Positions 1-64,000 of a stretch of 64,000 nt of DNA are shown in pieces (the stretch's first letter is position 1; the number at the start of each line of letters is the position of its first letter). Under the pieces are notes generated by a model. The model saw only the letters and a program-made list of their open reading frames with translations. It had not been told where the DNA came from and did no database searches. A program made the translations under genes and the position numbers. Source of the stretch: Syntrophaceae bacterium UBA2210 (GTDB lineage Bacteria > Desulfobacterota > Syntrophia > Syntrophales > UBA2210); NCBI GenBank assembly GCA_002327865.1, contig DCUQ01000009.1:96802-160801 (forward strand). The letters run 5' to 3'.

Positions 1-1
1 C

Positions 2-616
2 CTGGTACTGGTCATTATAGCGGCACCGTTGACCTATCTGCTTGTATACGTTCGCTTTGCCGGTAAATCGTTCTTCGAAGCGCTGCTCACGCTTCCCATG
101 GTCCTGCCGCCTACGGTCCTCGGCTTTTACCTGCTTCTGGTCATGACGCCCCAGGGAAATATCGGCAGGTTCTGGGAGGCTGTAACCGGTTCCCCATTAA
201 TCTTCACATTCGCCGGGATTGTTGCTGCGTCACTCGTCTACAGCCTTCCATTTGCCATTCAACCCATGAAGGCTGCTTTTGAAAAGATAGATCGCCGCCT
301 GCTGGAGAGTGCCTATGTTTTAGGATTGTCGCCCATGGCCGCGTTTTTTAAGGTTATTATCCCGAATGCCGTCAACGGATTGGCCGCATCGGCAATCCTC
401 GTGTTTATCCATACCCTCGGAGAGTTCGGGGTTATTCTTATGGTCGGAGGAAGCATCCCCGGTGAAACGAAGGTCGCATCCATAGCCATCTACGAGGCGG
501 TAGAGGCACTCCGATATCGGGATGCCGCCATGATGTGCCTGGTACTGGTGCCGGTCAGCTATATTTTCCTTCTTCTCATCAATCGGCTGACCAGGAGGCA
601 AATCTATGGAGCTTAA
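2..616 (+). CDS. modB: Molybdate/tungstate ABC transporter permease ModB (5' partial)
   Basis: Inner-membrane permease that passes molybdate (or tungstate) from its periplasmic binding protein to the cytoplasm, driven by ModC. The frame is open to the left edge, so the true start and probably about 20 residues lie outside; 204 residues are visible. Several hydrophobic segments are separated by short loops. The EAA-type cytoplasmic loop that docks on the ATPase is seen as an ESAYVLGLSP stretch followed by a Gly-rich segment, and LGEFGVILMVGG is typical of ModB/CysT permeases. The end overlaps modC by 11 nt, indicating translational coupling. A modA gene would be expected just upstream of the window. 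Tungstate cannot be told from molybdate by sequence. Confidence 0.93.
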   Translation: MVLVIIAAPLTYLLVYVRFAGKSFFEALLTLPMVLPPTVLGFYLLLVMTPQGNIGRFWEAVTGSPLIFTFAGIVAASLVYSLPFAIQPMKAAFEKIDRRLLESAYVLGLSPMAAFFKVIIPNAVNGLAASAILVFIHTLGEFGVILMVGGSIPGETKVASIAIYEAVEALRYRDAAMMCLVLVPVSYIFLLLINRLTRRQIYGA

Positions 617-1364
617 CGTCTCAATCAAAAAGAAACTGCCCCATTTTAATCTCGATATTTCTTTTTCCTGCAGGCAGGGACGTTTGCTTGCCCTCGTAGG
701 ACCATCGGGGGCTGGCAAGACAACCACGATCAGGATTCTGGCCGGACTCGACCGGCCAGACGAGGGGCGGATAACTTACGATAATGATGTCTGGGTGGAT
801 ACTGATAAAAAGATATTTCTGCCGCCGCAACAGCGGCATCTCGGATATGTCTTTCAGGAATACACACTGTTTCCCCATCTGACGGTTGCCGGAAACGTAG
901 CCTTCGGCGCCGCAGATAAGAAAGATGCTTCAAAGCTGCTTCGCAGGTTCAATATCTGGCATCTTAGAGACCGCAAGACAGACAAGATATCGGGGGGTGA
1001 GCGTCAGCGTTGCGCCATATGCCAGGCTATGGCCCGGAATCCCCGCCTTCTTCTGCTGGATGAGCCGTTTTCCGCCCTTGACGCGGTGACCCGGCAGAAT
1101 CTCCGCAAAGAATTGCGAACGCTTAAACAGGAGTTATCGATTCCCGTAATCCATGTAACACACGATATTTCAGAAGCGCTCTATCTGGCGGATGATGTTC
1201 TTCCCATAGTGGGCGGCAGGATTGTCAGGAAATGGATGGTTCAGTTCATGCTGAAGGGCCGTCCCCCTGTTCAGGAAAAATTTATTGAAAATATGGATGG
1301 TCAAGACTCACGCAACAGGGAAGATCTTTCCATCCTGTATGATTCTCTGGAGGTAATGCAATAG
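606..1364 (+). CDS. modC: Molybdate/tungstate ABC transporter ATPase ModC
   Basis: Cytoplasmic ATPase powering molybdate/tungstate import. Walker A is GPSGAGKTT at residues 32-40, the Q-loop near 81-85, the signature SGGERQR near 129-135, Walker B LLLLDE near 148-153 and the switch histidine at 186. At 252 residues it is about 100 shorter than E. coli ModC and appears to lack the C-terminal TOBE/Mop regulatory domain. The ATG follows an AGGAGG ribosome site inside the end of modB. The stop overlaps the GTG start of the next gene by one base. The compact form resembles ModC/WtpC of anaerobes; substrate choice is inferred from the neighbours. Confidence 0.92.
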   Translation: MELNVSIKKKLPHFNLDISFSCRQGRLLALVGPSGAGKTTTIRILAGLDRPDEGRITYDNDVWVDTDKKIFLPPQQRHLGYVFQEYTLFPHLTVAGNVAFGAADKKDASKLLRRFNIWHLRDRKTDKISGGERQRCAICQAMARNPRLLLLDEPFSALDAVTRQNLRKELRTLKQELSIPVIHVTHDISEALYLADDVLPIVGGRIVRKWMVQFMLKGRPPVQEKFIENMDGQDSRNREDLSILYDSLEVMQ

Positions 1365-2998
1365 TGAATATCGGTCCTTACTCTTTTGATGAATATATTC
1401 AGCTGGTGAAATCGTTTCATGGCCACATCGCGCCCGGCATGATTGCCGGCGGGATTATGGTCGACATGGCCCTCAACAACAGACCGGCCGGGGAATTATT
1501 CGACGCGCTTTGCGAAACGGAAAGCTGTCTTCCCGATGCGGTTCAACTCCTGACTCCCTGCACGGTGGGGAACGGGTGGCTTCGAATTGTCAACGTGGGG
1601 CGATACGCCGTCACGCTCTATGAAAAATACACAGGTGAAGGGATCCGGGTTTATCTCGATTCGTCTAAAATCGACAAGTGGCCGGTGATCAAGGAATGGT
1701 TTTTTAAACTCGTACCTAAGAAAAAACAGGATTCAAACGCTCTTTTTGCTCAGATAAGAGACGCCGGGGAAAATCTGTACAGTCTGCAGAGTGTGCAGGT
1801 CCAGCCACAATTCCTGGAAAGGCGGTCAAAGAAAGGCATCTCTATTTGTCCTTTGTGCGGCGAAGCCTATCCATCGAAAGACGGCGAAGTCTGCTCCGGC
1901 TGCAGCGATCAGAAATTGTACACGAATATAGCCGCCTCCCGCCCCAAGTCTGCAGGCAGGGGACCTTCATTGCAGGCCATATCGGTAGAAGATGCCGTCG
2001 GACGTTCTCTGCTGCATGACATGACCCGCATTATTCCCAGCAGTGAGAAGGGTCCTGCATTCAAGAATAAACATGTAGTGGAACGGAGCGATGTCGATCT
2101 TCTCCTGACGATGGGAAAGAAAAAGGTTTATGTCGAAGGAGCCATCGAACCCGGCGACGAGTGGGTTCATGAAGACAAAGCCGCGCTGGCAATGGGCAGG
2201 GCTATGGCGGGTGACGGGGTTATCTTCACGGATGTGCCGAGCGAAGGGAAGGTTACTTTCAGGGCGGAACATGACGGTCTTTTGGTTGTCGATGAAGAGC
2301 GCCTGTTCCATCTCAATTGTGTACCCGACGTTATGTGCGCCGGCAGACAGAGTTACTCCGTCGTATCCCAGGGCGACAAGATCGGCGGAACAAGGGCTAT
2401 CCCACTCTATATATCTCAGAGTAACATCGGTAAAGCCCTTGCGGTTCTTGGTGAAAATCCTCTCTTCTCCGTGCTTCCCATGCGGCAACCGCAAGTCGGC
2501 ATTCTGGTGACCGGAACGGAAGTGTATGAGGGATTAGTGAAAGATGGTTTTGAGCCTCTCATACGGGGAAAACTGGAGCGACTGGGAGCAAAAACATTCC
2601 ACTCGCGCGTTGTCTCCGATGACAGGAATGCTATTGTCGAGGCAATCAGGGAACTGATAGCCAAGGATATCGACCTGCTCGTTACGACGGGAGGAATGTC
2701 GGTGGACCCGGACGATGTTACCCGGGCGGGATTGGAAGACGCCGGGGCTACCGATATACTCTATGGTGTTCCCATACTGCCCGGGGCGATGACCCTCCTC
2801 GCCCGTATCGGAGACGTCCAGGTTATCGGTGTACCTGCCGGGGCATTGTATTTCAAAACGACCAGTTTTGATCTGCTCGTTCCGCGCCTCCTGGCCGGTA
2901 TTAGCATATCCCGGCACGACCTCGCCCGGATGGGCAGCGGTGCTTTCTGTCTCGAATGTAAGAACTGCACCTTTCCCATGTGTCCTTTCGGCCGATAA
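1364..2998 (+). CDS. FmdE-domain / molybdopterin-binding (MoeA-like) fusion protein
   Basis: A 544-residue multidomain protein. Residues about 1-150 look like the FmdE domain, named for subunit E of formylmethanofuran dehydrogenase, with an SFHGHIAPG motif near the start. A zinc-ribbon-like CxxC...CxxC follows near 162-180. Residues about 205-330 resemble the family of molybdopterin-binding proteins with an FKNKHV-type segment. Residues about 350-520 are a MoCF_biosynth fold with GTEV and TTGGMSVDPDD motifs as in MoeA/MogA. The C-terminus has a Cys cluster (CxxCxxC...C). GTG start with a GGAGG site in the end of modC. With ModBC upstream it probably acts in delivering or loading Mo/W cofactor, perhaps for formate dehydrogenase; that role is inference. 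Confidence 0.8.
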   Translation: MNIGPYSFDEYIQLVKSFHGHIAPGMIAGGIMVDMALNNRPAGELFDALCETESCLPDAVQLLTPCTVGNGWLRIVNVGRYAVTLYEKYTGEGIRVYLDSSKIDKWPVIKEWFFKLVPKKKQDSNALFAQIRDAGENLYSLQSVQVQPQFLERRSKKGISICPLCGEAYPSKDGEVCSGCSDQKLYTNIAASRPKSAGRGPSLQAISVEDAVGRSLLHDMTRIIPSSEKGPAFKNKHVVERSDVDLLLTMGKKKVYVEGAIEPGDEWVHEDKAALAMGRAMAGDGVIFTDVPSEGKVTFRAEHDGLLVVDEERLFHLNCVPDVMCAGRQSYSVVSQGDKIGGTRAIPLYISQSNIGKALAVLGENPLFSVLPMRQPQVGILVTGTEVYEGLVKDGFEPLIRGKLERLGAKTFHSRVVSDDRNAIVEAIRELIAKDIDLLVTTGGMSVDPDDVTRAGLEDAGATDILYGVPILPGAMTLLARIGDVQVIGVPAGALYFKTTSFDLLVPRLLAGISISRHDLARMGSGAFCLECKNCTFPMCPFGR

Positions 2999-3160
2999 AA
3001 GCAGCAGCGCACCAAGCGCCGAGGCATAATATTCCAGCATGCATTACAAGGCTTAATCTCAACCATGCGAGCTATAGTTATTACCTTGACTTATAAAACT
3101 CTTTTCCCTATAAGGAATGTTCATAATCCATTGTAAACTGTTTGGGTGGCTTGAGGAATT

Positions 3161-3439
3161 ATGAAGATACGACATAAAATCTGGCTGGAAGAAGATGGAA
3201 AGGTGCTGTTCGGTCTGGGCCGTTACAAGCTGTTCAAGGCAATCGATGAATTACACAGCCTGAACGCGGCGGCAAAGCAATTGAACATGTCGTACCGGGC
3301 GGCATGGGGTCGGGTGAAAGCGTCCGAGGATCGAATGGGTAAAAAACTGGTTGAACGTTCCCAGGGAAAGGGTATGTACCTGACGGCTTACGCGATATTA
3401 CTCCTTGAACAATTTGACCGGTTGGAACAGCAGACATGA
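3161..3439 (+). CDS. Short ModE-like winged-helix regulator (DNA-binding domain only)
   Basis: A 92-residue protein matching the N-terminal LysR-type winged helix of ModE: a DGKVLFGLGRYKLFKAIDEL segment, a helix-turn-helix around SLNAAAKQLNMSYRAAWGRV, and an arginine-rich wing ending in GKGMYLTAYA. It lacks the C-terminal Mop/TOBE domains that bind molybdate in full-length ModE, so it either senses metal through a partner or acts without direct ligand binding. It stands 162 bp after the FmdE fusion, with a GAGG site before the ATG. The mod genes upstream are the obvious targets, as ModE controls mod operons in other bacteria; no operator was identified. Confidence 0.82.
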   Translation: MKIRHKIWLEEDGKVLFGLGRYKLFKAIDELHSLNAAAKQLNMSYRAAWGRVKASEDRMGKKLVERSQGKGMYLTAYAILLLEQFDRLEQQT

Positions 3440-3996
3440 ACATTCTTACAGGAGACTGGTCAAAGTCTCTCATCATCGCTCAAGAATAAAACCGGAAGTC
3501 GATCGGCAAAAAAATCTTCCGGCGAGCCGGACAGCAGAAAATAGTTAATCCGATTTTTGCTTTTCTTTTCACCTGTCGCTAGCGGCCTTTCTCCGCCCGG
3601 CATGTTGACAGGCAATTCATTTTACAATTTCCGATTTTAAAAATATCCCTGAAAAATGCCCGAGTATAACGAGTAATTTTCAATCACAGTAAAACGCGAG
3701 GCGTGGTTATTTTTGCTTGACAGTATGCCACAAATAACATATGTCATCGCTACCATAAGTTGCTATGGGAAAATTCTGCCGTTACCGGGAGATTATACAC
3801 CGGAAAGGCGAAACAGATCCGGAGACTGATCATAATCCTGCATATTGTGATTGTTACTTTATCTCTTAAAAACCGGATGTCCGGGAATGTGGAATCGCCG
3901 TTCAGGGTTGAACCCGATTTCTGTGGATTACATGTAGTTATTTAGAATCTTTTTCCGTTCTGGACATTCGTAAAATTTTAAAATGGAGGAATAAAA
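3440..3996 (+). other. 557-bp intergenic region upstream of the periplasmic hydrogenase
   Basis: AT-rich spacer with no convincing gene; a 61-codon open frame at 3760-3945 has no ribosome site and no recognisable protein character. A weak inverted repeat CCGGAAG/CTTCCGG lies at 3492-3532 and could be part of a terminator or operator. A TTGACA hexamer at 3717-3722 is followed 17 bp later by TATGTC (3740-3745), overlapping the palindrome ACATATGT; this is a possible promoter for the hydrogenase genes, with a long leader of about 250 nt. None of these signals is strong. Confidence 0.35.
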
Positions 3997-5271
3997 GTGA
4001 ACGCAGAAGCCAGAACGTATCAGAAAGGAGAAATTCCCGGCATTATCAGGATCGATTCGGATACATGCAAGGGATGTGACTCCTGTAAACGCTACTGTCC
4101 CACAGGAGCTATTACGGGAATGTTCGGGGCCGCTCATGCTATCGACACGGAAAAATGTATCAATTGCGGCCAGTGCCTTATCAATTGTCCCTTTGGTGCC
4201 ATCCATGAAACCGTCGATACTGTTGATACCGTCATTGCCAGTCTGCAGGATAAAAATATCACGGTTGTCGGTATACCCGCGCCCGCGGTCCGCGTGGCCA
4301 TCGGCGAGGAGTTCGGCATGGCCGACGGGTCCCTGGTCACGAAGGAGATGTACGGGGCTATGAAGAAAGCCGGGTTCGAAATTCTGGACAACAACTTCGC
4401 GGCGGATCTCACCATAATGGAGGAAGGAACTGAGTTTATAGTGCGGGCGCGACATGCCCTCTTCGGAGAGGAAGGCCATGGACATGTCGGACCGCTTCCG
4501 CAGTTTACCTCCTGCTGTCCGGCATGGATCAGATACGTAGAGACCAGATATCCGTCCCTGATCCCGAATCTTTCGTCCGCCAAGTCTCCCCAGCAGATGG
4601 CCGGCCCCCTCGCCAAGACATACGGGGCCCTGGAAATCTGGAAAAAACCACCGGAGAGCATATATACCGTAGGGATCATGCCCTGTACTGCAAAAAAGTT
4701 CGAGGCGTCCCGCCCTGAGTTCACCAGCGCATACCACTTCCTGAAGAAGGAAGGAAAAGCGGGTTCCGATACTCTCTACCCGGATATCGACACGGTGTTG
4801 ACGACCCGTGATCTCGCACGGCTGTTCAAAAAAATGAAGCTCGACTTCAGGAAGGCGGGCGATGTTGAAGCCGGTCCGCTGGCGGAGTATACCGGCGCGG
4901 GTACGATCTTCGGGAATACGGGCGGTGTCATGGAGGCCGCGGTTCGAACGGCCTACAGGGTATTAACGGGCAACGAACTGGATCCCCTCGAGTTTAAACC
5001 GGTAAGAGGCATGAAGGGTGTCAAGAGCGCCTCCGTCACCTTGATGGATACGAAGTATGGTAAGGAAGTAACCGTCAATCTGGCCGTTGTTAACGGCCTG
5101 CACGGCAATATAGAACCGGTCCTTGAACGTGTCATGGCGGGGACATCCCCGTACCATTTCATCGAAGTAATGACCTGCCCCGGCGGCTGCATTAACGGCG
5201 GCGGACAGCCTATCAAATCCGATGGATCTTCATGGCTGCGGGCCGCTTTGCCGTTGTTCGGCTGGAAGTGA
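3997..5271 (+). CDS. hydA: Periplasmic [FeFe] hydrogenase, large (catalytic) subunit
   Basis: Catalyses reversible H2 oxidation/proton reduction at an H-cluster. Two ferredoxin-type [4Fe-4S] sites are visible (Cys 24/27/30/34 and 54/57/60/64). The three H-cluster signatures are complete: TSCCPAW (171-177) including the second Cys that in this family serves proton transfer, MPCTAKKFE (228-236), and the CPGGC segment (390-405). No [2Fe-2S] domain is present; the 424-residue size matches Desulfovibrio-type HydA. It has no signal peptide of its own, so export would be by hitch-hiking on the Tat signal of the next gene. GTG start behind a GGAGG site. The adjacent cytochrome b suggests electron exchange with the quinone pool (inference). 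Confidence 0.96.
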   Translation: MNAEARTYQKGEIPGIIRIDSDTCKGCDSCKRYCPTGAITGMFGAAHAIDTEKCINCGQCLINCPFGAIHETVDTVDTVIASLQDKNITVVGIPAPAVRVAIGEEFGMADGSLVTKEMYGAMKKAGFEILDNNFAADLTIMEEGTEFIVRARHALFGEEGHGHVGPLPQFTSCCPAWIRYVETRYPSLIPNLSSAKSPQQMAGPLAKTYGALEIWKKPPESIYTVGIMPCTAKKFEASRPEFTSAYHFLKKEGKAGSDTLYPDIDTVLTTRDLARLFKKMKLDFRKAGDVEAGPLAEYTGAGTIFGNTGGVMEAAVRTAYRVLTGNELDPLEFKPVRGMKGVKSASVTLMDTKYGKEVTVNLAVVNGLHGNIEPVLERVMAGTSPYHFIEVMTCPGGCINGGGQPIKSDGSSWLRAALPLFGWK

Positions 5272-5287
5272 TTGAAAGGAGAAAGAT

Positions 5288-5605
5288 ATGGAAGAGAGAA
5301 ATTATCAATATGAAGAAAATCCCTCATATGTTTCACGGAGGGAGTTTATTACCATCGGCGGTATCGTAATCGCCATCCTTGCCCTTCCCGCCGTATGGAT
5401 AAGGTCGGTGGTTGTAAAACGAAACAACTATATTCGTGCACGGATCAGCGGATTGTACAAGGACGATAAGGGCTCCCGGATCCGGGTCAGTCACAAAAAC
5501 AGCGGTGTGGCAAAGCTTTATAAAAATTTCGCCGGGCATCCCCTGAGCGAAGTTTCGGAAGAACTGTTTCACACTAAAGACTATGTAAATAGAACACTTA
5601 TCTAA
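5288..5605 (+). CDS. hydB: [FeFe] hydrogenase small subunit with Tat signal
   Basis: Small subunit that wraps the catalytic subunit and carries the export signal. A twin-arginine motif SRREF is at 16-20, followed by a hydrophobic stretch (about 22-38) without a clear signal-peptidase site, so the segment may stay as a membrane anchor. The remainder (about 50-105) fits the iron hydrogenase small subunit family: LYKNF...HPLSEVSEELFHTKDY. It lies 16 bp after hydA with an AAAGGAG site and 14 bp before the cytochrome b gene, so all three should be one transcript. Placement and signal show that the complex works on the periplasmic face. Confidence 0.93.
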   Translation: MEERNYQYEENPSYVSRREFITIGGIVIAILALPAVWIRSVVVKRNNYIRARISGLYKDDKGSRIRVSHKNSGVAKLYKNFAGHPLSEVSEELFHTKDYVNRTLI

Positions 5606-5619
5606 AAGGAGTAGATCCG

Positions 5620-6273
5620 ATGAGTAGGAATCAAACGTGGATATTAAAACATCCCTGGAGCGTAAGAAGTTTTCATTATCTGCTTGTACTGAGTTTCATA
5701 CCACTGGCCATTACCGGTGTGGCGCTCTACTTCAAACCCTTCGATCAATCGACAATGAATCTGTACATGAGAATTCACGTGGTGACGGGTGTTATTCTGA
5801 CGCTGGATGCCGTTGCCTATTTTATAATCGGTTTTGACCGTGTTATAGCGTTTATCAAGAGAAGTTTTTCATTCTCGGCAAATGACATAAAGTGGTTTTC
5901 AGTATTGGGCGGATACCCCCAGAAATTCCTCTTGAAAAAAAAGGTTACCCTTCCCCCTATGGGGAAGTATAACTCCGGCCAGAAATTGTTCGGCGTCTGT
6001 GTACTGATCGGCGGAACGATTCTCATCGCTACGGGTTGGGGACTCTGGGCATTCCCTCATATTCTCCCACACGGTACCGGATCCCTGTTTGGAACGCTTC
6101 ATCTTGTATTTGGCTGGATATTGATCCTGTTTCTGCTGGTCCATGTCTTCCTGGGGATTTACATGTTTGACGACTTCAAGGCGATGTTCCTGCATGGAAA
6201 AATCCCGTATGAAGAAGCCAAGGAAATAGCACCGATCTGGGTGGAACGGGAACTGATGAAAGTCGAGCGGTAA
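5620..6273 (+). CDS. Diheme cytochrome b subunit (formate dehydrogenase gamma / Ni,Fe-hydrogenase type)
   Basis: A 217-residue membrane protein with about four transmembrane helices (near 20-38, 52-72, 123-142, 158-182). Histidines at 19 and 53, and 161 and 175, lie in or next to the helices and are good candidates for axial ligands of two b hemes, as in FdnI/FdhI-type cytochromes. It follows the hydrogenase small subunit by 14 bp with an AAAGGAG site. It most likely takes electrons between the periplasmic hydrogenase and menaquinone. In a syntroph the reverse direction, quinol to H2, would be a route for reverse electron transport; that is inference. The extended C-terminus ends in a basic and acidic cytoplasmic-type tail. 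Confidence 0.9.
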   Translation: MSRNQTWILKHPWSVRSFHYLLVLSFIPLAITGVALYFKPFDQSTMNLYMRIHVVTGVILTLDAVAYFIIGFDRVIAFIKRSFSFSANDIKWFSVLGGYPQKFLLKKKVTLPPMGKYNSGQKLFGVCVLIGGTILIATGWGLWAFPHILPHGTGSLFGTLHLVFGWILILFLLVHVFLGIYMFDDFKAMFLHGKIPYEEAKEIAPIWVERELMKVER

Positions 6274-6381
6274 GATAATCATTCGAAAGATGCGAATGTC
6301 ACGGTTATCTTCTATTCGCCGGTTTGAAGGTTGCAGCCCGATAATTTCTAACTACCCTATATTGTTAAAGGAGTATTGAAG

Positions 6382-8136
6382 ATGGCTTTGGTAACAGTAA
6401 CCATAGACAACACAAAAACTAAGGTCGAAGAGGGAAGCACTGTCCTGGAAGCGGCACGCGCAGCGGGCATTACCATACCGACTTTGTGTGCATTTCCGGA
6501 GATAGGACATACTCCCGGTGCCTGCCGGGTCTGCGTGGTAGAGGTGGAACACCAGCGGGCGCTGGTTGCTTCGTGCGTATTTCCCGTCAGTGAAGGAATG
6601 GTAATCCATACGAATTCCGATCGTGTCCGCAAGGCCCGCAGGATGGTTGTCGAATTACTGCTCGCAAATCACCCGCCGGAATGCAACACCTGCGTCCGGA
6701 ACGGAAATTGCGAACTTCAGAAAGTAGCCGAGCAGGTAGGTCTGAGGGAAATACGATTCGATACCGTCTTCCCGCCGAAGGAAGACATCATCGATGCATC
6801 CAGTCCGTCCATTGTAAGAGATTCGAGGAAATGTATCCTCTGTAACAGATGTGTAACGGTATGTGAACAGGTCCAGACCGTTGCCGCGCTTACACCGGCA
6901 GGTAGAGGTAGCAGTGCACGCGTCGTGCCGGCATTCGACCTTCCGCTAAACGAAACGAACTGTACAAACTGCGGTCAGTGCGTCATGGCATGCCCCGTCG
7001 GTGCCTTATATGAAAAAGATCAGACGGACGAGGTCTGGAAGGTACTGAATGATCCTTCGAAACATGTGGTGGTTCAGGAAGCTCCGGCCATCAGAGCCGC
7101 CCTGGGAGAAGAGTTCGGCATGCCCGCCGGTTCCCTCGTCACGGGGAAAATGCTCGCCGCCTTGAGACGGTTAGGTTTCGACCGGGTTTTCGATACTAAT
7201 TTCACCGCCGACCTGACGATTATGGAAGAGGGTCACGAACTGCTGAAAAGAGTCAAAGAAGGTGGAAAGCTTCCTCTTATAACCTCATGTTCTCCCGGGT
7301 GGATCAAGTTCTGCGAACATTTTTATCCGGATCTGCTGGATAATATTTCAACATGTAAATCTCCGCAGCAGATGTTCGGCCCGATGGCAAAAACATACTA
7401 CGCAGAATCCGTGGACATCGATCCTGCAAATATTATCGTCGTTTCGGTAATGCCCTGCACGGCGAAAAAGTTTGAAGCTCAGAGACCGGAAATGAATGAC
7501 AGCGGCCACCGGGATGTGGATATAGTGCTTACCACCAGGGAACTTGCCAGAATGATACGGGAAGCAGGCATAGACTTTGTAAATCTTCCCGACGAAGAAC
7601 CCGATCTTCCCATGGGTGAATACACCGGTGCCGCCACAATCTTCGGGGCAACCGGCGGTGTCATGGAAGCGGCACTCCGTACAGCGTATGCAGTAGTCAC
7701 CGGAGAAAGCCTCAAAAATCTCGATATCATGCCGGTTCGCGGGCTGGACGGCGTCAAAGCCGCCGCGGTGAATATCCCCGGAATCGGAGAGGTAAAGGTC
7801 GCAGTGGCTCACGGTCTGGGGAACGCGAGAAAAGTGCTGGATAAAGTCCGGTCCGGTGAAGCCGATTACCACTTCATCGAGATCATGGCCTGTCCCGGCG
7901 GATGCATCGGTGGCGGGGGACAGCCTATTCCCACAAACAACGAGATAAGACGCCTGCGGAGCGATGCCCTTTACCAGGACGACAGTTCCGTACAGGAAAA
8001 CAGGCAGTCTCATGAGAATCAATCCGTCCAGAAAGCTTATGAAACTTTTCTGAAAGAGCCGCTGGGGCACAAATCACACAAGCTGCTCCACACTCATTAT
8101 ACGGAGCGGGGAACGGATGTGCCGCACAAGGGATAA
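6382..8136 (+). CDS. hndD: Cytosolic [FeFe] hydrogenase, HndD/HydA type with four accessory cluster domains
   Basis: A 584-residue hydrogenase catalytic subunit. An N-terminal [2Fe-2S] domain has Cys 36/48/51/65; a His-Cys3 [4Fe-4S] motif (HPPECNTCVRNGNC) lies near 95-108; two ferredoxin [4Fe-4S] motifs lie around 150-215. The H-cluster motifs are TSCSPGW, MPCTAKKFE and CPGGC. The first has Ser where the other hydrogenase has Cys, a variation I associate with NAD-linked or bifurcating types. The C-terminus carries a fused small-subunit-like segment (KSHKLLHTHY). No signal peptide is seen, so it is cytosolic. The ATG with AAAGGAG 8 nt away is preferred over an in-frame TTG two codons earlier. 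NuoE/NuoF-like partners, usual in such complexes, are absent nearby. Confidence 0.94.
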   Translation: MALVTVTIDNTKTKVEEGSTVLEAARAAGITIPTLCAFPEIGHTPGACRVCVVEVEHQRALVASCVFPVSEGMVIHTNSDRVRKARRMVVELLLANHPPECNTCVRNGNCELQKVAEQVGLREIRFDTVFPPKEDIIDASSPSIVRDSRKCILCNRCVTVCEQVQTVAALTPAGRGSSARVVPAFDLPLNETNCTNCGQCVMACPVGALYEKDQTDEVWKVLNDPSKHVVVQEAPAIRAALGEEFGMPAGSLVTGKMLAALRRLGFDRVFDTNFTADLTIMEEGHELLKRVKEGGKLPLITSCSPGWIKFCEHFYPDLLDNISTCKSPQQMFGPMAKTYYAESVDIDPANIIVVSVMPCTAKKFEAQRPEMNDSGHRDVDIVLTTRELARMIREAGIDFVNLPDEEPDLPMGEYTGAATIFGATGGVMEAALRTAYAVVTGESLKNLDIMPVRGLDGVKAAAVNIPGIGEVKVAVAHGLGNARKVLDKVRSGEADYHFIEIMACPGGCIGGGGQPIPTNNEIRRLRSDALYQDDSSVQENRQSHENQSVQKAYETFLKEPLGHKSHKLLHTHYTERGTDVPHKG

Positions 8137-8230
8137 TCACCATCGATGAACGGCTGATAAACAGCAAACAATAAACAGAGGCCTGCGACAAGGATTTTTT
8201 CTGAACTCAAGGGCTGGGAAGAAACAATAA

Positions 8231-8262
8231 AAACCCGGCCCTTTACTTAGGCCGGGTTTTTT
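8231..8262 (+). terminator. Rho-independent terminator
   Basis: AAACCCGGCC and GCCGGGTTT form a perfect 9-bp stem with a 10-nt loop, followed by a run of six to seven T. It separates the hydrogenase gene from the maturation operon only 17 bp before the next start codon, so it may be an attenuator-like boundary as well as an end. Confidence 0.9.
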
Positions 8263-8278
8263 AGTGACGGAGACATTA

Positions 8279-8536
8279 ATGGAAGAAAAACGGGTTGGGT
8301 TTGTCGGAATCATAGTGAAAGACAGGAAAAAGGATGCCGCAAAAGTAAACGAAATATTGACCGAGTTCGGAGACATCGTGGTGGGGAGAATAGGGCTCCC
8401 GTATCGTGAACGGGGTGTAAGTGTCATCGCCGTCATTGTCGACGGATCGACGAACGATATCGGATCGATGACGGGGAAACTCGGCATGCTTGACGATGTA
8501 ACCGTCAAATCGGCGCTGGCGAAGCAAAATGGGTAA
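8279..8536 (+). CDS. TM1266-type iron-only hydrogenase system regulator
   Basis: An 85-residue protein of the ACT/NikR-C-like family annotated as iron-only hydrogenase system putative regulator (TM1266 family). The pattern is a start with RVGFVGIIV, a central GDIVVGRIGLPYRERGVSVIAVIVDG and a closing LGMLDDVTVKSAL. The family is normally found beside hydEFG genes, as here. It has no obvious DNA-binding helix; its molecular role is not established. The ATG with GGAG six bases upstream is chosen over an in-frame GTG at 8264. It overlaps aspA by 8 nt and starts 17 bp after the terminator. Confidence 0.88.
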   Translation: MEEKRVGFVGIIVKDRKKDAAKVNEILTEFGDIVVGRIGLPYRERGVSVIAVIVDGSTNDIGSMTGKLGMLDDVTVKSALAKQNG

Positions 8537-9920
8537 TCGAATCGAACACGACCTGCTCGGAAGCATGGAAGTCCCCAAGCATGTCTACTGGGGAATACAT
8601 ACCGAACGGGCACGGCATAATTTTCCGATAAGCGTCGCAGCGGTGAATCCGTATCTCATCCGGGCGATGGCGCAGGTTAAGAAGGCGTGCTGCATGGCCA
8701 ATGCCGAACTGGGGTATCTTGCACCGGGCAAGGCGGAGGCGATCGTCCGTGCCTGTGATGATATTACGGGAAATGCCCTCGGGGACCAGTTCCCCGTCGA
8801 TGCGCTGCAGGGCGGGGCGGGAACATCCACCAACATGAACGTTAACGAAGTCGTTGCCAACAGGGCGATAGAACTGCTCGGAGGCAAGCCGGGAGATTAC
8901 GCCCTCGTCCATCCTCTTGAGGATGTCAACCTGCATCAGTCGACTAACGATACCTACCCGACGGCGGTAAAGATAGCGTGCATCAACAGGTTGAGAACCC
9001 TGAGCGAGAATATTGCCTCGCTCCAGGGAGCGTTCCAGGAAAAGGAATTCGGCGCCGTTGTAAAGATCGGACGTACGGAACTCCAGGAAGCCGTTCCCAT
9101 CACGCTGGGAACCGAATTTTCCGCCTTTGCGGAGGCCGTCGCGCGGGACCGGTGGAGAACGTTCAAATGCGAGGAACGCCTTCGTGTGGTGAACCTCGGC
9201 GGGACGGCGGTGGGAACGGGGCTTACCGCTCCCAGGGATTACATTTTTCTGGTCATTGAAAAGCTCCGTGAGCTCACCGGTCTCGGCCTTTCACGGGGAG
9301 AAAACATCATGGGGGAAACGGCCAATGCCGATGCCTTCGTAGAGGTCTCCGCCACGTTGAAGGCCCATGCATCGAATCTGGTCAAGATATGCAACGATCT
9401 GAGAATTCTCACCCTTCTGGGAGAAATACGCCTGCCCCCGCTGCAGGCGGGGTCGTCCGTCATGCCGGGGAAAGTCAATCCCGTGCTGCTGGAGGCGGCG
9501 ATCCAGTCGGGAATAAAGGTCATGGCAAACGATGCGATCGTCAGCGACGCGGCGAGCAGGGGAACCCTGCAGATCAATGAATTTCTGCCCCTCCTCGCCC
9601 ACGCGATGCTCGAATCACTCGACATACTCGTCAACATCGATTCGCTGCTGCAGAACCATGTCGGACAAATCGCCGCCGATGAACAGGCGTGCCGATACTA
9701 CTTCGACAGAAGCCCCATGATCATAACGGCCCTCGTGCCGGTCATCGGATATGAAGAAGCGACGGCGCTGATAACGGAATTCGCCGCCGGCGACGAAAGG
9801 AATATGCGGGCATTCCTGGAACGGCGGCTGGGCAGCGAGATAATTGAGAAGATCTTTTCACCGGAGAAAATCACGGCACTCGGATACAGGAATTATGGAC
9901 ACGACACCAAAGGGAAATAG
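8529..9920 (+). CDS. aspA: Aspartate ammonia-lyase in hydrogenase maturation operon
   Basis: Catalyses L-aspartate to fumarate plus ammonia. The 463-residue length and motifs match the aspartase/fumarase superfamily: GAGTSTNMNVNEV near 97-109, the HQSTNDTYPTA segment near 137-147 and the catalytic-loop signature GSSVMPGKVNP near 314-324. It is assigned to aspartase rather than class II fumarase by overall pattern; the two are close, so some doubt remains. It overlaps the regulator upstream by 8 nt and hydF downstream by 26 nt. Aspartase genes recur inside hydEFG clusters, and the ammonia could feed the nitrogen of the azadithiolate bridge of the H-cluster (inference). Confidence 0.9.
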   Translation: MGNRIEHDLLGSMEVPKHVYWGIHTERARHNFPISVAAVNPYLIRAMAQVKKACCMANAELGYLAPGKAEAIVRACDDITGNALGDQFPVDALQGGAGTSTNMNVNEVVANRAIELLGGKPGDYALVHPLEDVNLHQSTNDTYPTAVKIACINRLRTLSENIASLQGAFQEKEFGAVVKIGRTELQEAVPITLGTEFSAFAEAVARDRWRTFKCEERLRVVNLGGTAVGTGLTAPRDYIFLVIEKLRELTGLGLSRGENIMGETANADAFVEVSATLKAHASNLVKICNDLRILTLLGEIRLPPLQAGSSVMPGKVNPVLLEAAIQSGIKVMANDAIVSDAASRGTLQINEFLPLLAHAMLESLDILVNIDSLLQNHVGQIAADEQACRYYFDRSPMIITALVPVIGYEEATALITEFAAGDERNMRAFLERRLGSEIIEKIFSPEKITALGYRNYGHDTKGK

Positions 9921-11178
9921 ACTTCACATCGCCATTTTCGGAAGGACGAACGTGGGCAAATCGAGCCTGCTCAATCTTTTGATCGGCCAGGACATCGCCA
10001 TTACTTCGCCCGAAGCGGGAACAACGACCGACGTGGTGGAAAAGGCAATGGAGCTTCTGCCGCTGGGGCCGGTTCTGTTTCTCGACACGGCGGGACTCGA
10101 CGACATTTCATCCCTCGCACGTCTCCGTCTTGAAAAAACGTGGAAGATATTCGACCGGGCGGATATCATTCTTCTCGTGATCGAGGCCGACAGGTGGACC
10201 GAATATGACGAGAAGGTGCTCGCCGAGGCAAAGAAGCGGGACGTGCCCGTCATCGTGGTGATCAACAAGATCGATCTTCACACACCGAGGGAAGAATTTG
10301 TCGCCTCCGTCGAGAAAAAGGCGGGACGGGTGGTCCTCGCCGCCGGCAATGACCGGGCTGGAAGAAACGATTATATCAATCCACTGAAGCGGCATCTTAT
10401 TCAGGTCGCGGCAGATCACTGTATGCAGCCGCCGCCTTTGATCGGAGATCTCCTTCCGTCGGGGGGCGTCGCTGTACTGGTGGTTCCCATCGACCTCGAG
10501 GCGCCGAAGGGTAGACTCATCCTGCCGCAGGTGCAGACGATCCGAGATGCTCTGGACAACGATTCGATGGCGCTCATCGTCAAGGAAAGAGAGCTTGCCC
10601 ATGCCCTGGGCAACTTGAAGCAGGCTCCCCATATCGTCGTCTGCGACTCGCAGGTGGTGCAGAAAATGTGCGCCGATACGCCGGCGACGGTTCCCGCAAC
10701 GACATTCTCCATTCTTTTCGCGCGGCACAAGGGCGATCTGGTGGAGGCGGCACGGGGGGCGGCGGCCATCGAGAAGCTGGAACCGGGGGACAAGGTTCTT
10801 ATTGCCGAGGCGTGTTCGCACCATCCGCTCCAGGATGATATCGGTCGGGTAAAGATACCGCGGTGGCTCCGTCAGTATACGGGATTCAACCTTTCGGTCG
10901 ACGTTTTCGCCGGGCGGGATTATCCCGAGAATCTCTCTCAGTACAAGCTGATCATTCACTGCGGAGCCTGCATGCTGACGAGAAGGGAGATGCTCAACAG
11001 AATCGGAAAGGCAAAAGAAGCGGGCGTATCGATTACCAACTACGGAGTGGCAATATCGCTTTTGCAGGGAGTATTGAGGCGGGTACTTTCACCGTTTCCT
11101 GCGGCATTAAGCACATTCTACAAGGCAATGGGAAAAACACGGGAGGAAGAAACAAATGAGCGGTCAGTCAGCATATAG
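9895..11178 (+). CDS. hydF: [FeFe] hydrogenase maturation GTPase HydF
   Basis: Scaffold on which the diiron subcluster is assembled and from which it is handed to apo-hydrogenase. N-terminal GTPase domain: P-loop GRTNVGKS (16-23), a conserved TTTD in switch I, DTAGLDD (G3), and NKID (G4). The C-terminal cluster-binding domain shows the expected cysteine and histidine ligands: CSHH in the LIAEACSHHPLQDD segment and HCGAC about 50 residues later. 427 residues, normal for HydF. The ATG lies inside the end of aspA (26-nt overlap) and the end overlaps hydG by 23 nt, so expression should be tightly coupled. Confidence 0.96.
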   Translation: MDTTPKGNRLHIAIFGRTNVGKSSLLNLLIGQDIAITSPEAGTTTDVVEKAMELLPLGPVLFLDTAGLDDISSLARLRLEKTWKIFDRADIILLVIEADRWTEYDEKVLAEAKKRDVPVIVVINKIDLHTPREEFVASVEKKAGRVVLAAGNDRAGRNDYINPLKRHLIQVAADHCMQPPPLIGDLLPSGGVAVLVVPIDLEAPKGRLILPQVQTIRDALDNDSMALIVKERELAHALGNLKQAPHIVVCDSQVVQKMCADTPATVPATTFSILFARHKGDLVEAARGAAAIEKLEPGDKVLIAEACSHHPLQDDIGRVKIPRWLRQYTGFNLSVDVFAGRDYPENLSQYKLIIHCGACMLTRREMLNRIGKAKEAGVSITNYGVAISLLQGVLRRVLSPFPAALSTFYKAMGKTREEETNERSVSI

Positions 11179-12649
11179 TATGAAGGAAAAAGATTGGATA
11201 AGCCGGATCGTAAAGGAAAACGAAATTACCCGGTATATGACCGGCGGAAAAGATTTCATAGACGACGAAAAGATATGGGACAAGATCACTGTCAACAAGA
11301 ACCCCGAAGCCGGGAAAATCCGGGACATCATCCGGAAATCACTCGCCATAGAAACCCTTGATCCCGATGAAACCGCGGCCTTGCTGAATGTGGAGGACAA
11401 AGAGTTGTGGGAGGAGATGTTCGAAGCGGCGGGCGAGGTGAAGCGAAGGGTCTATGACAATCGTATCGTGACATTTGCGCCTCTCTACTTCGGAAATCTT
11501 TGTGTCAACAACTGTCTATATTGCGCCTTCAGGAAAGACAACAAAACCGAAGTGAGGAAACGGTTGTCCCTGGAGCAGATACGGGAGGAAGTCAAGGGAA
11601 TGATTTCCATAGGGCACAAGCGCCTTATGCTGGATTGCGGAGAACATCCCGGCACGGACGCCGATTACATTGCCGATGTGCTTCGTACCATTTACGATAC
11701 AAAAATCGGAAGGGGTGAGATAAGGAGGATTAATATTAACGTTGCTTCCATGAGCATCGAAAAACTCAATATGCTTAACCAGGTGGGCATAGGAACATAT
11801 CAGGTATTTCAGGAAACATATCACCATAAAACCTACCGGGATGTTCACCCCGACCTCGAAGCGCCGAAGTCGAATTACGGGTGGAGACTCTATTCTCTGC
11901 ACAGGGGAATGGATGCAGGAATAGACGATGCAGGCATAGGCGTTCTCTTCGGCCTGTATGACTGGAGATTCGAGGTCATGGGGCTGCTTTACCACGCACT
12001 GAATCTGGAAGAGCAATTCGGAATAGGACCTCATACCATTTCAATTCCAAGATTGCAGCCGGCGGAGGACACTCCCTTTATACATTCGACCAGGTACCGG
12101 GTCTCCGACGAGGATTTTAAAAAACTGGTCACGATAATAAGGCTTTCGGTCCCTTACACGGGAATGATTCTCACGGCACGGGAAAGTGCACAGTTGCGCC
12201 GTGAGGTCATTTCATTGGGGATTACCCAGGCGGATGCAGGGACACGAATAGGCATCGGTACCTATAGCGAGAGCTACGACGAGCAGGAAGCAAAAAGGCA
12301 GCAGTTTCTCCTGGGTGATCCGAGAGGGCTGGATGAGTTCATAAGGGAGCTTGCCGAACGCGGATACATCACGTCCTTCTGTACGGCAGGTTACCGGTGT
12401 GGAAGAACCGGGAAGCGTATCATGGATCTCCTGAGATGCGGGCAGGAAGGCCGTTTCTGCAAGCTCAATGCCGTGCTTACCTTCAGGGAATGGCTGGACG
12501 ACTTCGCCAGCGAGGAGACAAAAAAGGCGGGAGAAAAGGTTATCCTGAAAGAACTGGAGGAAATCAAACAGCAGATTCCCTCCACCTACCCGAAACTGAT
12601 GGAATATTACGGAAAGATTAAAGATGGAGAAAGAGACCTGTATTTTTAG
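11156..12649 (+). CDS. hydG: [FeFe] hydrogenase maturase HydG (radical SAM tyrosine lyase), variant C-terminal cluster motif
   Basis: Radical SAM enzyme that cleaves tyrosine to give CO and cyanide bound to iron for the H-cluster. The SAM-cluster motif CX3CX2C is at Cys 116/120/123. 497 residues, close to the usual 470-490. The C-terminal auxiliary cluster normally uses CX2CX22C (CTACYR...). Here Cys 409 and Cys 435 are in place, but the middle position (412) is Gly and a Cys sits three residues later at 415, giving CTAGYRC; another Cys is at 428. The reading frame is clean. Overlaps hydF by 23 nt and the next gene by 26 nt. It is the only hydG in view and should be functional, since two intact hydrogenases are present. 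Confidence 0.95.
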   Translation: MSGQSAYSMKEKDWISRIVKENEITRYMTGGKDFIDDEKIWDKITVNKNPEAGKIRDIIRKSLAIETLDPDETAALLNVEDKELWEEMFEAAGEVKRRVYDNRIVTFAPLYFGNLCVNNCLYCAFRKDNKTEVRKRLSLEQIREEVKGMISIGHKRLMLDCGEHPGTDADYIADVLRTIYDTKIGRGEIRRININVASMSIEKLNMLNQVGIGTYQVFQETYHHKTYRDVHPDLEAPKSNYGWRLYSLHRGMDAGIDDAGIGVLFGLYDWRFEVMGLLYHALNLEEQFGIGPHTISIPRLQPAEDTPFIHSTRYRVSDEDFKKLVTIIRLSVPYTGMILTARESAQLRREVISLGITQADAGTRIGIGTYSESYDEQEAKRQQFLLGDPRGLDEFIRELAERGYITSFCTAGYRCGRTGKRIMDLLRCGQEGRFCKLNAVLTFREWLDDFASEETKKAGEKVILKELEEIKQQIPSTYPKLMEYYGKIKDGERDLYF

Positions 12650-12914
12650 GCAGACATTAACCGGTTATCTGAACTGGACGGCGCGATACATTCAGGAAAC
12701 GTACGGGGTTAACGTGTGGTTTGCCGAAATCATGGGAAGAAGATGGTCCTATATCGCCGGCAGCAGGGGAGAAGAAAGTTCCCTGTCTCCCCCAAGCCGG
12801 ATCGAAATCACCGACCGGTTCGGGCTCGTTTCTGACGGGTGGGAGAACATTCCCTCCGACGAAAGCGAAGCGATCATATCGCGGCTGAGAGAAACCATAA
12901 CAGCATATGGATAA
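12624..12914 (+). CDS. Unrecognised 96-residue protein between hydG and hydE
   Basis: I do not recognise this protein. It is predicted soluble, with no signal peptide or membrane helix and a single Cys (residue 6). It is rich in aromatic residues in the first half (Trp and Tyr around 17-46, including a RRWSYIAGSRGEE stretch), and has a Pro/Ser-rich middle and a helical C-terminus. It starts 26 nt inside hydG with an ATG and overlaps hydE by 8 nt, so it is almost certainly translated with the maturases. Its place suggests a role in H-cluster assembly, for instance as a small chaperone or partner of HydE or HydG; this is guilt by association only. Confidence 0.75.
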   Translation: MEKETCIFRQTLTGYLNWTARYIQETYGVNVWFAEIMGRRWSYIAGSRGEESSLSPPSRIEITDRFGLVSDGWENIPSDESEAIISRLRETITAYG

Positions 12915-13920
12915 AGAAGAGATCTTATATTTTCTGGAACATCCCGACGAAGAGGAAAAACTCTTCCGGAAGGCCGATGAAGTACGGAAGAACCGGTGCG
13001 GTAACGATGTCCATATACGGGGGATTATCGAGTTTTCCAATTACTGCTGCCGGAACTGCCGTTACTGCGGATTGAGACGAGACAACGTGAACCTGAACCG
13101 GTACCGGATGGAAGAACGGGAAATTATCGACCTCGCCCGTCGGATTGCCGCGACCGGCATAAAAACGATCGTTCTTCAGTCGGGAGATGATTTTCATTAC
13201 ACCCGCAGGGCACTCTGCCGCATCATCGAGCGTATCAAACAAAACGATGACGTCGCAATAACACTGAGCGTCGGGGAACGACCCTTCGACGATTACCGGG
13301 CCTTCAAACTCGCGGGAGTGGACCGGTATCTGCTCAAACACGAAACGGCAAACAGTGATCTTTACGGCAGTCTTCATCCCGGCCAGACTCTGGAACAAAG
13401 ATTGAAGATACTGGCGTTTCTGAGAGATATCGGCTGCCAGATAGGATCGGGGAACATCGTCGGCCTCCCCGGTCAAACCTGCGACGACCTCTGTGCCGAT
13501 ATCCTCCTGCTCGAAAAGCTGGATCCCGATATGTCGTCCGTAGGACTCTTCATCCCGCAACACGATACGCCGTTATCGAATACTCCTGCCGGAGACCTGC
13601 AGACGGCGCTGAGAGTTCTGGCGCTCGCGAGAACAGCCACTCAGGATGCTCATATACCTGTGACCACGGCAATCGTAACCGCCGATCCCGAGACAGGTCT
13701 GGTTCGAGGATTACGGGCGGGTGCGAATGTTATCATGCCAGATTTTACCCCTGAGACCTGCAGCCGGGAATATGCCATCTACGACAACAAGATACGGATT
13801 ACACTTCAAGAAGCAAAAGAGGCGATCCGTACGACCGGGAGAACAGTATCGAAGACCAGGGGCGATTCGCTGAAACAAAACAGCTGCACATACAGGGACA
13901 TCGGAACCGGAAAAGCGTAA
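12907..13920 (+). CDS. hydE: [FeFe] hydrogenase maturase HydE (radical SAM)
   Basis: Radical SAM enzyme of the BioB/HydE family that processes the HydG-derived Fe(CO)2CN species on the way to the diiron subcluster. CX3CX2C at Cys 47/51/54 binds the catalytic [4Fe-4S] cluster; CGLRRDN, an LQSGDD segment near 96 and GSGNIVGLPGQT near 183 are typical of HydE. 337 residues, of normal length. ATG overlaps the preceding small gene by 8 nt. It ends the maturation operon; the 70-bp gap to the convergent ABC permease gene shows no strong terminator. Confidence 0.95.
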   Translation: MDKEEILYFLEHPDEEEKLFRKADEVRKNRCGNDVHIRGIIEFSNYCCRNCRYCGLRRDNVNLNRYRMEEREIIDLARRIAATGIKTIVLQSGDDFHYTRRALCRIIERIKQNDDVAITLSVGERPFDDYRAFKLAGVDRYLLKHETANSDLYGSLHPGQTLEQRLKILAFLRDIGCQIGSGNIVGLPGQTCDDLCADILLLEKLDPDMSSVGLFIPQHDTPLSNTPAGDLQTALRVLALARTATQDAHIPVTTAIVTADPETGLVRGLRAGANVIMPDFTPETCSREYAIYDNKIRITLQEAKEAIRTTGRTVSKTRGDSLKQNSCTYRDIGTGKA

Positions 13921-13990
13921 CGGACATTCGATATTGCGGCAAATCGGCACGTAATGTAACAGGCACAAGATCTTTTACTGTAGATTTCGC

Positions 13991-15202
13991 TTACTCGTGG
14001 CGCAGGGCTTCTATCGGATCCAGGCGGGCAGCCTGGCGGGCCGGGAAAAATCCGAATACCACGCCCACCGCGGCGGAAAACAGGAACGCGACGACTATGA
14101 TCCCCGGGTTCAGGATAAAGGGCATACCCAGAATATACGCGCCCGAAGCTGCCGCCAGCAGTCCGAGGGCAATACCGAACAACCCGCCGAAAGAAGACAA
14201 TACAACGGCTTCTATCAGAAACTGCATCAGTACCTCGCGTTCCAGGGCACCGATGGCAAGACGGATTCCGATCTCGCGCGTTCTCTCGGTAACCGAAACG
14301 AGCATGATGTTCATGATACCTATGCCGCCGACCAGCAGACTGACCGCCGCCACCGCCGCCAGCAGAGCGGTCAGTATCCGGGTCGTACCGGTCATGGTAC
14401 TGACAATCTCCTGCATATCCATCACATGAAAATCATCGTCTTCGCCCGCAGTTATCCGGCGGCGTTCCCGCATTAACCGTTCGATGTTTTCGCGTATTTC
14501 CGTAGTCGATATTCCATCCTGAGCGGATACATAAATATTACTCACATCAGTGTTTCCGGCAATTCTCCTCTGGAAGGCCCGGAGCGGGATGAGAACGAAG
14601 TCATCCTGGTCGGTGCCGAAACTCGACTGTCCCTTGGATTCCAATACCCCGATAACCCGGCAGGAAAGCTTCTGAATGCGGATAACCGCGCCCAGCGGAT
14701 CCGTGTCTCCGAACAATTGTTCCCGCACCGTCGTACCGATTATGCCCACCGCTTTCCCGGAACGCAATTCATCGTCGGCAAACTCGCGGCCGGTTTCAAG
14801 GGGCCAGTCACGTATACGTAAATAGTCGTTTATGCTTCCCATAACCGTGGTAGACCAGTTTTTATTGCCGTAGATGGCCTGCATGCCGGCGGATGCCATC
14901 GGCGCAACCGCTTCCAGACCGAATATCTCACGGCTGATGATGTCGGCATCTTCCACCTCGAACATGTCGGCCTGTGATCTTACACCGCCGGGTCCCCGCA
15001 TCCCCTGCCCCGGACGCACCTGCAGCATATTGCTGCCGAGGCTGGCGATTTCCGCAGTTACCTGTGCCGTAGCCCCTCCGCCCAGGGTAACCATAGTAAT
15101 GACGGCGGCGACACCGATAACGATGCCGAGAACCGTCAGTGAAGAACGCATTACATTGCGGCGGATTTCTCTCAGGGCGAGAATAATCGTCTCATATATC
15201 AT
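13991..15202 (-). CDS. MacB-type ABC transporter permease (FtsX family)
   Basis: Inner-membrane permease with one N-terminal helix (about 17-38), a large periplasmic domain (about 45-270) and three C-terminal helices, the MacB/LolC-FtsX layout. The conserved LGIVIGVAAVITM near the first helix and NIMLVSVTERTREIGIRLAIGA before the second helix are characteristic. Its ATPase is encoded separately just upstream (11-nt overlap), unlike the fused MacB of E. coli. The ATG at 15202 behind GGAGG is preferred to an in-frame ATG six codons earlier. With the adaptor and TolC-like genes it should form a trans-envelope export machine; the substrate is unknown. Confidence 0.9.
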   Translation of the reverse strand: MIYETIILALREIRRNVMRSSLTVLGIVIGVAAVITMVTLGGGATAQVTAEIASLGSNMLQVRPGQGMRGPGGVRSQADMFEVEDADIISREIFGLEAVAPMASAGMQAIYGNKNWSTTVMGSINDYLRIRDWPLETGREFADDELRSGKAVGIIGTTVREQLFGDTDPLGAVIRIQKLSCRVIGVLESKGQSSFGTDQDDFVLIPLRAFQRRIAGNTDVSNIYVSAQDGISTTEIRENIERLMRERRRITAGEDDDFHVMDMQEIVSTMTGTTRILTALLAAVAAVSLLVGGIGIMNIMLVSVTERTREIGIRLAIGALEREVLMQFLIEAVVLSSFGGLFGIALGLLAAASGAYILGMPFILNPGIIVVAFLFSAAVGVVFGFFPARQAARLDPIEALRHE

Positions 15203-15932
15203 GACCGCCGACCTCCCCATTGTGCTCTTCGGAATCTATCAGACCGTCGAGAAATCGTACGACCCGTTTAGCATATCGTGCCATTTCAACCTCGTGAGTT
15301 ACCATGACGATGGTGATGCCTCGTTCCCGGTTGAACGAACATAGTAATTCCATGATTTCACGACTCCGTGTCGAATCGAGGTTACCCGTCGGTTCATCCG
15401 CCATCAGTACTTCGGGTGCTATCACCATGGCCCTGGCAATGGCCACCCTCTGCTGCTGTCCGCCGGACAGTTCACCTGGGGTATGGCGCTCCCATCCCTT
15501 CAATCCAACGGCATCGAGCGCGTCGGATGCCAGCCGGTGACGGTCACGTGACGGAACTCCCCGGTATATCAACGGCAACTCCACATTCTCCAAAGCAGAT
15601 GTGCGGTTGAGAAGATTGAATCCCTGGAATACGAACCCCAGATAATTTCTCCGAAGCAACGCGCGTTGATCGCGGGACATAGATCCGACATCGAGACCTT
15701 TAAACAGGTAAGTTCCGGACGTGGGCGTGTCAAGGCATCCCAGTATGTTCATGCAGGTAGATTTACCCGACCCGCTCGGTCCCATGACGGCTAAAAACTC
15801 TCCCTGTTTTATTCGCAGGTCGACACCGCTCAGGGCATGCATTGCGACATCACCCATCCCGTATACCTTGGTGATTTCTTTTAATTCGATAAGTATATCG
15901 CTACTGCTAAGGAAAGCCTTTTTCATATTCAT
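15192..15932 (-). CDS. MacB/LolD-type ABC transporter ATPase
   Basis: A 246-residue ATPase of the LolD/MacB subfamily. Walker A GPSGSGKST near 51-59, the LSGGQQQRVAIARA signature near 154-167, Walker B VLMADEPTGNLD near 175-186, and the family-typical FVFQGFNLL Q-loop. It drives mechanotransmission by the FtsX-type permease downstream instead of classic transport. ATG overlaps the end of the adaptor gene (ATGA). Part of the minus-strand operon Spy-like protein - outer-membrane factor - adaptor - ATPase - permease. Confidence 0.93.
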   Translation of the reverse strand: MNMKKAFLSSSDILIELKEITKVYGMGDVAMHALSGVDLRIKQGEFLAVMGPSGSGKSTCMNILGCLDTPTSGTYLFKGLDVGSMSRDQRALLRRNYLGFVFQGFNLLNRTSALENVELPLIYRGVPSRDRHRLASDALDAVGLKGWERHTPGELSGGQQQRVAIARAMVIAPEVLMADEPTGNLDSTRSREIMELLCSFNRERGITIVMVTHEVEMARYAKRVVRFLDGLIDSEEHNGEVGGHDI

Positions 15933-17242
15933 TTGTTCGAGCTCACTGTTCCAACGATCAGCTCCAGACCCGGCTCGATTTCACCCTGTGTTATTTCGGT
16001 CCTGACACCATCCGTCATTCCGACCGATACGGAAACGGGAACTGCCGCGCCGTTCACCGCCTTCCACACACGCTGTTGAGACGTGCCTTTCATATCCGTG
16101 AGCTGTTCCGAACCGTTTTTCTGATGCTGGGGCGGACGAGGTAAAAGTTTGCTCATAACACTGCCATTGCCGGATGTTTTCTCGGTTTCCCCGGCACTTT
16201 CCACCACCGGTGTATAACGTAGTGCCGCATTCGGCACGAGAACCGCGTTTGTTATACTTTTGACCGTTATGACAGCCGTAGCCGTCATCCCGGGCCGCAA
16301 AGACAGGTCCTCATTGTTCACCCTGAGCACAGCCGTGTAAGTCACGACACCGTCCGTTGTTTCGGAACCATATCTGACCTGCATGATCTGTGCGGGAAAG
16401 GTTCGATCAGGGTACGCATCGACAGTGAAAGTAGCCTGTTGCCCTTCCGTAACCCGGCTTACATCCGCCTCGTCGATTCCCACGTGAAGTTCCATACTGA
16501 TAAGATCTTCGGCCAGCGTAAAAAGCACAGGAGCTTCCAGTGACGCCGCCACGGTCTGACCGGGCTCCACATCGCGTGAGAGAACGATACCGTTGACCGG
16601 AGACCGGATAACAGCCTTCGACAGATCCGTCTGGTTGTAAGTCAGTGTAGCCTGGGCCTCGGTTACTTCGGCCTGTGCACTGACAAGCGCGGCCTGAGCC
16701 CTCCGGAACGATGCTTCGGCAGCATCCAGTTCACTTTGTGAAGGTGTCTTGTTTTGTGTCAGTTCGCGGGCATGCTTCATCCGCGCCAGTTCGTTGCGGG
16801 TCTCGAACAGAGTGGCCTGTGCCTCCATCACTTTGCCCCTGGCGGAAGCAAGAGCTGCTTCGGATTTCATAACCTCGGCTTTGAGTTTCGAGGTGTCCAG
16901 CCTCACCAGAACCTGGCCTACGGCAACATGATCGTTATAATCCGCCTCGACCGTTTCTATTATTCCAGACAGTTCACTGCCGATATCGACCTGATTGGTA
17001 GGTTCCAGCGTTCCGGTTGCTGTAACCGTGACGGTAAGGTCTCCCCGCTCGACGGTCTGGGTCTTGAACCGAACCGGACCGTTTTTGTCATTGCCGATCC
17101 AGTAAAGAACGGCGGCCGCGATCAGCAGGATTGCAATCCCCCATCCCAGCCACCACTTCAATCGTCGTTTAGAATGTGATGAAGCGTCCATTTCCAGAAT
17201 ATTTGTAATATCCGAATCCTGATTCATGTGCTTGTTTTCCAT
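15929..17242 (-). CDS. MacA/HlyD-type periplasmic adaptor
   Basis: Membrane-fusion protein bridging the inner-membrane ABC complex and an outer-membrane channel. A cytoplasmic N-tail is followed by one helix (about 35-52), a biotinyl-lipoyl-like half-motif near 80-105, a long coiled-coil hairpin (about 110-190, Ala/Glu/Gln-rich), the second lipoyl half with SPVNGIVLSRDVEPGQTV, then a beta-barrel. The region around 330-390 contains a low-complexity insert with QHQKNGSEQ. Start uncertain: ATG at 17242 is used, but an in-frame GTG at 17257 overlapping the previous gene is possible. Adjacent to a MacB-type ABC pair, so MacA-like by context. Confidence 0.88.
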   Translation of the reverse strand: MENKHMNQDSDITNILEMDASSHSKRRLKWWLGWGIAILLIAAAVLYWIGNDKNGPVRFKTQTVERGDLTVTVTATGTLEPTNQVDIGSELSGIIETVEADYNDHVAVGQVLVRLDTSKLKAEVMKSEAALASARGKVMEAQATLFETRNELARMKHARELTQNKTPSQSELDAAEASFRRAQAALVSAQAEVTEAQATLTYNQTDLSKAVIRSPVNGIVLSRDVEPGQTVAASLEAPVLFTLAEDLISMELHVGIDEADVSRVTEGQQATFTVDAYPDRTFPAQIMQVRYGSETTDGVVTYTAVLRVNNEDLSLRPGMTATAVITVKSITNAVLVPNAALRYTPVVESAGETEKTSGNGSVMSKLLPRPPQHQKNGSEQLTDMKGTSQQRVWKAVNGAAVPVSVSVGMTDGVRTEITQGEIEPGLELIVGTVSSNK

Positions 17243-17246
17243 AATA

Positions 17247-18770
17247 TTATCTTTCACCCGAGGTTATACTGCCGTCCATGGCGCTCCAGCCGCCGCCGAG
17301 GGCCTTATACAGGCGCACAAGATTGGACACGACCGTTCCATCGCTTTGCGCACGTTCATCCTCGAAGGACAACAAGGAGCGTTGCGTTTCCAGGACGGTA
17401 CTAAAATCGACGAGGCCTGATTCGTACCGGTCCTGTGCCAGCCGGAAGGCCTTCCGTGCCGCGTCCGTACTCGCAATAAGCGTTTCGCGATGCTGCTGTT
17501 CTTCCGCATATGCGGTGAGGGCATTCTCCACTTCTTCAAGCGCGTCGAGTATGGCCGATTCGTACTGGATCAGCGCCTGATCCTGTAGCGCTGATTGTAC
17601 CTCGATATTCTGCCGGATGGCACCCGCATCAAAAATATTCCAGGAGAAACCCGGGCCGATACTCCACATTCGACCGGCGGTGGTCAGAAAATCACCCATC
17701 GAGACAGACTCGAGCCCTATGGAACCCGTTAATGTAAATTTGGGATACAGATCGGCCGTCGCCACCCCTACCCTTGCGGTCTGAGCCGCCAGCTCTCTTT
17801 CGGCCATACGGATGTCGGGGCGCTGCCGCAACGTATCCGCCGGGACTCCAACGGCAATTTCCAGGGGGGTAACCGGTATCGGTCGAAGTGTTTTCAATTC
17901 CGAATGGACCGCTCCGGGCGACTGCCCCAGCAACACCGCCAGACGATTCATGGCTTCTTCCAATCCGGTTCTCAATGACGGAAGTTGAGAACGGACGCTC
18001 TCCAGGGCATAAAGAGCCTGTTGCAAATCAAGTTCATCGCTCAACCCGGCCTGATACCGCGACTGTACAAGCCGGCATGTCTCCTGCTGAGCCGCGAGAT
18101 TCGCGCCGGCTATCTCCAGGCGTGCCTGATATGCCCGGACATCTATGTAGTTCAGGGCCACTTCGGCCAGCAGCGATACCAGGACGTCGTTTAGATCTTC
18201 GATACTGGCTTCCAGATCCGCACTCGAAGCCTCGATCGTGCGTCTCGAACCACCGAAAATATCGAGTTCCCAGCTTGCATCCAGACCTGCCGAGTACAGC
18301 CTGTCCGTATCACCGCCGGATCGAGTAACCGATCCCGCCGCATCGACAACCGGGAAAAGAGATGCCCGGTCGATTCCCCTGCGGGCTCGTGATTCACGAA
18401 TGCGTGCCCGGGCTTCCTTGAAATCCGGATTACCGGCAACCGCGCGATCGATCAGGCTGGATAATATGGGGTCATCGAGAGTCTTCCACCAGGCGGCCAG
18501 AGTTGACGGAGACGGTTCTATTCCGGTCAGGCCGCCGTCGAGAGCGCTGTTCCATACCTCTGCGGTCTCGATTTCCGCCGGCACATAATCGGGGCCTACG
18601 GTTGCGCACCCGTAAAAATTCATCAGCATAAACAAAGCCAGCAGCACACCATGGAATAGCCCATTTCGTCGAATCGTTCCGCGTTTGTGCAACACTCCCC
18701 GATTGTCTTTTTTAGACCGGCAATATTCACCGGTGTCGAAAGCACCGATCTTTGTTTTCATTGAAAGCAT
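17247..18770 (-). CDS. NodT-family outer-membrane efflux lipoprotein (TolC-like)
   Basis: Trimeric outer-membrane channel subunit. A hydrophobic stretch ends in a lipobox (FYGC), and the mature part starts with the ATVGPDYVPAE signature of NodT/OprM-type lipoproteins. The rest is two long OEP repeats with predicted coiled coils. The lipoprotein signal begins unusually far from every convincing start; I use an ATG at 18770 with an AAAGGA site 15 nt upstream. An in-frame TTG reaches 18830, and a GTG or TTG much closer to the lipobox is also possible. Downstream genes for adaptor, ATPase and permease overlap or abut, so all four probably form one exporter. Confidence 0.87.
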   Translation of the reverse strand: MLSMKTKIGAFDTGEYCRSKKDNRGVLHKRGTIRRNGLFHGVLLALFMLMNFYGCATVGPDYVPAEIETAEVWNSALDGGLTGIEPSPSTLAAWWKTLDDPILSSLIDRAVAGNPDFKEARARIRESRARRGIDRASLFPVVDAAGSVTRSGGDTDRLYSAGLDASWELDIFGGSRRTIEASSADLEASIEDLNDVLVSLLAEVALNYIDVRAYQARLEIAGANLAAQQETCRLVQSRYQAGLSDELDLQQALYALESVRSQLPSLRTGLEEAMNRLAVLLGQSPGAVHSELKTLRPIPVTPLEIAVGVPADTLRQRPDIRMAERELAAQTARVGVATADLYPKFTLTGSIGLESVSMGDFLTTAGRMWSIGPGFSWNIFDAGAIRQNIEVQSALQDQALIQYESAILDALEEVENALTAYAEEQQHRETLIASTDAARKAFRLAQDRYESGLVDFSTVLETQRSLLSFEDERAQSDGTVVSNLVRLYKALGGGWSAMDGSITSGER

Positions 18771-18906
18771 GTATTGCAATGCGGGTCCTTTCTGAGTTCT
18801 CAAGATACATCCATCCGTAAACAATATCAATGTTCAATAGTAACTTCTTATTGACTTCGGCAGGTTGTCCCCGGCGACGATGTAATTGTACCGTCGAATC
18901 GATGAA

Positions 18907-18971
18907 ACAGCGCCCTTTTCTGTAACATTCGACACCGGGGGGCGGCATCGAAAACAGTGAAAGGGCGCTGT
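18907..18971. repeat. Long imperfect hairpin between spy-like and efflux genes
   Basis: A perfect 12-bp inverted repeat (ACAGCGCCCTTT and AAAGGGCGCTGT) encloses further pairing: TGT/ACA, then TTCGA/TCGAA and CCG/CGG around a five-G loop. The whole 65 nt can fold as one extended stem with two internal loops. It lies in the 250-bp gap between two minus-strand genes. There is no T-run, so it is not a classical terminator; a processing or mRNA-stability element, or a REP-like repeat, are options. Confidence 0.6.
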
Positions 18972-19021
18972 CGCCGGACCTGTCGAAAGCCTTTTGGAAA
19001 TATTCCGGATTATGAAACCGT

Positions 19022-19543
19022 TCAATCGAACGATGTCCATGGCGGAGCTTCGCCCGCCTGCATCGGACCGCGCATTTTCGGATGCATATCATACAGCTTC
19101 AGTTTCCTGATCTGATCCGCATTCATATGCTTCTCAGCCGCCAGATACAATTCGATGGACTGCACAAACATTTCGCCGCGTATATCCGAAATCTTTTTCG
19201 CCAGTTGAAGGACAGCCGCGCTGTCGATATTATCATCGGAAACCGCTTTATCCATCTGCAGGCACAAGCTGTCGAGCTGGGATTTCAATTCCAGCTGCCC
19301 GGCCCGAAACTTGAAATCCGCATCCCTGAGCTGTTTGACCTGTTCTTTTGTGAGTTTAAATTCTTCAACCATCTGCGGGTTTCTCCAGATCCCGAGCACA
19401 GACCTATGATGGCATTTCGCGGCAAATCCCTCAGGCTTTCCGTCTCCGGGCGGGAAAGCCCAGGCGATTGCAGGAATGAAACATGCCGTAACGATAAGAA
19501 CGATGAAGCACGCAACAAAATTTTTATGAAACTTTAAATTCAT
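19022..19543 (-). CDS. Spy/CpxP-like periplasmic protein (LTxxQ family)
   Basis: A 173-residue exported protein: signal peptide about 1-29 with cleavage likely after AIAWA, then a helical protein with the LTKEQ motif (about 63-67) and a second, degenerate MNADQ (about 147-151), as in Spy/CpxP and ZraP proteins. These are periplasmic chaperones or sensors that damp envelope-stress signalling. The start follows a strong AAGGAGG site. It is divergent from a CpxRA-like system with GTAAA boxes between them, which matches the cpxP/cpxRA arrangement of enterobacteria. It probably heads the export operon, although the 250-bp gap with a hairpin separates it from the next gene. Confidence 0.85.
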   Translation of the reverse strand: MNLKFHKNFVACFIVLIVTACFIPAIAWAFPPGDGKPEGFAAKCHHRSVLGIWRNPQMVEEFKLTKEQVKQLRDADFKFRAGQLELKSQLDSLCLQMDKAVSDDNIDSAAVLQLAKKISDIRGEMFVQSIELYLAAEKHMNADQIRKLKLYDMHPKMRGPMQAGEAPPWTSFD

Positions 19544-19615
19544 GTTATACCTCCTTGAAGATCTGCCCGGGAAGATTTGCCCCGGTTTTGTGTTGAATTG
19601 AACAGCGAGTGCATT

Positions 19616-19635
19616 CCCCGCTGCCTGCGGCGGGG
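19616..19635. repeat. CCCCGC/GCGGGG hairpin, copy 1
   Basis: A short stem (CCCCGC/GCGGGG, 8-nt loop) preceded by CATT. A related element stands 70 bp away; both begin ATTCCCCGC, suggesting a REP-like repeat family. Confidence 0.5.
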
Positions 19636-19686
19636 TTAGCGAGCGAATAGAAAATAAACATTTTCCTTTTCCTTAACAATCGGAGA

Positions 19687-19709
19687 TTCCCCGCAACTTG
19701 TTGCGGGAA
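19687..19709. repeat. CCCGCAA/TTGCGGG hairpin, copy 2
   Basis: A nine-base-pair stem with one bulged C and a CTTG tetraloop, headed by ATTCCCCGC as in the first copy. It lies in the leader of the Spy-like gene (minus strand) and upstream of the response regulator gene. Confidence 0.5.
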
Positions 19710-19730
19710 GGTTCAATATAAGGCACGAAG

Positions 19731-19779
19731 GTAAAGAATGTATGTTATTCGGGAATAAATTTGTAAAGATTTTGTAAAG
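19731..19779 (+). promoter_or_regulatory. Tandem GTAAA boxes (CpxR-type operator)
   Basis: GTAAA occurs at 19731-19735, 19763-19767 and 19774-19778. The last two form a direct repeat TTGTAAAG spaced by 11 bp, one helical turn, matching the CpxR box design (two GTAAA with 4-8 bp between). The site sits about 70 bp before the response regulator start and in the upstream region of the divergent Spy-like gene, so it can control both. Confidence 0.7.
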
Positions 19780-19846
19780 TTGATTGCTCAGGCATCGCGG
19801 ATGGGATAGAAAAAGTAAATTCAGATCGGGATGGAAGGGCGGAGTT

Positions 19847-20584
19847 GTGACGAACCGGGGGATTTTACCGGCTGCAACGAAAATTATTATTATCGATGAC
19901 GACAGGAAACTGTGTCAGCTTGTAGCGGATTACCTGGAACCCATGGGATACAAGGTAGAGTCGGCCTTCGATGGCCCCCGGGGGCTGGAGATGATTCTGA
20001 ACGGCGACTATCACGCAGTGATCCTTGATGTCATGATGCCCGGGATGGACGGGTTCGAAGTGTTGAAGCGGTTGCGCAGGGAATCCGACATACCGGTCTT
20101 GATGCTGACTGCCCGGGGGGAGGAAACCGACAGAATCGTAGGGCTCGAGATGGGCGCCGATGATTATCTGCCCAAGACATTCTCCCCGCGGGAACTTCTC
20201 GCGCGCCTTCGTGCCGTTACCCGTCGACATGCCGTATCCGGACACACCGATTCGACCGAATCCGCTGACGCAAGCCTGATAATAGGAGATCTGCACATAG
20301 AACAAGGCTCTCGAACGGTCCGCCTGGGAACGGCGACTTTGAACCTTACCCCTGTGGAATATGATCTCTTGACACGCCTTGCCGGATCACCGGGGAGGGT
20401 CCTGACACGCGATCAGCTATTAGACGCCGTTGCCGGAAGGAGCTACGAAGTTTTCGACCGGTCCATCGATGTCCATATATCTTCGCTCCGTCGGAAGCTC
20501 GGAGACGATCCCCGCAACCCCAGATTCATTCAAACCGTCCGGACCGCGGGATATATGTTAAAAGGTCAGGGTACCAAACAATGA
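19847..20584 (+). CDS. cpxR: CpxR-like OmpR-family response regulator
   Basis: Cytoplasmic regulator with an N-terminal receiver domain and a C-terminal OmpR/PhoB winged helix. Acidic pocket IIDDD near 16-19, phospho-acceptor Asp 61 in ILDVMMPG, a TA pair and Lys 110 are all present. The DNA-binding domain (about 150-240) has the LTPVEYDLL and SIDVHISSLRRKLGDD signatures. GTG at 19847 is taken as start (245 residues); a TTG at 19784 would add 21 residues of non-homologous sequence. The stop overlaps the kinase start (ATGA). The CpxR name rests on gene order with a Spy/CpxP-like gene and on the GTAAA boxes. Confidence 0.85.
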   Translation: MTNRGILPAATKIIIIDDDRKLCQLVADYLEPMGYKVESAFDGPRGLEMILNGDYHAVILDVMMPGMDGFEVLKRLRRESDIPVLMLTARGEETDRIVGLEMGADDYLPKTFSPRELLARLRAVTRRHAVSGHTDSTESADASLIIGDLHIEQGSRTVRLGTATLNLTPVEYDLLTRLAGSPGRVLTRDQLLDAVAGRSYEVFDRSIDVHISSLRRKLGDDPRNPRFIQTVRTAGYMLKGQGTKQ

Positions 20585-22038
20585 TGAAACCCGCATCGTC
20601 GTTATTCGCGAAAATACTCTGCTGGTTCTTCCTGAATCTGGTCCTGGTAGCCGCGGCCCTGGCCGTGTTTTTTGCATTCCAGCCACAGATGGACCTGCAC
20701 TCTATTTTCGGACAACAGGGATCGAATCGCCTGCGAACCGCCGGCATGTTGATTGCCCATGATCTTAGTCAATTAACGCAGGAAGACTGGTCCACCGTAC
20801 TTGCAAGACACGCGGATATTCACCGGGTTGATTTTGCTCTCGTACTCGAAGACGGAAATTGCTTCTACTCAAAAGACGGTGATCTGCCCGGCACTGTCAT
20901 AAGCAGAGCCAGAGACGTCCTGCGACATAAACCTCCCCTGGACCGGTTTTCGTCTCCTGTCGGAAATACCCGTGACTTGCTGAAGAATAGCAACATCGGG
21001 AAAAAACCGCATTTGACAATGCGAACCCGGCATCCTGCCCGCTACTGGATCGGGATTCCGATTCCGCTGTTTCTGGAACCGTTGAAACCGCCGCTACACG
21101 CCATGCTTCTGGCCGGTTCGGATTCCATAACGGGAAACGGTTTTTTCTTCGACCCCCTGCCCTGGATGATCGTCGCGGCAGCGGTGATATTGATTTCGGT
21201 GCTGATGTGGATACCGATGGTGAGAAACATCACACGACCGCTCGCTCGTATGACCCGGGCGACCGAAAACATCGCCAGGGGACAGTTTGACACATCCATC
21301 GACGAACCGAGGGCCGATGAAATCGGACGCCTGGCGAAAGCCGTCAATCACATGACCATGCGTTTGTCGGCCTTTGTTAAGGGTCAGAAGCGATTCCTGG
21401 GAGACGTGGCGCATGAACTGGGAGCCCCTATAGCCCGAATCCAGTTCGGCCTCGGCGCCCTGGAACAGCGCGTACAAGAGGAAAATCGGAAACGGGTGGC
21501 CGATGTAATGGAAGACGTCGATCATATGTCAAAACTGGTTAACGAACTGTTAGTTCTTTCGCGGGCCGAAATGAAAACAGAAACGGTTACGCTGGGCCCC
21601 ATGGATCTGCTTCCCGCGGTTCAGGAGGCTGTAAACCGGGAGACCAGACAGGGAGCAACGATCATCGTTCAAGTAGATAAGGCGCTCCGCGTCGTCGCAT
21701 CCCCGGGGCTGTTGACCAGGGCACTCGCCAATCTCCTGCGAAATGCCGTTAAATATGCCGGAAACGACGGCCCGATCCATGTACACGCCGAAAAAAGAAC
21801 CGATGCGGTCGAGATAGCAGTGAGGGACTCCGGTCCGGGCGTGCCGGAAGATTTTCTTGAACAACTTTTCGAGCCTTTCTTCCGCCCGGAACCTTCCCGG
21901 AATCGAGATTCCGGCGGCGTCGGACTGGGACTGGCGATCGTAAAAACCTGTATAGAAACGTGCAGGGGAACAGTAAGTGCTCACAACCTTACGCCCCGGG
22001 GTTTTGCGGTTACCATAACACTGAAAAGCGGCCATTGA
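20581..22038 (+). CDS. cpxA: CpxA-like sensor histidine kinase
   Basis: A 485-residue inner-membrane kinase: helix 1 about 12-33, periplasmic sensor about 35-190, helix 2 about 193-212, a HAMP domain (about 213-265, ITRPLARMTRATENIARGQ), HisKA with phospho-acceptor His 278 (DVAHELGAPI in place of the common HELRTPL), and a HATPase domain with N, G1 (DSGPGVPEDF), F and G2 (GVGLGLAIV) boxes. Coupled to the regulator by a 4-nt overlap. Expected to sense misfolded envelope proteins or metals; the signal is inferred from the family and from the neighbouring Spy/CpxP-like protein. Confidence 0.87.
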   Translation: MMKPASSLFAKILCWFFLNLVLVAAALAVFFAFQPQMDLHSIFGQQGSNRLRTAGMLIAHDLSQLTQEDWSTVLARHADIHRVDFALVLEDGNCFYSKDGDLPGTVISRARDVLRHKPPLDRFSSPVGNTRDLLKNSNIGKKPHLTMRTRHPARYWIGIPIPLFLEPLKPPLHAMLLAGSDSITGNGFFFDPLPWMIVAAAVILISVLMWIPMVRNITRPLARMTRATENIARGQFDTSIDEPRADEIGRLAKAVNHMTMRLSAFVKGQKRFLGDVAHELGAPIARIQFGLGALEQRVQEENRKRVADVMEDVDHMSKLVNELLVLSRAEMKTETVTLGPMDLLPAVQEAVNRETRQGATIIVQVDKALRVVASPGLLTRALANLLRNAVKYAGNDGPIHVHAEKRTDAVEIAVRDSGPGVPEDFLEQLFEPFFRPEPSRNRDSGGVGLGLAIVKTCIETCRGTVSAHNLTPRGFAVTITLKSGH

Positions 22039-22385
22039 ATAATTACACCGGGCAAGAAATCTGCAAGTTTCCTCAGAGTACGAAATGTCGACTATGCTGA
22101 TCATAGGATCTGTATCCGTGCCACGCGGTTATTATTTCATTGACTCACAGAGCCTGTTTTCTTATACTCCCGCCACGAAATACGCAGCAGTTCTTATGAG
22201 AAAAGATCGGCATTCCAGGTGAATCGGGAGCAAATGACGTCGAATCCATACGCAGAGGTTATCGCGTATGGAATATACGCGTTCCGCTACCTTCATCGTT
22301 AACGGTAACAATATTATTTTCGTGATAAATCCGTCAGGGAACGTTAGATGGTTCCCGTGATCATATCACTCTCCATGGCAGGAAT
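22039..22385 (+). other. 347-bp intergenic region after cpxA
   Basis: No gene seen. It holds a perfect inverted repeat TCCATACGC/GCGTATGGA with a 10-nt loop at 22245-22272, and a smaller GGGAAC/GTTCCC repeat near 22338-22357 about 30 bp before the next start codon. Either could be an operator or mRNA hairpin; there is no T-run. Confidence 0.45.
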
Positions 22386-22853
22386 ATGAAGAAAGAAAAC
22401 GAAAAAATTATCGGCGAGTTTCTAAGGCATGCCGGAGAACTCTCAGAAGAAATCGAAACGGATACCGAAGCACTACTTGGTACTGTGCCTTTTATTTTCG
22501 GAATACTCCGGGAACGCCCGGAGGCGTTTGTACTCTCGGCGATGGGTGACTACCTGATGCACCGGCCACCGAATCTGGACCCGAAAACGGCCGAATTGAT
22601 TGCAATCGCAGCGTCCGCCGCTGCAGGTGCGGACAACTGTCTGAAAACACATATCGGAGCCGCCAGGCGGACAGGAGCTACCCGTGACGAGATACTCGAT
22701 ACCCTCCTGCTAACCTCGATCATCGGAAGAACGAAAATGCTCGCTTCCTCACTGCGGGTTTTCAGTGCCGTATTCGAAGCAGACACAGACGCGGCGGGCG
22801 GGGAAAAGAAAACCGACGGCAAAAATCCGGGTGAGGCAACACCGGAACAGTAA
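22386..22853 (+). CDS. Carboxymuconolactone decarboxylase (AhpD-like) family protein
   Basis: A 155-residue, all-helical cytoplasmic protein of the CMD/AhpD fold. The conserved core is DPKTAELIAIAASAAAG then CLKTHIGAARRTGATRDEI. AhpD peroxidase enzymes need a CxxC next to the His; here only one Cys precedes THI (NCLKTH), so disulfide reductase activity of the AhpD type is unlikely. The C-terminus is a Lys/Glu/Gly-rich tail. It stands alone, with non-coding gaps of about 350 and 215 bp. Function cannot be assigned. Confidence 0.8.
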   Translation: MKKENEKIIGEFLRHAGELSEEIETDTEALLGTVPFIFGILRERPEAFVLSAMGDYLMHRPPNLDPKTAELIAIAASAAAGADNCLKTHIGAARRTGATRDEILDTLLLTSIIGRTKMLASSLRVFSAVFEADTDAAGGEKKTDGKNPGEATPEQ

Positions 22854-23068
22854 CAGTGCGGAGCAGTAAGGATACACGCCGGCGATTTTATTTTACAATA
22901 CTGGGTGTCTATCCTTGTGCTGTTTTTTGTGCATTCCCGGGTGACCGCCCCTGGCGGTTGTGTGTGATTGACAAAGGCTTGCCAATCAGGAAAGGTCCTC
23001 TCGTGGAAAAAAACCGGAAGCTGTAAACCGGTGTAACCAAACAGTTCTTCAATCGTTTCTTGAGCGAT

Positions 23069-23542
23069 ATGATTGTCTTCCAGGATTTTTACCGTAATTA
23101 CAAGGATAGCCTGCTGGCCTATCTGCTACGGATGACAGGCGAGTATGAGGCATCCCGTGATCTGATGCAGGAGAGCTTTACCCGCTGCCTGGAGCGATAC
23201 GGCCGGGACGGCTGCAAACCATCGCTGCTGTTTACCATCGCGCGCAACGCCGTGTATGACCGGAGTCGGCACATACGGGTTCAGGAGCGTTCAGAACTTC
23301 AGCGCCGGCCGGAGTCCGTGCATCCGGAGGAGCACCACTTGTTACGTGAAGAATATCGACGGGTTCTGAACGCCATCCAGCAGTTGAATCCGGATGAAAA
23401 GGACCTCCTCTCTCTGGCGGCGACCGGCATCTATTCCTATCGACAGATCGCACAACAGGTCGGCATCAGCGAGGCAAACGTCAAGGTGAAGATCCATCGT
23501 TCCCGCATGAAACTTAAGAAGCTGCTTGATGAAGGAGAATAA
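23069..23542 (+). CDS. ECF-type RNA polymerase sigma factor
   Basis: A 157-residue group 4 sigma factor. Region 2 spans about 5-70 (DLMQESFTRCLERY, then FTIARNAVYDRSR for -10 binding) and region 4 about 100-155 (LNPDEKDLLSLAATGIYSYRQIAQQVGISEANVKVKIHRSRMKLKKLL). It lies one base before the gene for a membrane protein with an anti-sigma-like N-terminus and thus probably sits in a self-regulated module of four genes. The ATG at 23069 is preferred over a TTG three codons earlier. Confidence 0.9.
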   Translation: MIVFQDFYRNYKDSLLAYLLRMTGEYEASRDLMQESFTRCLERYGRDGCKPSLLFTIARNAVYDRSRHIRVQERSELQRRPESVHPEEHHLLREEYRRVLNAIQQLNPDEKDLLSLAATGIYSYRQIAQQVGISEANVKVKIHRSRMKLKKLLDEGE

Positions 23543-23543
23543 A

Positions 23544-24131
23544 ATGGACGAAATAATAAGCATGTTCATCGATAACGAATTGAGCATCGACGAAAAACTG
23601 TCTTTTATAAAAAAGTTGAAGGTCGATCCCGACTTTTTCAGCGAAACCGTGGCTCTGCTAGAGCAGGAAAAGCTGCTCCGGGCCGAAGGTCTGTATACCG
23701 CGCCCCCGCTCGATTGGAAAGTACCGGCGAAAGAACACGGCAAGCCGCGCGATTTGCTGAAAGGATTCTTTCGTCCCCTGTTGCAACCCGTCGGCGTCAT
23801 GGCTGTACTCGCTATCGCCGTGTTGGGGATCATGCTGGCCGGCACACCTGACCCCGCTGCCACTGTCTGTCCGAGCCGTTTCGTGGTGTACCAACCGGAC
23901 GCCAGGGAGGTCGCAGTGGCTGGAGAATTTACTGATTGGCAACCAATGCCCATGCACGCCGCAGGACCCGGAGGATATTGGGAAATCAATCTCGAAGTTC
24001 CCGCCGGTGAATATCGTTTTGTATATATCGCCGATGGTAAAAAGCGTTTTATCGATCCTACCGTACCGGCGAGGGAACAGGATGATTTCGGCGGGGAGAA
24101 CGGTATTCTTGTAGTAGGGAAATCGATATGA
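23544..24131 (+). CDS. Predicted anti-sigma factor with extracytoplasmic CBM48/AMPK-type domain
   Basis: A 195-residue membrane protein. Residues 1-45 (DEIISMFIDNELSIDEKLSFIKKL) resemble short anti-sigma N-terminal helices but lack the zinc His/Cys motif. One helix lies near 80-98 (VGVMAVLAIAVLGIMLAG). The C-terminal part, about 108-185, is an E-set/CBM48 glycogen-binding-like domain: REVAVAGEFTDWQ, GYWEINLEVPAGEYRFVYI and the closing DPTVPAREQDDFGGENGI. Starts one base after the ECF sigma stop with AAGGAG in that gene. Likely senses a glycan or a partner outside the membrane and releases the sigma factor; this function is inferred from the layout. Confidence 0.82.
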   Translation: MDEIISMFIDNELSIDEKLSFIKKLKVDPDFFSETVALLEQEKLLRAEGLYTAPPLDWKVPAKEHGKPRDLLKGFFRPLLQPVGVMAVLAIAVLGIMLAGTPDPAATVCPSRFVVYQPDAREVAVAGEFTDWQPMPMHAAGPGGYWEINLEVPAGEYRFVYIADGKKRFIDPTVPAREQDDFGGENGILVVGKSI

Positions 24132-24451
24132 AGAAGCGACTTTTTCTCATCGTATTGCTTTTTCTGATGTTTTGCGGATGTTCACAGCACCGCTGCATCA
24201 ATAACGGGAAGATTAATCTATACCTTGAAGCACCAGGGGCCGAATCGGTTGTGTTCGTGTCATCTCTCGACAGCTTTAAGCCACATTTAATGCACAGGAC
24301 ACCGGAAGGTACATGGATGATTTCCCTGCCGGCATCGAGAGAGTTCCGCTATTTTTATCTTGTCGACGGCGAGGCCTGTTGCCCGACTTGCAAGTATCGG
24401 GAAACGGACGATTTCGGTGCCTGTAACTTTATTTTCATTCCCGAAATGTAA
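24128..24451 (+). CDS. Small lipoprotein with CBM48-like domain
   Basis: A 107-residue protein with a signal peptide and lipobox MFCGC (Cys about 18). The mature part repeats the design of the preceding protein's outer domain: KINLYLEAPGAESVVFVSSLDSF, then GTWMISLPASREFRYFYLVDGE and TDDFGACNFIF. A CCPTC cluster adds possible disulfides or metal binding. It overlaps the anti-sigma gene by 4 nt. Together the two look like a pair of related glycan-binding-fold sensors, one in the inner membrane and one lipid-anchored. No catalytic residues are evident. Confidence 0.8.
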   Translation: MKKRLFLIVLLFLMFCGCSQHRCINNGKINLYLEAPGAESVVFVSSLDSFKPHLMHRTPEGTWMISLPASREFRYFYLVDGEACCPTCKYRETDDFGACNFIFIPEM

Positions 24452-24508
24452 CTTTTAAACGCACTGAACGTTTTCAGGATAAAAAGCAATTCCAAAGGAG
24501 ACCTTTCT

Positions 24509-25423
24509 ATGAAAAAAATACTTTTCTGCATACTGTTACTGCTCCTGTGGGCATCGCCGGCACTGTCCGACGAGGTTGAGGACAGGCTGGGTGCCATGGC
24601 TACCGAGCAACAGCGGACCGTCACGCGGGCGATGATCGACGCCGGCATAGACCCGGAAGATTCCATCCTGATGACACAGGCCATGATCAGGAACCGGTTC
24701 CGTGATCAATATATGGTGAGAGCTCAGCAGATGGTTATAGAAGCCAAAAAAGGAAACCTGCCTGTGGAGCCCGTCATGAACAAGGCCTTTGAGGGTATCG
24801 CCAAAAATGCCCCGGACGAAGCGGTAGTCCGGGCCATGGAAACGGTGCTTTCACGCTATTCCTATGCGTACGCACATGCCTTACGTTATACACAGCAAAA
24901 CACCTATCAGCGAAAGATCGGCAACGCCATCGCAGAGGCCACGACCGCAGGTTTGGCAAACGGAGATGTCGACCAGTTGATGACTCAACTACAACTCAGC
25001 CGGCAGCAGCGGGACCGGTACAGGGACAATACAGACAGCGACGAGTTTGCCCTGGAAAGTTTCCAAATGGCGCGCGATATGATGCGGCTGGGTGTTCCGA
25101 CGGATGAGACGGAAGCAGTAATCAGTCAGGCCATACGGCAAACCGGCTTCACCGTTCAAAACATGCAACAGATGCGCCATCGCTTCAGGGAACAGGCTTC
25201 CCTGGTCGATCCCGAACAACTGGCGCTGGAGTACTCCCGTGCTATCCGCGAGGGAGCCGAACCCGGATCGGACATGTCCGAAAACGCATCCCATGGCAGT
25301 TCCGCTGACAATAGCAGCGGCAGTTCAGGCGGCAGCGGTTCCGGCAATAGCGGTGACTCGGGCAGCGGTGACTCGGGCGGCGGCGACTCGGGCGGCGGCG
25401 ACTCGGGCGGCGGGCGAAAATAG
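24509..25423 (+). CDS. Secreted helical protein with Ser/Gly-rich C-terminal repeats
   Basis: A 304-residue exported protein not recognised as a known family. A signal peptide (about 1-20, ending SPALS) is followed by an alpha-helical body of about 220 residues, Gln/Met/Arg-rich, with repeating Gln-Met segments (MIDAGIDPEDSILMTQAM; TDETEAVISQAIRQTGF). The final 45 residues are almost wholly Ser, Gly, Asn and Asp, built partly from a 15-bp tandem repeat. Strong AAAGGAG site. It ends the ECF sigma module and may be its main output or its sensor. The tail suggests a flexible linker or surface exposure. Confidence 0.82.
   Translation: MKKILFCILLLLLWASPALSDEVEDRLGAMATEQQRTVTRAMIDAGIDPEDSILMTQAMIRNRFRDQYMVRAQQMVIEAKKGNLPVEPVMNKAFEGIAKNAPDEAVVRAMETVLSRYSYAYAHALRYTQQNTYQRKIGNAIAEATTAGLANGDVDQLMTQLQLSRQQRDRYRDNTDSDEFALESFQMARDMMRLGVPTDETEAVISQAIRQTGFTVQNMQQMRHRFREQASLVDPEQLALEYSRAIREGAEPGSDMSENASHGSSADNSSGSSGGSGSGNSGDSGSGDSGGGDSGGGDSGGGRK
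25352..25411 (+). repeat. Four 15-bp tandem repeats (Gly-Asp-Ser-Gly-Ser/Gly)
   Basis: Four in-frame copies of a GGYGACTCGGGCRGC unit encode GDSG(S/G). Expansion or contraction would keep frame, so tail length may vary between strains. Confidence 0.85.
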
Positions 25424-25800
25424 AACTATCCAGGATAATTGTAAACAGGCGCAGCGGTTTGCTCTATCAGCAACAAACGTTCATGCTCCGACCGTTGCGC
25501 CGCTTTCAATCCAACCGGCATAATTTCTCACTTTACTCCAAGACAAACAATCAGCAAGCAACAGGCACTTCTTTGTTCCGTTCCAGCCCTGGATAATGCA
25601 TATGCCCACGAAATTTGAGCCGTAATAACATCCACTCTTGCATTCATAGTGTTCATGATATATTCTCGGCATGTCTTTGCCGGGGATCACATTGCCTGTT
25701 ACAGTAAAGCACCTGCTGCCGGCAGGCGCGATATCCGACCGCGGCGTGCGGATAAACATGAGCCTCATGAAAAGACAGGAATATCCGCAAAGGATCACAT
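25424..25800. other. 377-bp intergenic region
   Basis: No convincing gene. A minus-strand open frame (25481-25981) runs through it and antisense to the next gene. Its part inside the gap has plausible protein-like composition with several Cys, but it has no start signal and no family resemblance. Promoters for the acetolactate decarboxylase gene are expected here; none stands out. Confidence 0.4.
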
Positions 25801-26574
25801 ATGCGAAAACCCGTTGTAGCTTTTCTGCTCGTACTGCTCCTGTGCTGCTCGGCGTGTTCCGCGACAACCGGGAACACCGTCGCTCAAACGTCCACAATCG
25901 ATGCGCTGCTGGCCGGCGCATACGACGGCAATATGGCATGCCGTGAGCTGCTGAAGCATGGCGATCTGGGTATCGGCACATTCGACCATCTGGACGGCGA
26001 AATGACTGTTCTGAACGGAACGGTGTATCAGATCAAGTCCGACGGCAGGGTTTATACCCCCGACGAAACTATAACCACTCCGTTTGCCGCCGTCTGCGCA
26101 TTCGACCCCGACTACACACTGCCCCTGGAAAATGGAATGGATTACGAGGCACTGAAAGCATACGTTGACAGTGTAATCGCGAACCGGAATGTCTTTTGCG
26201 CCCTCAAGATAACCGGAACATTCAAAAGGATGAAAACCCGCGCTGTCCCGCGGCAGCAGAAACCGTATCCGCCCCTGATAGACGTTACCAGAAATCAGCC
26301 GGTATTCGATATGGAGAACGTATCAGGTACGATAGCCGGATTCAGGTGTCCACCCTTTGTTCGAGGGATCAACGTTCCGGGGTACCATCTCCACTTCATC
26401 AGTGATGATCACAAAAGGGGCGGCCACATTCTTGATTTTGAATTGATATCGGGGATTTCCCAGATGGACGTCTGCAATCGATTTCTTTTGATACTTCCGG
26501 AAAAGGGCGAAGGGCTGGAGGATCTGGATCTCTCAAAGGACAGGAGCAAGGAACTGGAACACGTCGAACAATGA
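25801..26574 (+). CDS. budA: Alpha-acetolactate decarboxylase, lipoprotein form
   Basis: Converts 2-acetolactate to acetoin and CO2. The 257-residue protein shows the family pattern: TSTIDALLAGAYDG near 30, GTFDHLDGEM near 60, FCALKITGTF, and the metal site with HLHF, a second His and GGH near 200-212. Unlike most cytosolic BudA it has a signal peptide with a lipobox (CSAC), so it would be anchored outside the inner membrane. AAGGA site before ATG. No acetolactate synthase or acetoin reductase is nearby. The following OYE gene lies 24 bp downstream and may share the transcript. Confidence 0.9.
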   Translation: MRKPVVAFLLVLLLCCSACSATTGNTVAQTSTIDALLAGAYDGNMACRELLKHGDLGIGTFDHLDGEMTVLNGTVYQIKSDGRVYTPDETITTPFAAVCAFDPDYTLPLENGMDYEALKAYVDSVIANRNVFCALKITGTFKRMKTRAVPRQQKPYPPLIDVTRNQPVFDMENVSGTIAGFRCPPFVRGINVPGYHLHFISDDHKRGGHILDFELISGISQMDVCNRFLLILPEKGEGLEDLDLSKDRSKELEHVEQ

Positions 26575-26598
26575 AACGGATCGGTAAAAAAGGAAACC

Positions 26599-27708
26599 AT
26601 GAGCAAACTATTTGAAAACAGCATAATCAACGGAATGAACCTGTCTAATCGGTTCGTCCGGTCGGCGACGTGGGAAGGGATGGCTACCGCCGAAGGAGCT
26701 GTGACACGTCAACTGGTCGATACAACGGCCGCATTGGCAAGAGGCGGCGTAGGTTTGATTATCACCGGGCATGCGTATGTACGGCCGGAGGGACAGGCCA
26801 GTCCATGGCAGATCGGGATTTACAAAGACGAACTCATCCCCGGACTTTGGGAAATGACCGACGCTGTTCACGCGTGCGAAGGTAAGATTGTAGCGCAAAT
26901 CAGCCATGCCGGCTGTTTTGCGCTCAGCAGGTTGACCGGACAACCCCCGATGGTTGTTTCGGATTTCGATGGTCTGACGGTGAAACCGCCGCGAAAGGAA
27001 TTAACCGCCCGGGATATCGACGAAATCATCAGTGCCTTTGCAGAAGCCGCCCGGAGAGCGAAATCGGCGGGGTTCGACGGAGTCCAGATTCATTCAGCCC
27101 ATGGTTACCTGCTCGATCAATTTCTCTCACCCGCTTTCAATAAACGGCGGGATGAATACGGAGGCGATCTGCAAAACCGGGCCAGGATTCACCTCGCTAT
27201 ATACAACGCCATCAGAGAAACCGTCGGAAAAGACTACCCGCTGCTGATCAAAATAAACTGCAGGGATTATCTGGAGAACGGTCTGGATCTAGAAGAGTCT
27301 CTACAGGTTACGCAACTGCTGGTCGATGCCGGCCTTGACGCGGTCGAGTTGAGCGGCGGGACGTTTATCAGCGGACCCTTTTCGCCATGCCGGACAAAGA
27401 TCAATTCTCAGGAAAAAGAGGCATATTTCAAAGAAGAGGCGATCGCCTTTAAAAAGAAAATCCGCGCGCCCCTGATCCTGGTCGGGGGTATGCGTTCCTT
27501 TAAAGTCGCGGAACAACTGGTGGAAAACAGGGTGGCCGATTATATCTCCCTGTGCCGTCCCCTGATCAGAGAGCCGAACCTGATCAACCGCTGGAAGGCC
27601 GGGGACCTGAGAAAATCACAGTGCAAATCGGACAGCCTGTGTTTCGGTCCCGGGCGTGAGGGCAAGGGGATATATTGCACGGTAAGGAAGGACGAAGAAA
27701 CATTATGA
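26599..27708 (+). CDS. NADH:flavin oxidoreductase, Old Yellow Enzyme family
   Basis: A 369-residue FMN-binding TIM barrel of the OYE/NemA group. Visible landmarks: NRFVRSATWEG near the start, GLIITGHAYV, AQISHAG (FMN and substrate contacts), GVQIHSAHGYLLDQFLSP with the catalytic His-His/Asn region, GGDLQNRARI, and LVGGMRS for phosphate binding. No 2,4-dienoyl-CoA reductase-type C-terminal FeS/NADPH domain, so it is a simple ene-reductase. Clear AAAGGAA site. Overlaps the next gene by 4 nt. The substrate is unknown. Confidence 0.9.
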   Translation: MSKLFENSIINGMNLSNRFVRSATWEGMATAEGAVTRQLVDTTAALARGGVGLIITGHAYVRPEGQASPWQIGIYKDELIPGLWEMTDAVHACEGKIVAQISHAGCFALSRLTGQPPMVVSDFDGLTVKPPRKELTARDIDEIISAFAEAARRAKSAGFDGVQIHSAHGYLLDQFLSPAFNKRRDEYGGDLQNRARIHLAIYNAIRETVGKDYPLLIKINCRDYLENGLDLEESLQVTQLLVDAGLDAVELSGGTFISGPFSPCRTKINSQEKEAYFKEEAIAFKKKIRAPLILVGGMRSFKVAEQLVENRVADYISLCRPLIREPNLINRWKAGDLRKSQCKSDSLCFGPGREGKGIYCTVRKDEETL

Positions 27709-28151
27709 AAAAAAGGATCAAAGTAGGCATAATCATTTGTGACCGCTACCGGAGGTGCGCAGGAGGAAAGTGTTTCAGATCACTAAGGAACAGAGAGGGC
27801 GCGTTCAGCCGGTACAAAGATATGGAAGTTGAAGCCGTCGGCTATACAAGCTGTGACGGATGTCCCGGAGGCAATATCGAATATGCCGTGGATGAGATGA
27901 TGAAGAACGGGGTGAATGCGATACACTTTGCCACAGGATTGATTGTGGGATATCCGCCATGCCCTTATATCAGGTATTTTCATGATTTTATCGAAAAGAG
28001 ATACGGAATCGATGTCATCTATGGCACCCACCCCATACCGCAGAAGTACCTTATTATGCATAATAAAATGGGGACATGGAATGATCCCGAGTGGAAAGAA
28101 ATTATACAACCGACATTGACGGACGAGGAAACCCGTCTCGCCTATGATTAA
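27705..28151 (+). CDS. CGGC-domain protein (Cys-rich, putative metal binding)
   Basis: A 148-residue cytoplasmic protein of the CGGC-domain family of anaerobes. Cysteines cluster as CDRYRRCAGGKC near 12-23 and SCDGCPGG near 49-56, with another in PPCPYI. The family is thought to bind a metal or iron-sulfur cluster; no reaction is known. Starts in an ATGA overlap with the OYE-family gene, so a redox partnership with it is plausible (inference). The ATG is chosen over an upstream in-frame TTG. Confidence 0.85.
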   Translation: MKKRIKVGIIICDRYRRCAGGKCFRSLRNREGAFSRYKDMEVEAVGYTSCDGCPGGNIEYAVDEMMKNGVNAIHFATGLIVGYPPCPYIRYFHDFIEKRYGIDVIYGTHPIPQKYLIMHNKMGTWNDPEWKEIIQPTLTDEETRLAYD

Positions 28152-28199
28152 TGAACCACCAGTGCCTGCCGTGCCGGATCGCCACAGTAAAAGTAAACA

Positions 28200-28228
28200 G
28201 TCTCATGCCCTGCGAGAGGGCATGAGAC
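28200..28228. terminator. Strong hairpin between convergent genes (bidirectional terminator)
   Basis: GTCTCATGCCCT and AGGGCATGAGAC form a perfect 12-bp stem with a GCGAG loop. Plus-strand and minus-strand genes end 48 and 5 bp away. There is only a T-rich, not T-run, flank on the minus-strand side, so efficiency is uncertain. Confidence 0.6.
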
Positions 28229-28233
28229 GGATA

Positions 28234-29724
28234 TTAACCGTCTTTCACCCGTAATTTCCTGACCCCTTCCAGAAGCACCCTCATCGCGGTACAATCGTCT
28301 TCGTTATAATCGAGGATTCTCTGCCTGATATCGGGATCGCCGCTTTCCGTCCAGCGATGGTACCACTCTATGGACGCGGCTCCCGACGGGTTGGAATCGC
28401 GCCATGAGAAACCAAGGTATGAGGCGAGTGTCTTAATTGAAAAATCATGCGTCGGCCATTCGGTTTTCGGGCGAATAACGTGATGATAAAGATCGACGGA
28501 CCGACCCGGATCGAATAAATCCTCGACTTCATCTGCGGACATCACACGGGGATATTTTTTCCGGAGCATGCGCCATACCGTCCTTTCATAGGCTGAATAG
28601 TAATAGATCACGCAGGGCCGGCTGCTTTTAATATAGTCCCACGCTCCGGCGAATTGCCTCTCTTCTTCCCCTTCCGATGGTTCCGACGCGAGAAAAGCGA
28701 TATAGCGTTCTGTTCGATTGTCTCCGTTGCTTCTTTCTACAAATCCATGCAAATAGCAAATATCCCTCATGGGATCGGTTTCGATATCGAAAAATAATTC
28801 CCTGTCGGCTTCCGGCAGATGCAACTTATCTTTTAAATAGGGTCTTGCCCCCGGCTGTTTTTGAAGCTCAGCCCTCTTATGGAATTTCCTCAGCATATCC
28901 GGCCCGACCCCGCGAAAATCCGTTTTATTGCCCCTTATGAATGATTCGAGATCGGCATGCGCCAGATCCCCGATGGTAGGGAAATAACTCATCATTGTAT
29001 TTCTTCGTGTCCTGCCCAACTCCGGGATGAGAGTCAGATCATCCGACTCTTTTAATCTCCGCCTGCACGCGGTATACCAGTGACACAGCTTGCATTCGCT
29101 TCCATATGCCGGAAGCGTAAGCTCCGTTCGGCTGACCAGCAGGCGGACCGTTTCCAGCGCCGTTTCGTATTCATTCCACAGACTCCTGGGATTTCTCGGC
29201 CCCTGAGGTGCATCCAGATCATACGTGACTTCACGCCCGTGAACATCCCATATGAACGGTGTACGTCCCGCCGCAAATCCCGATCGTTCGAGTATATCCT
29301 TGTAGAGAGCGAGTTGGGCGGCGTAATGTTTTTTAGGCTTTCCGTCATTTTCTTCGCTGCCACCTTCCTCTCCCGCACCGCTCTTTATATCACCCGCAAC
29401 ATAGCCGGCGGAACCTTGCTTTCTCAGGATATCAGGTTCCCCGGCCAGATCCCCGGCGGTTATCCGCCCGCCGTATATCAGCTCGTCACCACGTGCAATC
29501 GCATCCATGGTACGGCGTTTCTTTTCCTCACCATAATACAGGTGCAGGTCCGTATATGGAACATCGAGGCCGGTAATAACCTCCTCTTCGAAGCAATTTC
29601 CCCTCTCCCAGAGCAGTTGCACAAAGGGATTAACAGGATCTTTCAAGGCGGGATTTTCGAACAGATCCATCGCGACCCGGTGAGGACACCGGATGAAGTT
29701 ATAAAGCATGGAAGCGGTTATCAT
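28234..29724 (-). CDS. TM0106-family RecB-like nuclease with DEDDy-type exonuclease domain
   Basis: A 496-residue predicted nuclease. N-terminal Cas4/RecB-like part: Cys in FIRCPHR near 13, an acidic GDIKSG motif near 122, and CKLCHWYTAC near 213-222, which together suggest an AddB/Cas4-type iron-sulfur site. The C-terminal half is an RNase H-like exonuclease: FFDIETDP (DxE) near 316, YYYSAYE near 376 and YNEDDC near 475. A central helix-hairpin-like segment TDFRGVGPDMLRKF lies between them. It starts in an ATGA overlap with the efflux-channel gene upstream, so it is co-translated with an RND efflux operon, an unexpected partner. Biological role unknown. Confidence 0.87.
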   Translation of the reverse strand: MITASMLYNFIRCPHRVAMDLFENPALKDPVNPFVQLLWERGNCFEEEVITGLDVPYTDLHLYYGEEKKRRTMDAIARGDELIYGGRITAGDLAGEPDILRKQGSAGYVAGDIKSGAGEEGGSEENDGKPKKHYAAQLALYKDILERSGFAAGRTPFIWDVHGREVTYDLDAPQGPRNPRSLWNEYETALETVRLLVSRTELTLPAYGSECKLCHWYTACRRRLKESDDLTLIPELGRTRRNTMMSYFPTIGDLAHADLESFIRGNKTDFRGVGPDMLRKFHKRAELQKQPGARPYLKDKLHLPEADRELFFDIETDPMRDICYLHGFVERSNGDNRTERYIAFLASEPSEGEEERQFAGAWDYIKSSRPCVIYYYSAYERTVWRMLRKKYPRVMSADEVEDLFDPGRSVDLYHHVIRPKTEWPTHDFSIKTLASYLGFSWRDSNPSGAASIEWYHRWTESGDPDIRQRILDYNEDDCTAMRVLLEGVRKLRVKDG

Positions 29725-31352
29725 CTTATTATACCGGTATTGCCCTGGTTCTCCTCTTTTCCGGGAACTTTGATCCCCCGGCGTTCGAGAAGTGATCCTT
29801 CGAGCCGGTATAGCTCAATAAACGCGTTAAGGTAATTTGTAATGGCCTGAATCTCGGAAATCCGGCTCGACAGAAGATCGCGTTGCGCCTGCGCCACAAG
29901 AAGCGTAGTCGATTTGCCGACGCGGAATTTTTCCGCTTCCACGCGTGCCTTCTCTTCCTGGAGAGTTCGAGTAGCCGCCGTGGCGGCAATCTGTTCCCTG
30001 GCGCGCTTCACTTCGATATAGGCGGACCGTACGTCCACCTGGACCAGCAGGGCAAGATTCGCAAGTGCTTCTTCGGCCTGTTCGCGGCTGAGAAGCGATT
30101 TACATTGCATCGCCCGTGCCTCCCGGTTTACAAACGGATATTCCAGAGATATGCCTGCCAGTATATCATATGCTTCTCCGTCAATATCGTCGACGGAACT
30201 GCCGAAAGAACCAGCGTATCCCGATCTCCCGAGATTTATGAAAAAATCCATCCTGGGAAGAAGCCCGTTCTTCGTCTTCATTAATTCCAGGTCACCACGC
30301 TCAACCTGTAACCGGGCCTGATTGATATCAGGCCTCATCCTTAACGCCACACCGACGTGAGATTCAACGTCATCCAGTTTAACCTCCGGAACAGCGGGCT
30401 GGTGAAGCAGGACAACATCGCGCTGCCATAGATTCGCACCTGTGGGATTCAATAATCGCAGAAGCTGGAGGCGGGTCTTTTCCAAATTACTTCGCGCATT
30501 TATCAGGCCTTCGCGTCTCAAGGCTATCTCCGCCTCGGAGGCCGTCAACTCCGATTCGGCCAGGTAACCTATTTTTATCATTTCCTCCGTTTCGTTTTTC
30601 TGCTGCTGCGCGAGTTTCAGCGACTCGAGAAAAATTTCGATCTGTCGCTGCATCAGGGCATAGTTCCAGTATGTTTCTTCCACCTGCGCAATCAGCGCCT
30701 CCGAGAAACCACGCAGTTCATACCGGGTCGCGCGTGTGTCCAGCCGTGCCTGGCGGAGACTGGCAAGATTGTAATCCAGGCTGTTGCCCCTGAGAAGTGC
30801 CTGTGTGACACTGATACCGATGCGCGACTGATGGAGATCATCGCTGTAGAGATCGGACCATTCCTGTGTCGTGGACAGATCGACAGCGACACCGGTCCCC
30901 GTGGGTAAATATACCGAAACGCCCAGGCCGGCATTGATTTCGTTCGCAAGATATGTCCCCCCTGAAAGTTGTTCGCCCTTCGCGCGTTCTACGGAGTATT
31001 CACCCCTCAATACCGGATCGAACGCGGCCCGCTCTTTTTCCTCCTCCGTCCGTTTGATCTCGGGCTGTAACGATTCCACTTTCAAGGCCCGGTTATTTTC
31101 CAGCGCCAGCAAAATGGCATCATTGATCGTCACCGCTATAGGACCTTCGGGTTTAATCACCGGCAATGATTCAGCATCCGCTGTAGTCGCGACAGGGCTG
31201 TGCGCCCTGGACGGAATCGACGTCACATGGTTCCGACCGGCATCGCCCTCTTTCATGTTTTCATTCATGGAAACGCAGGACGAAAAAAAGAACAACAATC
31301 CGGCGACAAGAAATAATGCCGTTATGATTCGCTCCAATCGCTTCGCTGCCAT
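29721..31352 (-). CDS. TolC-like outer-membrane efflux protein (lipoprotein)
   Basis: Outer-membrane channel of the RND operon, 543 residues. A signal peptide with lipobox-like FFSSC (about residue 27) is followed by a Thr/Pro-rich linker and two OEP repeats with long helical hairpins (VEETYWNYALMQRQIEIFLESLKLAQQQ is one, near 235-262). The ATG at 31352, three bases after the stop of the pump gene and behind GAGAGAAAGAG, is preferred over an upstream in-frame start. Works with the adaptor and pump encoded just before it; ends overlapping the RecB-like nuclease gene. Confidence 0.88.
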   Translation of the reverse strand: MAAKRLERIITALFLVAGLLFFFSSCVSMNENMKEGDAGRNHVTSIPSRAHSPVATTADAESLPVIKPEGPIAVTINDAILLALENNRALKVESLQPEIKRTEEEKERAAFDPVLRGEYSVERAKGEQLSGGTYLANEINAGLGVSVYLPTGTGVAVDLSTTQEWSDLYSDDLHQSRIGISVTQALLRGNSLDYNLASLRQARLDTRATRYELRGFSEALIAQVEETYWNYALMQRQIEIFLESLKLAQQQKNETEEMIKIGYLAESELTASEAEIALRREGLINARSNLEKTRLQLLRLLNPTGANLWQRDVVLLHQPAVPEVKLDDVESHVGVALRMRPDINQARLQVERGDLELMKTKNGLLPRMDFFINLGRSGYAGSFGSSVDDIDGEAYDILAGISLEYPFVNREARAMQCKSLLSREQAEEALANLALLVQVDVRSAYIEVKRAREQIAATAATRTLQEEKARVEAEKFRVGKSTTLLVAQAQRDLLSSRISEIQAITNYLNAFIELYRLEGSLLERRGIKVPGKEENQGNTGIIR

Positions 31353-31354
31353 AT

Positions 31355-34300
31355 TTACTCTTTCTCTCCCGAAAGGGAATTCCCCGTGCTTCTCTTCCAG
31401 ACCACCCATTTATCAAAAAAGAGGTAAACCACGGGTACGATCAGCAACGTAATCAGTGTCGAACTCATTAATCCCCCGATGACCGCACGGGCCAGCGGCG
31501 CCTGAACTTCTCCCCCTTCACCGAGACCGACAGCCAGCGGCACCATGGCGAGTATGGTCGTCATAGCAGTCATCAGTATGGGGCGCAGCCGTCGCCTGCC
31601 GCCCTCTTCGATAGCCTCCCTGAGAGGCATACCGTCCCTGCGTCGTAGCAGGTTTATATGGTCCACCAGGAGTATTGCATTGTTTACCACAATCCCGCCA
31701 AGCATGATACAGCCGATATAAGATTGAACATTGAAAGTAGTGCGGGTAATAAACAGCATAAGGATAACCCCGATAGCGGCAAAGGGCACTGAGAACATAA
31801 CGACTATCGGGTACCGTATCGATTCATACAGAGACGCCATTACCATATACACCAGCAGCAACGCCAGGATAAGACTGATCAGCAGTTCCCTGAATGCTTT
31901 CTGCTGTTCTTCATAGTCGCCTCCGAAGACGACACTGAAATTCCTCGGTATCGGGATGGAGCCAAGCCCTTCCCGAACATCGGCCAGAATAGAACCCATA
32001 TCCCGGCCGCTTATGTTGGCGGAAACCGTTACAACCCTCTCCTGATCTTTTCGTTCGATACGAACGGGGCCGGTTTTCGGCTGCACGTTGACAACGTTTC
32101 TCAGAATAACCGGTTCGCCTGCCATGTTAACCAGGGTCATATCAAGGATTCCCCGAATGTTCATTTTTTCGGCATTATCGATCTTGACGCGTATATCGTA
32201 CTCATCGCCGCTCTCCCTGTAGCTGCCCGCCTTCGTCCCCGACAGAACTGTCTGCAGCATGCCGGCGATTCCGGAAACCGTGAGTTTCATATCCGCGGCT
32301 TTGGCTCTGTCGACAAAAACAAGTTCTTCCGGGCTTCCCGATTCCCTGCTGATAAGTGCGTCTGTGACTCCCTCAACATTTTCAACAATCTGCTTTACCT
32401 GCTTTGCAAGGAGATCAGCAGTCTCAAGATCGTACCCTCTTATCTCGACCTGTACCTTCTCAGTGTCTTCACCGCTGAATATCCGCAGGAGAAACAGTCC
32501 CTGACCGGCACGGGTCCGTATGGTAACACCGGGCATATTAATAAGTTTTGTTCGAAGATCGGCGGCGATCTGTTCGCTGGAGCGCGTTCTGTCGGACTTC
32601 GGCTTCAGGGCGATTTGCATTCTGCCTGTGTGAGGTCCCTGAGAACGCCCGTCCGATCCGCCGATGCTCGCTACAATATTTTTCGCTTCGGGAACTTCCC
32701 TGTTCACAACAGCTTCAATCTGCTTGAATTTTTCCCCGAGAATCTCGAGACGGGTACCCACTTCCATTTCGGCGTCCACCCTGACCTCGCCTTCGTCGGC
32801 CGAGGGCATGAACTCGACTCCTACCAGAGGTATCAACGTCAGACTCGCAGCCAGGAGCAAAACCACCGAAAGGATAACAACACCCGGATGATCGAGGCAG
32901 CGGTGCAAAAAGCGCTTGTAACCGTTTTCCATACCCGTGAAGAAACGAGTACTCACGGCATAAATCCTGTTAAATAACAACTTACCCGAATCGGTACCCC
33001 GAAGGTGGATAAGCCGGGAGGACATCATTGGAACGAGAGTCAGGGCAACAAGGAGCGCACACAACAAAGCAAAACTGACGACAAAGGCGAGTTGCTTGAA
33101 CATGACTCCAGACATGCCGCGGACAAAGACCAGGGGCAGAAAAACCGCCAGCGTCGTCAACGTACTGGCAATAATTGCAGCGGTCACTTCGCCGGTCCCC
33201 TGCAGTGTCGCTTCTTCAGGACCCTGTCCCGATTCCCGCAGTCGGTAGATATTTTCCAGTACCACGATGGAATTATCCACCAGCATTCCAAGCCCCAGCG
33301 CCAGACCGCCCAGGGTCATGATGTTGAGAGTCAATCCTCCGAAATACATAAGGGCAAAGGTGGCAATAATTGAAATGGGGATAGACGTCGCGATAATGAA
33401 TGTACTGACGATATTACGAAGAAAAAAGAGCAGCACAAGTACGGCGAGAATACCCCCGTACAGAGCCATGGAACCCACATTTGTAATTGAATTGCGGATA
33501 TAGTCGGACGTATCGATAATCGGCGTCAGTGTGATCTGAGGAATATCCCTGTTGATCCTTTCCGTTTCCTCCAGCGCCAGCTTTGCCACTTCCACGGTGT
33601 TCATACCGGATTGTTTTCGTACCCCGAGGCGAACCCCTGGCTTACCGTTCACAAAAATCAGGCGGGAAATCTTTTTCCAGGTATCGTCAATCCGCGCTAT
33701 ATCGCGAAGCTTGACCGTCGCACCTTCCCGGATGGCGACAACGGTCTCGGCAAGCTGATCGATGCTGGTATATTCGCCCAGGGTGCGCATTGTAATCTCC
33801 AGATCTCCCTGTTCTATCGTCCCTGCGGGCAATGTAACGTTGCCTTCTTCTATCCGGGAAAGGATCTGATTGATCGGCAAACCCATGGCCTTGATTTTAT
33901 CGGCATCGAGGTTTACCTGGATTTCCCGTTCATAACCGCCCCATACATCCAGTGTTGCCACGCCGGGAATTCGCTCGAAACGATACTTTACCTGGTCGTC
34001 TATTATTTTGCGCATCTGCAGAGGGCTGAGTTTGCTCGAAGCACCTAAAATAAGAATGGGGAAATTGGCGAGATCAAATTTGAGCAGGGTGGGCCTTTCG
34101 GCATCGTCGGGCAACCGCGAAATGACACGGTCGAGCCTGTCACGCATATCGTTGGAGGCCGTATCGAGGTCTGTCCCCCAGGAAAAGGATACACGAACGC
34201 GGCTGACCCCTTCCGAGGAAGTCGAATAAACGTTTTCGACACCGGGAACGGCGCTCATCGCCTCCTCGATAGGACGTGTAATGAGTTCTTCAACCTCCTG

Positions 34301-34471
34301 CGGGCTTGCGTCTTCATAATTGGTGCGAACCGTCAGGGTGGGATAGGTGATGTCGGGCATTAAATCGATTGGAAGGTGTACGAGAGAAATACCGCCAAGG
34401 ACTATTACAATGAGTATCACCATTACGGTAAAAACAGGTCTGTGAACAGCAAACCGTGGGAGATTCATCAT
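31355..34471 (-). CDS. RND-family efflux pump (AcrB/HAE1-type)
   Basis: A 1038-residue proton-driven inner-membrane pump with twelve helices in two repeats and large periplasmic loops. N-terminal helix followed by PDITYPTLTVRTNYEDASPQ, GxxxG-rich TM4 region with GGLALGLGMLVDNSIVVLENI carrying the Asp expected for proton relay, and a C-terminal repeat with GGIVVNNAILLVDHINLLR. The length and PTL/IEEAM features fit the HAE1-like or MdtABC-like group rather than heavy-metal CzcA. Substrates unknown. 59 bp after the adaptor gene. Confidence 0.93.
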   Translation of the reverse strand: MMNLPRFAVHRPVFTVMVILIVIVLGGISLVHLPIDLMPDITYPTLTVRTNYEDASPQEVEELITRPIEEAMSAVPGVENVYSTSSEGVSRVRVSFSWGTDLDTASNDMRDRLDRVISRLPDDAERPTLLKFDLANFPILILGASSKLSPLQMRKIIDDQVKYRFERIPGVATLDVWGGYEREIQVNLDADKIKAMGLPINQILSRIEEGNVTLPAGTIEQGDLEITMRTLGEYTSIDQLAETVVAIREGATVKLRDIARIDDTWKKISRLIFVNGKPGVRLGVRKQSGMNTVEVAKLALEETERINRDIPQITLTPIIDTSDYIRNSITNVGSMALYGGILAVLVLLFFLRNIVSTFIIATSIPISIIATFALMYFGGLTLNIMTLGGLALGLGMLVDNSIVVLENIYRLRESGQGPEEATLQGTGEVTAAIIASTLTTLAVFLPLVFVRGMSGVMFKQLAFVVSFALLCALLVALTLVPMMSSRLIHLRGTDSGKLLFNRIYAVSTRFFTGMENGYKRFLHRCLDHPGVVILSVVLLLAASLTLIPLVGVEFMPSADEGEVRVDAEMEVGTRLEILGEKFKQIEAVVNREVPEAKNIVASIGGSDGRSQGPHTGRMQIALKPKSDRTRSSEQIAADLRTKLINMPGVTIRTRAGQGLFLLRIFSGEDTEKVQVEIRGYDLETADLLAKQVKQIVENVEGVTDALISRESGSPEELVFVDRAKAADMKLTVSGIAGMLQTVLSGTKAGSYRESGDEYDIRVKIDNAEKMNIRGILDMTLVNMAGEPVILRNVVNVQPKTGPVRIERKDQERVVTVSANISGRDMGSILADVREGLGSIPIPRNFSVVFGGDYEEQQKAFRELLISLILALLLVYMVMASLYESIRYPIVVMFSVPFAAIGVILMLFITRTTFNVQSYIGCIMLGGIVVNNAILLVDHINLLRRRDGMPLREAIEEGGRRRLRPILMTAMTTILAMVPLAVGLGEGGEVQAPLARAVIGGLMSSTLITLLIVPVVYLFFDKWVVWKRSTGNSLSGEKE

Positions 34472-34530
34472 ATGGCACCCATCATCAGGGCTGGCATCCT
34501 TCGCATGATTTCCAGCTATGGCAGTAACTT

Positions 34531-35697
34531 TTATAAGGGTTCTTTTTTCTGCTGCATTGTAATTGCAGCCCCGTCCTCGAGAAGATGCTGCCCGACGGTC
34601 ACCACATATCCTGTAACGACCGGTTCAACGATTTCCGCCATATCCCCGTTGACGATACCCACCTTAACCTGGACGAGTCTGACTTTCATCGTTTCCTTAT
34701 CCGCCAGAAAGATGCTCCTCTGTCCGTTGTTTTTAACCAAGGCGTTAACCGGGACTACGGTAACATTATCATGCTGGTCAAACTCGATTTCAACACGGGC
34801 GAACATGCCGGGCTTGATAAGTTTATCCGGATTGGGAATTTCGACCTCAACCCTTGCCTGACGTGCCGCTTCCTTTAAAACAGGCGCGACCCGCCGGATA
34901 GTTCCGGTAAAGGTCCTGCCGGGATAGGCGTCGGTGGTAATGAAAGCATCCTGTCCGGTCTTTACACGAGGGTAGTCGCGTGCAATAACGTGAATAATCG
35001 CGTTAAGTGTGCCGATATCAACGATCGAAACAATCGGGGCATTGGCGGCCAGCATGGATCCCTCATCAGCGAAACGTTCACCAACGACCCTGGGTTTGCC
35101 GCCGTTCTGCCATGAAGCCCTGATTCGCGTATATTCGAGCCTGACCTGGGCGGTTTTAAGTTCCGCTTCCTTCTGAGCAACCTGAGCTTCGGCAACCTTT
35201 TGCTTGGCAAGAGCCGCTTTGTACTGAGCGTCAGCCGCATCGAGTTCCGCCTCGGAAACAATCTTTTTCTCCCTCAGGGTATTTGCCCGTTTGAACTCAC
35301 GTTCCGCCAGCCCCAGGGCACTGCGGTTTTCCTCTCTGTTCGCCCGCGCGACATCCAGTTCGGCCTTCGCCTGATCGACCTGCTGGATGTATTCATCGTC
35401 GTCCAGAACAGCTATTAACTGGTCCTGTTTAACTTCATCACCGATATCGACAAATATCTTTTCCAGCCTTCCTCCGATTTTAGGAGCAACAATGAACTGG
35501 GACCCTGGTAAAAGCGTGCCGCTGAAAGTCCCGACTTCTCTGATAGTCGCATTCCTGACGGGTGTCACCTCTACCGCGACTGAAAAGTTACTCCGGCGCA
35601 CCGGATCCTTTACTGAAGAAGAAATCTTGACATACAACTGCCAGCCGATCAGCGCCGCTACGATGAAGAGGATCGCAATAAAGTACTTTTTATTCAT
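34531..35697 (-). CDS. RND efflux periplasmic adaptor (MFP subunit)
   Basis: A 388-residue adaptor: an N-terminal membrane anchor (about 5-23) without lipobox, a first lipoyl half (GGRLEKIFVDIGDEVKQDQ near 75-93), a coiled-coil hairpin about 100-170 rich in Ala, Glu and Lys, a second half with DEGSML, a beta-barrel (ITTDAYPGRTFTGTIRRVAP) and a membrane-proximal domain. First gene of the minus-strand operon adaptor - RND pump - TolC-like channel - RecB-like nuclease. Confidence 0.92.
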   Translation of the reverse strand: MNKKYFIAILFIVAALIGWQLYVKISSSVKDPVRRSNFSVAVEVTPVRNATIREVGTFSGTLLPGSQFIVAPKIGGRLEKIFVDIGDEVKQDQLIAVLDDDEYIQQVDQAKAELDVARANREENRSALGLAEREFKRANTLREKKIVSEAELDAADAQYKAALAKQKVAEAQVAQKEAELKTAQVRLEYTRIRASWQNGGKPRVVGERFADEGSMLAANAPIVSIVDIGTLNAIIHVIARDYPRVKTGQDAFITTDAYPGRTFTGTIRRVAPVLKEAARQARVEVEIPNPDKLIKPGMFARVEIEFDQHDNVTVVPVNALVKNNGQRSIFLADKETMKVRLVQVKVGIVNGDMAEIVEPVVTGYVVTVGQHLLEDGAAITMQQKKEPL

Positions 35698-36054
35698 CCT
35701 GGAATTCTCATGAGTCCGGAAACAGTATTCCTATCCACAACGGTAAAGTCGTATATATCTAAGTCATTTTCTACCAAACAGCAATCAATTTTATCCTGCC
35801 TTTATACAAAAGAAAAGGATGTTTCCAAATGATCATCATCAGGTAGAACAATGCCCGGTCCTTTGAGAAGCATCAATGATGTGAAATGAATACGGGCATA
35901 GATTATAAAACCCACAATCGCCGATGGAGGGAAATATTCTCAGTGTGATATGTCGGGAAAGATTATCAAGACAAAACAGCCATTGTAGTTCCGGTGTCGA
36001 CTCCGCACGGCTGAAACATATATTGGTAACTATGCGTTTAACATCCCGGTCATC
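35698..36054. other. 357-bp intergenic region
   Basis: AT-rich gap between the efflux operon start and the stress-protein stop, both on the minus strand. It must hold the efflux operon promoter; I see no gene, clear terminator or repeat in it. Confidence 0.4.
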
Positions 36055-36891
36055 TCAGTGACACGCGAAAATCGGAATCGTCCCGGTTTCCATCAGTTTT
36101 GTTGTCCGTTTCCCGAAAATATAACGCCCTTTATCTACATAGCGGCCCAGTACCACCAGCGGATGGGGATCATATTTGCTGGCCTTCTCGAAAATGACTT
36201 CGTCGGGTTTTCCCCTGCTCCATATTTTCTCAGGATGAATTCCGTAAGTATTCAAATATTTTTCGCCGCGGTTAAGAATATATTCTCCTTCCTCCATGGA
36301 ATCGGACACATTCAGGAGTATGACCTTGTATGATTTTGGTATGCCGGGCGATAAATGGGCGTACACCCGCATCGCCCTGGCGGACGCCGTCGAACCGCTG
36401 AAACAAATCATTATTGTTTCATGCGGTCTTACTCCTTCCGGAACAGCTATTACGGGACAGACAGGGTCAATCAGCAGCTCCCTGATCAGATCGACACAGG
36501 GATCTTTTTTCGTTTCGAATTTGAAATAAGTTCGCAAACCCATAATAATCAGATCGGAGATTTTACCTTCTTCTTTAAAGACATCTATCGGATTTCCCAG
36601 TCTCAGATATGTTTCGTACGGCACACCTTCTTTCGCGCACTGCTTTTCAAAATCCATTATAAAGCCGGTGGTACGGTTTGAGGCGTTCTCCAGTTTGTAA
36701 TCGATTGCCTTCTGAGCATAGTAATCACCGCAGACACCATATCCTACCTGGGATTTTTCAATGCCGGGAACGTCAACGACCGCTACGCCGATGACGACTC
36801 CGCCATAGTGTTTTGCTCTGATACATGCCCATTTGATAGCACTCATGGAATACGGGGTTCCATCCAACCCGACGAGGATACGTTGATTCAT
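36055..36891 (-). CDS. Universal stress protein, two tandem UspA domains
   Basis: A 278-residue cytoplasmic protein of two Usp folds. The first domain (about 1-150) starts with RILVGLDGTPYSMSAIKWA and ends DLIIMGLRT...PVCPVIAVPEG; the second (about 155-278) contains ICFSGSTASARAM and ends LVVLGRYV...KLMETGTIPIFACH. The ATP-binding GxxGxxxxG(S/T) loop is modified in both copies, so nucleotide binding is uncertain. AAAGGAG site before the ATG. Stands alone. Confidence 0.88.
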   Translation of the reverse strand: MNQRILVGLDGTPYSMSAIKWACIRAKHYGGVVIGVAVVDVPGIEKSQVGYGVCGDYYAQKAIDYKLENASNRTTGFIMDFEKQCAKEGVPYETYLRLGNPIDVFKEEGKISDLIIMGLRTYFKFETKKDPCVDLIRELLIDPVCPVIAVPEGVRPHETIMICFSGSTASARAMRVYAHLSPGIPKSYKVILLNVSDSMEEGEYILNRGEKYLNTYGIHPEKIWSRGKPDEVIFEKASKYDPHPLVVLGRYVDKGRYIFGKRTTKLMETGTIPIFACH

Positions 36892-37455
36892 TTCTATTAC
36901 TCCTTTAGAACATCATATTTGATGTACTATATCAGATTATCAAGCTATTTTCACTACCTAAAACAGGAAAGGCTTCTTATAGGACTGCTGAACGCCGTGT
37001 CAAGTTTTTTTCTGCACAAGTGAAAGATTAAGCTTTGAAAATGCCGCCGGACAGTGCCACAAAAGATGAGTCCCGGTGTGTAGTAAGTCTTGCCGGAAAC
37101 TTTCTCAGTGAAATAATCACGTAACCCTTCTGGCCTCCGGATACGTGGAAGATGGTGCGTTACGGCATTCCTCCGTGGGATACGACATAACCAGACTCTA
37201 AACAGATAAAGGAAAGGGTTGTGTTCTATAAACCGGGAAATCTCAGGAATATCGGGGATGACGATCATACCTTTTGCGAGATCAAATACAGTCTCTGATT
37301 GCGGCGTATTAAGCACACTTCATTAATGATCTCTTCCAATAACGATATTCCAAAGATTTTTTGCATTTCAGGGTTAAAGAGTTGCCTGTTCACAGTAAAT
37401 TGTGTTATTAAGGCGGGTCATGTAACTTCAAGCTTATATTATTAAGAGGATGAAA
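36892..37455. other. 564-bp intergenic region upstream of ileS
   Basis: Divergent spacer between the stress-protein gene and ileS. A minus-strand frame of 120 codons (36954-37316, GTG start, no ribosome site) covers much of it; its product looks like no protein I know and may be a decayed gene fragment. I looked for a T-box-like leader before ileS and did not find one. Confidence 0.4.
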
Positions 37456-40245
37456 ATGGATTATAAAGACACGCTCAATCTGCCGAAAACCGATTTTTCA
37501 ATGAAGGCGAATCTGGCCAGGAAAGAACCAGATTTACTTGCAAAGTGGGAAGATATCGACATTTATAAAAAAATAAGGTCCGTATCAAAGGGACAGGAAC
37601 GATACATTCTTCACGACGGCCCTCCCTACGCGAACGGAGATATTCATCTAGGAACGGCATTGAACAAGATAATCAAGGACATTGTCATAAAATCGAAAAG
37701 CATGAGCGGATTCGACTGTGTGTATGTCCCGGGATGGGACTGTCACGGCCTTCCCATAGAGCATCAGGTAGACAAGGAACTGGGCGAGAAACAACATACC
37801 ATCCCACAGGCGGAGAAAAGAAGGCTTTGCCGATCGTATGCCGGAGAGTATCTTGATATTCAGAGAAAACAGTTCAAGCGTTTTGGTGTGTTCGGAGAAT
37901 GGGATAATCCATATGTCACGATGGATTACGATTACGAGGCCACAACGATAGAGGAATTCGGGAAACTGCTGCTCAGCGGTGATGTCTACAAGGGGAAAAA
38001 ACCGGTCTACTGGTGTGCCTCGTGCAAGACAGCCCTCGCCGAGGCGGAGGTGGAATATAACGATCACACGACACCTTCCATATATGTAAAATTTCCGATG
38101 ATCTCCGACATAACCGGAACACTTCCCAAACTCTCCGGGGAAAAGGTCAGCGTGGTCATATGGACTACCACACCTTGGACAATCCCAGCCAACCTGGCCA
38201 TCGCCCTGCATGAAGACTTCGACTATGTCGCAGTCAAGGTAGAGGGAGAAGTGTTGATCTTCGCGAAAGAGCTGCAGGACTACTGTCTGGATGCCTTAGG
38301 TTTCAGAGAAAAAGGTTTTGAAATCCTTGATGAGTTTAAAGGCGGAGTTTTAGAAGGACTGAAATGCCGGCACCCTTTCATCGAACGAGAGAGCGTGCTG
38401 ATACTCGCTCCCTTCGTAACCCTTGACGCAGGAACGGGATGTGTCCATATCGCTCCGGGTCACGGCCAGGAAGATTATGAGATCGGCCTTGAATATGGAC
38501 TGGACGTCTACGCGCCGGTGGATGATGACGGAAGGTTCACTCCCGATGTGGATTTCTTCGCGGGCGAGTTCGTATTCGACGCCAACGAAGCGGTGAACAA
38601 GAAGCTTAAAGAGGTCGGGGCCCTTCTGAGTACCATCGACATAGAGCACCAGTATCCTCACTGCTGGAGATGCAAGAATCCCATTATCTTCAGGTCGACG
38701 GAACAGTGGTTTATCTCTATGGAGAAGAACGGTCTGCGCGAAAGGGCGCTTAAGGCTATAGGAAGCGTAAACTGGTTCCCATCATGGGGCCGCGACCGTA
38801 TATACGGCATGATAGAAAACAGGCCGGACTGGTGTATATCAAGACAGCGCTCTTGGGGGGTGCCCATTACGGTATTTTACTGCAAACACTGTGGGGAATA
38901 CCTGGCCACGAAAGAAATTCTGGATCGTGTTGTCGCTCTGGTCATGGAGCACGGTGCCGACGTATGGTTCGAGAAAGATGCAAATGACCTTCTTCCCGGC
39001 GGAACCGTTTGCCCGGCCTGCGGGGGAAAGGATTTCAAGAAAGAAACCAACATCCTAGACGTCTGGTTCGATTCCGGCGTAAGTCACGCTGCGGTGTTAG
39101 AAAAAAGAGCGGATCTCGGATCGCCCTGTGACATGTATCTGGAGGGAAGTGACCAGCACAGAGGATGGTTCCACTCATCCCTTCTGGAGTCGGTTGGAAC
39201 CAGAGGCAGGGCTCCCTACAAGAATGTACTCACTCACGGTTTTGTCGTGGACGGTGAGGGGAAAAAGATGTCCAAGTCACTGGGCAATTTTATAGACCCT
39301 CAGAAAATGGTCGATCAATACGGGGCTGAAATACTGCGCCTGTGGGTTGCCGCCGAGGATTACACTGTCGATATCAGGATATCCGAGGAAATATTGAAAC
39401 GTCTCGTCGAGGCTTACAGGCGGATTCGCAACACTAGCAGATACATTCTGGGCAATCTGTACGACTTTGATTGCAGGCATGATATGGTCTCCGTGGAAGA
39501 TATGGAGGAAATCGACAGGTGGGCACTATACCGCCTTCAGGAAATCATCCGCAGAGTGAAGAACGCATATGAGAATTATCAGTTCCATGTCGTCTATTAC
39601 ACACTTTACAATTTCTGCAGTGTCGATCTCAGCTCACTCTACCTGGATGTCCTGAAAGACAGGCTGTATACTTCAAAGGCCGGGTCGAGAGAGAGACGAT
39701 CCGCTCAGAGTGCGATGTATATCATCCTCGATGCCATGACACGCCTCCTGGCGCCGGTACTTGTCTTTACCGCCGAAGAGATATGGTCGAGCATGCCCGA
39801 TTATGAAGGCAAAGAAGAAAGTATTCACATGACACGATTTCCGGAAGTAGATCCTAGGTATCTTGATGAGGATCTCGGCAAGAAATGGGAAAGGCTTATC
39901 GCTGTTAAAGGAGAAATCTCAAAGGCCATCGAAATGGCAAGGCAGAAAAAGGTGGTGGGGCATTCCCTGGACAGTTGCGTCAATATCCATGCCCCGGAAA
40001 AACTGAAGGCATTTCTTACGGATTATATCGACATTATGAAGGCTCTTCTTATAGTATCCGAGGTAAATCTTGTCGCGGCGGACAAGCTTTCGGATCCCTA
40101 CGAAAGCGCGGAGTTCGAAGGGCTGAGAATAGATGTTTCCAAGGCACGAGGATTGAAGTGCGCACGATGCTGGAATTACAGCGAAACGGTAGGCGAAAGC
40201 GCAGATCACCCGACCATTTGCGCGAGGTGCTTAAAAAATCTGTAA
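37456..40245 (+). CDS. ileS: Isoleucyl-tRNA synthetase
   Basis: Charges tRNA-Ile. Class I landmarks: the HIGH motif as GDIHLG in PPYANGDIHLG near 56-66, a large CP1 editing insert (WTTTPWTIPAN, then GTGCVHIAPGHG), the KMSKS motif GKKMSKSLGN near 601-610, and a C-terminal zinc finger with CARCWNYSE and CARC. 929 residues, a standard bacterial type. ATG at 37456 with AAGAGG six bases away is preferred; an ATG two codons earlier is in frame. Followed after 13 bp by lspA, a very common bacterial pairing. Confidence 0.97.
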   Translation: MDYKDTLNLPKTDFSMKANLARKEPDLLAKWEDIDIYKKIRSVSKGQERYILHDGPPYANGDIHLGTALNKIIKDIVIKSKSMSGFDCVYVPGWDCHGLPIEHQVDKELGEKQHTIPQAEKRRLCRSYAGEYLDIQRKQFKRFGVFGEWDNPYVTMDYDYEATTIEEFGKLLLSGDVYKGKKPVYWCASCKTALAEAEVEYNDHTTPSIYVKFPMISDITGTLPKLSGEKVSVVIWTTTPWTIPANLAIALHEDFDYVAVKVEGEVLIFAKELQDYCLDALGFREKGFEILDEFKGGVLEGLKCRHPFIERESVLILAPFVTLDAGTGCVHIAPGHGQEDYEIGLEYGLDVYAPVDDDGRFTPDVDFFAGEFVFDANEAVNKKLKEVGALLSTIDIEHQYPHCWRCKNPIIFRSTEQWFISMEKNGLRERALKAIGSVNWFPSWGRDRIYGMIENRPDWCISRQRSWGVPITVFYCKHCGEYLATKEILDRVVALVMEHGADVWFEKDANDLLPGGTVCPACGGKDFKKETNILDVWFDSGVSHAAVLEKRADLGSPCDMYLEGSDQHRGWFHSSLLESVGTRGRAPYKNVLTHGFVVDGEGKKMSKSLGNFIDPQKMVDQYGAEILRLWVAAEDYTVDIRISEEILKRLVEAYRRIRNTSRYILGNLYDFDCRHDMVSVEDMEEIDRWALYRLQEIIRRVKNAYENYQFHVVYYTLYNFCSVDLSSLYLDVLKDRLYTSKAGSRERRSAQSAMYIILDAMTRLLAPVLVFTAEEIWSSMPDYEGKEESIHMTRFPEVDPRYLDEDLGKKWERLIAVKGEISKAIEMARQKKVVGHSLDSCVNIHAPEKLKAFLTDYIDIMKALLIVSEVNLVAADKLSDPYESAEFEGLRIDVSKARGLKCARCWNYSETVGESADHPTICARCLKNL

Positions 40246-40258
40246 AGGGTATAGAACT

Positions 40259-40753
40259 TTGAGCAAAAGAAATGGTATTTTCTGCATAACACTGCTGTTC
40301 GTTATAGGACTCGATCAGATCTCCAAGATATATGTCAGTTCGGTGATGCCTTTGCATGCCTCGTATCCGGTGATCGACGGCTTTTTCAACATCACTTATG
40401 TGCGAAACCCCGGTGCCGCCTTCGGTTTTCTTGCGAACGCGACCCCCGCGTTCCGATCGCTGTTTCTCATTATCGTATCAGCAGCGGCGATAGCCATGAT
40501 TCTGTATTTCCTGGCAAAAAACAGGGGCGGCGGGATGCTTCTGATCCTTTCTCTTTCACTGATACTAGGGGGTGCTGCGGGAAATCTGTTAGACAGGATA
40601 CGGTACGGAAATGTCGTCGACTTTCTTGATTTCTATATAAAATCCGCTCACTGGCCCGCTTTTAATATAGCAGACTCGGCCATATCGGTCGGGGCCGTGC
40701 TGCTTGTCGTAGAAATATTTATTAAAAAGAGACAGGAATTATTGCGGAAGTAA
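40259..40753 (+). CDS. lspA: Lipoprotein signal peptidase (signal peptidase II)
   Basis: Aspartyl protease in the inner membrane that cleaves diacylglyceryl-modified prolipoproteins. Four helices; conserved LDQISKIYV near 19-27, VRNPGAAFGFL near 52-62, the first catalytic Asp region in GNLLDRIRYGNVVDFLDFY near 112-130 and the second in FNIADSAIS near 137-145. TTG start close behind ileS. The many lipoproteins in this window depend on this enzyme. Its last 15 nt overlap the convergent 3D-domain gene. Confidence 0.95.
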   Translation: MSKRNGIFCITLLFVIGLDQISKIYVSSVMPLHASYPVIDGFFNITYVRNPGAAFGFLANATPAFRSLFLIIVSAAAIAMILYFLAKNRGGGMLLILSLSLILGGAAGNLLDRIRYGNVVDFLDFYIKSAHWPAFNIADSAISVGAVLLVVEIFIKKRQELLRK

Positions 40754-41197
40754 AATAATGACTTCCAGTTTCTTCCTCCCCCATTCCAAGGCATCATCCC
40801 GGTCGGAAAAGAATACATCTATGTGATTCCCTTTTATTGCGCTGCCCGTGTCATGCACCTCGCCCCAGCCATAACCCGGCACATACATCTTGGTCCCGAA
40901 GGGGTACAGCATGATATCCGCCGCGATAGTTCCATGTTTCGCTTCTGTCCCGTCGGCAGTGATACCGACCTCTTTTCGTTGACCCTCGAGCGGTCCATAG
41001 GCATAAACGGGCGGACCGATGCACCAGTATTTTCTCTCCCATCCGCATGACTCGGGGCCGGCATCGTAGGCGGTTACAACCATCTTGCGAACCACTCTCC
41101 TGTATTCTTCCCCCTTCGGGAAGAAACAACAACCGCACATGATAAATACGACAGCGGGGATAATGCAGAAACAGATTTTCGCACGGAATCTATCCAT
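40739..41197 (-). CDS. 3D-domain lipoprotein (MltA/YabG-like double-psi barrel)
   Basis: A 152-residue exported protein with a lipobox MCGC (about residue 21). The C-terminal half is a 3D domain, named for three conserved Asp: GTIAADIMLYPFGTKMYVPGYGWGEVHDTGSAIKGNHIDVFF contains them all (near 90-130). Such domains cleave or bind peptidoglycan in MltA and in spore-germination proteins. A longer linker with paired Cys and Trp (CGWERKYWC) precedes it. The gene is convergent with lspA and overlaps it by 15 nt. Confidence 0.88.
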   Translation of the reverse strand: MDRFRAKICFCIIPAVVFIMCGCCFFPKGEEYRRVVRKMVVTAYDAGPESCGWERKYWCIGPPVYAYGPLEGQRKEVGITADGTEAKHGTIAADIMLYPFGTKMYVPGYGWGEVHDTGSAIKGNHIDVFFSDRDDALEWGRKKLEVIILLPQ

Positions 41198-41287
41198 AGA
41201 GGATGCCTCTTGTGCTGTGAACGGTAGTCAAATGTCTACCATAACGAAGAAGCTTCCTTCAAGATATAATGTTAACCTGGAATGTTT

Positions 41288-42589
41288 TTACCCCATCATT
41301 CCCGGCAGAAAAAGGGCAACTCCGGGGAAGGGGATCAGAAGTAGAACCCCGATAATCAGCGCCACAAGAAAGGGGAGCACTCCCTTAAAGATGACATTGA
41401 GCGGGACGTCTCTGGCCACACCGCTTACCACATAGACATTTATTCCCACCGGCGGAGTAATAATACCTATCTGGGTTATGAGTACGATTACGACGCCAAA
41501 CCATATCGGATCATAGCCCAGGAACAGCACGACAGGGTAAAAGATGGGTATTGTCAGCATGATCAGTGCCAGTGAATCTATGACACATCCGCCGATCAGA
41601 TACACCATGATAATAATCAACATCACGGCATAGCGCGGCAATTGTATCTCAGATACCCCTTGCGCGATGTCGAAAGGGATTCTGGTTACCGCGAGAAAAT
41701 GTCCGAATATGGTAGCACCGGCAACGATTACCAGTATCATGCATGATATACGTGTTGTTTCAAAGAGTGATGCTATAAATCCTTTCATGGTGAGATTCCG
41801 ACCCGCGAGCGCCAGAATAAGCGTGCCGCATGCGCCGATTGCCCCAGCCTCCGTGGGAGTGAAGACCCCACAGAACAAACCGCCCATTATCAACAGAAAC
41901 AGGATAAACGTTTCAATCAGTCCTGATAGTGATGCCAGTTTATCTCTGAGAGAAAACTTAGGTCCTCTCGGCCCCAGTTCCGGTCGCATGTGTGTCCATA
42001 TGATAATGGTAACAATGAAAAAGACAACCAGGATAAGGCCGGGCAACAAGCCGGCCATAAAAAGCCTGCCTATTGATTGTTCCGTCAGTATTCCATAGAC
42101 AATAAATATTACACTCGGTGGGATCAGGATACCCAGGCTCCCACCCGCGGCGACCACCCCGGTGGCAAGCTCCGGTTTGTAGTTATATCTCTTCATTTCA
42201 GGGAGGGTCGCAGCGCCCATTGTAGCGGCTGTTGCGTTCGTGGAGCCACAGATGGCGGCAAAAGCAGCACATGCTCCTACGGTTGCAATGGCAAGCCCTC
42301 CCGGCCAGTGACCTATGAATTTATAAGCTGCGCTAAAGAGCCTTTTGCTGATTCCCGAATGATAGGCAAGCTGCCCCATCAATACGAAGAGAGGTATTAC
42401 CGTAAGGCTGTACGATCCGAAAATGGAAAAGAGGTCTTTCGCAATCATGTTCATGGACGCATCGAAAGAAACGATACAACCGAACCCCAGAAACCCCACC
42501 GCAGCCATGACAAACCCGACAGGTACCTTAAGAAATATCAGTATAAAAAGAGCGACAATACCGATAATGCCTATCACTGTCGGACTCAC
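41288..42589 (-). CDS. dctM: TRAP transporter large permease DctM
   Basis: A 433-residue inner-membrane protein with about twelve helices, the ion-coupled transport subunit of a tripartite ATP-independent periplasmic transporter. Typical DctM features: STNATAATMGAATLPEMKRY, GILIPPSVIFIVYGILTEQSIGRLF, and the late ITPPVGINVYVV. Overlaps dctQ by 4 nt. Substrate cannot be read from the permease; most TRAPs carry organic acids, driven by sodium. Confidence 0.95.
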   Translation of the reverse strand: MSPTVIGIIGIVALFILIFLKVPVGFVMAAVGFLGFGCIVSFDASMNMIAKDLFSIFGSYSLTVIPLFVLMGQLAYHSGISKRLFSAAYKFIGHWPGGLAIATVGACAAFAAICGSTNATAATMGAATLPEMKRYNYKPELATGVVAAGGSLGILIPPSVIFIVYGILTEQSIGRLFMAGLLPGLILVVFFIVTIIIWTHMRPELGPRGPKFSLRDKLASLSGLIETFILFLLIMGGLFCGVFTPTEAGAIGACGTLILALAGRNLTMKGFIASLFETTRISCMILVIVAGATIFGHFLAVTRIPFDIAQGVSEIQLPRYAVMLIIIMVYLIGGCVIDSLALIMLTIPIFYPVVLFLGYDPIWFGVVIVLITQIGIITPPVGINVYVVSGVARDVPLNVIFKGVLPFLVALIIGVLLLIPFPGVALFLPGMMG

Positions 42590-43068
42590 GTTCTGATCCT
42601 CTTCACCGATTTATAGCAATCCACTGCAATAACAAGACACACGAGGAGGCAACCGATCGTTATACTGAAAACGAAAGGATATATGGGAATCTCCACAGTG
42701 AGGGAAACTTCACCTGTACGCTTTAAATCCAGGGCATACAGAGCGCTTTGCCACGCCAGTATTCCAAACAGCACGGCGCTGAAGAATTCTCCGGTGGCTT
42801 CGACAATCAATCGCACTTTTCTCGACATCCTGTTGGTTAAAAACTCTACCACTATGTGTCCCCTCTGTACCGTGGTGTACGCCAGAGCAAATGAGACACC
42901 GACAGCACCCATGAGACTGACAATCTCATATGTTCCGGGAATCGGGTGACGGAAAAGACGCAACAGGACATCGGCACATGTGAGCAACATCATGATCAGT
43001 ATTGCGCCCGCTGCAAGCCAGTTGAACACATTGCTGAAAGTATCAAGCTGTTTTTCCAGACGTAACAT
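42586..43068 (-). CDS. dctQ: TRAP transporter small permease DctQ
   Basis: A 160-residue protein with four helices and the DctQ hallmarks RLFRHPIPGTYEIVSLMGAVGVSFALAYTTVQRGHIVVEFL near 32-75. Required for DctM function. 66 bp after dctP, overlapping dctM. Start ATG at 43068. Confidence 0.93.
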   Translation of the reverse strand: MLRLEKQLDTFSNVFNWLAAGAILIMMLLTCADVLLRLFRHPIPGTYEIVSLMGAVGVSFALAYTTVQRGHIVVEFLTNRMSRKVRLIVEATGEFFSAVLFGILAWQSALYALDLKRTGEVSLTVEIPIYPFVFSITIGCLLVCLVIAVDCYKSVKRIRT

Positions 43069-43134
43069 AACAACCGTTCCGCATTTCGACCTTCGGAGGT
43101 ATGGTAATAATCACCAATATCCGGTTTCGACTTC

Positions 43135-44151
43135 TTACTTGCCGTATTTTTTTATGAGTTCTTTTACCTGAACCACAGCTTTTTCACCCGGCAATTCTTT
43201 TGCCTCCGTTTCGCTTACATATCCTTCAATAATCGGCCTGACCGCATCTACCCATCGTTTGTTCTCTTCTTCAGAGAGCACAATGATTTCGTTACCTTTA
43301 CTCAGGGTATATTCCAGTCCTTCATTATCGCTTTTATCCCAGGCATCTCCATGGACATCGATCCACTCGTTGCTTACCGTTTCAATAACTTTCTGAAGAT
43401 TTTTTGACAGGGAATTCCATTTTTCAAGATTCATCACCACAAACATGGCAGTGGTATAACCGACGTCGGTGCATTGTGTCGTATACTTGACAACTTCCGC
43501 CTGATTCCATCCCTTGAGGGTTTCTATAGGAGTAAAGGTACCTTCAACAACGCCTTTCTGCAGAGATTCGTATGTGGCATCCTGAGGCATCGCGACAGGC
43601 GCTCCTCCAAGGGCCTCGACAACCTTTGCGCTCAATCCCGTCGAACGTATCTTCATTCCTTTCATATCTTCCAATGTCCTGACCGGGTTCTTGGTGTGGA
43701 GCAGTCCCGGACCATGACCGTGTATGTAAAGAACTTTTACATCATTCAGTTCCTTTGGTGACATAATCTTGTAAAATTCGGAAGCCACGCTAGTCGCCAC
43801 CTTGCCGCTGGGATAGCCATGAGGAAGATCAACCGCTGCCATTACGGGGAAACGCCCCCGTGTGTAAGCAAAACATGACATTCCGATATCGGATATCCCT
43901 TTTACAACACCGTCGTAGCACTGATTTGCTTTAGTCAGAGTTCCCCCGGGGAAAACGGTGATTTTTATCTTCCCTCCTGAACGCTTTTCTATCTCCTTTG
44001 CCCATGAAACGGCAGCCTGGCATTGACTGTGAGTCGGCGGGAAAAATATACTGTAGGTAAGTTCCGTGGTCTTTTCTTTTTTCTGGCAACCTGTCGTTAC
44101 TAGAAACACCGCCATTATTACCATCACTATTATCAGAAAATTCTTCTTCAT
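43135..44151 (-). CDS. dctP: TRAP transporter substrate-binding lipoprotein DctP
   Basis: A 338-residue periplasmic binding protein tethered by a lipobox (TTGC, Cys about 22). It starts with [34 protein letters not shown], as in DctP/SiaP-type proteins, and has the [24 protein letters not shown] segment whose Arg usually binds the substrate carboxylate. Two binding-domain cysteines (residues about 44 and 78) are unusual. No neighbouring enzyme points to a ligand. First gene of the dctPQM operon. Confidence 0.94.
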
Positions 44152-44539
44152 GAGTTTTTCCTTTCAAATAATATTTGTCCCCTGCTACTGTCCACTTTAC
44201 GGGCAATAAGAGACATTTGCGTTAATTTTATTAATATACAACGGGGGATAAAAACTTGGATAGCCTGCTTTCTTGCCTTTTCAAAGACAAGAAGCAGGCA
44301 TTAATACATGTAGTTCTTACATAAAGAATCAACTGATGGAAAATTTGAAGTTTTATTCTTCATAACGTTCATCCGAATTTACAAACTTGCCGAGTTTCGT
44401 AACCTATTTATTCCGGCTTGTCAAATATTATTTACGGCGCCGGGAAAAGATAACGTTATGATCAAACGTTCTTGCAGGATCAATAATGATACAGTTATTA
44501 TTTGAGAACCGGGTTGTTTCATGCTGACGGACCATTACG
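44152..44539. other. 388-bp intergenic region with hairpin
   Basis: No gene. Inverted repeat GCCTGCTTTCTTG / CAAGAAGCAGGC (44263-44299, one bulge) lies 110 bp upstream of dctP. It may end the upstream minus-strand transcript (gene 44540-44839) or regulate dctP. A T-run is lacking. Confidence 0.5.
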
Positions 44540-44839
44540 TTATTTTTTCTTCGGGGCTTTTGCCTTTTCCAGTTCCGCCTTGTATTTCTCCGCTTCGGCC
44601 TTTGCTTTTTCCAGCTCTTCCTTAGCAGCTTCCAGGTCTGCATCGCTTGCTTTATCTTCTTTTTTGGACTTCATCTGATCCCTTATTTCATCGTAACCGA
44701 CATATATGGCGAGGGCGCCTCCCAGCAGCAGAATGATCGGGATCCCACCTGCAATAAGTTTAAGAAAGGGTTGCCACCAGATTCCCAAACCGATAAGTCC
44801 CAAAACCGCTCCTATAATACCGCCCATTAATACCTTCAT
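44540..44839 (-). CDS. Small membrane protein with Lys/Ala/Glu coiled-coil tail
   Basis: A 99-residue protein. Two hydrophobic segments (about 5-20 and 29-48, Gly/Ile-rich) form a helical hairpin, followed by a charged coiled coil (about 52-99) made of AEKYKAELEKAKA-type repeats and ending in polylysine. The ATG follows a strong GGAGG site. No family assigned. It could be an envelope or stress-linked scaffold protein; function is unknown. Confidence 0.72.
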   Translation of the reverse strand: MKVLMGGIIGAVLGLIGLGIWWQPFLKLIAGGIPIILLLGGALAIYVGYDEIRDQMKSKKEDKASDADLEAAKEELEKAKAEAEKYKAELEKAKAPKKK

Positions 44840-45074
44840 GATTCTTTATCCTCCCTCTATCAAAATTTGTTTTTTCCAATGGCTGTCGTGGCAGAAAAGC
44901 ACGTAACACACTCGACATCTCCAGCTAACACAAAAATAAAGCACAGGCAAGTTCAAAATGGAGAAAAAGGACTTGCCTAAAAAGAAATATTAGATTAGCT
45001 TTATGAGATTTCAGATAGACTTGATTTTACACGACAGATTTCCGGTTTTAAGCAGGGTCGGAGGAAAAATACCA

Positions 45075-45452
45075 ATGGTGGAACTTGATTTTGAGAAGGG
45101 AACCGGGCTTATTCCTGTCATAGCACAGGATTACGAGACAAAAGATGTCTTGATGATGGCCTACATGAACAAAGAGGCATGGTTGAAAACAGTTGAAACG
45201 GGCAGGGCGACCTACTGGAGCAGATCAAGAAACACGCTCTGGATCAAAGGCGAAACATCGGGTAATGTCCAGATTGTCAGGGAAATTCTTGTGGACTGCG
45301 ATCTTGACACTATCGTTTTGAAGGTGGACCAGATGGGAGGGGCCGCCTGCCATATGGGCTATCGTTCCTGCTTTTACAGAAGGGTATCGGACGGGGACAT
45401 AGAAATAGTAGGTGAGAGAATATTCGATCCGGAGGAAGTGTATAAAAAATGA
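45075..45452 (+). CDS. hisI: Phosphoribosyl-AMP cyclohydrolase HisI
   Basis: Third step of histidine synthesis, opening the adenine ring of PR-AMP. 125 residues with the family pattern: [29 protein letters not shown] near 25-52, LWIKGETSG near 54-62, and zinc ligands in DCDLDTI and [14 protein letters not shown]. No HisE domain is fused. The start at 45075 behind GGAGG gives normal length; an in-frame ATG at 45003 would add 24 residues with no homology. Ends overlapping hisG by 4 nt. Confidence 0.94.
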
Positions 45453-46321
45453 GGAAATTGAAGCTGGGAATACCAAAGGGAAGTCTTGAATCCAATACGA
45501 TCGAGCTTTTTAAAAGAGCCGGGTGGTCCATAACCTACGATTCCAGAAGCTATTTCCCCGATATCGATGATGAAGATATTTCCTGTGCTCTGGTCAGGGC
45601 CCAGGAGATGTCCCGTTATGTCGATGACGGTACGCTCGACCTAGGGCTTACCGGAAGAGACTGGATCCTGGAAAACGAATCCGACATTATTGTAGTGCAT
45701 GATCTTATTTACTCAAAAGCGTCCACAAGGCAGGCCCGATGGGTGCTCGTAGTGAGGGAAGATTCGCCGATAAAAACGATAGAGGATGTGGCCGGGAAAA
45801 AGATATCGACGGAACTGGTTAACTTTACGCGAAAATACCTCAAGGAAAGAGGAATAGATACCCGTCTGGAGTTTTCCTGGGGAGCGACGGAGGCCAAGGT
45901 GGTCGAGGGTCTTGTAGATGCGATAGTAGAGGTCACGGAAACGGGAAGTACCCTGAAGGCTAATAATCTAAGAATCGTTCACGAACTTCTGAAGACAAAT
46001 ACCCAGTTGATCGCCAACAAAAAGGCATGGAACAACCCATGGAAACGTAAAAAGATAGAGCAGATAAGTATGCTCCTTAAGGGATCGCTTATGGCCATGG
46101 GCAAAGTCGGGCTCAAGATGAATGTAGCCCGGGAAAATCTTGGAGGCGTTGTTCTCCTGCTTCCATCTCTTAAGGCGCCAACGACTTCGGCATTGTATGA
46201 TGAGAACTGGTTCGCCGTAGAGGCCGTTGTGGATCGCGGTATCGTAAGAGAACTGATACCGCTTCTCCGTGAAGCAGGCGCCGAAGGTATAATCGAATAT
46301 CCTCTAAGCAAAGTTTTATAA
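45449..46321 (+). CDS. hisG: ATP phosphoribosyltransferase HisG, long form
   Basis: First, feedback-controlled step of histidine synthesis. 290 residues, the long form with a C-terminal ACT-like regulatory domain (about 215-290), so no HisZ is needed. LGIPKGSLE near the start, [10 protein letters not shown] near 68-77 and the PRPP-binding [14 protein letters not shown] near 160-173. Long-form HisG is typical of many deltaproteobacteria and enterobacteria. Confidence 0.96.
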
Positions 46322-46337
46322 AAAGGGGTCGAATATT

Positions 46338-46925
46338 ATGGCAAGAACAAAAAAAATCACCAGGAAAACAACGGAGACCGATGTTTACATAGAGATTGAT
46401 CTAGACGGAAACGGGCGGAGAAATATATCCACGTCAATACCGTTTCTTGATCACATGCTCGACCTTTTTGCGAAACATGGGTTTATCGATCTGAACGTAC
46501 AAGCCGGCGGAGATACGGATATAGATTATCACCATCTCGTGGAAGATATAGGAATATGCCTCGGAGAAGCGGTAAAGGGAGCTCTGGGAGACAAAAAGGG
46601 GGTAAGCCGCTATGGCAATGCCTGTGTCCCCATGGATGAAACCCTCTGCCATGTCTGCATCGATATTTCCGGAAGATCATACCTGGTTTTCAGGGCCGAT
46701 TTTGAGAACAAAAAGATAAGAGATTTCGATCCCTTCATCCTTGAGGAATTCTTTAAGTCTTTTGCGGATCACGGGGGAATAACCTTGCACATAAATGTCA
46801 TATATGGTAAGAATCCCCACCACATAGCAGAGGCTATCTTCAAGGCGTTTGCCCGTGCGTTAAAGAGTGCCGTCCGTATGGATGCCCAGATTGAAGGGGT
46901 ACTGTCAACAAAGGGAACTCTTTAG
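46338..46925 (+). CDS. hisB: Imidazoleglycerol-phosphate dehydratase HisB
   Basis: Manganese enzyme that dehydrates imidazoleglycerol phosphate. 195 residues, dehydratase only (no phosphatase fusion). Metal-ligand motifs HHLVEDIGICLGEA near 64-77 and the second DHGGITLHI / GKNPHHIAEAIFKA half, plus the start motif RKTTETDVYIEIDLDG. 16 bp after hisG; ribosome site AAAGGGG. Confidence 0.96.
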   Translation: MARTKKITRKTTETDVYIEIDLDGNGRRNISTSIPFLDHMLDLFAKHGFIDLNVQAGGDTDIDYHHLVEDIGICLGEAVKGALGDKKGVSRYGNACVPMDETLCHVCIDISGRSYLVFRADFENKKIRDFDPFILEEFFKSFADHGGITLHINVIYGKNPHHIAEAIFKAFARALKSAVRMDAQIEGVLSTKGTL

Positions 46926-46963
46926 CATCCCCTTATACGGCAGTACCAGGAAAAGTAACTATC

Positions 46964-47671
46964 ATGAAAAAGTATCTTTCTCCATATTTTTGGGGGCTTC
47001 TTATCTGTGGGACGGCGGCTGTACTGATGCTTGCCGGATGTGCTTCAAAAAACGCCGGCGGAGCAAGCGCCATTCAGCGTAAAGCTGTCTCCGGCTTCAA
47101 AAAAATTGCGGTCGCTCCCTTTCAGGCGGTTACGTCGGACGATCCCGATGCCGGTTTCGTCCAGTGCCCTGTCTGTAAAACAACGTTCAGAACATCCGTC
47201 TTTACGGGAACCCCGGAAAAAAAGATAGAAGAACTTTTTCTGAAAGGAATGGCATCTTCAAAACACTATTCCCTGGTACCGTCAGAGTATGTACAGCGTG
47301 TGTACAAGAGGGTTTCAAACGTCTCTTCGGGGGAATCCCAGCTGGAGATATTGACGGAAGTCGGGAAAGAGGTCGGGGCGGACGGCATTATCGCTGGATA
47401 TCTCTTTTACTATACGGAGCGGAAAGGTTTTGATTATTCCGTGGAGAAACCCGCTTCAGTGGCTTTCTGTATTCATCTTATCAGCGTTGAAGACGGCGTA
47501 CCGGTGTGGAAAGGGGTGTTCGACAAGACCCAGAAGTCACTTATGGAAAATATTTTTGACATCATACCCTTTATAAAAGGCGGGGGGAAATGGGTTACAG
47601 TCGAAACACTGTCACAGGAGGGTATCGAAAAGATTTTACAGGACCTTCCGGACATGAAGGGAGATTCATAA
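46964..47671 (+). CDS. Lipoprotein of the GNA1162/CsgG-like fold, inside the his cluster
   Basis: A 235-residue lipoprotein: lipobox LAGC at about 23-26, then KKIAVAPFQAVTSD, the edge-strand start seen in CsgG/GNA1162-type proteins (IAVxPF), and VGKEVGADGIIAGYLF near 130-146. A CPVC pair (QCPVCKTTF) near 70 may bind metal or form a disulfide. It sits between hisB and hisA, abutting hisA with no gap, although it can have nothing obvious to do with histidine synthesis. Ends where the TTG start of hisA begins. Confidence 0.85.
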   Translation: MKKYLSPYFWGLLICGTAAVLMLAGCASKNAGGASAIQRKAVSGFKKIAVAPFQAVTSDDPDAGFVQCPVCKTTFRTSVFTGTPEKKIEELFLKGMASSKHYSLVPSEYVQRVYKRVSNVSSGESQLEILTEVGKEVGADGIIAGYLFYYTERKGFDYSVEKPASVAFCIHLISVEDGVPVWKGVFDKTQKSLMENIFDIIPFIKGGGKWVTVETLSQEGIEKILQDLPDMKGDS

Positions 47672-48400
47672 TTGCTTATAATACCCGCTATCGATTTAAA
47701 GGATGGCAAGTGTGTACGCCTCCTGCAGGGTGATTTCAACCAATCTACCGTGTATTCCGATCACCCTGCCGATATCGCCGCACGATGGCAGAAAGAAGGG
47801 GCAAAACGTATTCACGTGGTTGATCTCGACGGTTCCCGCGAAGGATCACCCCGTAATATGAACGTTATAAGGGAAATTGTCCGTACCGTTAATACGCCTC
47901 TACAAGTGGGCGGTGGAATACGGGACATGAAAACCGTCGACAGTTATATAAATATGGGAGTTACATATGTCATACTGGGAACCGTCGCTCTCAAGGACAA
48001 ACAGTTTGTTCTTGACGCGTGCGCCGCTTACCGTGGGCATATTATTCTTGCCATTGACGCACGCGATGGAAAGATCGCCGTTGAAGGGTGGACTGAAAGC
48101 ACCGACCGGTCTCCTGCAGAGATTGCTTCGGGGTACCGGGGATTAGGACTGGATTCTATAATATACACGGATATACAGCGGGACGGCATGGAATCGGGTG
48201 TCAACATCGCATCCACAAAGATGCTTGCCGAGTCCGTCGATATACCGATTATTGCTTCAGGTGGTGTTGCGAGCATACATGATATTAAAAAGTTGGTCGA
48301 AGCAGGTGAGCCGGGAATCATGGGCGTTATTACAGGAAAGGCATTGTACAGCGGTGCCTTGAAACTGGAAGACGCTATCGCAGCCGCCGCTGCATCGTGA
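47672..48400 (+). CDS. hisA: ProFAR isomerase HisA
   Basis: TIM-barrel isomerase of histidine synthesis. 242 residues: IPAIDLKDGKCVRLLQGD with the catalytic Asp near residue 8, a second Asp in IDARDGKIAVEGW near 130, phosphate loops PLQVGGGIRD and IIASGGVASI. TTG start immediately after the preceding stop. No hisF, hisH, hisC or hisD in view, so the pathway is split across the genome. Confidence 0.96.
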   Translation: MLIIPAIDLKDGKCVRLLQGDFNQSTVYSDHPADIAARWQKEGAKRIHVVDLDGSREGSPRNMNVIREIVRTVNTPLQVGGGIRDMKTVDSYINMGVTYVILGTVALKDKQFVLDACAAYRGHIILAIDARDGKIAVEGWTESTDRSPAEIASGYRGLGLDSIIYTDIQRDGMESGVNIASTKMLAESVDIPIIASGGVASIHDIKKLVEAGEPGIMGVITGKALYSGALKLEDAIAAAAAS

Positions 48401-48528
48401 GATTCCAGCAGAGAAAGCAAAAGAATTACAGGCGGTCGCAATATAAAGTTTGTTTTCTGCAATTTTATGCTTTTATTAATGTAATACATTTTTAAATTCC
48501 GGTTCGTCCGGATGGGGAGAATACGGAG

Positions 48529-48864
48529 ATGGAAGATTGCATATTCTGCAAGATTGTCAGAGGGGAAATACCCGCCAGCATTGTTTACGAATCTGACAGC
48601 GTCCTGGCGTTCGACGATATTAATCCTATGGCTCCTGTACATGTCGTTGCCGTGCCGAAAACACATGTTGCGACGCTCATGGATGTGTCGGAAGGCATGA
48701 TGGAAGGAATGGTTTCGGCAATCCAGCAAATAGCACAGATTAAAGGAATCGATAAGACGGGCTTCAGAACGGTTATCAATTGCAATGAAGATGGCGGTCA
48801 GATTGTTTTCCACGTTCATGTTCATATCCTGGGAGGCAGGAAATTGAGCGATGGTATGGGATGA
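48529..48864 (+). CDS. HIT-family nucleotide hydrolase (HinT-like)
   Basis: A 111-residue purine-nucleoside phosphoramidase of the histidine-triad family. FCKIVRGEIPA near 6-16 and the catalytic triad HVHVHILGG near 94-102. Zinc-binding Cys 4/7 present. Ribosome site GGGGAG and GGAG just upstream. Often precedes yqeY in related genomes. Confidence 0.93.
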   Translation: MEDCIFCKIVRGEIPASIVYESDSVLAFDDINPMAPVHVVAVPKTHVATLMDVSEGMMEGMVSAIQQIAQIKGIDKTGFRTVINCNEDGGQIVFHVHVHILGGRKLSDGMG

Positions 48865-48963
48865 CAGGGTGGTTGCGAATAACGAGAACATGGAAGAACA
48901 TTGATACCATGTTTGTCGCCGCGGGTATCTTCCGCCACAGGAAAAGAGAAAGGTAAAGATGAG

Positions 48964-49407
48964 ATGGATATACAGAAACGCGTATCGAGTGAAATGGTAA
49001 AAGCCGCAAAAGATAAAGACAAGGAAACCTTGTCTGCGCTTCGCATGATTAAATCGGCTCTGCACAACAGGGAAATAGATTTGAAGGACCAGTTCGGCGA
49101 AAAAGAAATCCTGCAGGTGTTGTCTTCTATGATAAAGCAGCGAAAAGATTCCGTTGAACAATTCAGGAATGGAGGAAGGCCGGAGCTTGCCCAAAAAGAG
49201 GAAAAAGAAATCGAGGTAATTCGCAGATTCATGCCGGAACAGATGTCAGAGGAAGAAATCCAGGCAGAGATTGAAAATGCCATAAAGGAAGTTGGGGCCG
49301 AAGGTGTCCGCGACATGGGGAAGGTCATGAAAATTCTCATGCCCCGGTTAACGGGAAAGGCCGATGGGAAAGCCGTCGGCGAAGCGGTCAAGGCGAGATT
49401 GTCATGA
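48964..49407 (+). CDS. yqeY: GatB/YqeY-domain protein
   Basis: A 147-residue helical protein, similar to the tail domain of GatB amidotransferase. Signature LSALRMIKSALHNREIDL near 20-37 and MGKVMKILMPRLTGKADGK near 118-136. It commonly sits between rpsU and dnaG in the macromolecular synthesis operon; here rpsU is not adjacent. The ATG at 48964 is chosen over an upstream in-frame ATG at 48901, which lacks homology. Confidence 0.92.
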   Translation: MDIQKRVSSEMVKAAKDKDKETLSALRMIKSALHNREIDLKDQFGEKEILQVLSSMIKQRKDSVEQFRNGGRPELAQKEEKEIEVIRRFMPEQMSEEEIQAEIENAIKEVGAEGVRDMGKVMKILMPRLTGKADGKAVGEAVKARLS

Positions 49408-49440
49408 GTACTGTTTTGTTTTATATGAGGTAAGAATAGT

Positions 49441-51225
49441 TTGAAGGAATATGTTCCTCAGGAAAAGATAAGCGAGATAAAAAGCAGGATAAATATCGTA
49501 GATCTTATTTCTGAGTACGTTACCTTAAAAAAGGCGGGGAGAAATTTCGTCGGCCTTTGCCCTTTTCACAAGGAAAAAACACCTTCTTTCAGTGTCAATC
49601 CCGAGAAACAGATATTTTACTGCTTCGGTTGCGGAGAGGGTGGAGATATCTTTGCCTTTCTCATGAAAATAAACGGCACCGGTTTCGCCGAGGCAGTCAG
49701 GCAACTGGCCGGCAAAGCGGGTATTGATATTACCCTTGGAAAGATGACCGGCGCGGAAAGAACGGTCAGAACCGAGAAGGAAAAGCTCTACAGGATCAAC
49801 GCGATCGCGATGGAGTATTTCTCCGGGAACCTTGCTTCCGATAACGGCCGGGCGGTTCGAAGCTATCTTGACAAAAGGAAAATAGGTAATACAATAACAT
49901 CCGAATTTCGTTTGGGTTACTCACCTGAGGGATGGAATCATCTTGTCAGCTATTTAGAAGACAAGCGGGTTCCACTCGAGCTTGCAGCGAAAACCGGCCT
50001 TATCATACCTAAAAATAACGGCGGATTTTATGACCGGTTTCGCGGGAGGTTGATGTTCCCCATAGAAGATTTGAGCGGCAGAGTTGTTGCCTTCGGCGGA
50101 CGGACTCTCGGTGACGATATGCCGAAGTACCTTAACTCACCCGAGTCTCCCGTATATACAAAAGGCAGGATTCTGTACGGAATCTCCAAAGCAAAGGAGA
50201 GCATCCGCAGTAAGGATTATGTCATAATGGTGGAAGGATATATCGATCTTCTTTCCCTGTATGATGCCGGAGTGATCAACGTGGTGGCAACACTGGGTAC
50301 CGCCTTGACCAGAGAGCAGGTTGAACTGATCAGACGATTTACCAGGAATGTAGTCGTTATTTTTGATCCCGACGAAGCGGGCAGGCATGCGGTGGAACGC
50401 AGCCTGAAACTGTTTCTCGAAGAGGATATGCATGCCAGGATAATCGTTCTTCCCGAAAAGCATGATCCTGATGACTATGTAAAAAAATACGGCTCCGAGG
50501 CCCTGGAGAATATGATCACTCATTCCCCGATGATGGTGGATTACTATATAGAAGAAATAATGGGAAACATTGATACGCTCGAAGACAACCTGGATATCAG
50601 CCGGGATGCAACCGCTTTTATAAGAGCGATAAGCGACCGTGTCGAACAAAACCTGTTCATAAAAAGGGTATCCGAAAAACTTGGTATCGACCAGAAGCTG
50701 TTGAAGGAAAAAGTCAGGATGACATCTGCTCATTACAAAACCACCCCCGGAACCGCAACTTCTGCAAATAAGGCGGAGAAGGTCGATATGGTGGAATTAA
50801 ATCTCATTTACATGATGATGGAATATCCGGAGAAAGTCCCCCTGGTGATACAGGAGGGTATTCTGGATTGTTTTACTTCAGAAACACTGAAAAAACTGGG
50901 ACAGGCAATAATCGGGGGAATGGTCGACATTACCTCCTTAATCGGTGATCTCGAAAACGGCCCGGTAAAGGAAAACCTGTTGAAATTAATGATGGAGCAG
51001 CCTTTTCCCGACAGAGAGATTGCCGACAGGGTTCTTGACGACAACATAAAACAGGTACGAAATAAATGGTACAAGAGCAGGCACGCTCTGCTGACGAGGA
51101 AATTGATCAAAGCCCGTAATATGAATGACAGCTCATTGAGCGAAAGCCTGTTGCGAGAAAAGAATAGATTGTTAAAAGAGGAGAGAGGATTACTCAAAAA
51201 TGAAAAAATCAATCAGGTCGGATGA
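49441..51225 (+). CDS. dnaG: DNA primase DnaG
   Basis: Makes RNA primers at the replication fork. N-terminal zinc ribbon Cys 40, His 43, Cys 61, Cys 64; catalytic core with the TOPRIM domain ([16 protein letters not shown] near 262-277 and [11 protein letters not shown] near 307-317); C-terminal helicase-binding domain about 450-594. TTG start. The last 26 nt overlap rpoD, giving the classic dnaG-rpoD order. 594 residues, normal length. Confidence 0.97.
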
Positions 51226-52966
51226 AGTAAACGAACTTATTTCACTGGGTAAAGGGAAAGGATTTCTTACCTATGATGACATTAACGATACATTGCCGTC
51301 CGACATCATATTTTCAGATCAGATAGACGATATATTGATATTTTTCCATGAGAAAAATATCGAGATTGTCGATCCCGAAAAGAACGGGAAAACTATCAGC
51401 GCTCTGGCCGCGAAAGCCAAGGATGAAGAACCTGAGGAAAAAACGAAGGATGAAGAAATACTGTCCATGCCCATGACCACGCTTGGCAAAACAGGTGACC
51501 CTGTTAAGATGTACCTGCGGGAAATGGGACTCGTTCCGCTGCTGAGCCGTGAGGAAGAGGTAAAAATCGCTAAAAAGATCGAAAAGGGAGAAAAAAGGAT
51601 TATAGAAACCCTTTTCAGCCTGCCTATTTTTATAAAAGAGGTTATAGATATAGGAAACAAACTTTGTAATAACGAAATAAGAATCAAAACAGTTGTCGAC
51701 AATCTTGAAGACGAAAGCGGTTTTACTGAAGAGGATGCGTATCGGGAAAAAGTGCTGAACTGTACTGCAAGAGTAGCAAAGCTGGACGAAAGAAATACCT
51801 TTTTACGGAAACAGTTAAAGAGCACAACATTGGATTATCTCGAAAAAGAAAAAATAGAAGAGGAAATAGAAAAAAATCTTAAAAAAATCATACGGTTCTG
51901 CAGAGACATAAACTTTACCAAGAGACGTATAAACTATATGGTCTCCACGCTGAAGGACGCTGTTACCGATATTAACAAAGGTGCTGCGGAAATAGAGGTA
52001 TGCAGTGAAAAGGCAGGGTTGTCCATCAGCATGTTGGACAAGATATTTTCCCGAATGAGGAATGGTGAAACGGAACAGGTTTACCAGGAAACCGGCATCC
52101 CTGTTCAAAAACTGATTGAATATGAAAGGATAATCCGTCAGGCGCGTAATGACAGGAAACGGATAACGGGGAAGATCGGCGCATCCAAGGAAAGACTGAA
52201 GCTTATTGTCACTTCCATGAAAAGGGGAGAACTCGAGGCAGAACTTGCAAAACGCAAACTGATAAAAGCGAACCTCAGGCTGGTTGTAAGCATCGCCAAA
52301 AAGTATACGAACAGGGGGCTGCAATTCCTGGATCTTATTCAGGAAGGAAATATAGGTCTGATGAAGGCAGTTGAAAAGTTCGAGTATCAGAGAGGGTATA
52401 AGTTTTCCACCTATGCCACATGGTGGATAAGGCAGGCGATTACAAGGGCCATAGCCGATCAGGCACGAACGATAAGAATACCGGTTCATATGATTGAAAC
52501 CATAAACAAGCTTATCAGAACTTCGCGTTACCTGGTCCAGGCGCTGGGGAGAGAACCAACTCCGGCTGAAATCGCGGAAAAAATGGAATTTCCTCTGGAC
52601 AAGGTGAGAAAGGTTTTGAAAATAGCCAAAGAACCGATATCTCTGGAAACGCCCATAGGGGAAGAAGAAGATAGCTCTCTCGGGGATTTTATAGAGGATA
52701 AAAAAATCATGTCCCCTTCCGATGCCACGATGAGCATGGATCTTGCCCAGCAGACCAGAAAAATATTGTCCACACTTACACCACGTGAAGAAAAGGTCCT
52801 GCGAATGCGCTTTGGGATCAGTGAGAGAACGGATCAGGAAGTCAACCTGGGGGAAGAAACGGAAATGAGTGATACGGTAAAACGCGCCAGGCAGATTGAA
52901 GACGATGTTCTTAAGAGAATGCGCGGAACCTCGCGTAGGAGGGAAATAAAAGGGGGAATCAAGTAA
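51200..52966 (+). CDS. rpoD: Primary sigma-70 factor RpoD with diverged region 4.2
   Basis: Housekeeping sigma factor, 588 residues. Region 1.2 [22 protein letters not shown] near 98-119, a long non-conserved insert, then a textbook region 2 ([13 protein letters not shown] near 356 to WWIRQAI near 414) and region 3 ([13 protein letters not shown]). Region 4 begins normally with [15 protein letters not shown], but the helix-turn-helix that should read LEEVG...VTRERIRQIEAKALRKLR instead reads [28 protein letters not shown] (residues 545-575). Two of the four main -35 contacts (equivalents of R584 and E585 of E. coli) are changed to Val and Lys. No frameshift explains this. Overlaps dnaG by 26 nt. 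Confidence 0.93.
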
Positions 52967-53012
52967 GCAATGGTTCGGGATAGGATTGTTTCCGTGTCCC
53001 TGTGCCGGAGCA

Positions 53013-53396
53013 TCAATCGCAAAGGGCCACTGCTTCTATCTCGATGGCGGCGCCTTTCGGCAGGCAACTTACCTCTACACAGGCCCTGGCCGGGCGGGCA
53101 TCTCCAAAATATTCGGTATATATGTCGTTAAACTGTGCAAAGCATCTCATGTCCGTCAGGAAAATCATGACTTTTACTACCCGGTCAAGGCTGGACCCTC
53201 CCGCTTTCAGTATCTCGTTGAGATTGTCCAGTGTCCTGCGAGCCTGCAGTTCAAATGCCCCTTTCACGTTTTCTCCGGTTTCCGGGTCAACAGGAATCTG
53301 GCCGGATATGTAGATCCAGCCGTTTGCTTTGACTGCCTGAGAATAAGGACCAACAGGCTGGGGTGCCTTGTCGGTATTGATGATTTTTTTACTCAT
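53013..53396 (-). CDS. ridA: RidA-family enamine/imine deaminase
   Basis: A 127-residue homotrimeric deaminase that clears reactive 2-aminoacrylate-type intermediates made by PLP enzymes. The YjgF/RidA signature is visible: APQPVGPYSQAVKANGWIYISGQIPVDP near 11-38, and the substrate-binding Arg in PARACVEVSCLPKGAAIEIEAVA near 101-123. Convergent with rpoD; the long upstream open frame is not part of it. Start ATG at 53396. Confidence 0.93.
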   Translation of the reverse strand: MSKKIINTDKAPQPVGPYSQAVKANGWIYISGQIPVDPETGENVKGAFELQARRTLDNLNEILKAGGSSLDRVVKVMIFLTDMRCFAQFNDIYTEYFGDARPARACVEVSCLPKGAAIEIEAVALCD

Positions 53397-53534
53397 ATGC
53401 ATTTTATTCCTTTCCGGTCGTTTATTCGACAACAAGATAGTAAAGATGTCAATAAAATAGTTGAACGATTTTAACAACAGAGATCCTTCCGGAACGATGT
53501 TCTCAAAGATACCGGATTGGTTGTTTGGAGCTTT

Positions 53535-54869
53535 ATGAAAGGCATACTGACCGTTACAGAATTGACCGGGGCCATAAAAACCGTTTTGGAAGCCGGTTTT
53601 GACGTTATATGGGTCACAGGTGAGATCTCCAATCTTCGCCGTCCCGCATCGGGCCATGTTTATTTCACGCTTAAGGATGAAAACAGCCAGATACGGGTCG
53701 TTGCTTTCAAAAGTACGGCCGGCGGTATGGGTTTTGACCTTGAAGATGGAATGAAGATCGTTTGCAGAGGGAGAATTAATGTATATTCAGCACGAGGTGA
53801 GTACCAGCTTATTATAGATGCCGCCGAGCCGAAGGGTATTGGGGCCCTTCAGATGGCATTCGAACAGCTCAAAGTGCGCCTGGAAAAAGAGGGGCTGTTC
53901 GATCCGGCTCATAAAAAAGAAATACCCTTCTTGCCGGAGAAGATCGGAATCGTAACATCTCCTTCAGGTGCCGCCATCAGGGACATACTAAATATCACAT
54001 ACAGGAGATTCCCCTCCGTTGATATCATCATTGCTCCTGCGGCCGTGCAGGGAGCGGAGGCACCCGGGGAAATATGCAGCGCCATATCGGAACTAAATTC
54101 CATCGGTCCGGATGTTATTATTGTCACCAGGGGTGGAGGATCAATTGAAGACCTGTTCTGTTTCAACAACGAACGGGTCGCACGAGCGATTCATGCCTCA
54201 AAAATTCCTGTAATATCCGCTGTCGGCCATGAAATTGATTTCACGATCGCCGATTTTGTGGCCGATCTCAGAGCGCCGACACCTTCCGCTGCGGCCGAGC
54301 TGGTTGTCCCCGACAGGAAAAATTTAATCGACAGTATACGAAAGCTGAAATCACGGTTAATACATAACTGGGGTACATACCTGCGCGGACTGGAAAACAG
54401 ATTGACTTTTGTTGCCGACAGTCTGCGGAATCCTAAAGGACAAATTGCCGACCTTCGCATTGGGCTGGATGACCGGAACACCCGGCTGTCGCGAGGCATA
54501 CGACGCGTACTCGAAATGCGTATTAACAGATTTTCCCCCACACACAGGATGCTGATACGGATGGCCCCCGGGACAAAGATCCGCACGTTACGCTACAGTA
54601 TTGAAAACTCGAAAAAAGAATTACATGTGCGAACCAGGTTTTATATGGAAAATCTGCAGGAGATACTCAAGAGACATATAACCGCATTAGATAATCTGAG
54701 CCCTCTTTCCGTATTGAAGCGGGGATTCGGGATTGTACTCTTGCATGACGGAACCATTGTCAGAGATGCGCGTATACTCGCGGTGAACGACAGCGTCAAT
54801 GTAAAGGTTTCATCGGGAAGTTTCAAGGCACGGGTAACCGAAATTCTGAAGGAGCAAAACGATGGCTGA
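53535..54869 (+). CDS. xseA: Exodeoxyribonuclease VII large subunit
   Basis: Single-strand-specific exonuclease working from both ends in repair. 444 residues: N-terminal OB fold (VTGEISNLRRPASGHVYFTLKD near 33-54), catalytic domain with KIGIVTSPSGAAIRDILNI near 133-151 and GGGSIEDLFCFNNE near 197-210, then a long coiled coil and C-terminal barrel. ATG with GGAG spaced five; overlaps xseB by 8 nt. Confidence 0.96.
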   Translation: MKGILTVTELTGAIKTVLEAGFDVIWVTGEISNLRRPASGHVYFTLKDENSQIRVVAFKSTAGGMGFDLEDGMKIVCRGRINVYSARGEYQLIIDAAEPKGIGALQMAFEQLKVRLEKEGLFDPAHKKEIPFLPEKIGIVTSPSGAAIRDILNITYRRFPSVDIIIAPAAVQGAEAPGEICSAISELNSIGPDVIIVTRGGGSIEDLFCFNNERVARAIHASKIPVISAVGHEIDFTIADFVADLRAPTPSAAAELVVPDRKNLIDSIRKLKSRLIHNWGTYLRGLENRLTFVADSLRNPKGQIADLRIGLDDRNTRLSRGIRRVLEMRINRFSPTHRMLIRMAPGTKIRTLRYSIENSKKELHVRTRFYMENLQEILKRHITALDNLSPLSVLKRGFGIVLLHDGTIVRDARILAVNDSVNVKVSSGSFKARVTEILKEQNDG

Positions 54870-55110
54870 GAAAAAGTTTGAAAAGGCCCTGGAAAAACTG
54901 GAAGAGATTGTAAAAAAGATGGAAGAGGGGAATATGTCCCTCGAAGAATCGTTAAAAGCTTTCGAGGAGGGAATCAAACTTTCCCGTTTTTGCGCTGATA
55001 AGCTGGATGAGGCGGAGAGAAAAGTCGATATTCTTCTAAGGGATGGAGAAACATTGCATATCAAATCGTTTGAGGAAAAAGATATTGAAAAATCAGAAGA
55101 CAGTGCTTAA
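54862..55110 (+). CDS. xseB: Exodeoxyribonuclease VII small subunit
   Basis: An 82-residue helical subunit that binds the XseA coiled coil. FEKALEKLEEIVKKMEEGNMSLEESLKAFEEGIKL is a near-textbook family match. It overlaps xseA by 8 nt and ispA by 26 nt. The order xseA-xseB-ispA-dxs is common in proteobacteria. Confidence 0.95.
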   Translation: MAEKKFEKALEKLEEIVKKMEEGNMSLEESLKAFEEGIKLSRFCADKLDEAERKVDILLRDGETLHIKSFEEKDIEKSEDSA

Positions 55111-55984
55111 AGAATACCTTGATGAGAAAAAGAGGATCGTTGACAGTGCCCTTGAAGAATACCTTCCGAAACAAACCGGATTTTCTTATGAAATCGCCGA
55201 ATCCATGAGATATACCCTGTTTGCCGGCGGCAAGAGATTAAGGCCCGTACTGTGCATGGCTTCCGCGGAAACGGTCGGGGGCAACGCGGATATCGTACTC
55301 CCCGTCGCATGCGCCATCGAGATGATTCATACCTATTCCCTTATACACGATGATCTGCCGTCGATGGATAACGACGATTACAGGAGGGGAAAACCCTCGA
55401 ATCACAAGATATTTGGTGAAGGCGTGGCGGTTCTGGCAGGAGACGCCCTTTTGACGGAGGCCTTCTGCCTTCTGTCGGGGGGAATCCGGGATTTGTCCCC
55501 TGAAAAGAATCTGTCCATTATCCATGAAATCTCGACAGCGGCAGGGTTTCAGGGAATGATAAGCGGCCAGGTGGCGGACCTCAGGGCAGAGGGGAAAAAG
55601 GTGAATATGGAAAGTGTAGACTATATACATACACATAAAACCCAGGCATTGATAACTTCCTCTATACGGGCAGGCGCAATAGCAGCCGGCGCCGGTGAAG
55701 ATGATATGCGCGCCCTTTCGGAATATGGGAGAAACGCGGGGCTTGCCTTTCAAATAGCCGACGATATGCTGGATATTGAAAGCTCTCGGGAAGTCCTGGG
55801 AAAAGATACGGGCAGTGACGAAGGGCGCAAAAAAGCAACTTATCCGTCTCTCATAGGGCTCGAAGAATCAAGAGAGAAAACAAGAATCCTGGTGGAGAAT
55901 GCACTTTCGGCCATTAACCGTTTTGACGAAAGAGCCGAACCGCTGAGAATGATAGCAACTTTTATCGCCGAGCGAAAATCATAA
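55085..55984 (+). CDS. ispA: Farnesyl/geranyl diphosphate synthase (polyprenyl synthetase)
   Basis: Builds short-chain isoprenyl diphosphates from IPP and DMAPP. 299 residues: GGKRLRPVLCM near 46-56, first Asp-rich motif DDLPSMDND near 86-94, second motif FQIADDMLDIE near 226-236. TTG at 55085 gives a normal length and has GAGG upstream; a GTG at 55103 is also possible, and an ATG at 55043 lies deep in xseB. Couples naturally with dxs and ispH encoded just downstream. Confidence 0.93.
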   Translation: MKNQKTVLKEYLDEKKRIVDSALEEYLPKQTGFSYEIAESMRYTLFAGGKRLRPVLCMASAETVGGNADIVLPVACAIEMIHTYSLIHDDLPSMDNDDYRRGKPSNHKIFGEGVAVLAGDALLTEAFCLLSGGIRDLSPEKNLSIIHEISTAAGFQGMISGQVADLRAEGKKVNMESVDYIHTHKTQALITSSIRAGAIAAGAGEDDMRALSEYGRNAGLAFQIADDMLDIESSREVLGKDTGSDEGRKKATYPSLIGLEESREKTRILVENALSAINRFDERAEPLRMIATFIAERKS

Positions 55985-56047
55985 GTTTTGTCTGAAAACG
56001 GTTCTGTAAGCTCAGCCTATTGTCTCAGAGAGTCGGGGAAAGTTTTT

Positions 56048-57943
56048 ATGGATCAGCAGGGCAACATATTGAAAGGAATAAACAGTCCGCAGGATATCAA
56101 ACATCTTAGTATCGAGGAACTGAATATACTTGCGGGGGAAATCAGGAATGAAATACTGACGGTGGTCTCCAGAAACGGCGGCCATCTCGCGCCATCCCTG
56201 GGTGCCGTAGAACTTACGCTCGCCATTCATTACGTGTTCGACACACCAACAGACAAGATCATATGGGATGTGGGACATCAGGCATATGCCCACAAAATAA
56301 TTACGGGCAGAAAAGATGCTTTTCATACCCTCAGGAAGATGGGTGGTATAAGCGGCTTCCCCAAAAGGGAAGAGAGTATTTATGATACCTTCGGCGTGGG
56401 ACACAGCAGCACCTCCATATCCGCTGCATCCGGCATCGCGGAAGCGCGGTGTCTTGAAAATGGTGATTTCAAGGTAATAGCAATAATCGGAGACGGCTCC
56501 ATGACCGCCGGAATGGCGTTTGAGGGACTCAACTGGTCCGGGGAGAGAAAAAAGAATCTTATCGTAATACTGAATGATAATGAGATGTCTATCTCACCGA
56601 ACGTCGGCGCTCTTTCTTCATACCTTAATCGTGTTATGACGGGCCAGCATGTCACGAAGCTGAGAACAAGAATTCGCGATTTTCTGAAAACAATACCTGG
56701 TGTAGGAGAGCACGTTATCAACCTTGCAAGACAGACTGAAGAATCGTTGAAGGCCTTCATTGTCCCGGGCATGCTGTTTGAGGAGCTGGGATTCAAATAC
56801 ATAGGTCCGCTCGAAGGGCACAGGCTGGATCATCTGATAAAGAATCTTCAGAATGTCAAGACTATGGAAAACCCTGTACTGGTCCATATCATTACTAAAA
56901 AAGGAAAGGGCTACAGTTTTGCCGAAAACGAACCGTCACGTTTTCATGGAGTAGGACCGTTTGATATCGCCACGGGAGAATCCGTCACTACAGGTAATGC
57001 GACACCCTCTTACATGGAGGTCTTCGGCAGGACGATGGTAAAACTGGCGCGCGAAAATCGTGCAATCGTCGCGATCACAGCGGCCATGACAGGCGGCACC
57101 GGTCTTGACGGGTTTGCACGGGATATACCCGAAAGATTCTACGATGTAGGGATCGCCGAGCAACATGGGGTTACCTTCGCCGCCGGCCTGGCCACAGAGG
57201 GTTTTATCCCCGTTGTCGCCATATATTCCACATTTCTACAGCGTGCCTACGATCAGGTTCTTCACGACATCTGCCTTCAAAATCTTCCTGTTGTTTTCGC
57301 CCTCGACAGAGGGGGAATCGTAGGAGACGACGGCCCGACTCATCATGGACTCTTTGATTATTCTTACCTGCGTGCCATGCCGAACATCGTCGTTATGGCA
57401 CCAAAGGACGAAAATGAACTCCAGCATATGCTCAAGACGGCCGTGACATGTGGAAGCCCGGTTTCAATACGATACCCGCGGGGCAGCGGAACAGGCGTTC
57501 CGATTGACCCTACACCGGAATGTATTGAGATAGGAAAAGCACAGATACTGCGCAAAGGCAAAGATGCCGCTATAATCGCGATTGGTTCGACAGTATATCC
57601 TTCTCTCGAGGCCGCCGGAATACTGGCAGGTGAAGGTATTCAGGTAACTGTTATCAACAGCCGCTTTGTGAAACCGCTCGACAAGGTCCTCCTGTGTGAA
57701 ACAGCATCTTCGTTCAAAAAAATTATCACGGTAGAAGAAAATGTCCTCATGGGCGGCTTCGGCAGTGCCGTCCTTGAATTGTTCGAAGAGGCCGGAATAT
57801 CCGGAATTTTCGTTAAAAGACTTGGCATCGGGGACGAATTCGTGGAACATGGGACGCAAACCCAGTTGAGGGAAAAGCATGGTCTCGACGCAAAAGGGAT
57901 AGCAAACGCGGTCCGGAAACTCGTTGAATCAAGATCGGCATGA
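56048..57943 (+). CDS. dxs: 1-deoxy-D-xylulose-5-phosphate synthase
   Basis: Entry enzyme of the MEP isoprenoid pathway; condenses pyruvate with glyceraldehyde phosphate using thiamine diphosphate. 631 residues: [21 protein letters not shown] near the start, [10 protein letters not shown], the ThDP motif [15 protein letters not shown], the catalytic Glu region [15 protein letters not shown], and [15 protein letters not shown]. The ATG at 56048 is used; a TTG at 55988 would add 20 residues. Confidence 0.95.
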
Positions 57944-58078
57944 CGTTTGAAACAAACGCCAGCCTTTGCCCGGTTTTTACCTTATTACACTGAATGAACG
58001 ACGAATAAAAACAAGCCTTCCCCTATGACAGTTCAAGATCTGTACAAACTTGATACGGGAAAATCCGATCCGGGTAAT

Positions 58079-58831
58079 ATGAAAACTAAAAATGTTAAGA
58101 TCAGATTGGACAGACTCCTGGTTGACAGGGGTATCGCGGCAACCCGTGAGAAGGCCAAAGCACTTATAATGTCAGGTCTGGTTCTCGTAGAAGAAGAGAA
58201 AATCGACAAGGCGGGGACCCTTGTACACCAGGATGCCGGGATAAGAATGAAAGGCGGAGGCAATCCTTATGTCAGCAGAGGAGGATTGAAGCTCGAAGGA
58301 GCGCTGCGGTCATTCGGGATCAGTGTGAAAGACTTTGTGGCCCTCGATATCGGGGCTTCCACTGGTGGATTTACCGATTGTCTGCTTCAGGAAGGTGCAA
58401 GGAAGGTATATGCGATCGATGTAGGATACGGCCAGTTTGACTGGAAACTCAGAAATGACAGTAGAGTCGTACTCTTCGAGAAGACTAATATCAGGTATTT
58501 TTCGGGTGAAGGTATAGAGGATACCATAGACATGGCGGTTATAGACGTTTCCTTTATCTCGCTGAAGCTGGTATTACCCGTCACATGTAAACTCACGGGC
58601 AACAATGCCGTCATTCTTGCATTGATCAAACCACAGTTCGAGGCGGGCAGAGACGAAGTAGGCAGGGGGGTTATCAAAGATTCCCGGGTACATGAAAGGG
58701 TTGTTGAGGAAATTGTAAAATTTTCGAGTGAACTCGGCCTGGAAACATTGGGTACCTGCGAATCGCCGATTACCGGTCCGGCCGGGAATAAGGAATTTTT
58801 CCTGTACGCCAGGAAGCATGACGAAAAATGA
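58079..58831 (+). CDS. tlyA: TlyA-family rRNA 2'-O-methyltransferase
   Basis: SAM-dependent RNA methyltransferase, once called hemolysin A. 250 residues: N-terminal S4 domain (RLDRLLVDRGIAATREKAKALIMSGLV near 8-34) and an FtsJ-type Rossmann domain with LDIGASTGGFTDCLLQEGA near 91-109, catalytic Lys in LIKPQFE near 196-202. Assigned start 58079 fits the family; an in-frame ATG at 58025 would add 18 residues. Ends overlapping ispH by 4 nt. Confidence 0.92.
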   Translation: MKTKNVKIRLDRLLVDRGIAATREKAKALIMSGLVLVEEEKIDKAGTLVHQDAGIRMKGGGNPYVSRGGLKLEGALRSFGISVKDFVALDIGASTGGFTDCLLQEGARKVYAIDVGYGQFDWKLRNDSRVVLFEKTNIRYFSGEGIEDTIDMAVIDVSFISLKLVLPVTCKLTGNNAVILALIKPQFEAGRDEVGRGVIKDSRVHERVVEEIVKFSSELGLETLGTCESPITGPAGNKEFFLYARKHDEK

Positions 58832-60561
58832 TGCGAAACCGAATAATGGGAATAAAACGCGCCGAGACGGCGGGCTTGTGCATGGGGGTAAACAGGGCGG
58901 TCAACATGGTCCTCGAGATAGCCCGGAATAAAGGGGACAAAAAGATATATACATACGGTCCGCTGATACACAACCCGCAGACGGTTGAACTGCTCAGGAA
59001 ACTGGGCGTTATACCTGTGGACACACTTGATCAGATTCAGGACGGCATCGTTGTCGTAAGGGCCCATGGAATATCTCCCCGGGAAAGGAAACAAATCAAG
59101 GAGAAAGGGGTACAAATTGTCGATGCCACATGTCCCAAGGTCGCAAGCGTTCAGGCGATAATCAAAAAACATGCCGCCCTTGGCTATAAGATTATCATAG
59201 TCGGAGACAAAGAACATCCCGAGGTTGTCAGCCTCCTGGGGTATTCCTCGGATAACGGAATCGTCATCAACGACGAAAAAGATTTCACCGACCTTCCCCC
59301 CTGCGGCAAAATATGCGTTGTAGCACAAACCACTCAGGATTCCATTAGATATAAGCAGATAACGAAAGAAATTAAACAAAAATTTCCAGAAGCCATAATT
59401 TTTAACACGATATGCAATTCTACCGAAAGAAGACAATCCGAAATCAAAGAACTGGCATCGGAAATGGATGGAATCATCATCGTTGGGGGTAGAAACAGCG
59501 CGAACACGCAACGTCTTGCAATGATAGCCAGGGGTCAGGGAGCGCTCACCTTTCATATCGAGACGGCAGAAGAGTTAAAGTCGCTGGACCTCAGTGAGTG
59601 CGAGAAGATCGGTGTCTCTGCGGGGGCATCCACACCCAACTGGATAACCGAAGAGGTGATAGATTTCCTTGTACATAATCGGAAAGGAAAGAACCCGGGG
59701 CAACTGACGGTTCTTTATAATCTCTGGATGTTTCTTGTCAGGACGGATATTGTTTCAGCCATCGGCGCCGGATGTCTCTCTCTTACCAGCATGCTGCTCG
59801 AGGGTTTGCGTCCGGGGCTTTCGAATCTCCTGATAGCTTCCTTATGCATATACGGGATACATACGGTAAACAGGCTGCAAAGCAGAAGTTTCGGGAGAAT
59901 ACGGGGAAGTTTCAGGGAAGAATCCTACATGAAATACAGGAATATATACATGTCTGCCGCCATGGTTTCTCTCGTACTTGCATCCGTACTGGCGCTTGCA
60001 GGAGGACTGATAACCTTTATTTTAGTCGGTCTCGTTTCCCTCTCCGGTGTACTATACAATGTCAGCCTGGGAAGAAAGAAGCTTGAGGACGTACCGGGAT
60101 CCAAGAATATTTTTACCGCTACGGGATGGGCTGTCGTCGCTGCCGTGGTTCCACAAATGAGCGCTGATCTGGAGATAACCTGCGGAATGGTGGTAGCGTT
60201 TTTATTTGTGTTTGCACTCGTTTTTTCGAAATCCGTGCTTTCAGATACTATCGACGTTCAGAGCGACCGCCTGATCGGCCGGGAAACAATCCCCGTTATT
60301 ATGGGAAAAGAGCACACCCGGACCCTGTTGAAGATCATATCGATCTTTACAGGCATCGTCCTCGTCGCTGCCACGTCCACCGGATGTACATCCTCACTGA
60401 GCTTAATATTGCTGGTATCAGTTTTTTATATATGGATTTGTCTTGAACTTTGTGATAGGAAGGCGTGGTTTTCTAAAATGACATTTGAGGGATTGCTTGG
60501 TCTAAACTATGTAATTACCGGATTGAGCGCTTGCCTGTGGCTTATTGTAACGAACTTATAA
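58828..60561 (+). CDS. ispH: IspH (LytB) fused to a UbiA-like membrane domain
   Basis: A 577-residue fusion. Residues 1-283 are a complete IspH, the last MEP-pathway enzyme, reducing HMBPP to IPP and DMAPP. Its [4Fe-4S] ligands Cys 18, Cys 102 and Cys 196 and the TTQ and NSTERRQ motifs are present. Residues about 295-577 hold seven to nine hydrophobic segments and resemble UbiA prenyltransferases: the second Asp motif SDTIDVQSDRLIGRETIPV is good, while the first NDxxDxxxD is replaced by VNRLQSR. Whether the tail has activity is unclear. I see no internal stop or start to split the frame. Overlaps tlyA by 4 nt. Confidence 0.9.
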   Translation: MMRNRIMGIKRAETAGLCMGVNRAVNMVLEIARNKGDKKIYTYGPLIHNPQTVELLRKLGVIPVDTLDQIQDGIVVVRAHGISPRERKQIKEKGVQIVDATCPKVASVQAIIKKHAALGYKIIIVGDKEHPEVVSLLGYSSDNGIVINDEKDFTDLPPCGKICVVAQTTQDSIRYKQITKEIKQKFPEAIIFNTICNSTERRQSEIKELASEMDGIIIVGGRNSANTQRLAMIARGQGALTFHIETAEELKSLDLSECEKIGVSAGASTPNWITEEVIDFLVHNRKGKNPGQLTVLYNLWMFLVRTDIVSAIGAGCLSLTSMLLEGLRPGLSNLLIASLCIYGIHTVNRLQSRSFGRIRGSFREESYMKYRNIYMSAAMVSLVLASVLALAGGLITFILVGLVSLSGVLYNVSLGRKKLEDVPGSKNIFTATGWAVVAAVVPQMSADLEITCGMVVAFLFVFALVFSKSVLSDTIDVQSDRLIGRETIPVIMGKEHTRTLLKIISIFTGIVLVAATSTGCTSSLSLILLVSVFYIWICLELCDRKAWFSKMTFEGLLGLNYVITGLSACLWLIVTNL

Positions 60562-60582
60562 AAAATTAAGGGGTTGTCACCT

Positions 60583-61176
60583 ATGTATTTGAGATTGTTA
60601 CATAAAGCCTTATTCCTGGTTTTATTTATTACAATGATTCCGGGGTGTGGGGGGTTGCGGTTTTCTCAGGTTGCTCCCGATATCGGAGATTTTCATCCTG
60701 AGAAGATATGTATTTTCCCTGTTCGGTCGGGCGTATATGAAGAGGCAGCTAATAAAGCGGATACTTTTATTGCGGATACCGTTCGCGAACAAGGGTATTT
60801 TGTAAGCGTTATTTCACCTGCAAAGGTAACGGAACTGGCAAAGAGCAACGACAAACTGGAGAAGGCAATTACGGAATATCTCGCAAAGTTGAAAAAAGTG
60901 CACTTTTCCGACCCCAATATAAGCAACTATATCGGTGAAACATGCGATGTCGATGCCTTCCTTGTTGTTGATGTGGATTTTTGGAATTATACAACCCAGG
61001 GAGATGATAAACTCGCCAAGGTCGGCTTTACCATGGATTTAATAGAAGCCCGAACGGGGAAAATCGTATGGAATGCGAAACATTACGAAACAAAGGGTTA
61101 TAAGTGGTTTGAACCGGATCTGGTCGATTTTGCAGAAGAAGTCGCGGAAGCGATGATTTCCCGTATGCCCCATTAA
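60583..61176 (+). CDS. Lipoprotein, putative CsgG/GNA1162-like
   Basis: A 197-residue predicted lipoprotein with lipobox IPGC. The mature part opens [15 protein letters not shown] and has [16 protein letters not shown] and [20 protein letters not shown], an alternating pattern as in the other lipoprotein in the his cluster, though the two are only distantly similar. The ATG at 60583 with AAGGGG nine bases before is preferred over a TTG at 60574. Function unknown, perhaps envelope assembly. Confidence 0.82.
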
Positions 61177-61219
61177 GGGTAATAACAGAGAAATGGAACT
61201 TAAGGAGAAACGAAACAAC

Positions 61220-61667
<448 letters not shown>

Positions 61668-61716
61668 TCAGAGCTGTCTTCTTTTGTTCTTGCTCCTTTT
61701 TTACGAGGCCTGACAG

Positions 61717-62376
61717 ATGGGTTTATTTGTTACATTCGAGGGCATTGAAGGTTCCGGGAAAACAACCCAGATCAGGAAAGCAGGAGATTATCTGAGCAAA
61801 AAAAACGTGCCTTTTGTATTAACCGGCGAGCCTGGGGGGACTCCCTTAGGAAACGAACTGAGAAAAATTTTACTTGACAAGACGGGGCTTACACTGTCCC
61901 GCAGGGCGGAATTGCTGTTGTTTGCAGCAGACAGAGCCCAGCATATCGAAGAGGTTATAGAACCTTCTCTAAAGGAAGGGAAAGTTGTTCTATGTGATCG
62001 TTTTTCCGATGCTACTATCGCATATCAGGGGTATGGCCGGAAACAAGATATAAGGTCCATACGGGTGGTATGTGATTTCGCATCCCGGTCTCTGGTTCCC
62101 GATATGACGCTTCTTTTTGACATTTCCGCCGAAAAGGGGCTCAACCGTGTGACAAACCGGGCGCACAAAATGGGTAATGTTCCACGTGAGGACCGTTTTG
62201 AGAAAGAACATCTGAAATTTCACGAAACAATCAGGAACGGATATCTCATACTGGCTCGGGAAAATCCCAATAGATTCAGGCTGATAGACGCTTCCAAGGA
62301 TGTCGATACGATTCATCGGGAAGTACGTATTCATCTGGAGGGGCTAATCGAAAGACAGGGTTATGCCGTTCAGTGA
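61717..62376 (+). CDS. tmk: Thymidylate kinase
   Basis: Phosphorylates dTMP to dTDP. 219 residues: P-loop FEGIEGSGKTTQ near 7-18, GGTPLGNELRKILL near 41-54, DRFSDATIAYQGYGR near 92-106 and the LID region with DRFEKEHLKFHETIR. Overlaps holB by 14 nt; the tmk-holB-ricT order is conserved widely. Confidence 0.96.
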   Translation: MGLFVTFEGIEGSGKTTQIRKAGDYLSKKNVPFVLTGEPGGTPLGNELRKILLDKTGLTLSRRAELLLFAADRAQHIEEVIEPSLKEGKVVLCDRFSDATIAYQGYGRKQDIRSIRVVCDFASRSLVPDMTLLFDISAEKGLNRVTNRAHKMGNVPREDRFEKEHLKFHETIRNGYLILARENPNRFRLIDASKDVDTIHREVRIHLEGLIERQGYAVQ

Positions 62377-63346
62377 TATTTATGGCCAGGAAAGGCAGGC
62401 AGGTGTACTGCAGAATACCATTAAGCGGGATCGCATCCCGCATGCTTATCTCTTTCACGGCATAGAAGGCATCGGGAAGAGAACTACAGCGAAAATCCTT
62501 GCAAAAGCACTAAATTGCAAAGAGCAGAACGCCGATTCCTGCGAGATATGCAACTCGTGCTTGAAGATAGGGCACGGCAATCATCCGGATGTTATCTTTA
62601 TAAAACCCGATGGAGTCTTTATAAAGATCGCCGCGATTAGAAATCTGCAGGACCAGATAAAATTCAGGCCGTTTGAAGGAAGGAAAAGAGTTTTCATAAT
62701 TGCGGAAGCGGACAGGATGAACGAACCATCGGCTAATGCTTTACTCAAGACCCTCGAGGAACCGGTTCCTTCCAATGTTTTCATATTGACGACGTCTCGT
62801 GTTCACCGGCTGCCTCAAACGATAATATCCCGGTGTCAGAAAATACGGTTTAATCCTGTGCGACCGGATGTAATAATTTCTTTCCTTACAGACAGGTTGT
62901 CGATGAATCAAGATTGGGCACGGGATATTGCCTCGTCCGCAGGAGGTAGTATCGGTAGAGCGCTTGCAATACAAAAGGAATCTTTTGCAGACTTCAAACA
63001 CGACGTGATTACGGTACTCTCAAAAACGTGCACCGCCCCGATATCACTGTTTTTTCTCGCGGACAGTTTCGGAAACGACAGGGAGTCCGCTCTGCAGAAA
63101 CTGGATATATTGCGGGGATGGTACAGAGATATGCTGGTGTACCGGGAAACACATGATGTTAACAAGCTGATTAACCGGGATATTGCCGATGCCACGAAAG
63201 AATTTTCAAAAAAACTGGCCGGCATAGATATCCTGGAAAGTATAAAAATCATAAGCAACGCACATGCAGCCATTGACCGGAATGCCAACAGGCAGTTGGT
63301 CTTGGAATCAATGGCTTTCAGGCTAAAAGCCTGCAACACGGGTTGA
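62363..63346 (+). CDS. holB: DNA polymerase III delta' subunit HolB
   Basis: Clamp-loader subunit, 327 residues. AAA+ fold: HGIEGIGKRTTAKILAKAL near 33-51, a four-Cys zinc module near 53-69 (CKEQNADSCEICNSC), IIAEADRMNEPSANALLKTLEEP near 112-134 and a modified sensor TTSRVHRLPQTIISRCQ. The P-loop ends GKR instead of GKT/S, in keeping with a non-hydrolysing delta'. Followed by the ricT-like gene one base later. Confidence 0.93.
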   Translation: MPFSDIYGQERQAGVLQNTIKRDRIPHAYLFHGIEGIGKRTTAKILAKALNCKEQNADSCEICNSCLKIGHGNHPDVIFIKPDGVFIKIAAIRNLQDQIKFRPFEGRKRVFIIAEADRMNEPSANALLKTLEEPVPSNVFILTTSRVHRLPQTIISRCQKIRFNPVRPDVIISFLTDRLSMNQDWARDIASSAGGSIGRALAIQKESFADFKHDVITVLSKTCTAPISLFFLADSFGNDRESALQKLDILRGWYRDMLVYRETHDVNKLINRDIADATKEFSKKLAGIDILESIKIISNAHAAIDRNANRQLVLESMAFRLKACNTG

Positions 63347-63347
63347 A

Positions 63348-64000
63348 ATGAGTGAAAACGATCAGACTTCACTGAGAATTTTAGGTGTCCGTTTCAGGGA
63401 CAGAGGAAAAGTGTATTCATTCGATGCTACCGATCTTGATCTCAAGAAAGGGGAATCTGTTATCGTTAATACCGAGGCAGGCCTGGCTATGGGAGTTGTC
63501 GCAACCGCTATCTCTGTTTCCCCGAATAACAAATTGCCCGATAATCTGCAGAAAGTCGTGCGCAGAGCCACAGAGGAAGACCTTAAGATTCATGAAGGAA
63601 ATCTGAAAACCGAGAAAGAGGCTCTGCAGTTCTGCATGGAGAGAGTCAAATCGAGAGGGCTTTCCATGAAGCTCGTCAACGTTAAAGCCCTCTTCGACAA
63701 GAGCAAGCTGGTGTTTTACTTTACGGCCGAGAGCAGAGTCGATTTCAGAGATCTGGTAAAAGATCTCGTACAAAAGTATAAAACAAGAATCGAGTTGAGA
63801 CAGATATGGGTCAGGAGTGAGGCTCGCACATACGGAGGAATCGGCATGTGCGGCCGGGAGTTGTGCTGTTCCAGTTTTCTCAATAATTTTGAGCTTGTAT
63901 CGATAAAAATGGCCAAAGAGCAAAATATGCTGCTCAACCCCGAAAAGATATCGGGGCTTTGCGGCAGGCTCATGTGCTGCCTCGCATTCGAGCACGAAAA
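63348..64000 (+). CDS. ricT: PSP1-domain protein RicT/YaaT-like (3' partial)
   Basis: Open frame from an ATG one base after the holB stop to the window edge; 217 residues are visible. It has the PSP1/RicT pattern: RGKVYSFDATDLDLKKGESVIV near 19-40, EGNLKTEKEALQFCMERV, then YGGIGMCGRELCCSSFL near 163-180 and NPEKISGLCGRLMCC near 197-211, the cysteines of the family. RicT takes part in RNA-processing and Fe-S-containing complexes in Bacillus, but the family is widespread in deltaproteobacteria. Confidence 0.93.
   Translation, partial: MSENDQTSLRILGVRFRDRGKVYSFDATDLDLKKGESVIVNTEAGLAMGVVATAISVSPNNKLPDNLQKVVRRATEEDLKIHEGNLKTEKEALQFCMERVKSRGLSMKLVNVKALFDKSKLVFYFTAESRVDFRDLVKDLVQKYKTRIELRQIWVRSEARTYGGIGMCGRELCCSSFLNNFELVSIKMAKEQNMLLNPEKISGLCGRLMCCLAFEHE

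Follow-up and report, generated by a model that had tools for sequence, protein, structure and literature searches.

The closest described relatives of the protein considered here are the HydGs of Thermoanaerobacter italicus (4WCX) and Carboxydothermus hydrogenoformans (4RTB), both of which carry a Cys at position 412 (CTACYR; numbering of the HydG studied here). ThiH (2-iminoacetate synthase), a tyrosine lyase, is a radical SAM relative. The available part of PMC11736057 describes the second cluster of HydG as the site at which the H-cluster obtains its first iron-CO-CN unit, and mutational work cited in the accessible portions of PMC9431212 found the C-terminal cluster to be essential. According to the same portions, which cite Duffus 2012 on the variability of the HydG motif, HydGs differ in their cluster-binding sequences; for other acetogens, candidates with C-x(4)-C-x(23-25)-C were reported, and the HydG of Clostridium autoethanogenum (CLAU_RS03260) was given the motif C-x(5)-C-x(19)-C, which was assigned from sequence motifs and is known there from sequence. 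A literature search that covered mainly titles and abstract openings, and few subscription papers, revealed no other report of such a Cys shift.

The stretch of DNA analysed here (the window; 64,000 nucleotides of contig DCUQ01000009.1 of Syntrophaceae bacterium UBA2210) contains on its forward strand, as for all the window genes given below, a hydG gene (11156-12649) encoding 497 aa. The product matched the HydG model TIGR03955 over residues 32-497, most of the protein length, with 473.8 bits (cut-off 312.15), whereas the ThiH match reached 245.6 bits, under its cut-off of 380, and stopped short of the cluster motif, at residue 405. The best PDB sequence match and the best Foldseek match of the AlphaFold model were both found to be 4wcx (TM 0.82/0.89); in the model, residues 410-418 exhibited pLDDT values under 50 and the loop was not placed. 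The window HydG is of the same family and fold as 4WCX and 4RTB and has in common with them the first and last auxiliary-cluster Cys, here Cys409 (tgt, 12380-12382) and Cys435 (tgc, 12458-12460), as well as the His of GPHTIS/GPHTVS. In place of Cys412, however, it presents Gly412 (ggt, 12389-12391), with Cys415 (tgt, 12398-12400) three residues on (CTAGYRC; CTAGYRCGRTG in the translation). The classical C-x2-C-x22-C is accordingly absent, and the sequence and alignments give C409-x5-C415-x19-C435 (12380-12460), identical in spacing to CLAU_RS03260; with this spacing already in print for one Clostridium, the window HydG belongs to a documented HydG form. The radical SAM motif CX3CX2C (C116, C120 and C123; 11501-11524) was intact, with all three Cys present in 472/472 aligned HydGs. 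His293 (12032-12034), which aligned with the GPHTIS His of 4wcx, is presumably the equivalent of the His that holds the dangler iron in the T. italicus enzyme; this position was His in 467 and Arg in 5 of the 472. An earlier note on this DNA had listed residues 409, 412, 415, 428 and 435 with their spacing, and the codons at 412 and 415, all of which proved exact on re-reading. Its premise that known HydGs share a fixed CX2CX22C was too narrow, C-x(5)-C-x(19)-C being the rule among relatives and 331 of 470 aligned homologues lacking C412.

Conservation was evaluated among close relatives in two samples. The combination of G412, C415 and C435 was present in 120/120 homologues (the best 120 of 8000 matched, the window's own protein, P0001, included), and among the best 80 of 539 loci in a genome collection 79 carried G412 with C415 and the remaining one D412 with C415. 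By record title, these 80 loci include Syntrophales, Thermotogae, Caldanaerobacter, Omnitrophota, Spirochaetes, Planctomycetota, Lentisphaerae, WOR-3 and Archaeoglobaceae. CX5C thus does occur in relatives, in 120/120 homologues and with C415 in 80/80 loci, and the possibility, considered in the earlier note, that it is an ordinary variant holds at the level of sequence. The HydG with the moved Cys is, judged by these sequences, a conserved form in many bacteria and some archaea and not the oddity of a single genome. The codons at position 412 of the 80 loci were 26 GGA, 24 GGT, 22 GGC, 7 GGG and 1 GAT, and those at 415 were 51 TGC and 29 TGT; with all four Gly codons and both Cys codons in use, the residues appear to be kept by selection. 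An error of sequencing or assembly at 12389-12400 would be conceivable in that ggt and tgt differ by a single base, but with identical residues in the 119 other homologues listed and four Gly codons among the 80 loci, a single-base slip cannot explain the motif, and this explanation was rejected as having practically no chance of being right. Cys428 (tgc, 12437-12439), also pointed out in the earlier note, is indeed present; a role as ligand found no support and was rejected, since the position was Cys in only 19/120 homologues (the best 120 of 8000 matched).

The hyd operon around the gene was found to be intact. It comprises an [FeFe]-hydrogenase gene assigned by model to group A6 (6376-8136; NF040763, 919 bits, cut-off 765), a gene for a putative regulator of the TM1266 family (8264-8536; TIGR03959, 110.7 bits, cut-off 60.8), an aspartate ammonia-lyase-like gene (8529-9920; NF008909, 555.9 bits, cut-off 510), hydF (9844-11178; TIGR03918, 539.9 bits, cut-off 325.55), hydG, a small ORF and hydE (12907-13920; TIGR03956, 313.7 bits, cut-off 254.6), the last four being consecutive overlapping genes, with hydF overlapping the start of hydG by 23 nt. 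The aspartate ammonia-lyase-like gene scored 456.9 with the stricter aspA model TIGR00839, under its cut-off of 681.2; hyd operons that contain aspA are known from the available part of PMC11736057. A second [FeFe]-hydrogenase gene (3997-5271; 424 aa; TIGR02512, 437.4 bits, cut-off 405.95) is followed by a gene for a formate dehydrogenase gamma-like cytochrome b (5620-6273; 70.3 bits, under the model cut-off of 115.85), and the sequence suggests that this hydrogenase may be membrane-linked.

Among frames of at least 60 codons in the window no second hydG was found, the sole other match to the HydG model being hydE. When the genomes of 20 relatives chosen from the 80 C415-type loci were searched with the HydG model, each displayed a single HydG over the cut-off; one of them, Athalassotoga saccharophila, has a record titled complete genome, while the rest include many incomplete MAGs. 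A canonical backup copy is therefore not the usual explanation, and the existence of another HydG, one of three options offered in the earlier note, is unusual, with exceptions in three genomes that carried two HydGs over the cut-off. These were G039, with one HydG of each form (L170 and L171), G254, which holds the locus L249, and G216, with one HydG bearing C412 and one with neither Cys (L177 and L153). The UBA2210 genome might encode, outside the window, a further HydG of canonical form that does the job, the window copy being specialised or decayed, much as G039 and G254 would allow. Such a division is nevertheless very improbable, given the single HydG in 20/20 genomes of C415-type loci (many of them incomplete MAGs), the intact gene within its operon and the codon variation of the relatives, which shows the residues to be kept.

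To place the motif in a wider set, HydGs from the loci and from two HydG homologue searches were pooled, giving 472 proteins, of which 470 covered the motif region and 292 of these were distinct (<90% identity). The pool of 470 goes back to two queries, both non-canonical, and to chosen genome groups, with duplicates included, so that the shares given here are not population frequencies. C409 and C435 were each present in 470/470. C412 was found in 139, C415 in 277, both in 1 and neither in 55, the corresponding values for the 292 distinct proteins being 91, 173, 1 and 29. The one HydG with both Cys (P0171; CTACYRC) is possibly an intermediate between the forms. A Cys at 404, 412, 415 or 420 was present in 463/470, the seven exceptions being L177, L227, L233, L239, P0173, P0246 and P0251. 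C404 together with C409 and C435 would give the C-x(4)-C-x(23-25)-C pattern of the acetogen candidates in PMC9431212; since C404 and C420 occur also alongside C412 or C415, that they act as replacements can only be suggested. Two hydG genes, L174 (G044) and L164 (G180), were broken inside the reading frame and were left uncorrected.

At a probability of about 0.7, the window HydG is an ordinary working HydG of a large derived clade, which would do the usual job with its auxiliary cluster on Cys409, Cys415 and Cys435. This reading is preferred because C415 was present in all the 120 homologues listed and all the 80 best loci, C412 and C415 occurred together in only one of 470 HydGs while C409 and C435 were invariant, the radical SAM Cys and His293 were kept, and each of the 20 genomes had one HydG; the intact operon and two hydrogenase genes of the window point the same way. 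Of the options in the earlier note, that in which the cluster uses Cys415 is best supported by conservation, from which we infer the ligand role of this residue. The auxiliary iron-sulphur cluster would then be held by C-x5-C-x19-C and not by C-x2-C-x22-C; tyrosine lysis would take place at the radical SAM cluster and would be followed by CO/CN assembly on the dangler iron of the auxiliary cluster, His293 being kept. The product would be the usual Fe(CO)2CN unit, feeding HydE and HydF, and product formation (p-cresol, CO and CN as well as the Fe(CO)2CN synthon) is expected to be unchanged. Between HydGs with and without C412, 18 positions besides 412 differed in majority residue, which could reflect an altered auxiliary cluster with a different or free product, for instance CO and CN released instead of the Fe(CO)2CN synthon. 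These differences are, however, partly clade history, His293 is kept, and the window has hydE, hydF and both hydrogenase genes, all scoring over the cut-offs of their models, so that changed chemistry of this kind is improbable.

HydGs with Cys at neither 412 nor 415 were also evaluated. A second homologue search, with the HydG of Aceticella autotrophica as query, gave 111 new listed proteins, 48 of which had Gly, Asp or Ser at 412 and a residue other than Cys at 415; named proteins among the 48 included those of Tepidanaerobacter and Ammonifex. The HydGs of A. autotrophica and Tepidanaerobacter acetatoxydans resemble the window HydG in Gly412 and fall in the same larger clade, but both have a non-Cys 415, with Cys400 and Cys420 in the former and Cys400 and Cys404 in the latter. 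The genome taken as that of A. autotrophica (G036) displayed one HydG over the cut-off, CTAGYRAGRTGC, identical to the protein P0142 and encoded on the reverse strand (L173; 3475-4956), together with two [FeFe]-hydrogenase genes. In the available part of PMC10213532, this organism is described as an obligate autotroph that, apart from an Ech complex containing Ni, relies for hydrogen uptake solely on HydABC and on HydA2, which is part of the CO2 reductase. With a single HydG and [FeFe] uptake hydrogenases, the gene content indicates that this HydG, devoid of Cys412 and Cys415, is very probably functional in that cell, and its Cys400 and Cys420 are candidate replacement ligands. A further locus, L225 (G561), carries its genome's one HydG over the cut-off, also without Cys at 412 and 415 and 99% identical to the HydG of T. 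acetatoxydans Re1. The HydGs of L233 and L239 (CTAGYRAGRTGH) had no Cys at 400, 404, 412, 415 or 420, and in the genome of the former (G549) a single HydG over the cut-off was accompanied by three [FeFe]-hydrogenase matches over theirs.

Since 55/470 HydGs had Cys at neither 412 nor 415, the third ligand may not be needed in those proteins. The middle ligand could then be dispensable in this clade, the cluster being held by Cys409, Cys435 and a non-Cys or exogenous ligand, with another role for Cys415. The seven HydGs that also lack Cys404 and Cys420, the three hydrogenase matches beside a single HydG in G549 and the single HydG of Aceticella are consistent with this, but C415 was kept in 35 of the 36 tree rows of the window's own subclade, 463/470 HydGs retained a Cys at 404, 412, 415 or 420, and the mutational work cited in the accessible portions of PMC9431212 has the C-terminal cluster as essential. 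Dispensability is on balance unlikely for the window HydG, if less so than changed chemistry, and ligation by Cys415 remains the preferred reading.

The history of the forms was studied in a tree of 105 HydGs that was rooted with ThiH and built after masking of the motif columns. It is a 'quick' tree whose branch support is SH-aLRT only, and 40/105 inner branches were unresolved. All rows without C412 fell inside one clade of 81 rows (SH-aLRT 100), which also held 15 rows with C412 and without C415, plus a single row with both; C412 was present in each of the 24 rows outside this clade. The window HydG belonged to a subclade of 36 rows (99), with 32 Gly/Cys, 3 Asp/Cys and 1 Gly/non-Cys at positions 412 and 415. 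A single origin of Gly412, obtained with a smaller tree (66 HydGs), was superseded by the wider tree, on whose best version positions 412 and 415 each changed at least seven times inside the 81-row clade. Only four independent pairs differed at 412 on supported branches, and with kinship counted in this way the mutual exclusion of C412 and C415 was not significant (independent-pairs sign test, 4 pairs, median p 1), striking as it is in raw counts. Repeated change and exclusivity have weaker support on the supported branches than on the best tree, and for this reason the preferred reading was rated slightly lower.

A broader proposal can be put forward only tentatively, with the odds somewhat against it: the middle auxiliary-cluster ligand may be movable in evolution and in places dispensable, the third Cys having shifted repeatedly among 404, 412, 415 and 420 in one large clade and a few HydGs managing with Cys409 and Cys435 alone, so that the dangler-iron site could be built on differently held clusters; the small ORF product might, in addition, act with HydG or HydE as a so far unnoticed partner. 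Ready variants for testing the ligand role are offered by nature, in a large clade whose middle Cys has moved and in at least one cultured organism with neither Cys, and it is this testability of the middle Cys through its movement in evolution that makes the case moderately interesting. For annotators, a strict CX2CX22C is no ground for rejecting a HydG; in its accessible portions, PMC9431212 weighs the strictness of the motif among the reasons why hydG was not found in five of eight acetogens.

The small ORF between hydG and hydE (12624-12914; 96 aa) is unnamed and conserved, and it overlaps hydG by 26 nt and hydE by 8 nt. Its product gave no match among NCBIfam models, no Pfam model over the cut-off and no sequence match among solved structures (best E 0.15); an alpha-beta fold was predicted by AlphaFold, with weak resemblance to GAF and roadblock domains in fold comparison. 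The start of the small protein is encoded within the stretch shared with hydG. The counting profile omitted the first 12 residues, and three early matches to long frames (346-349 aa), taken as hydE overlapping hydG, were removed. A first count found the ORF in 51/85 distinct loci without C412 that had room for it versus 0/65 with C412, and full-length matches at the genome level were found in 3/37 and 4/198 genomes, each with a HydG without C412; three short matches (26 to 49 positions; G043, G045 and G066) were taken as chance. The ORF was thus considered as a partner specific to HydGs without C412, an idea that was rejected when 29/30 Thermotogota loci fetched, all with C412, were found to carry it. 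For the same reason it is not tied to the moved Cys. In the literature, TM1268 and TM1267, the names of the corresponding loci (small protein and HydG) in Thermotoga maritima, retrieved only unrelated worm papers. The ORF was directly downstream of hydG in 68/150 distinct loci, the window counted as one, with 17/66 among C412 loci, 46/78 among C415 loci (window included) and 5/6 among those with neither; its association with HydG form gave a Fisher p of 3e-5 with kinship ignored, and only two tree-based pairs. An adjoining copy was absent from 34 C415-type loci, and two more had no room for it; a search of 38 genomes gave no match elsewhere in those 36, the two matches belonging to the added loci L007 and L029, which carry it. 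In many lineages the small ORF product could be a partner of HydG or HydE that has so far escaped notice; homologues of it adjoin hydG in, among others, Caldanaerobacter, Thermotogota, Archaeoglobaceae and Syntrophales.
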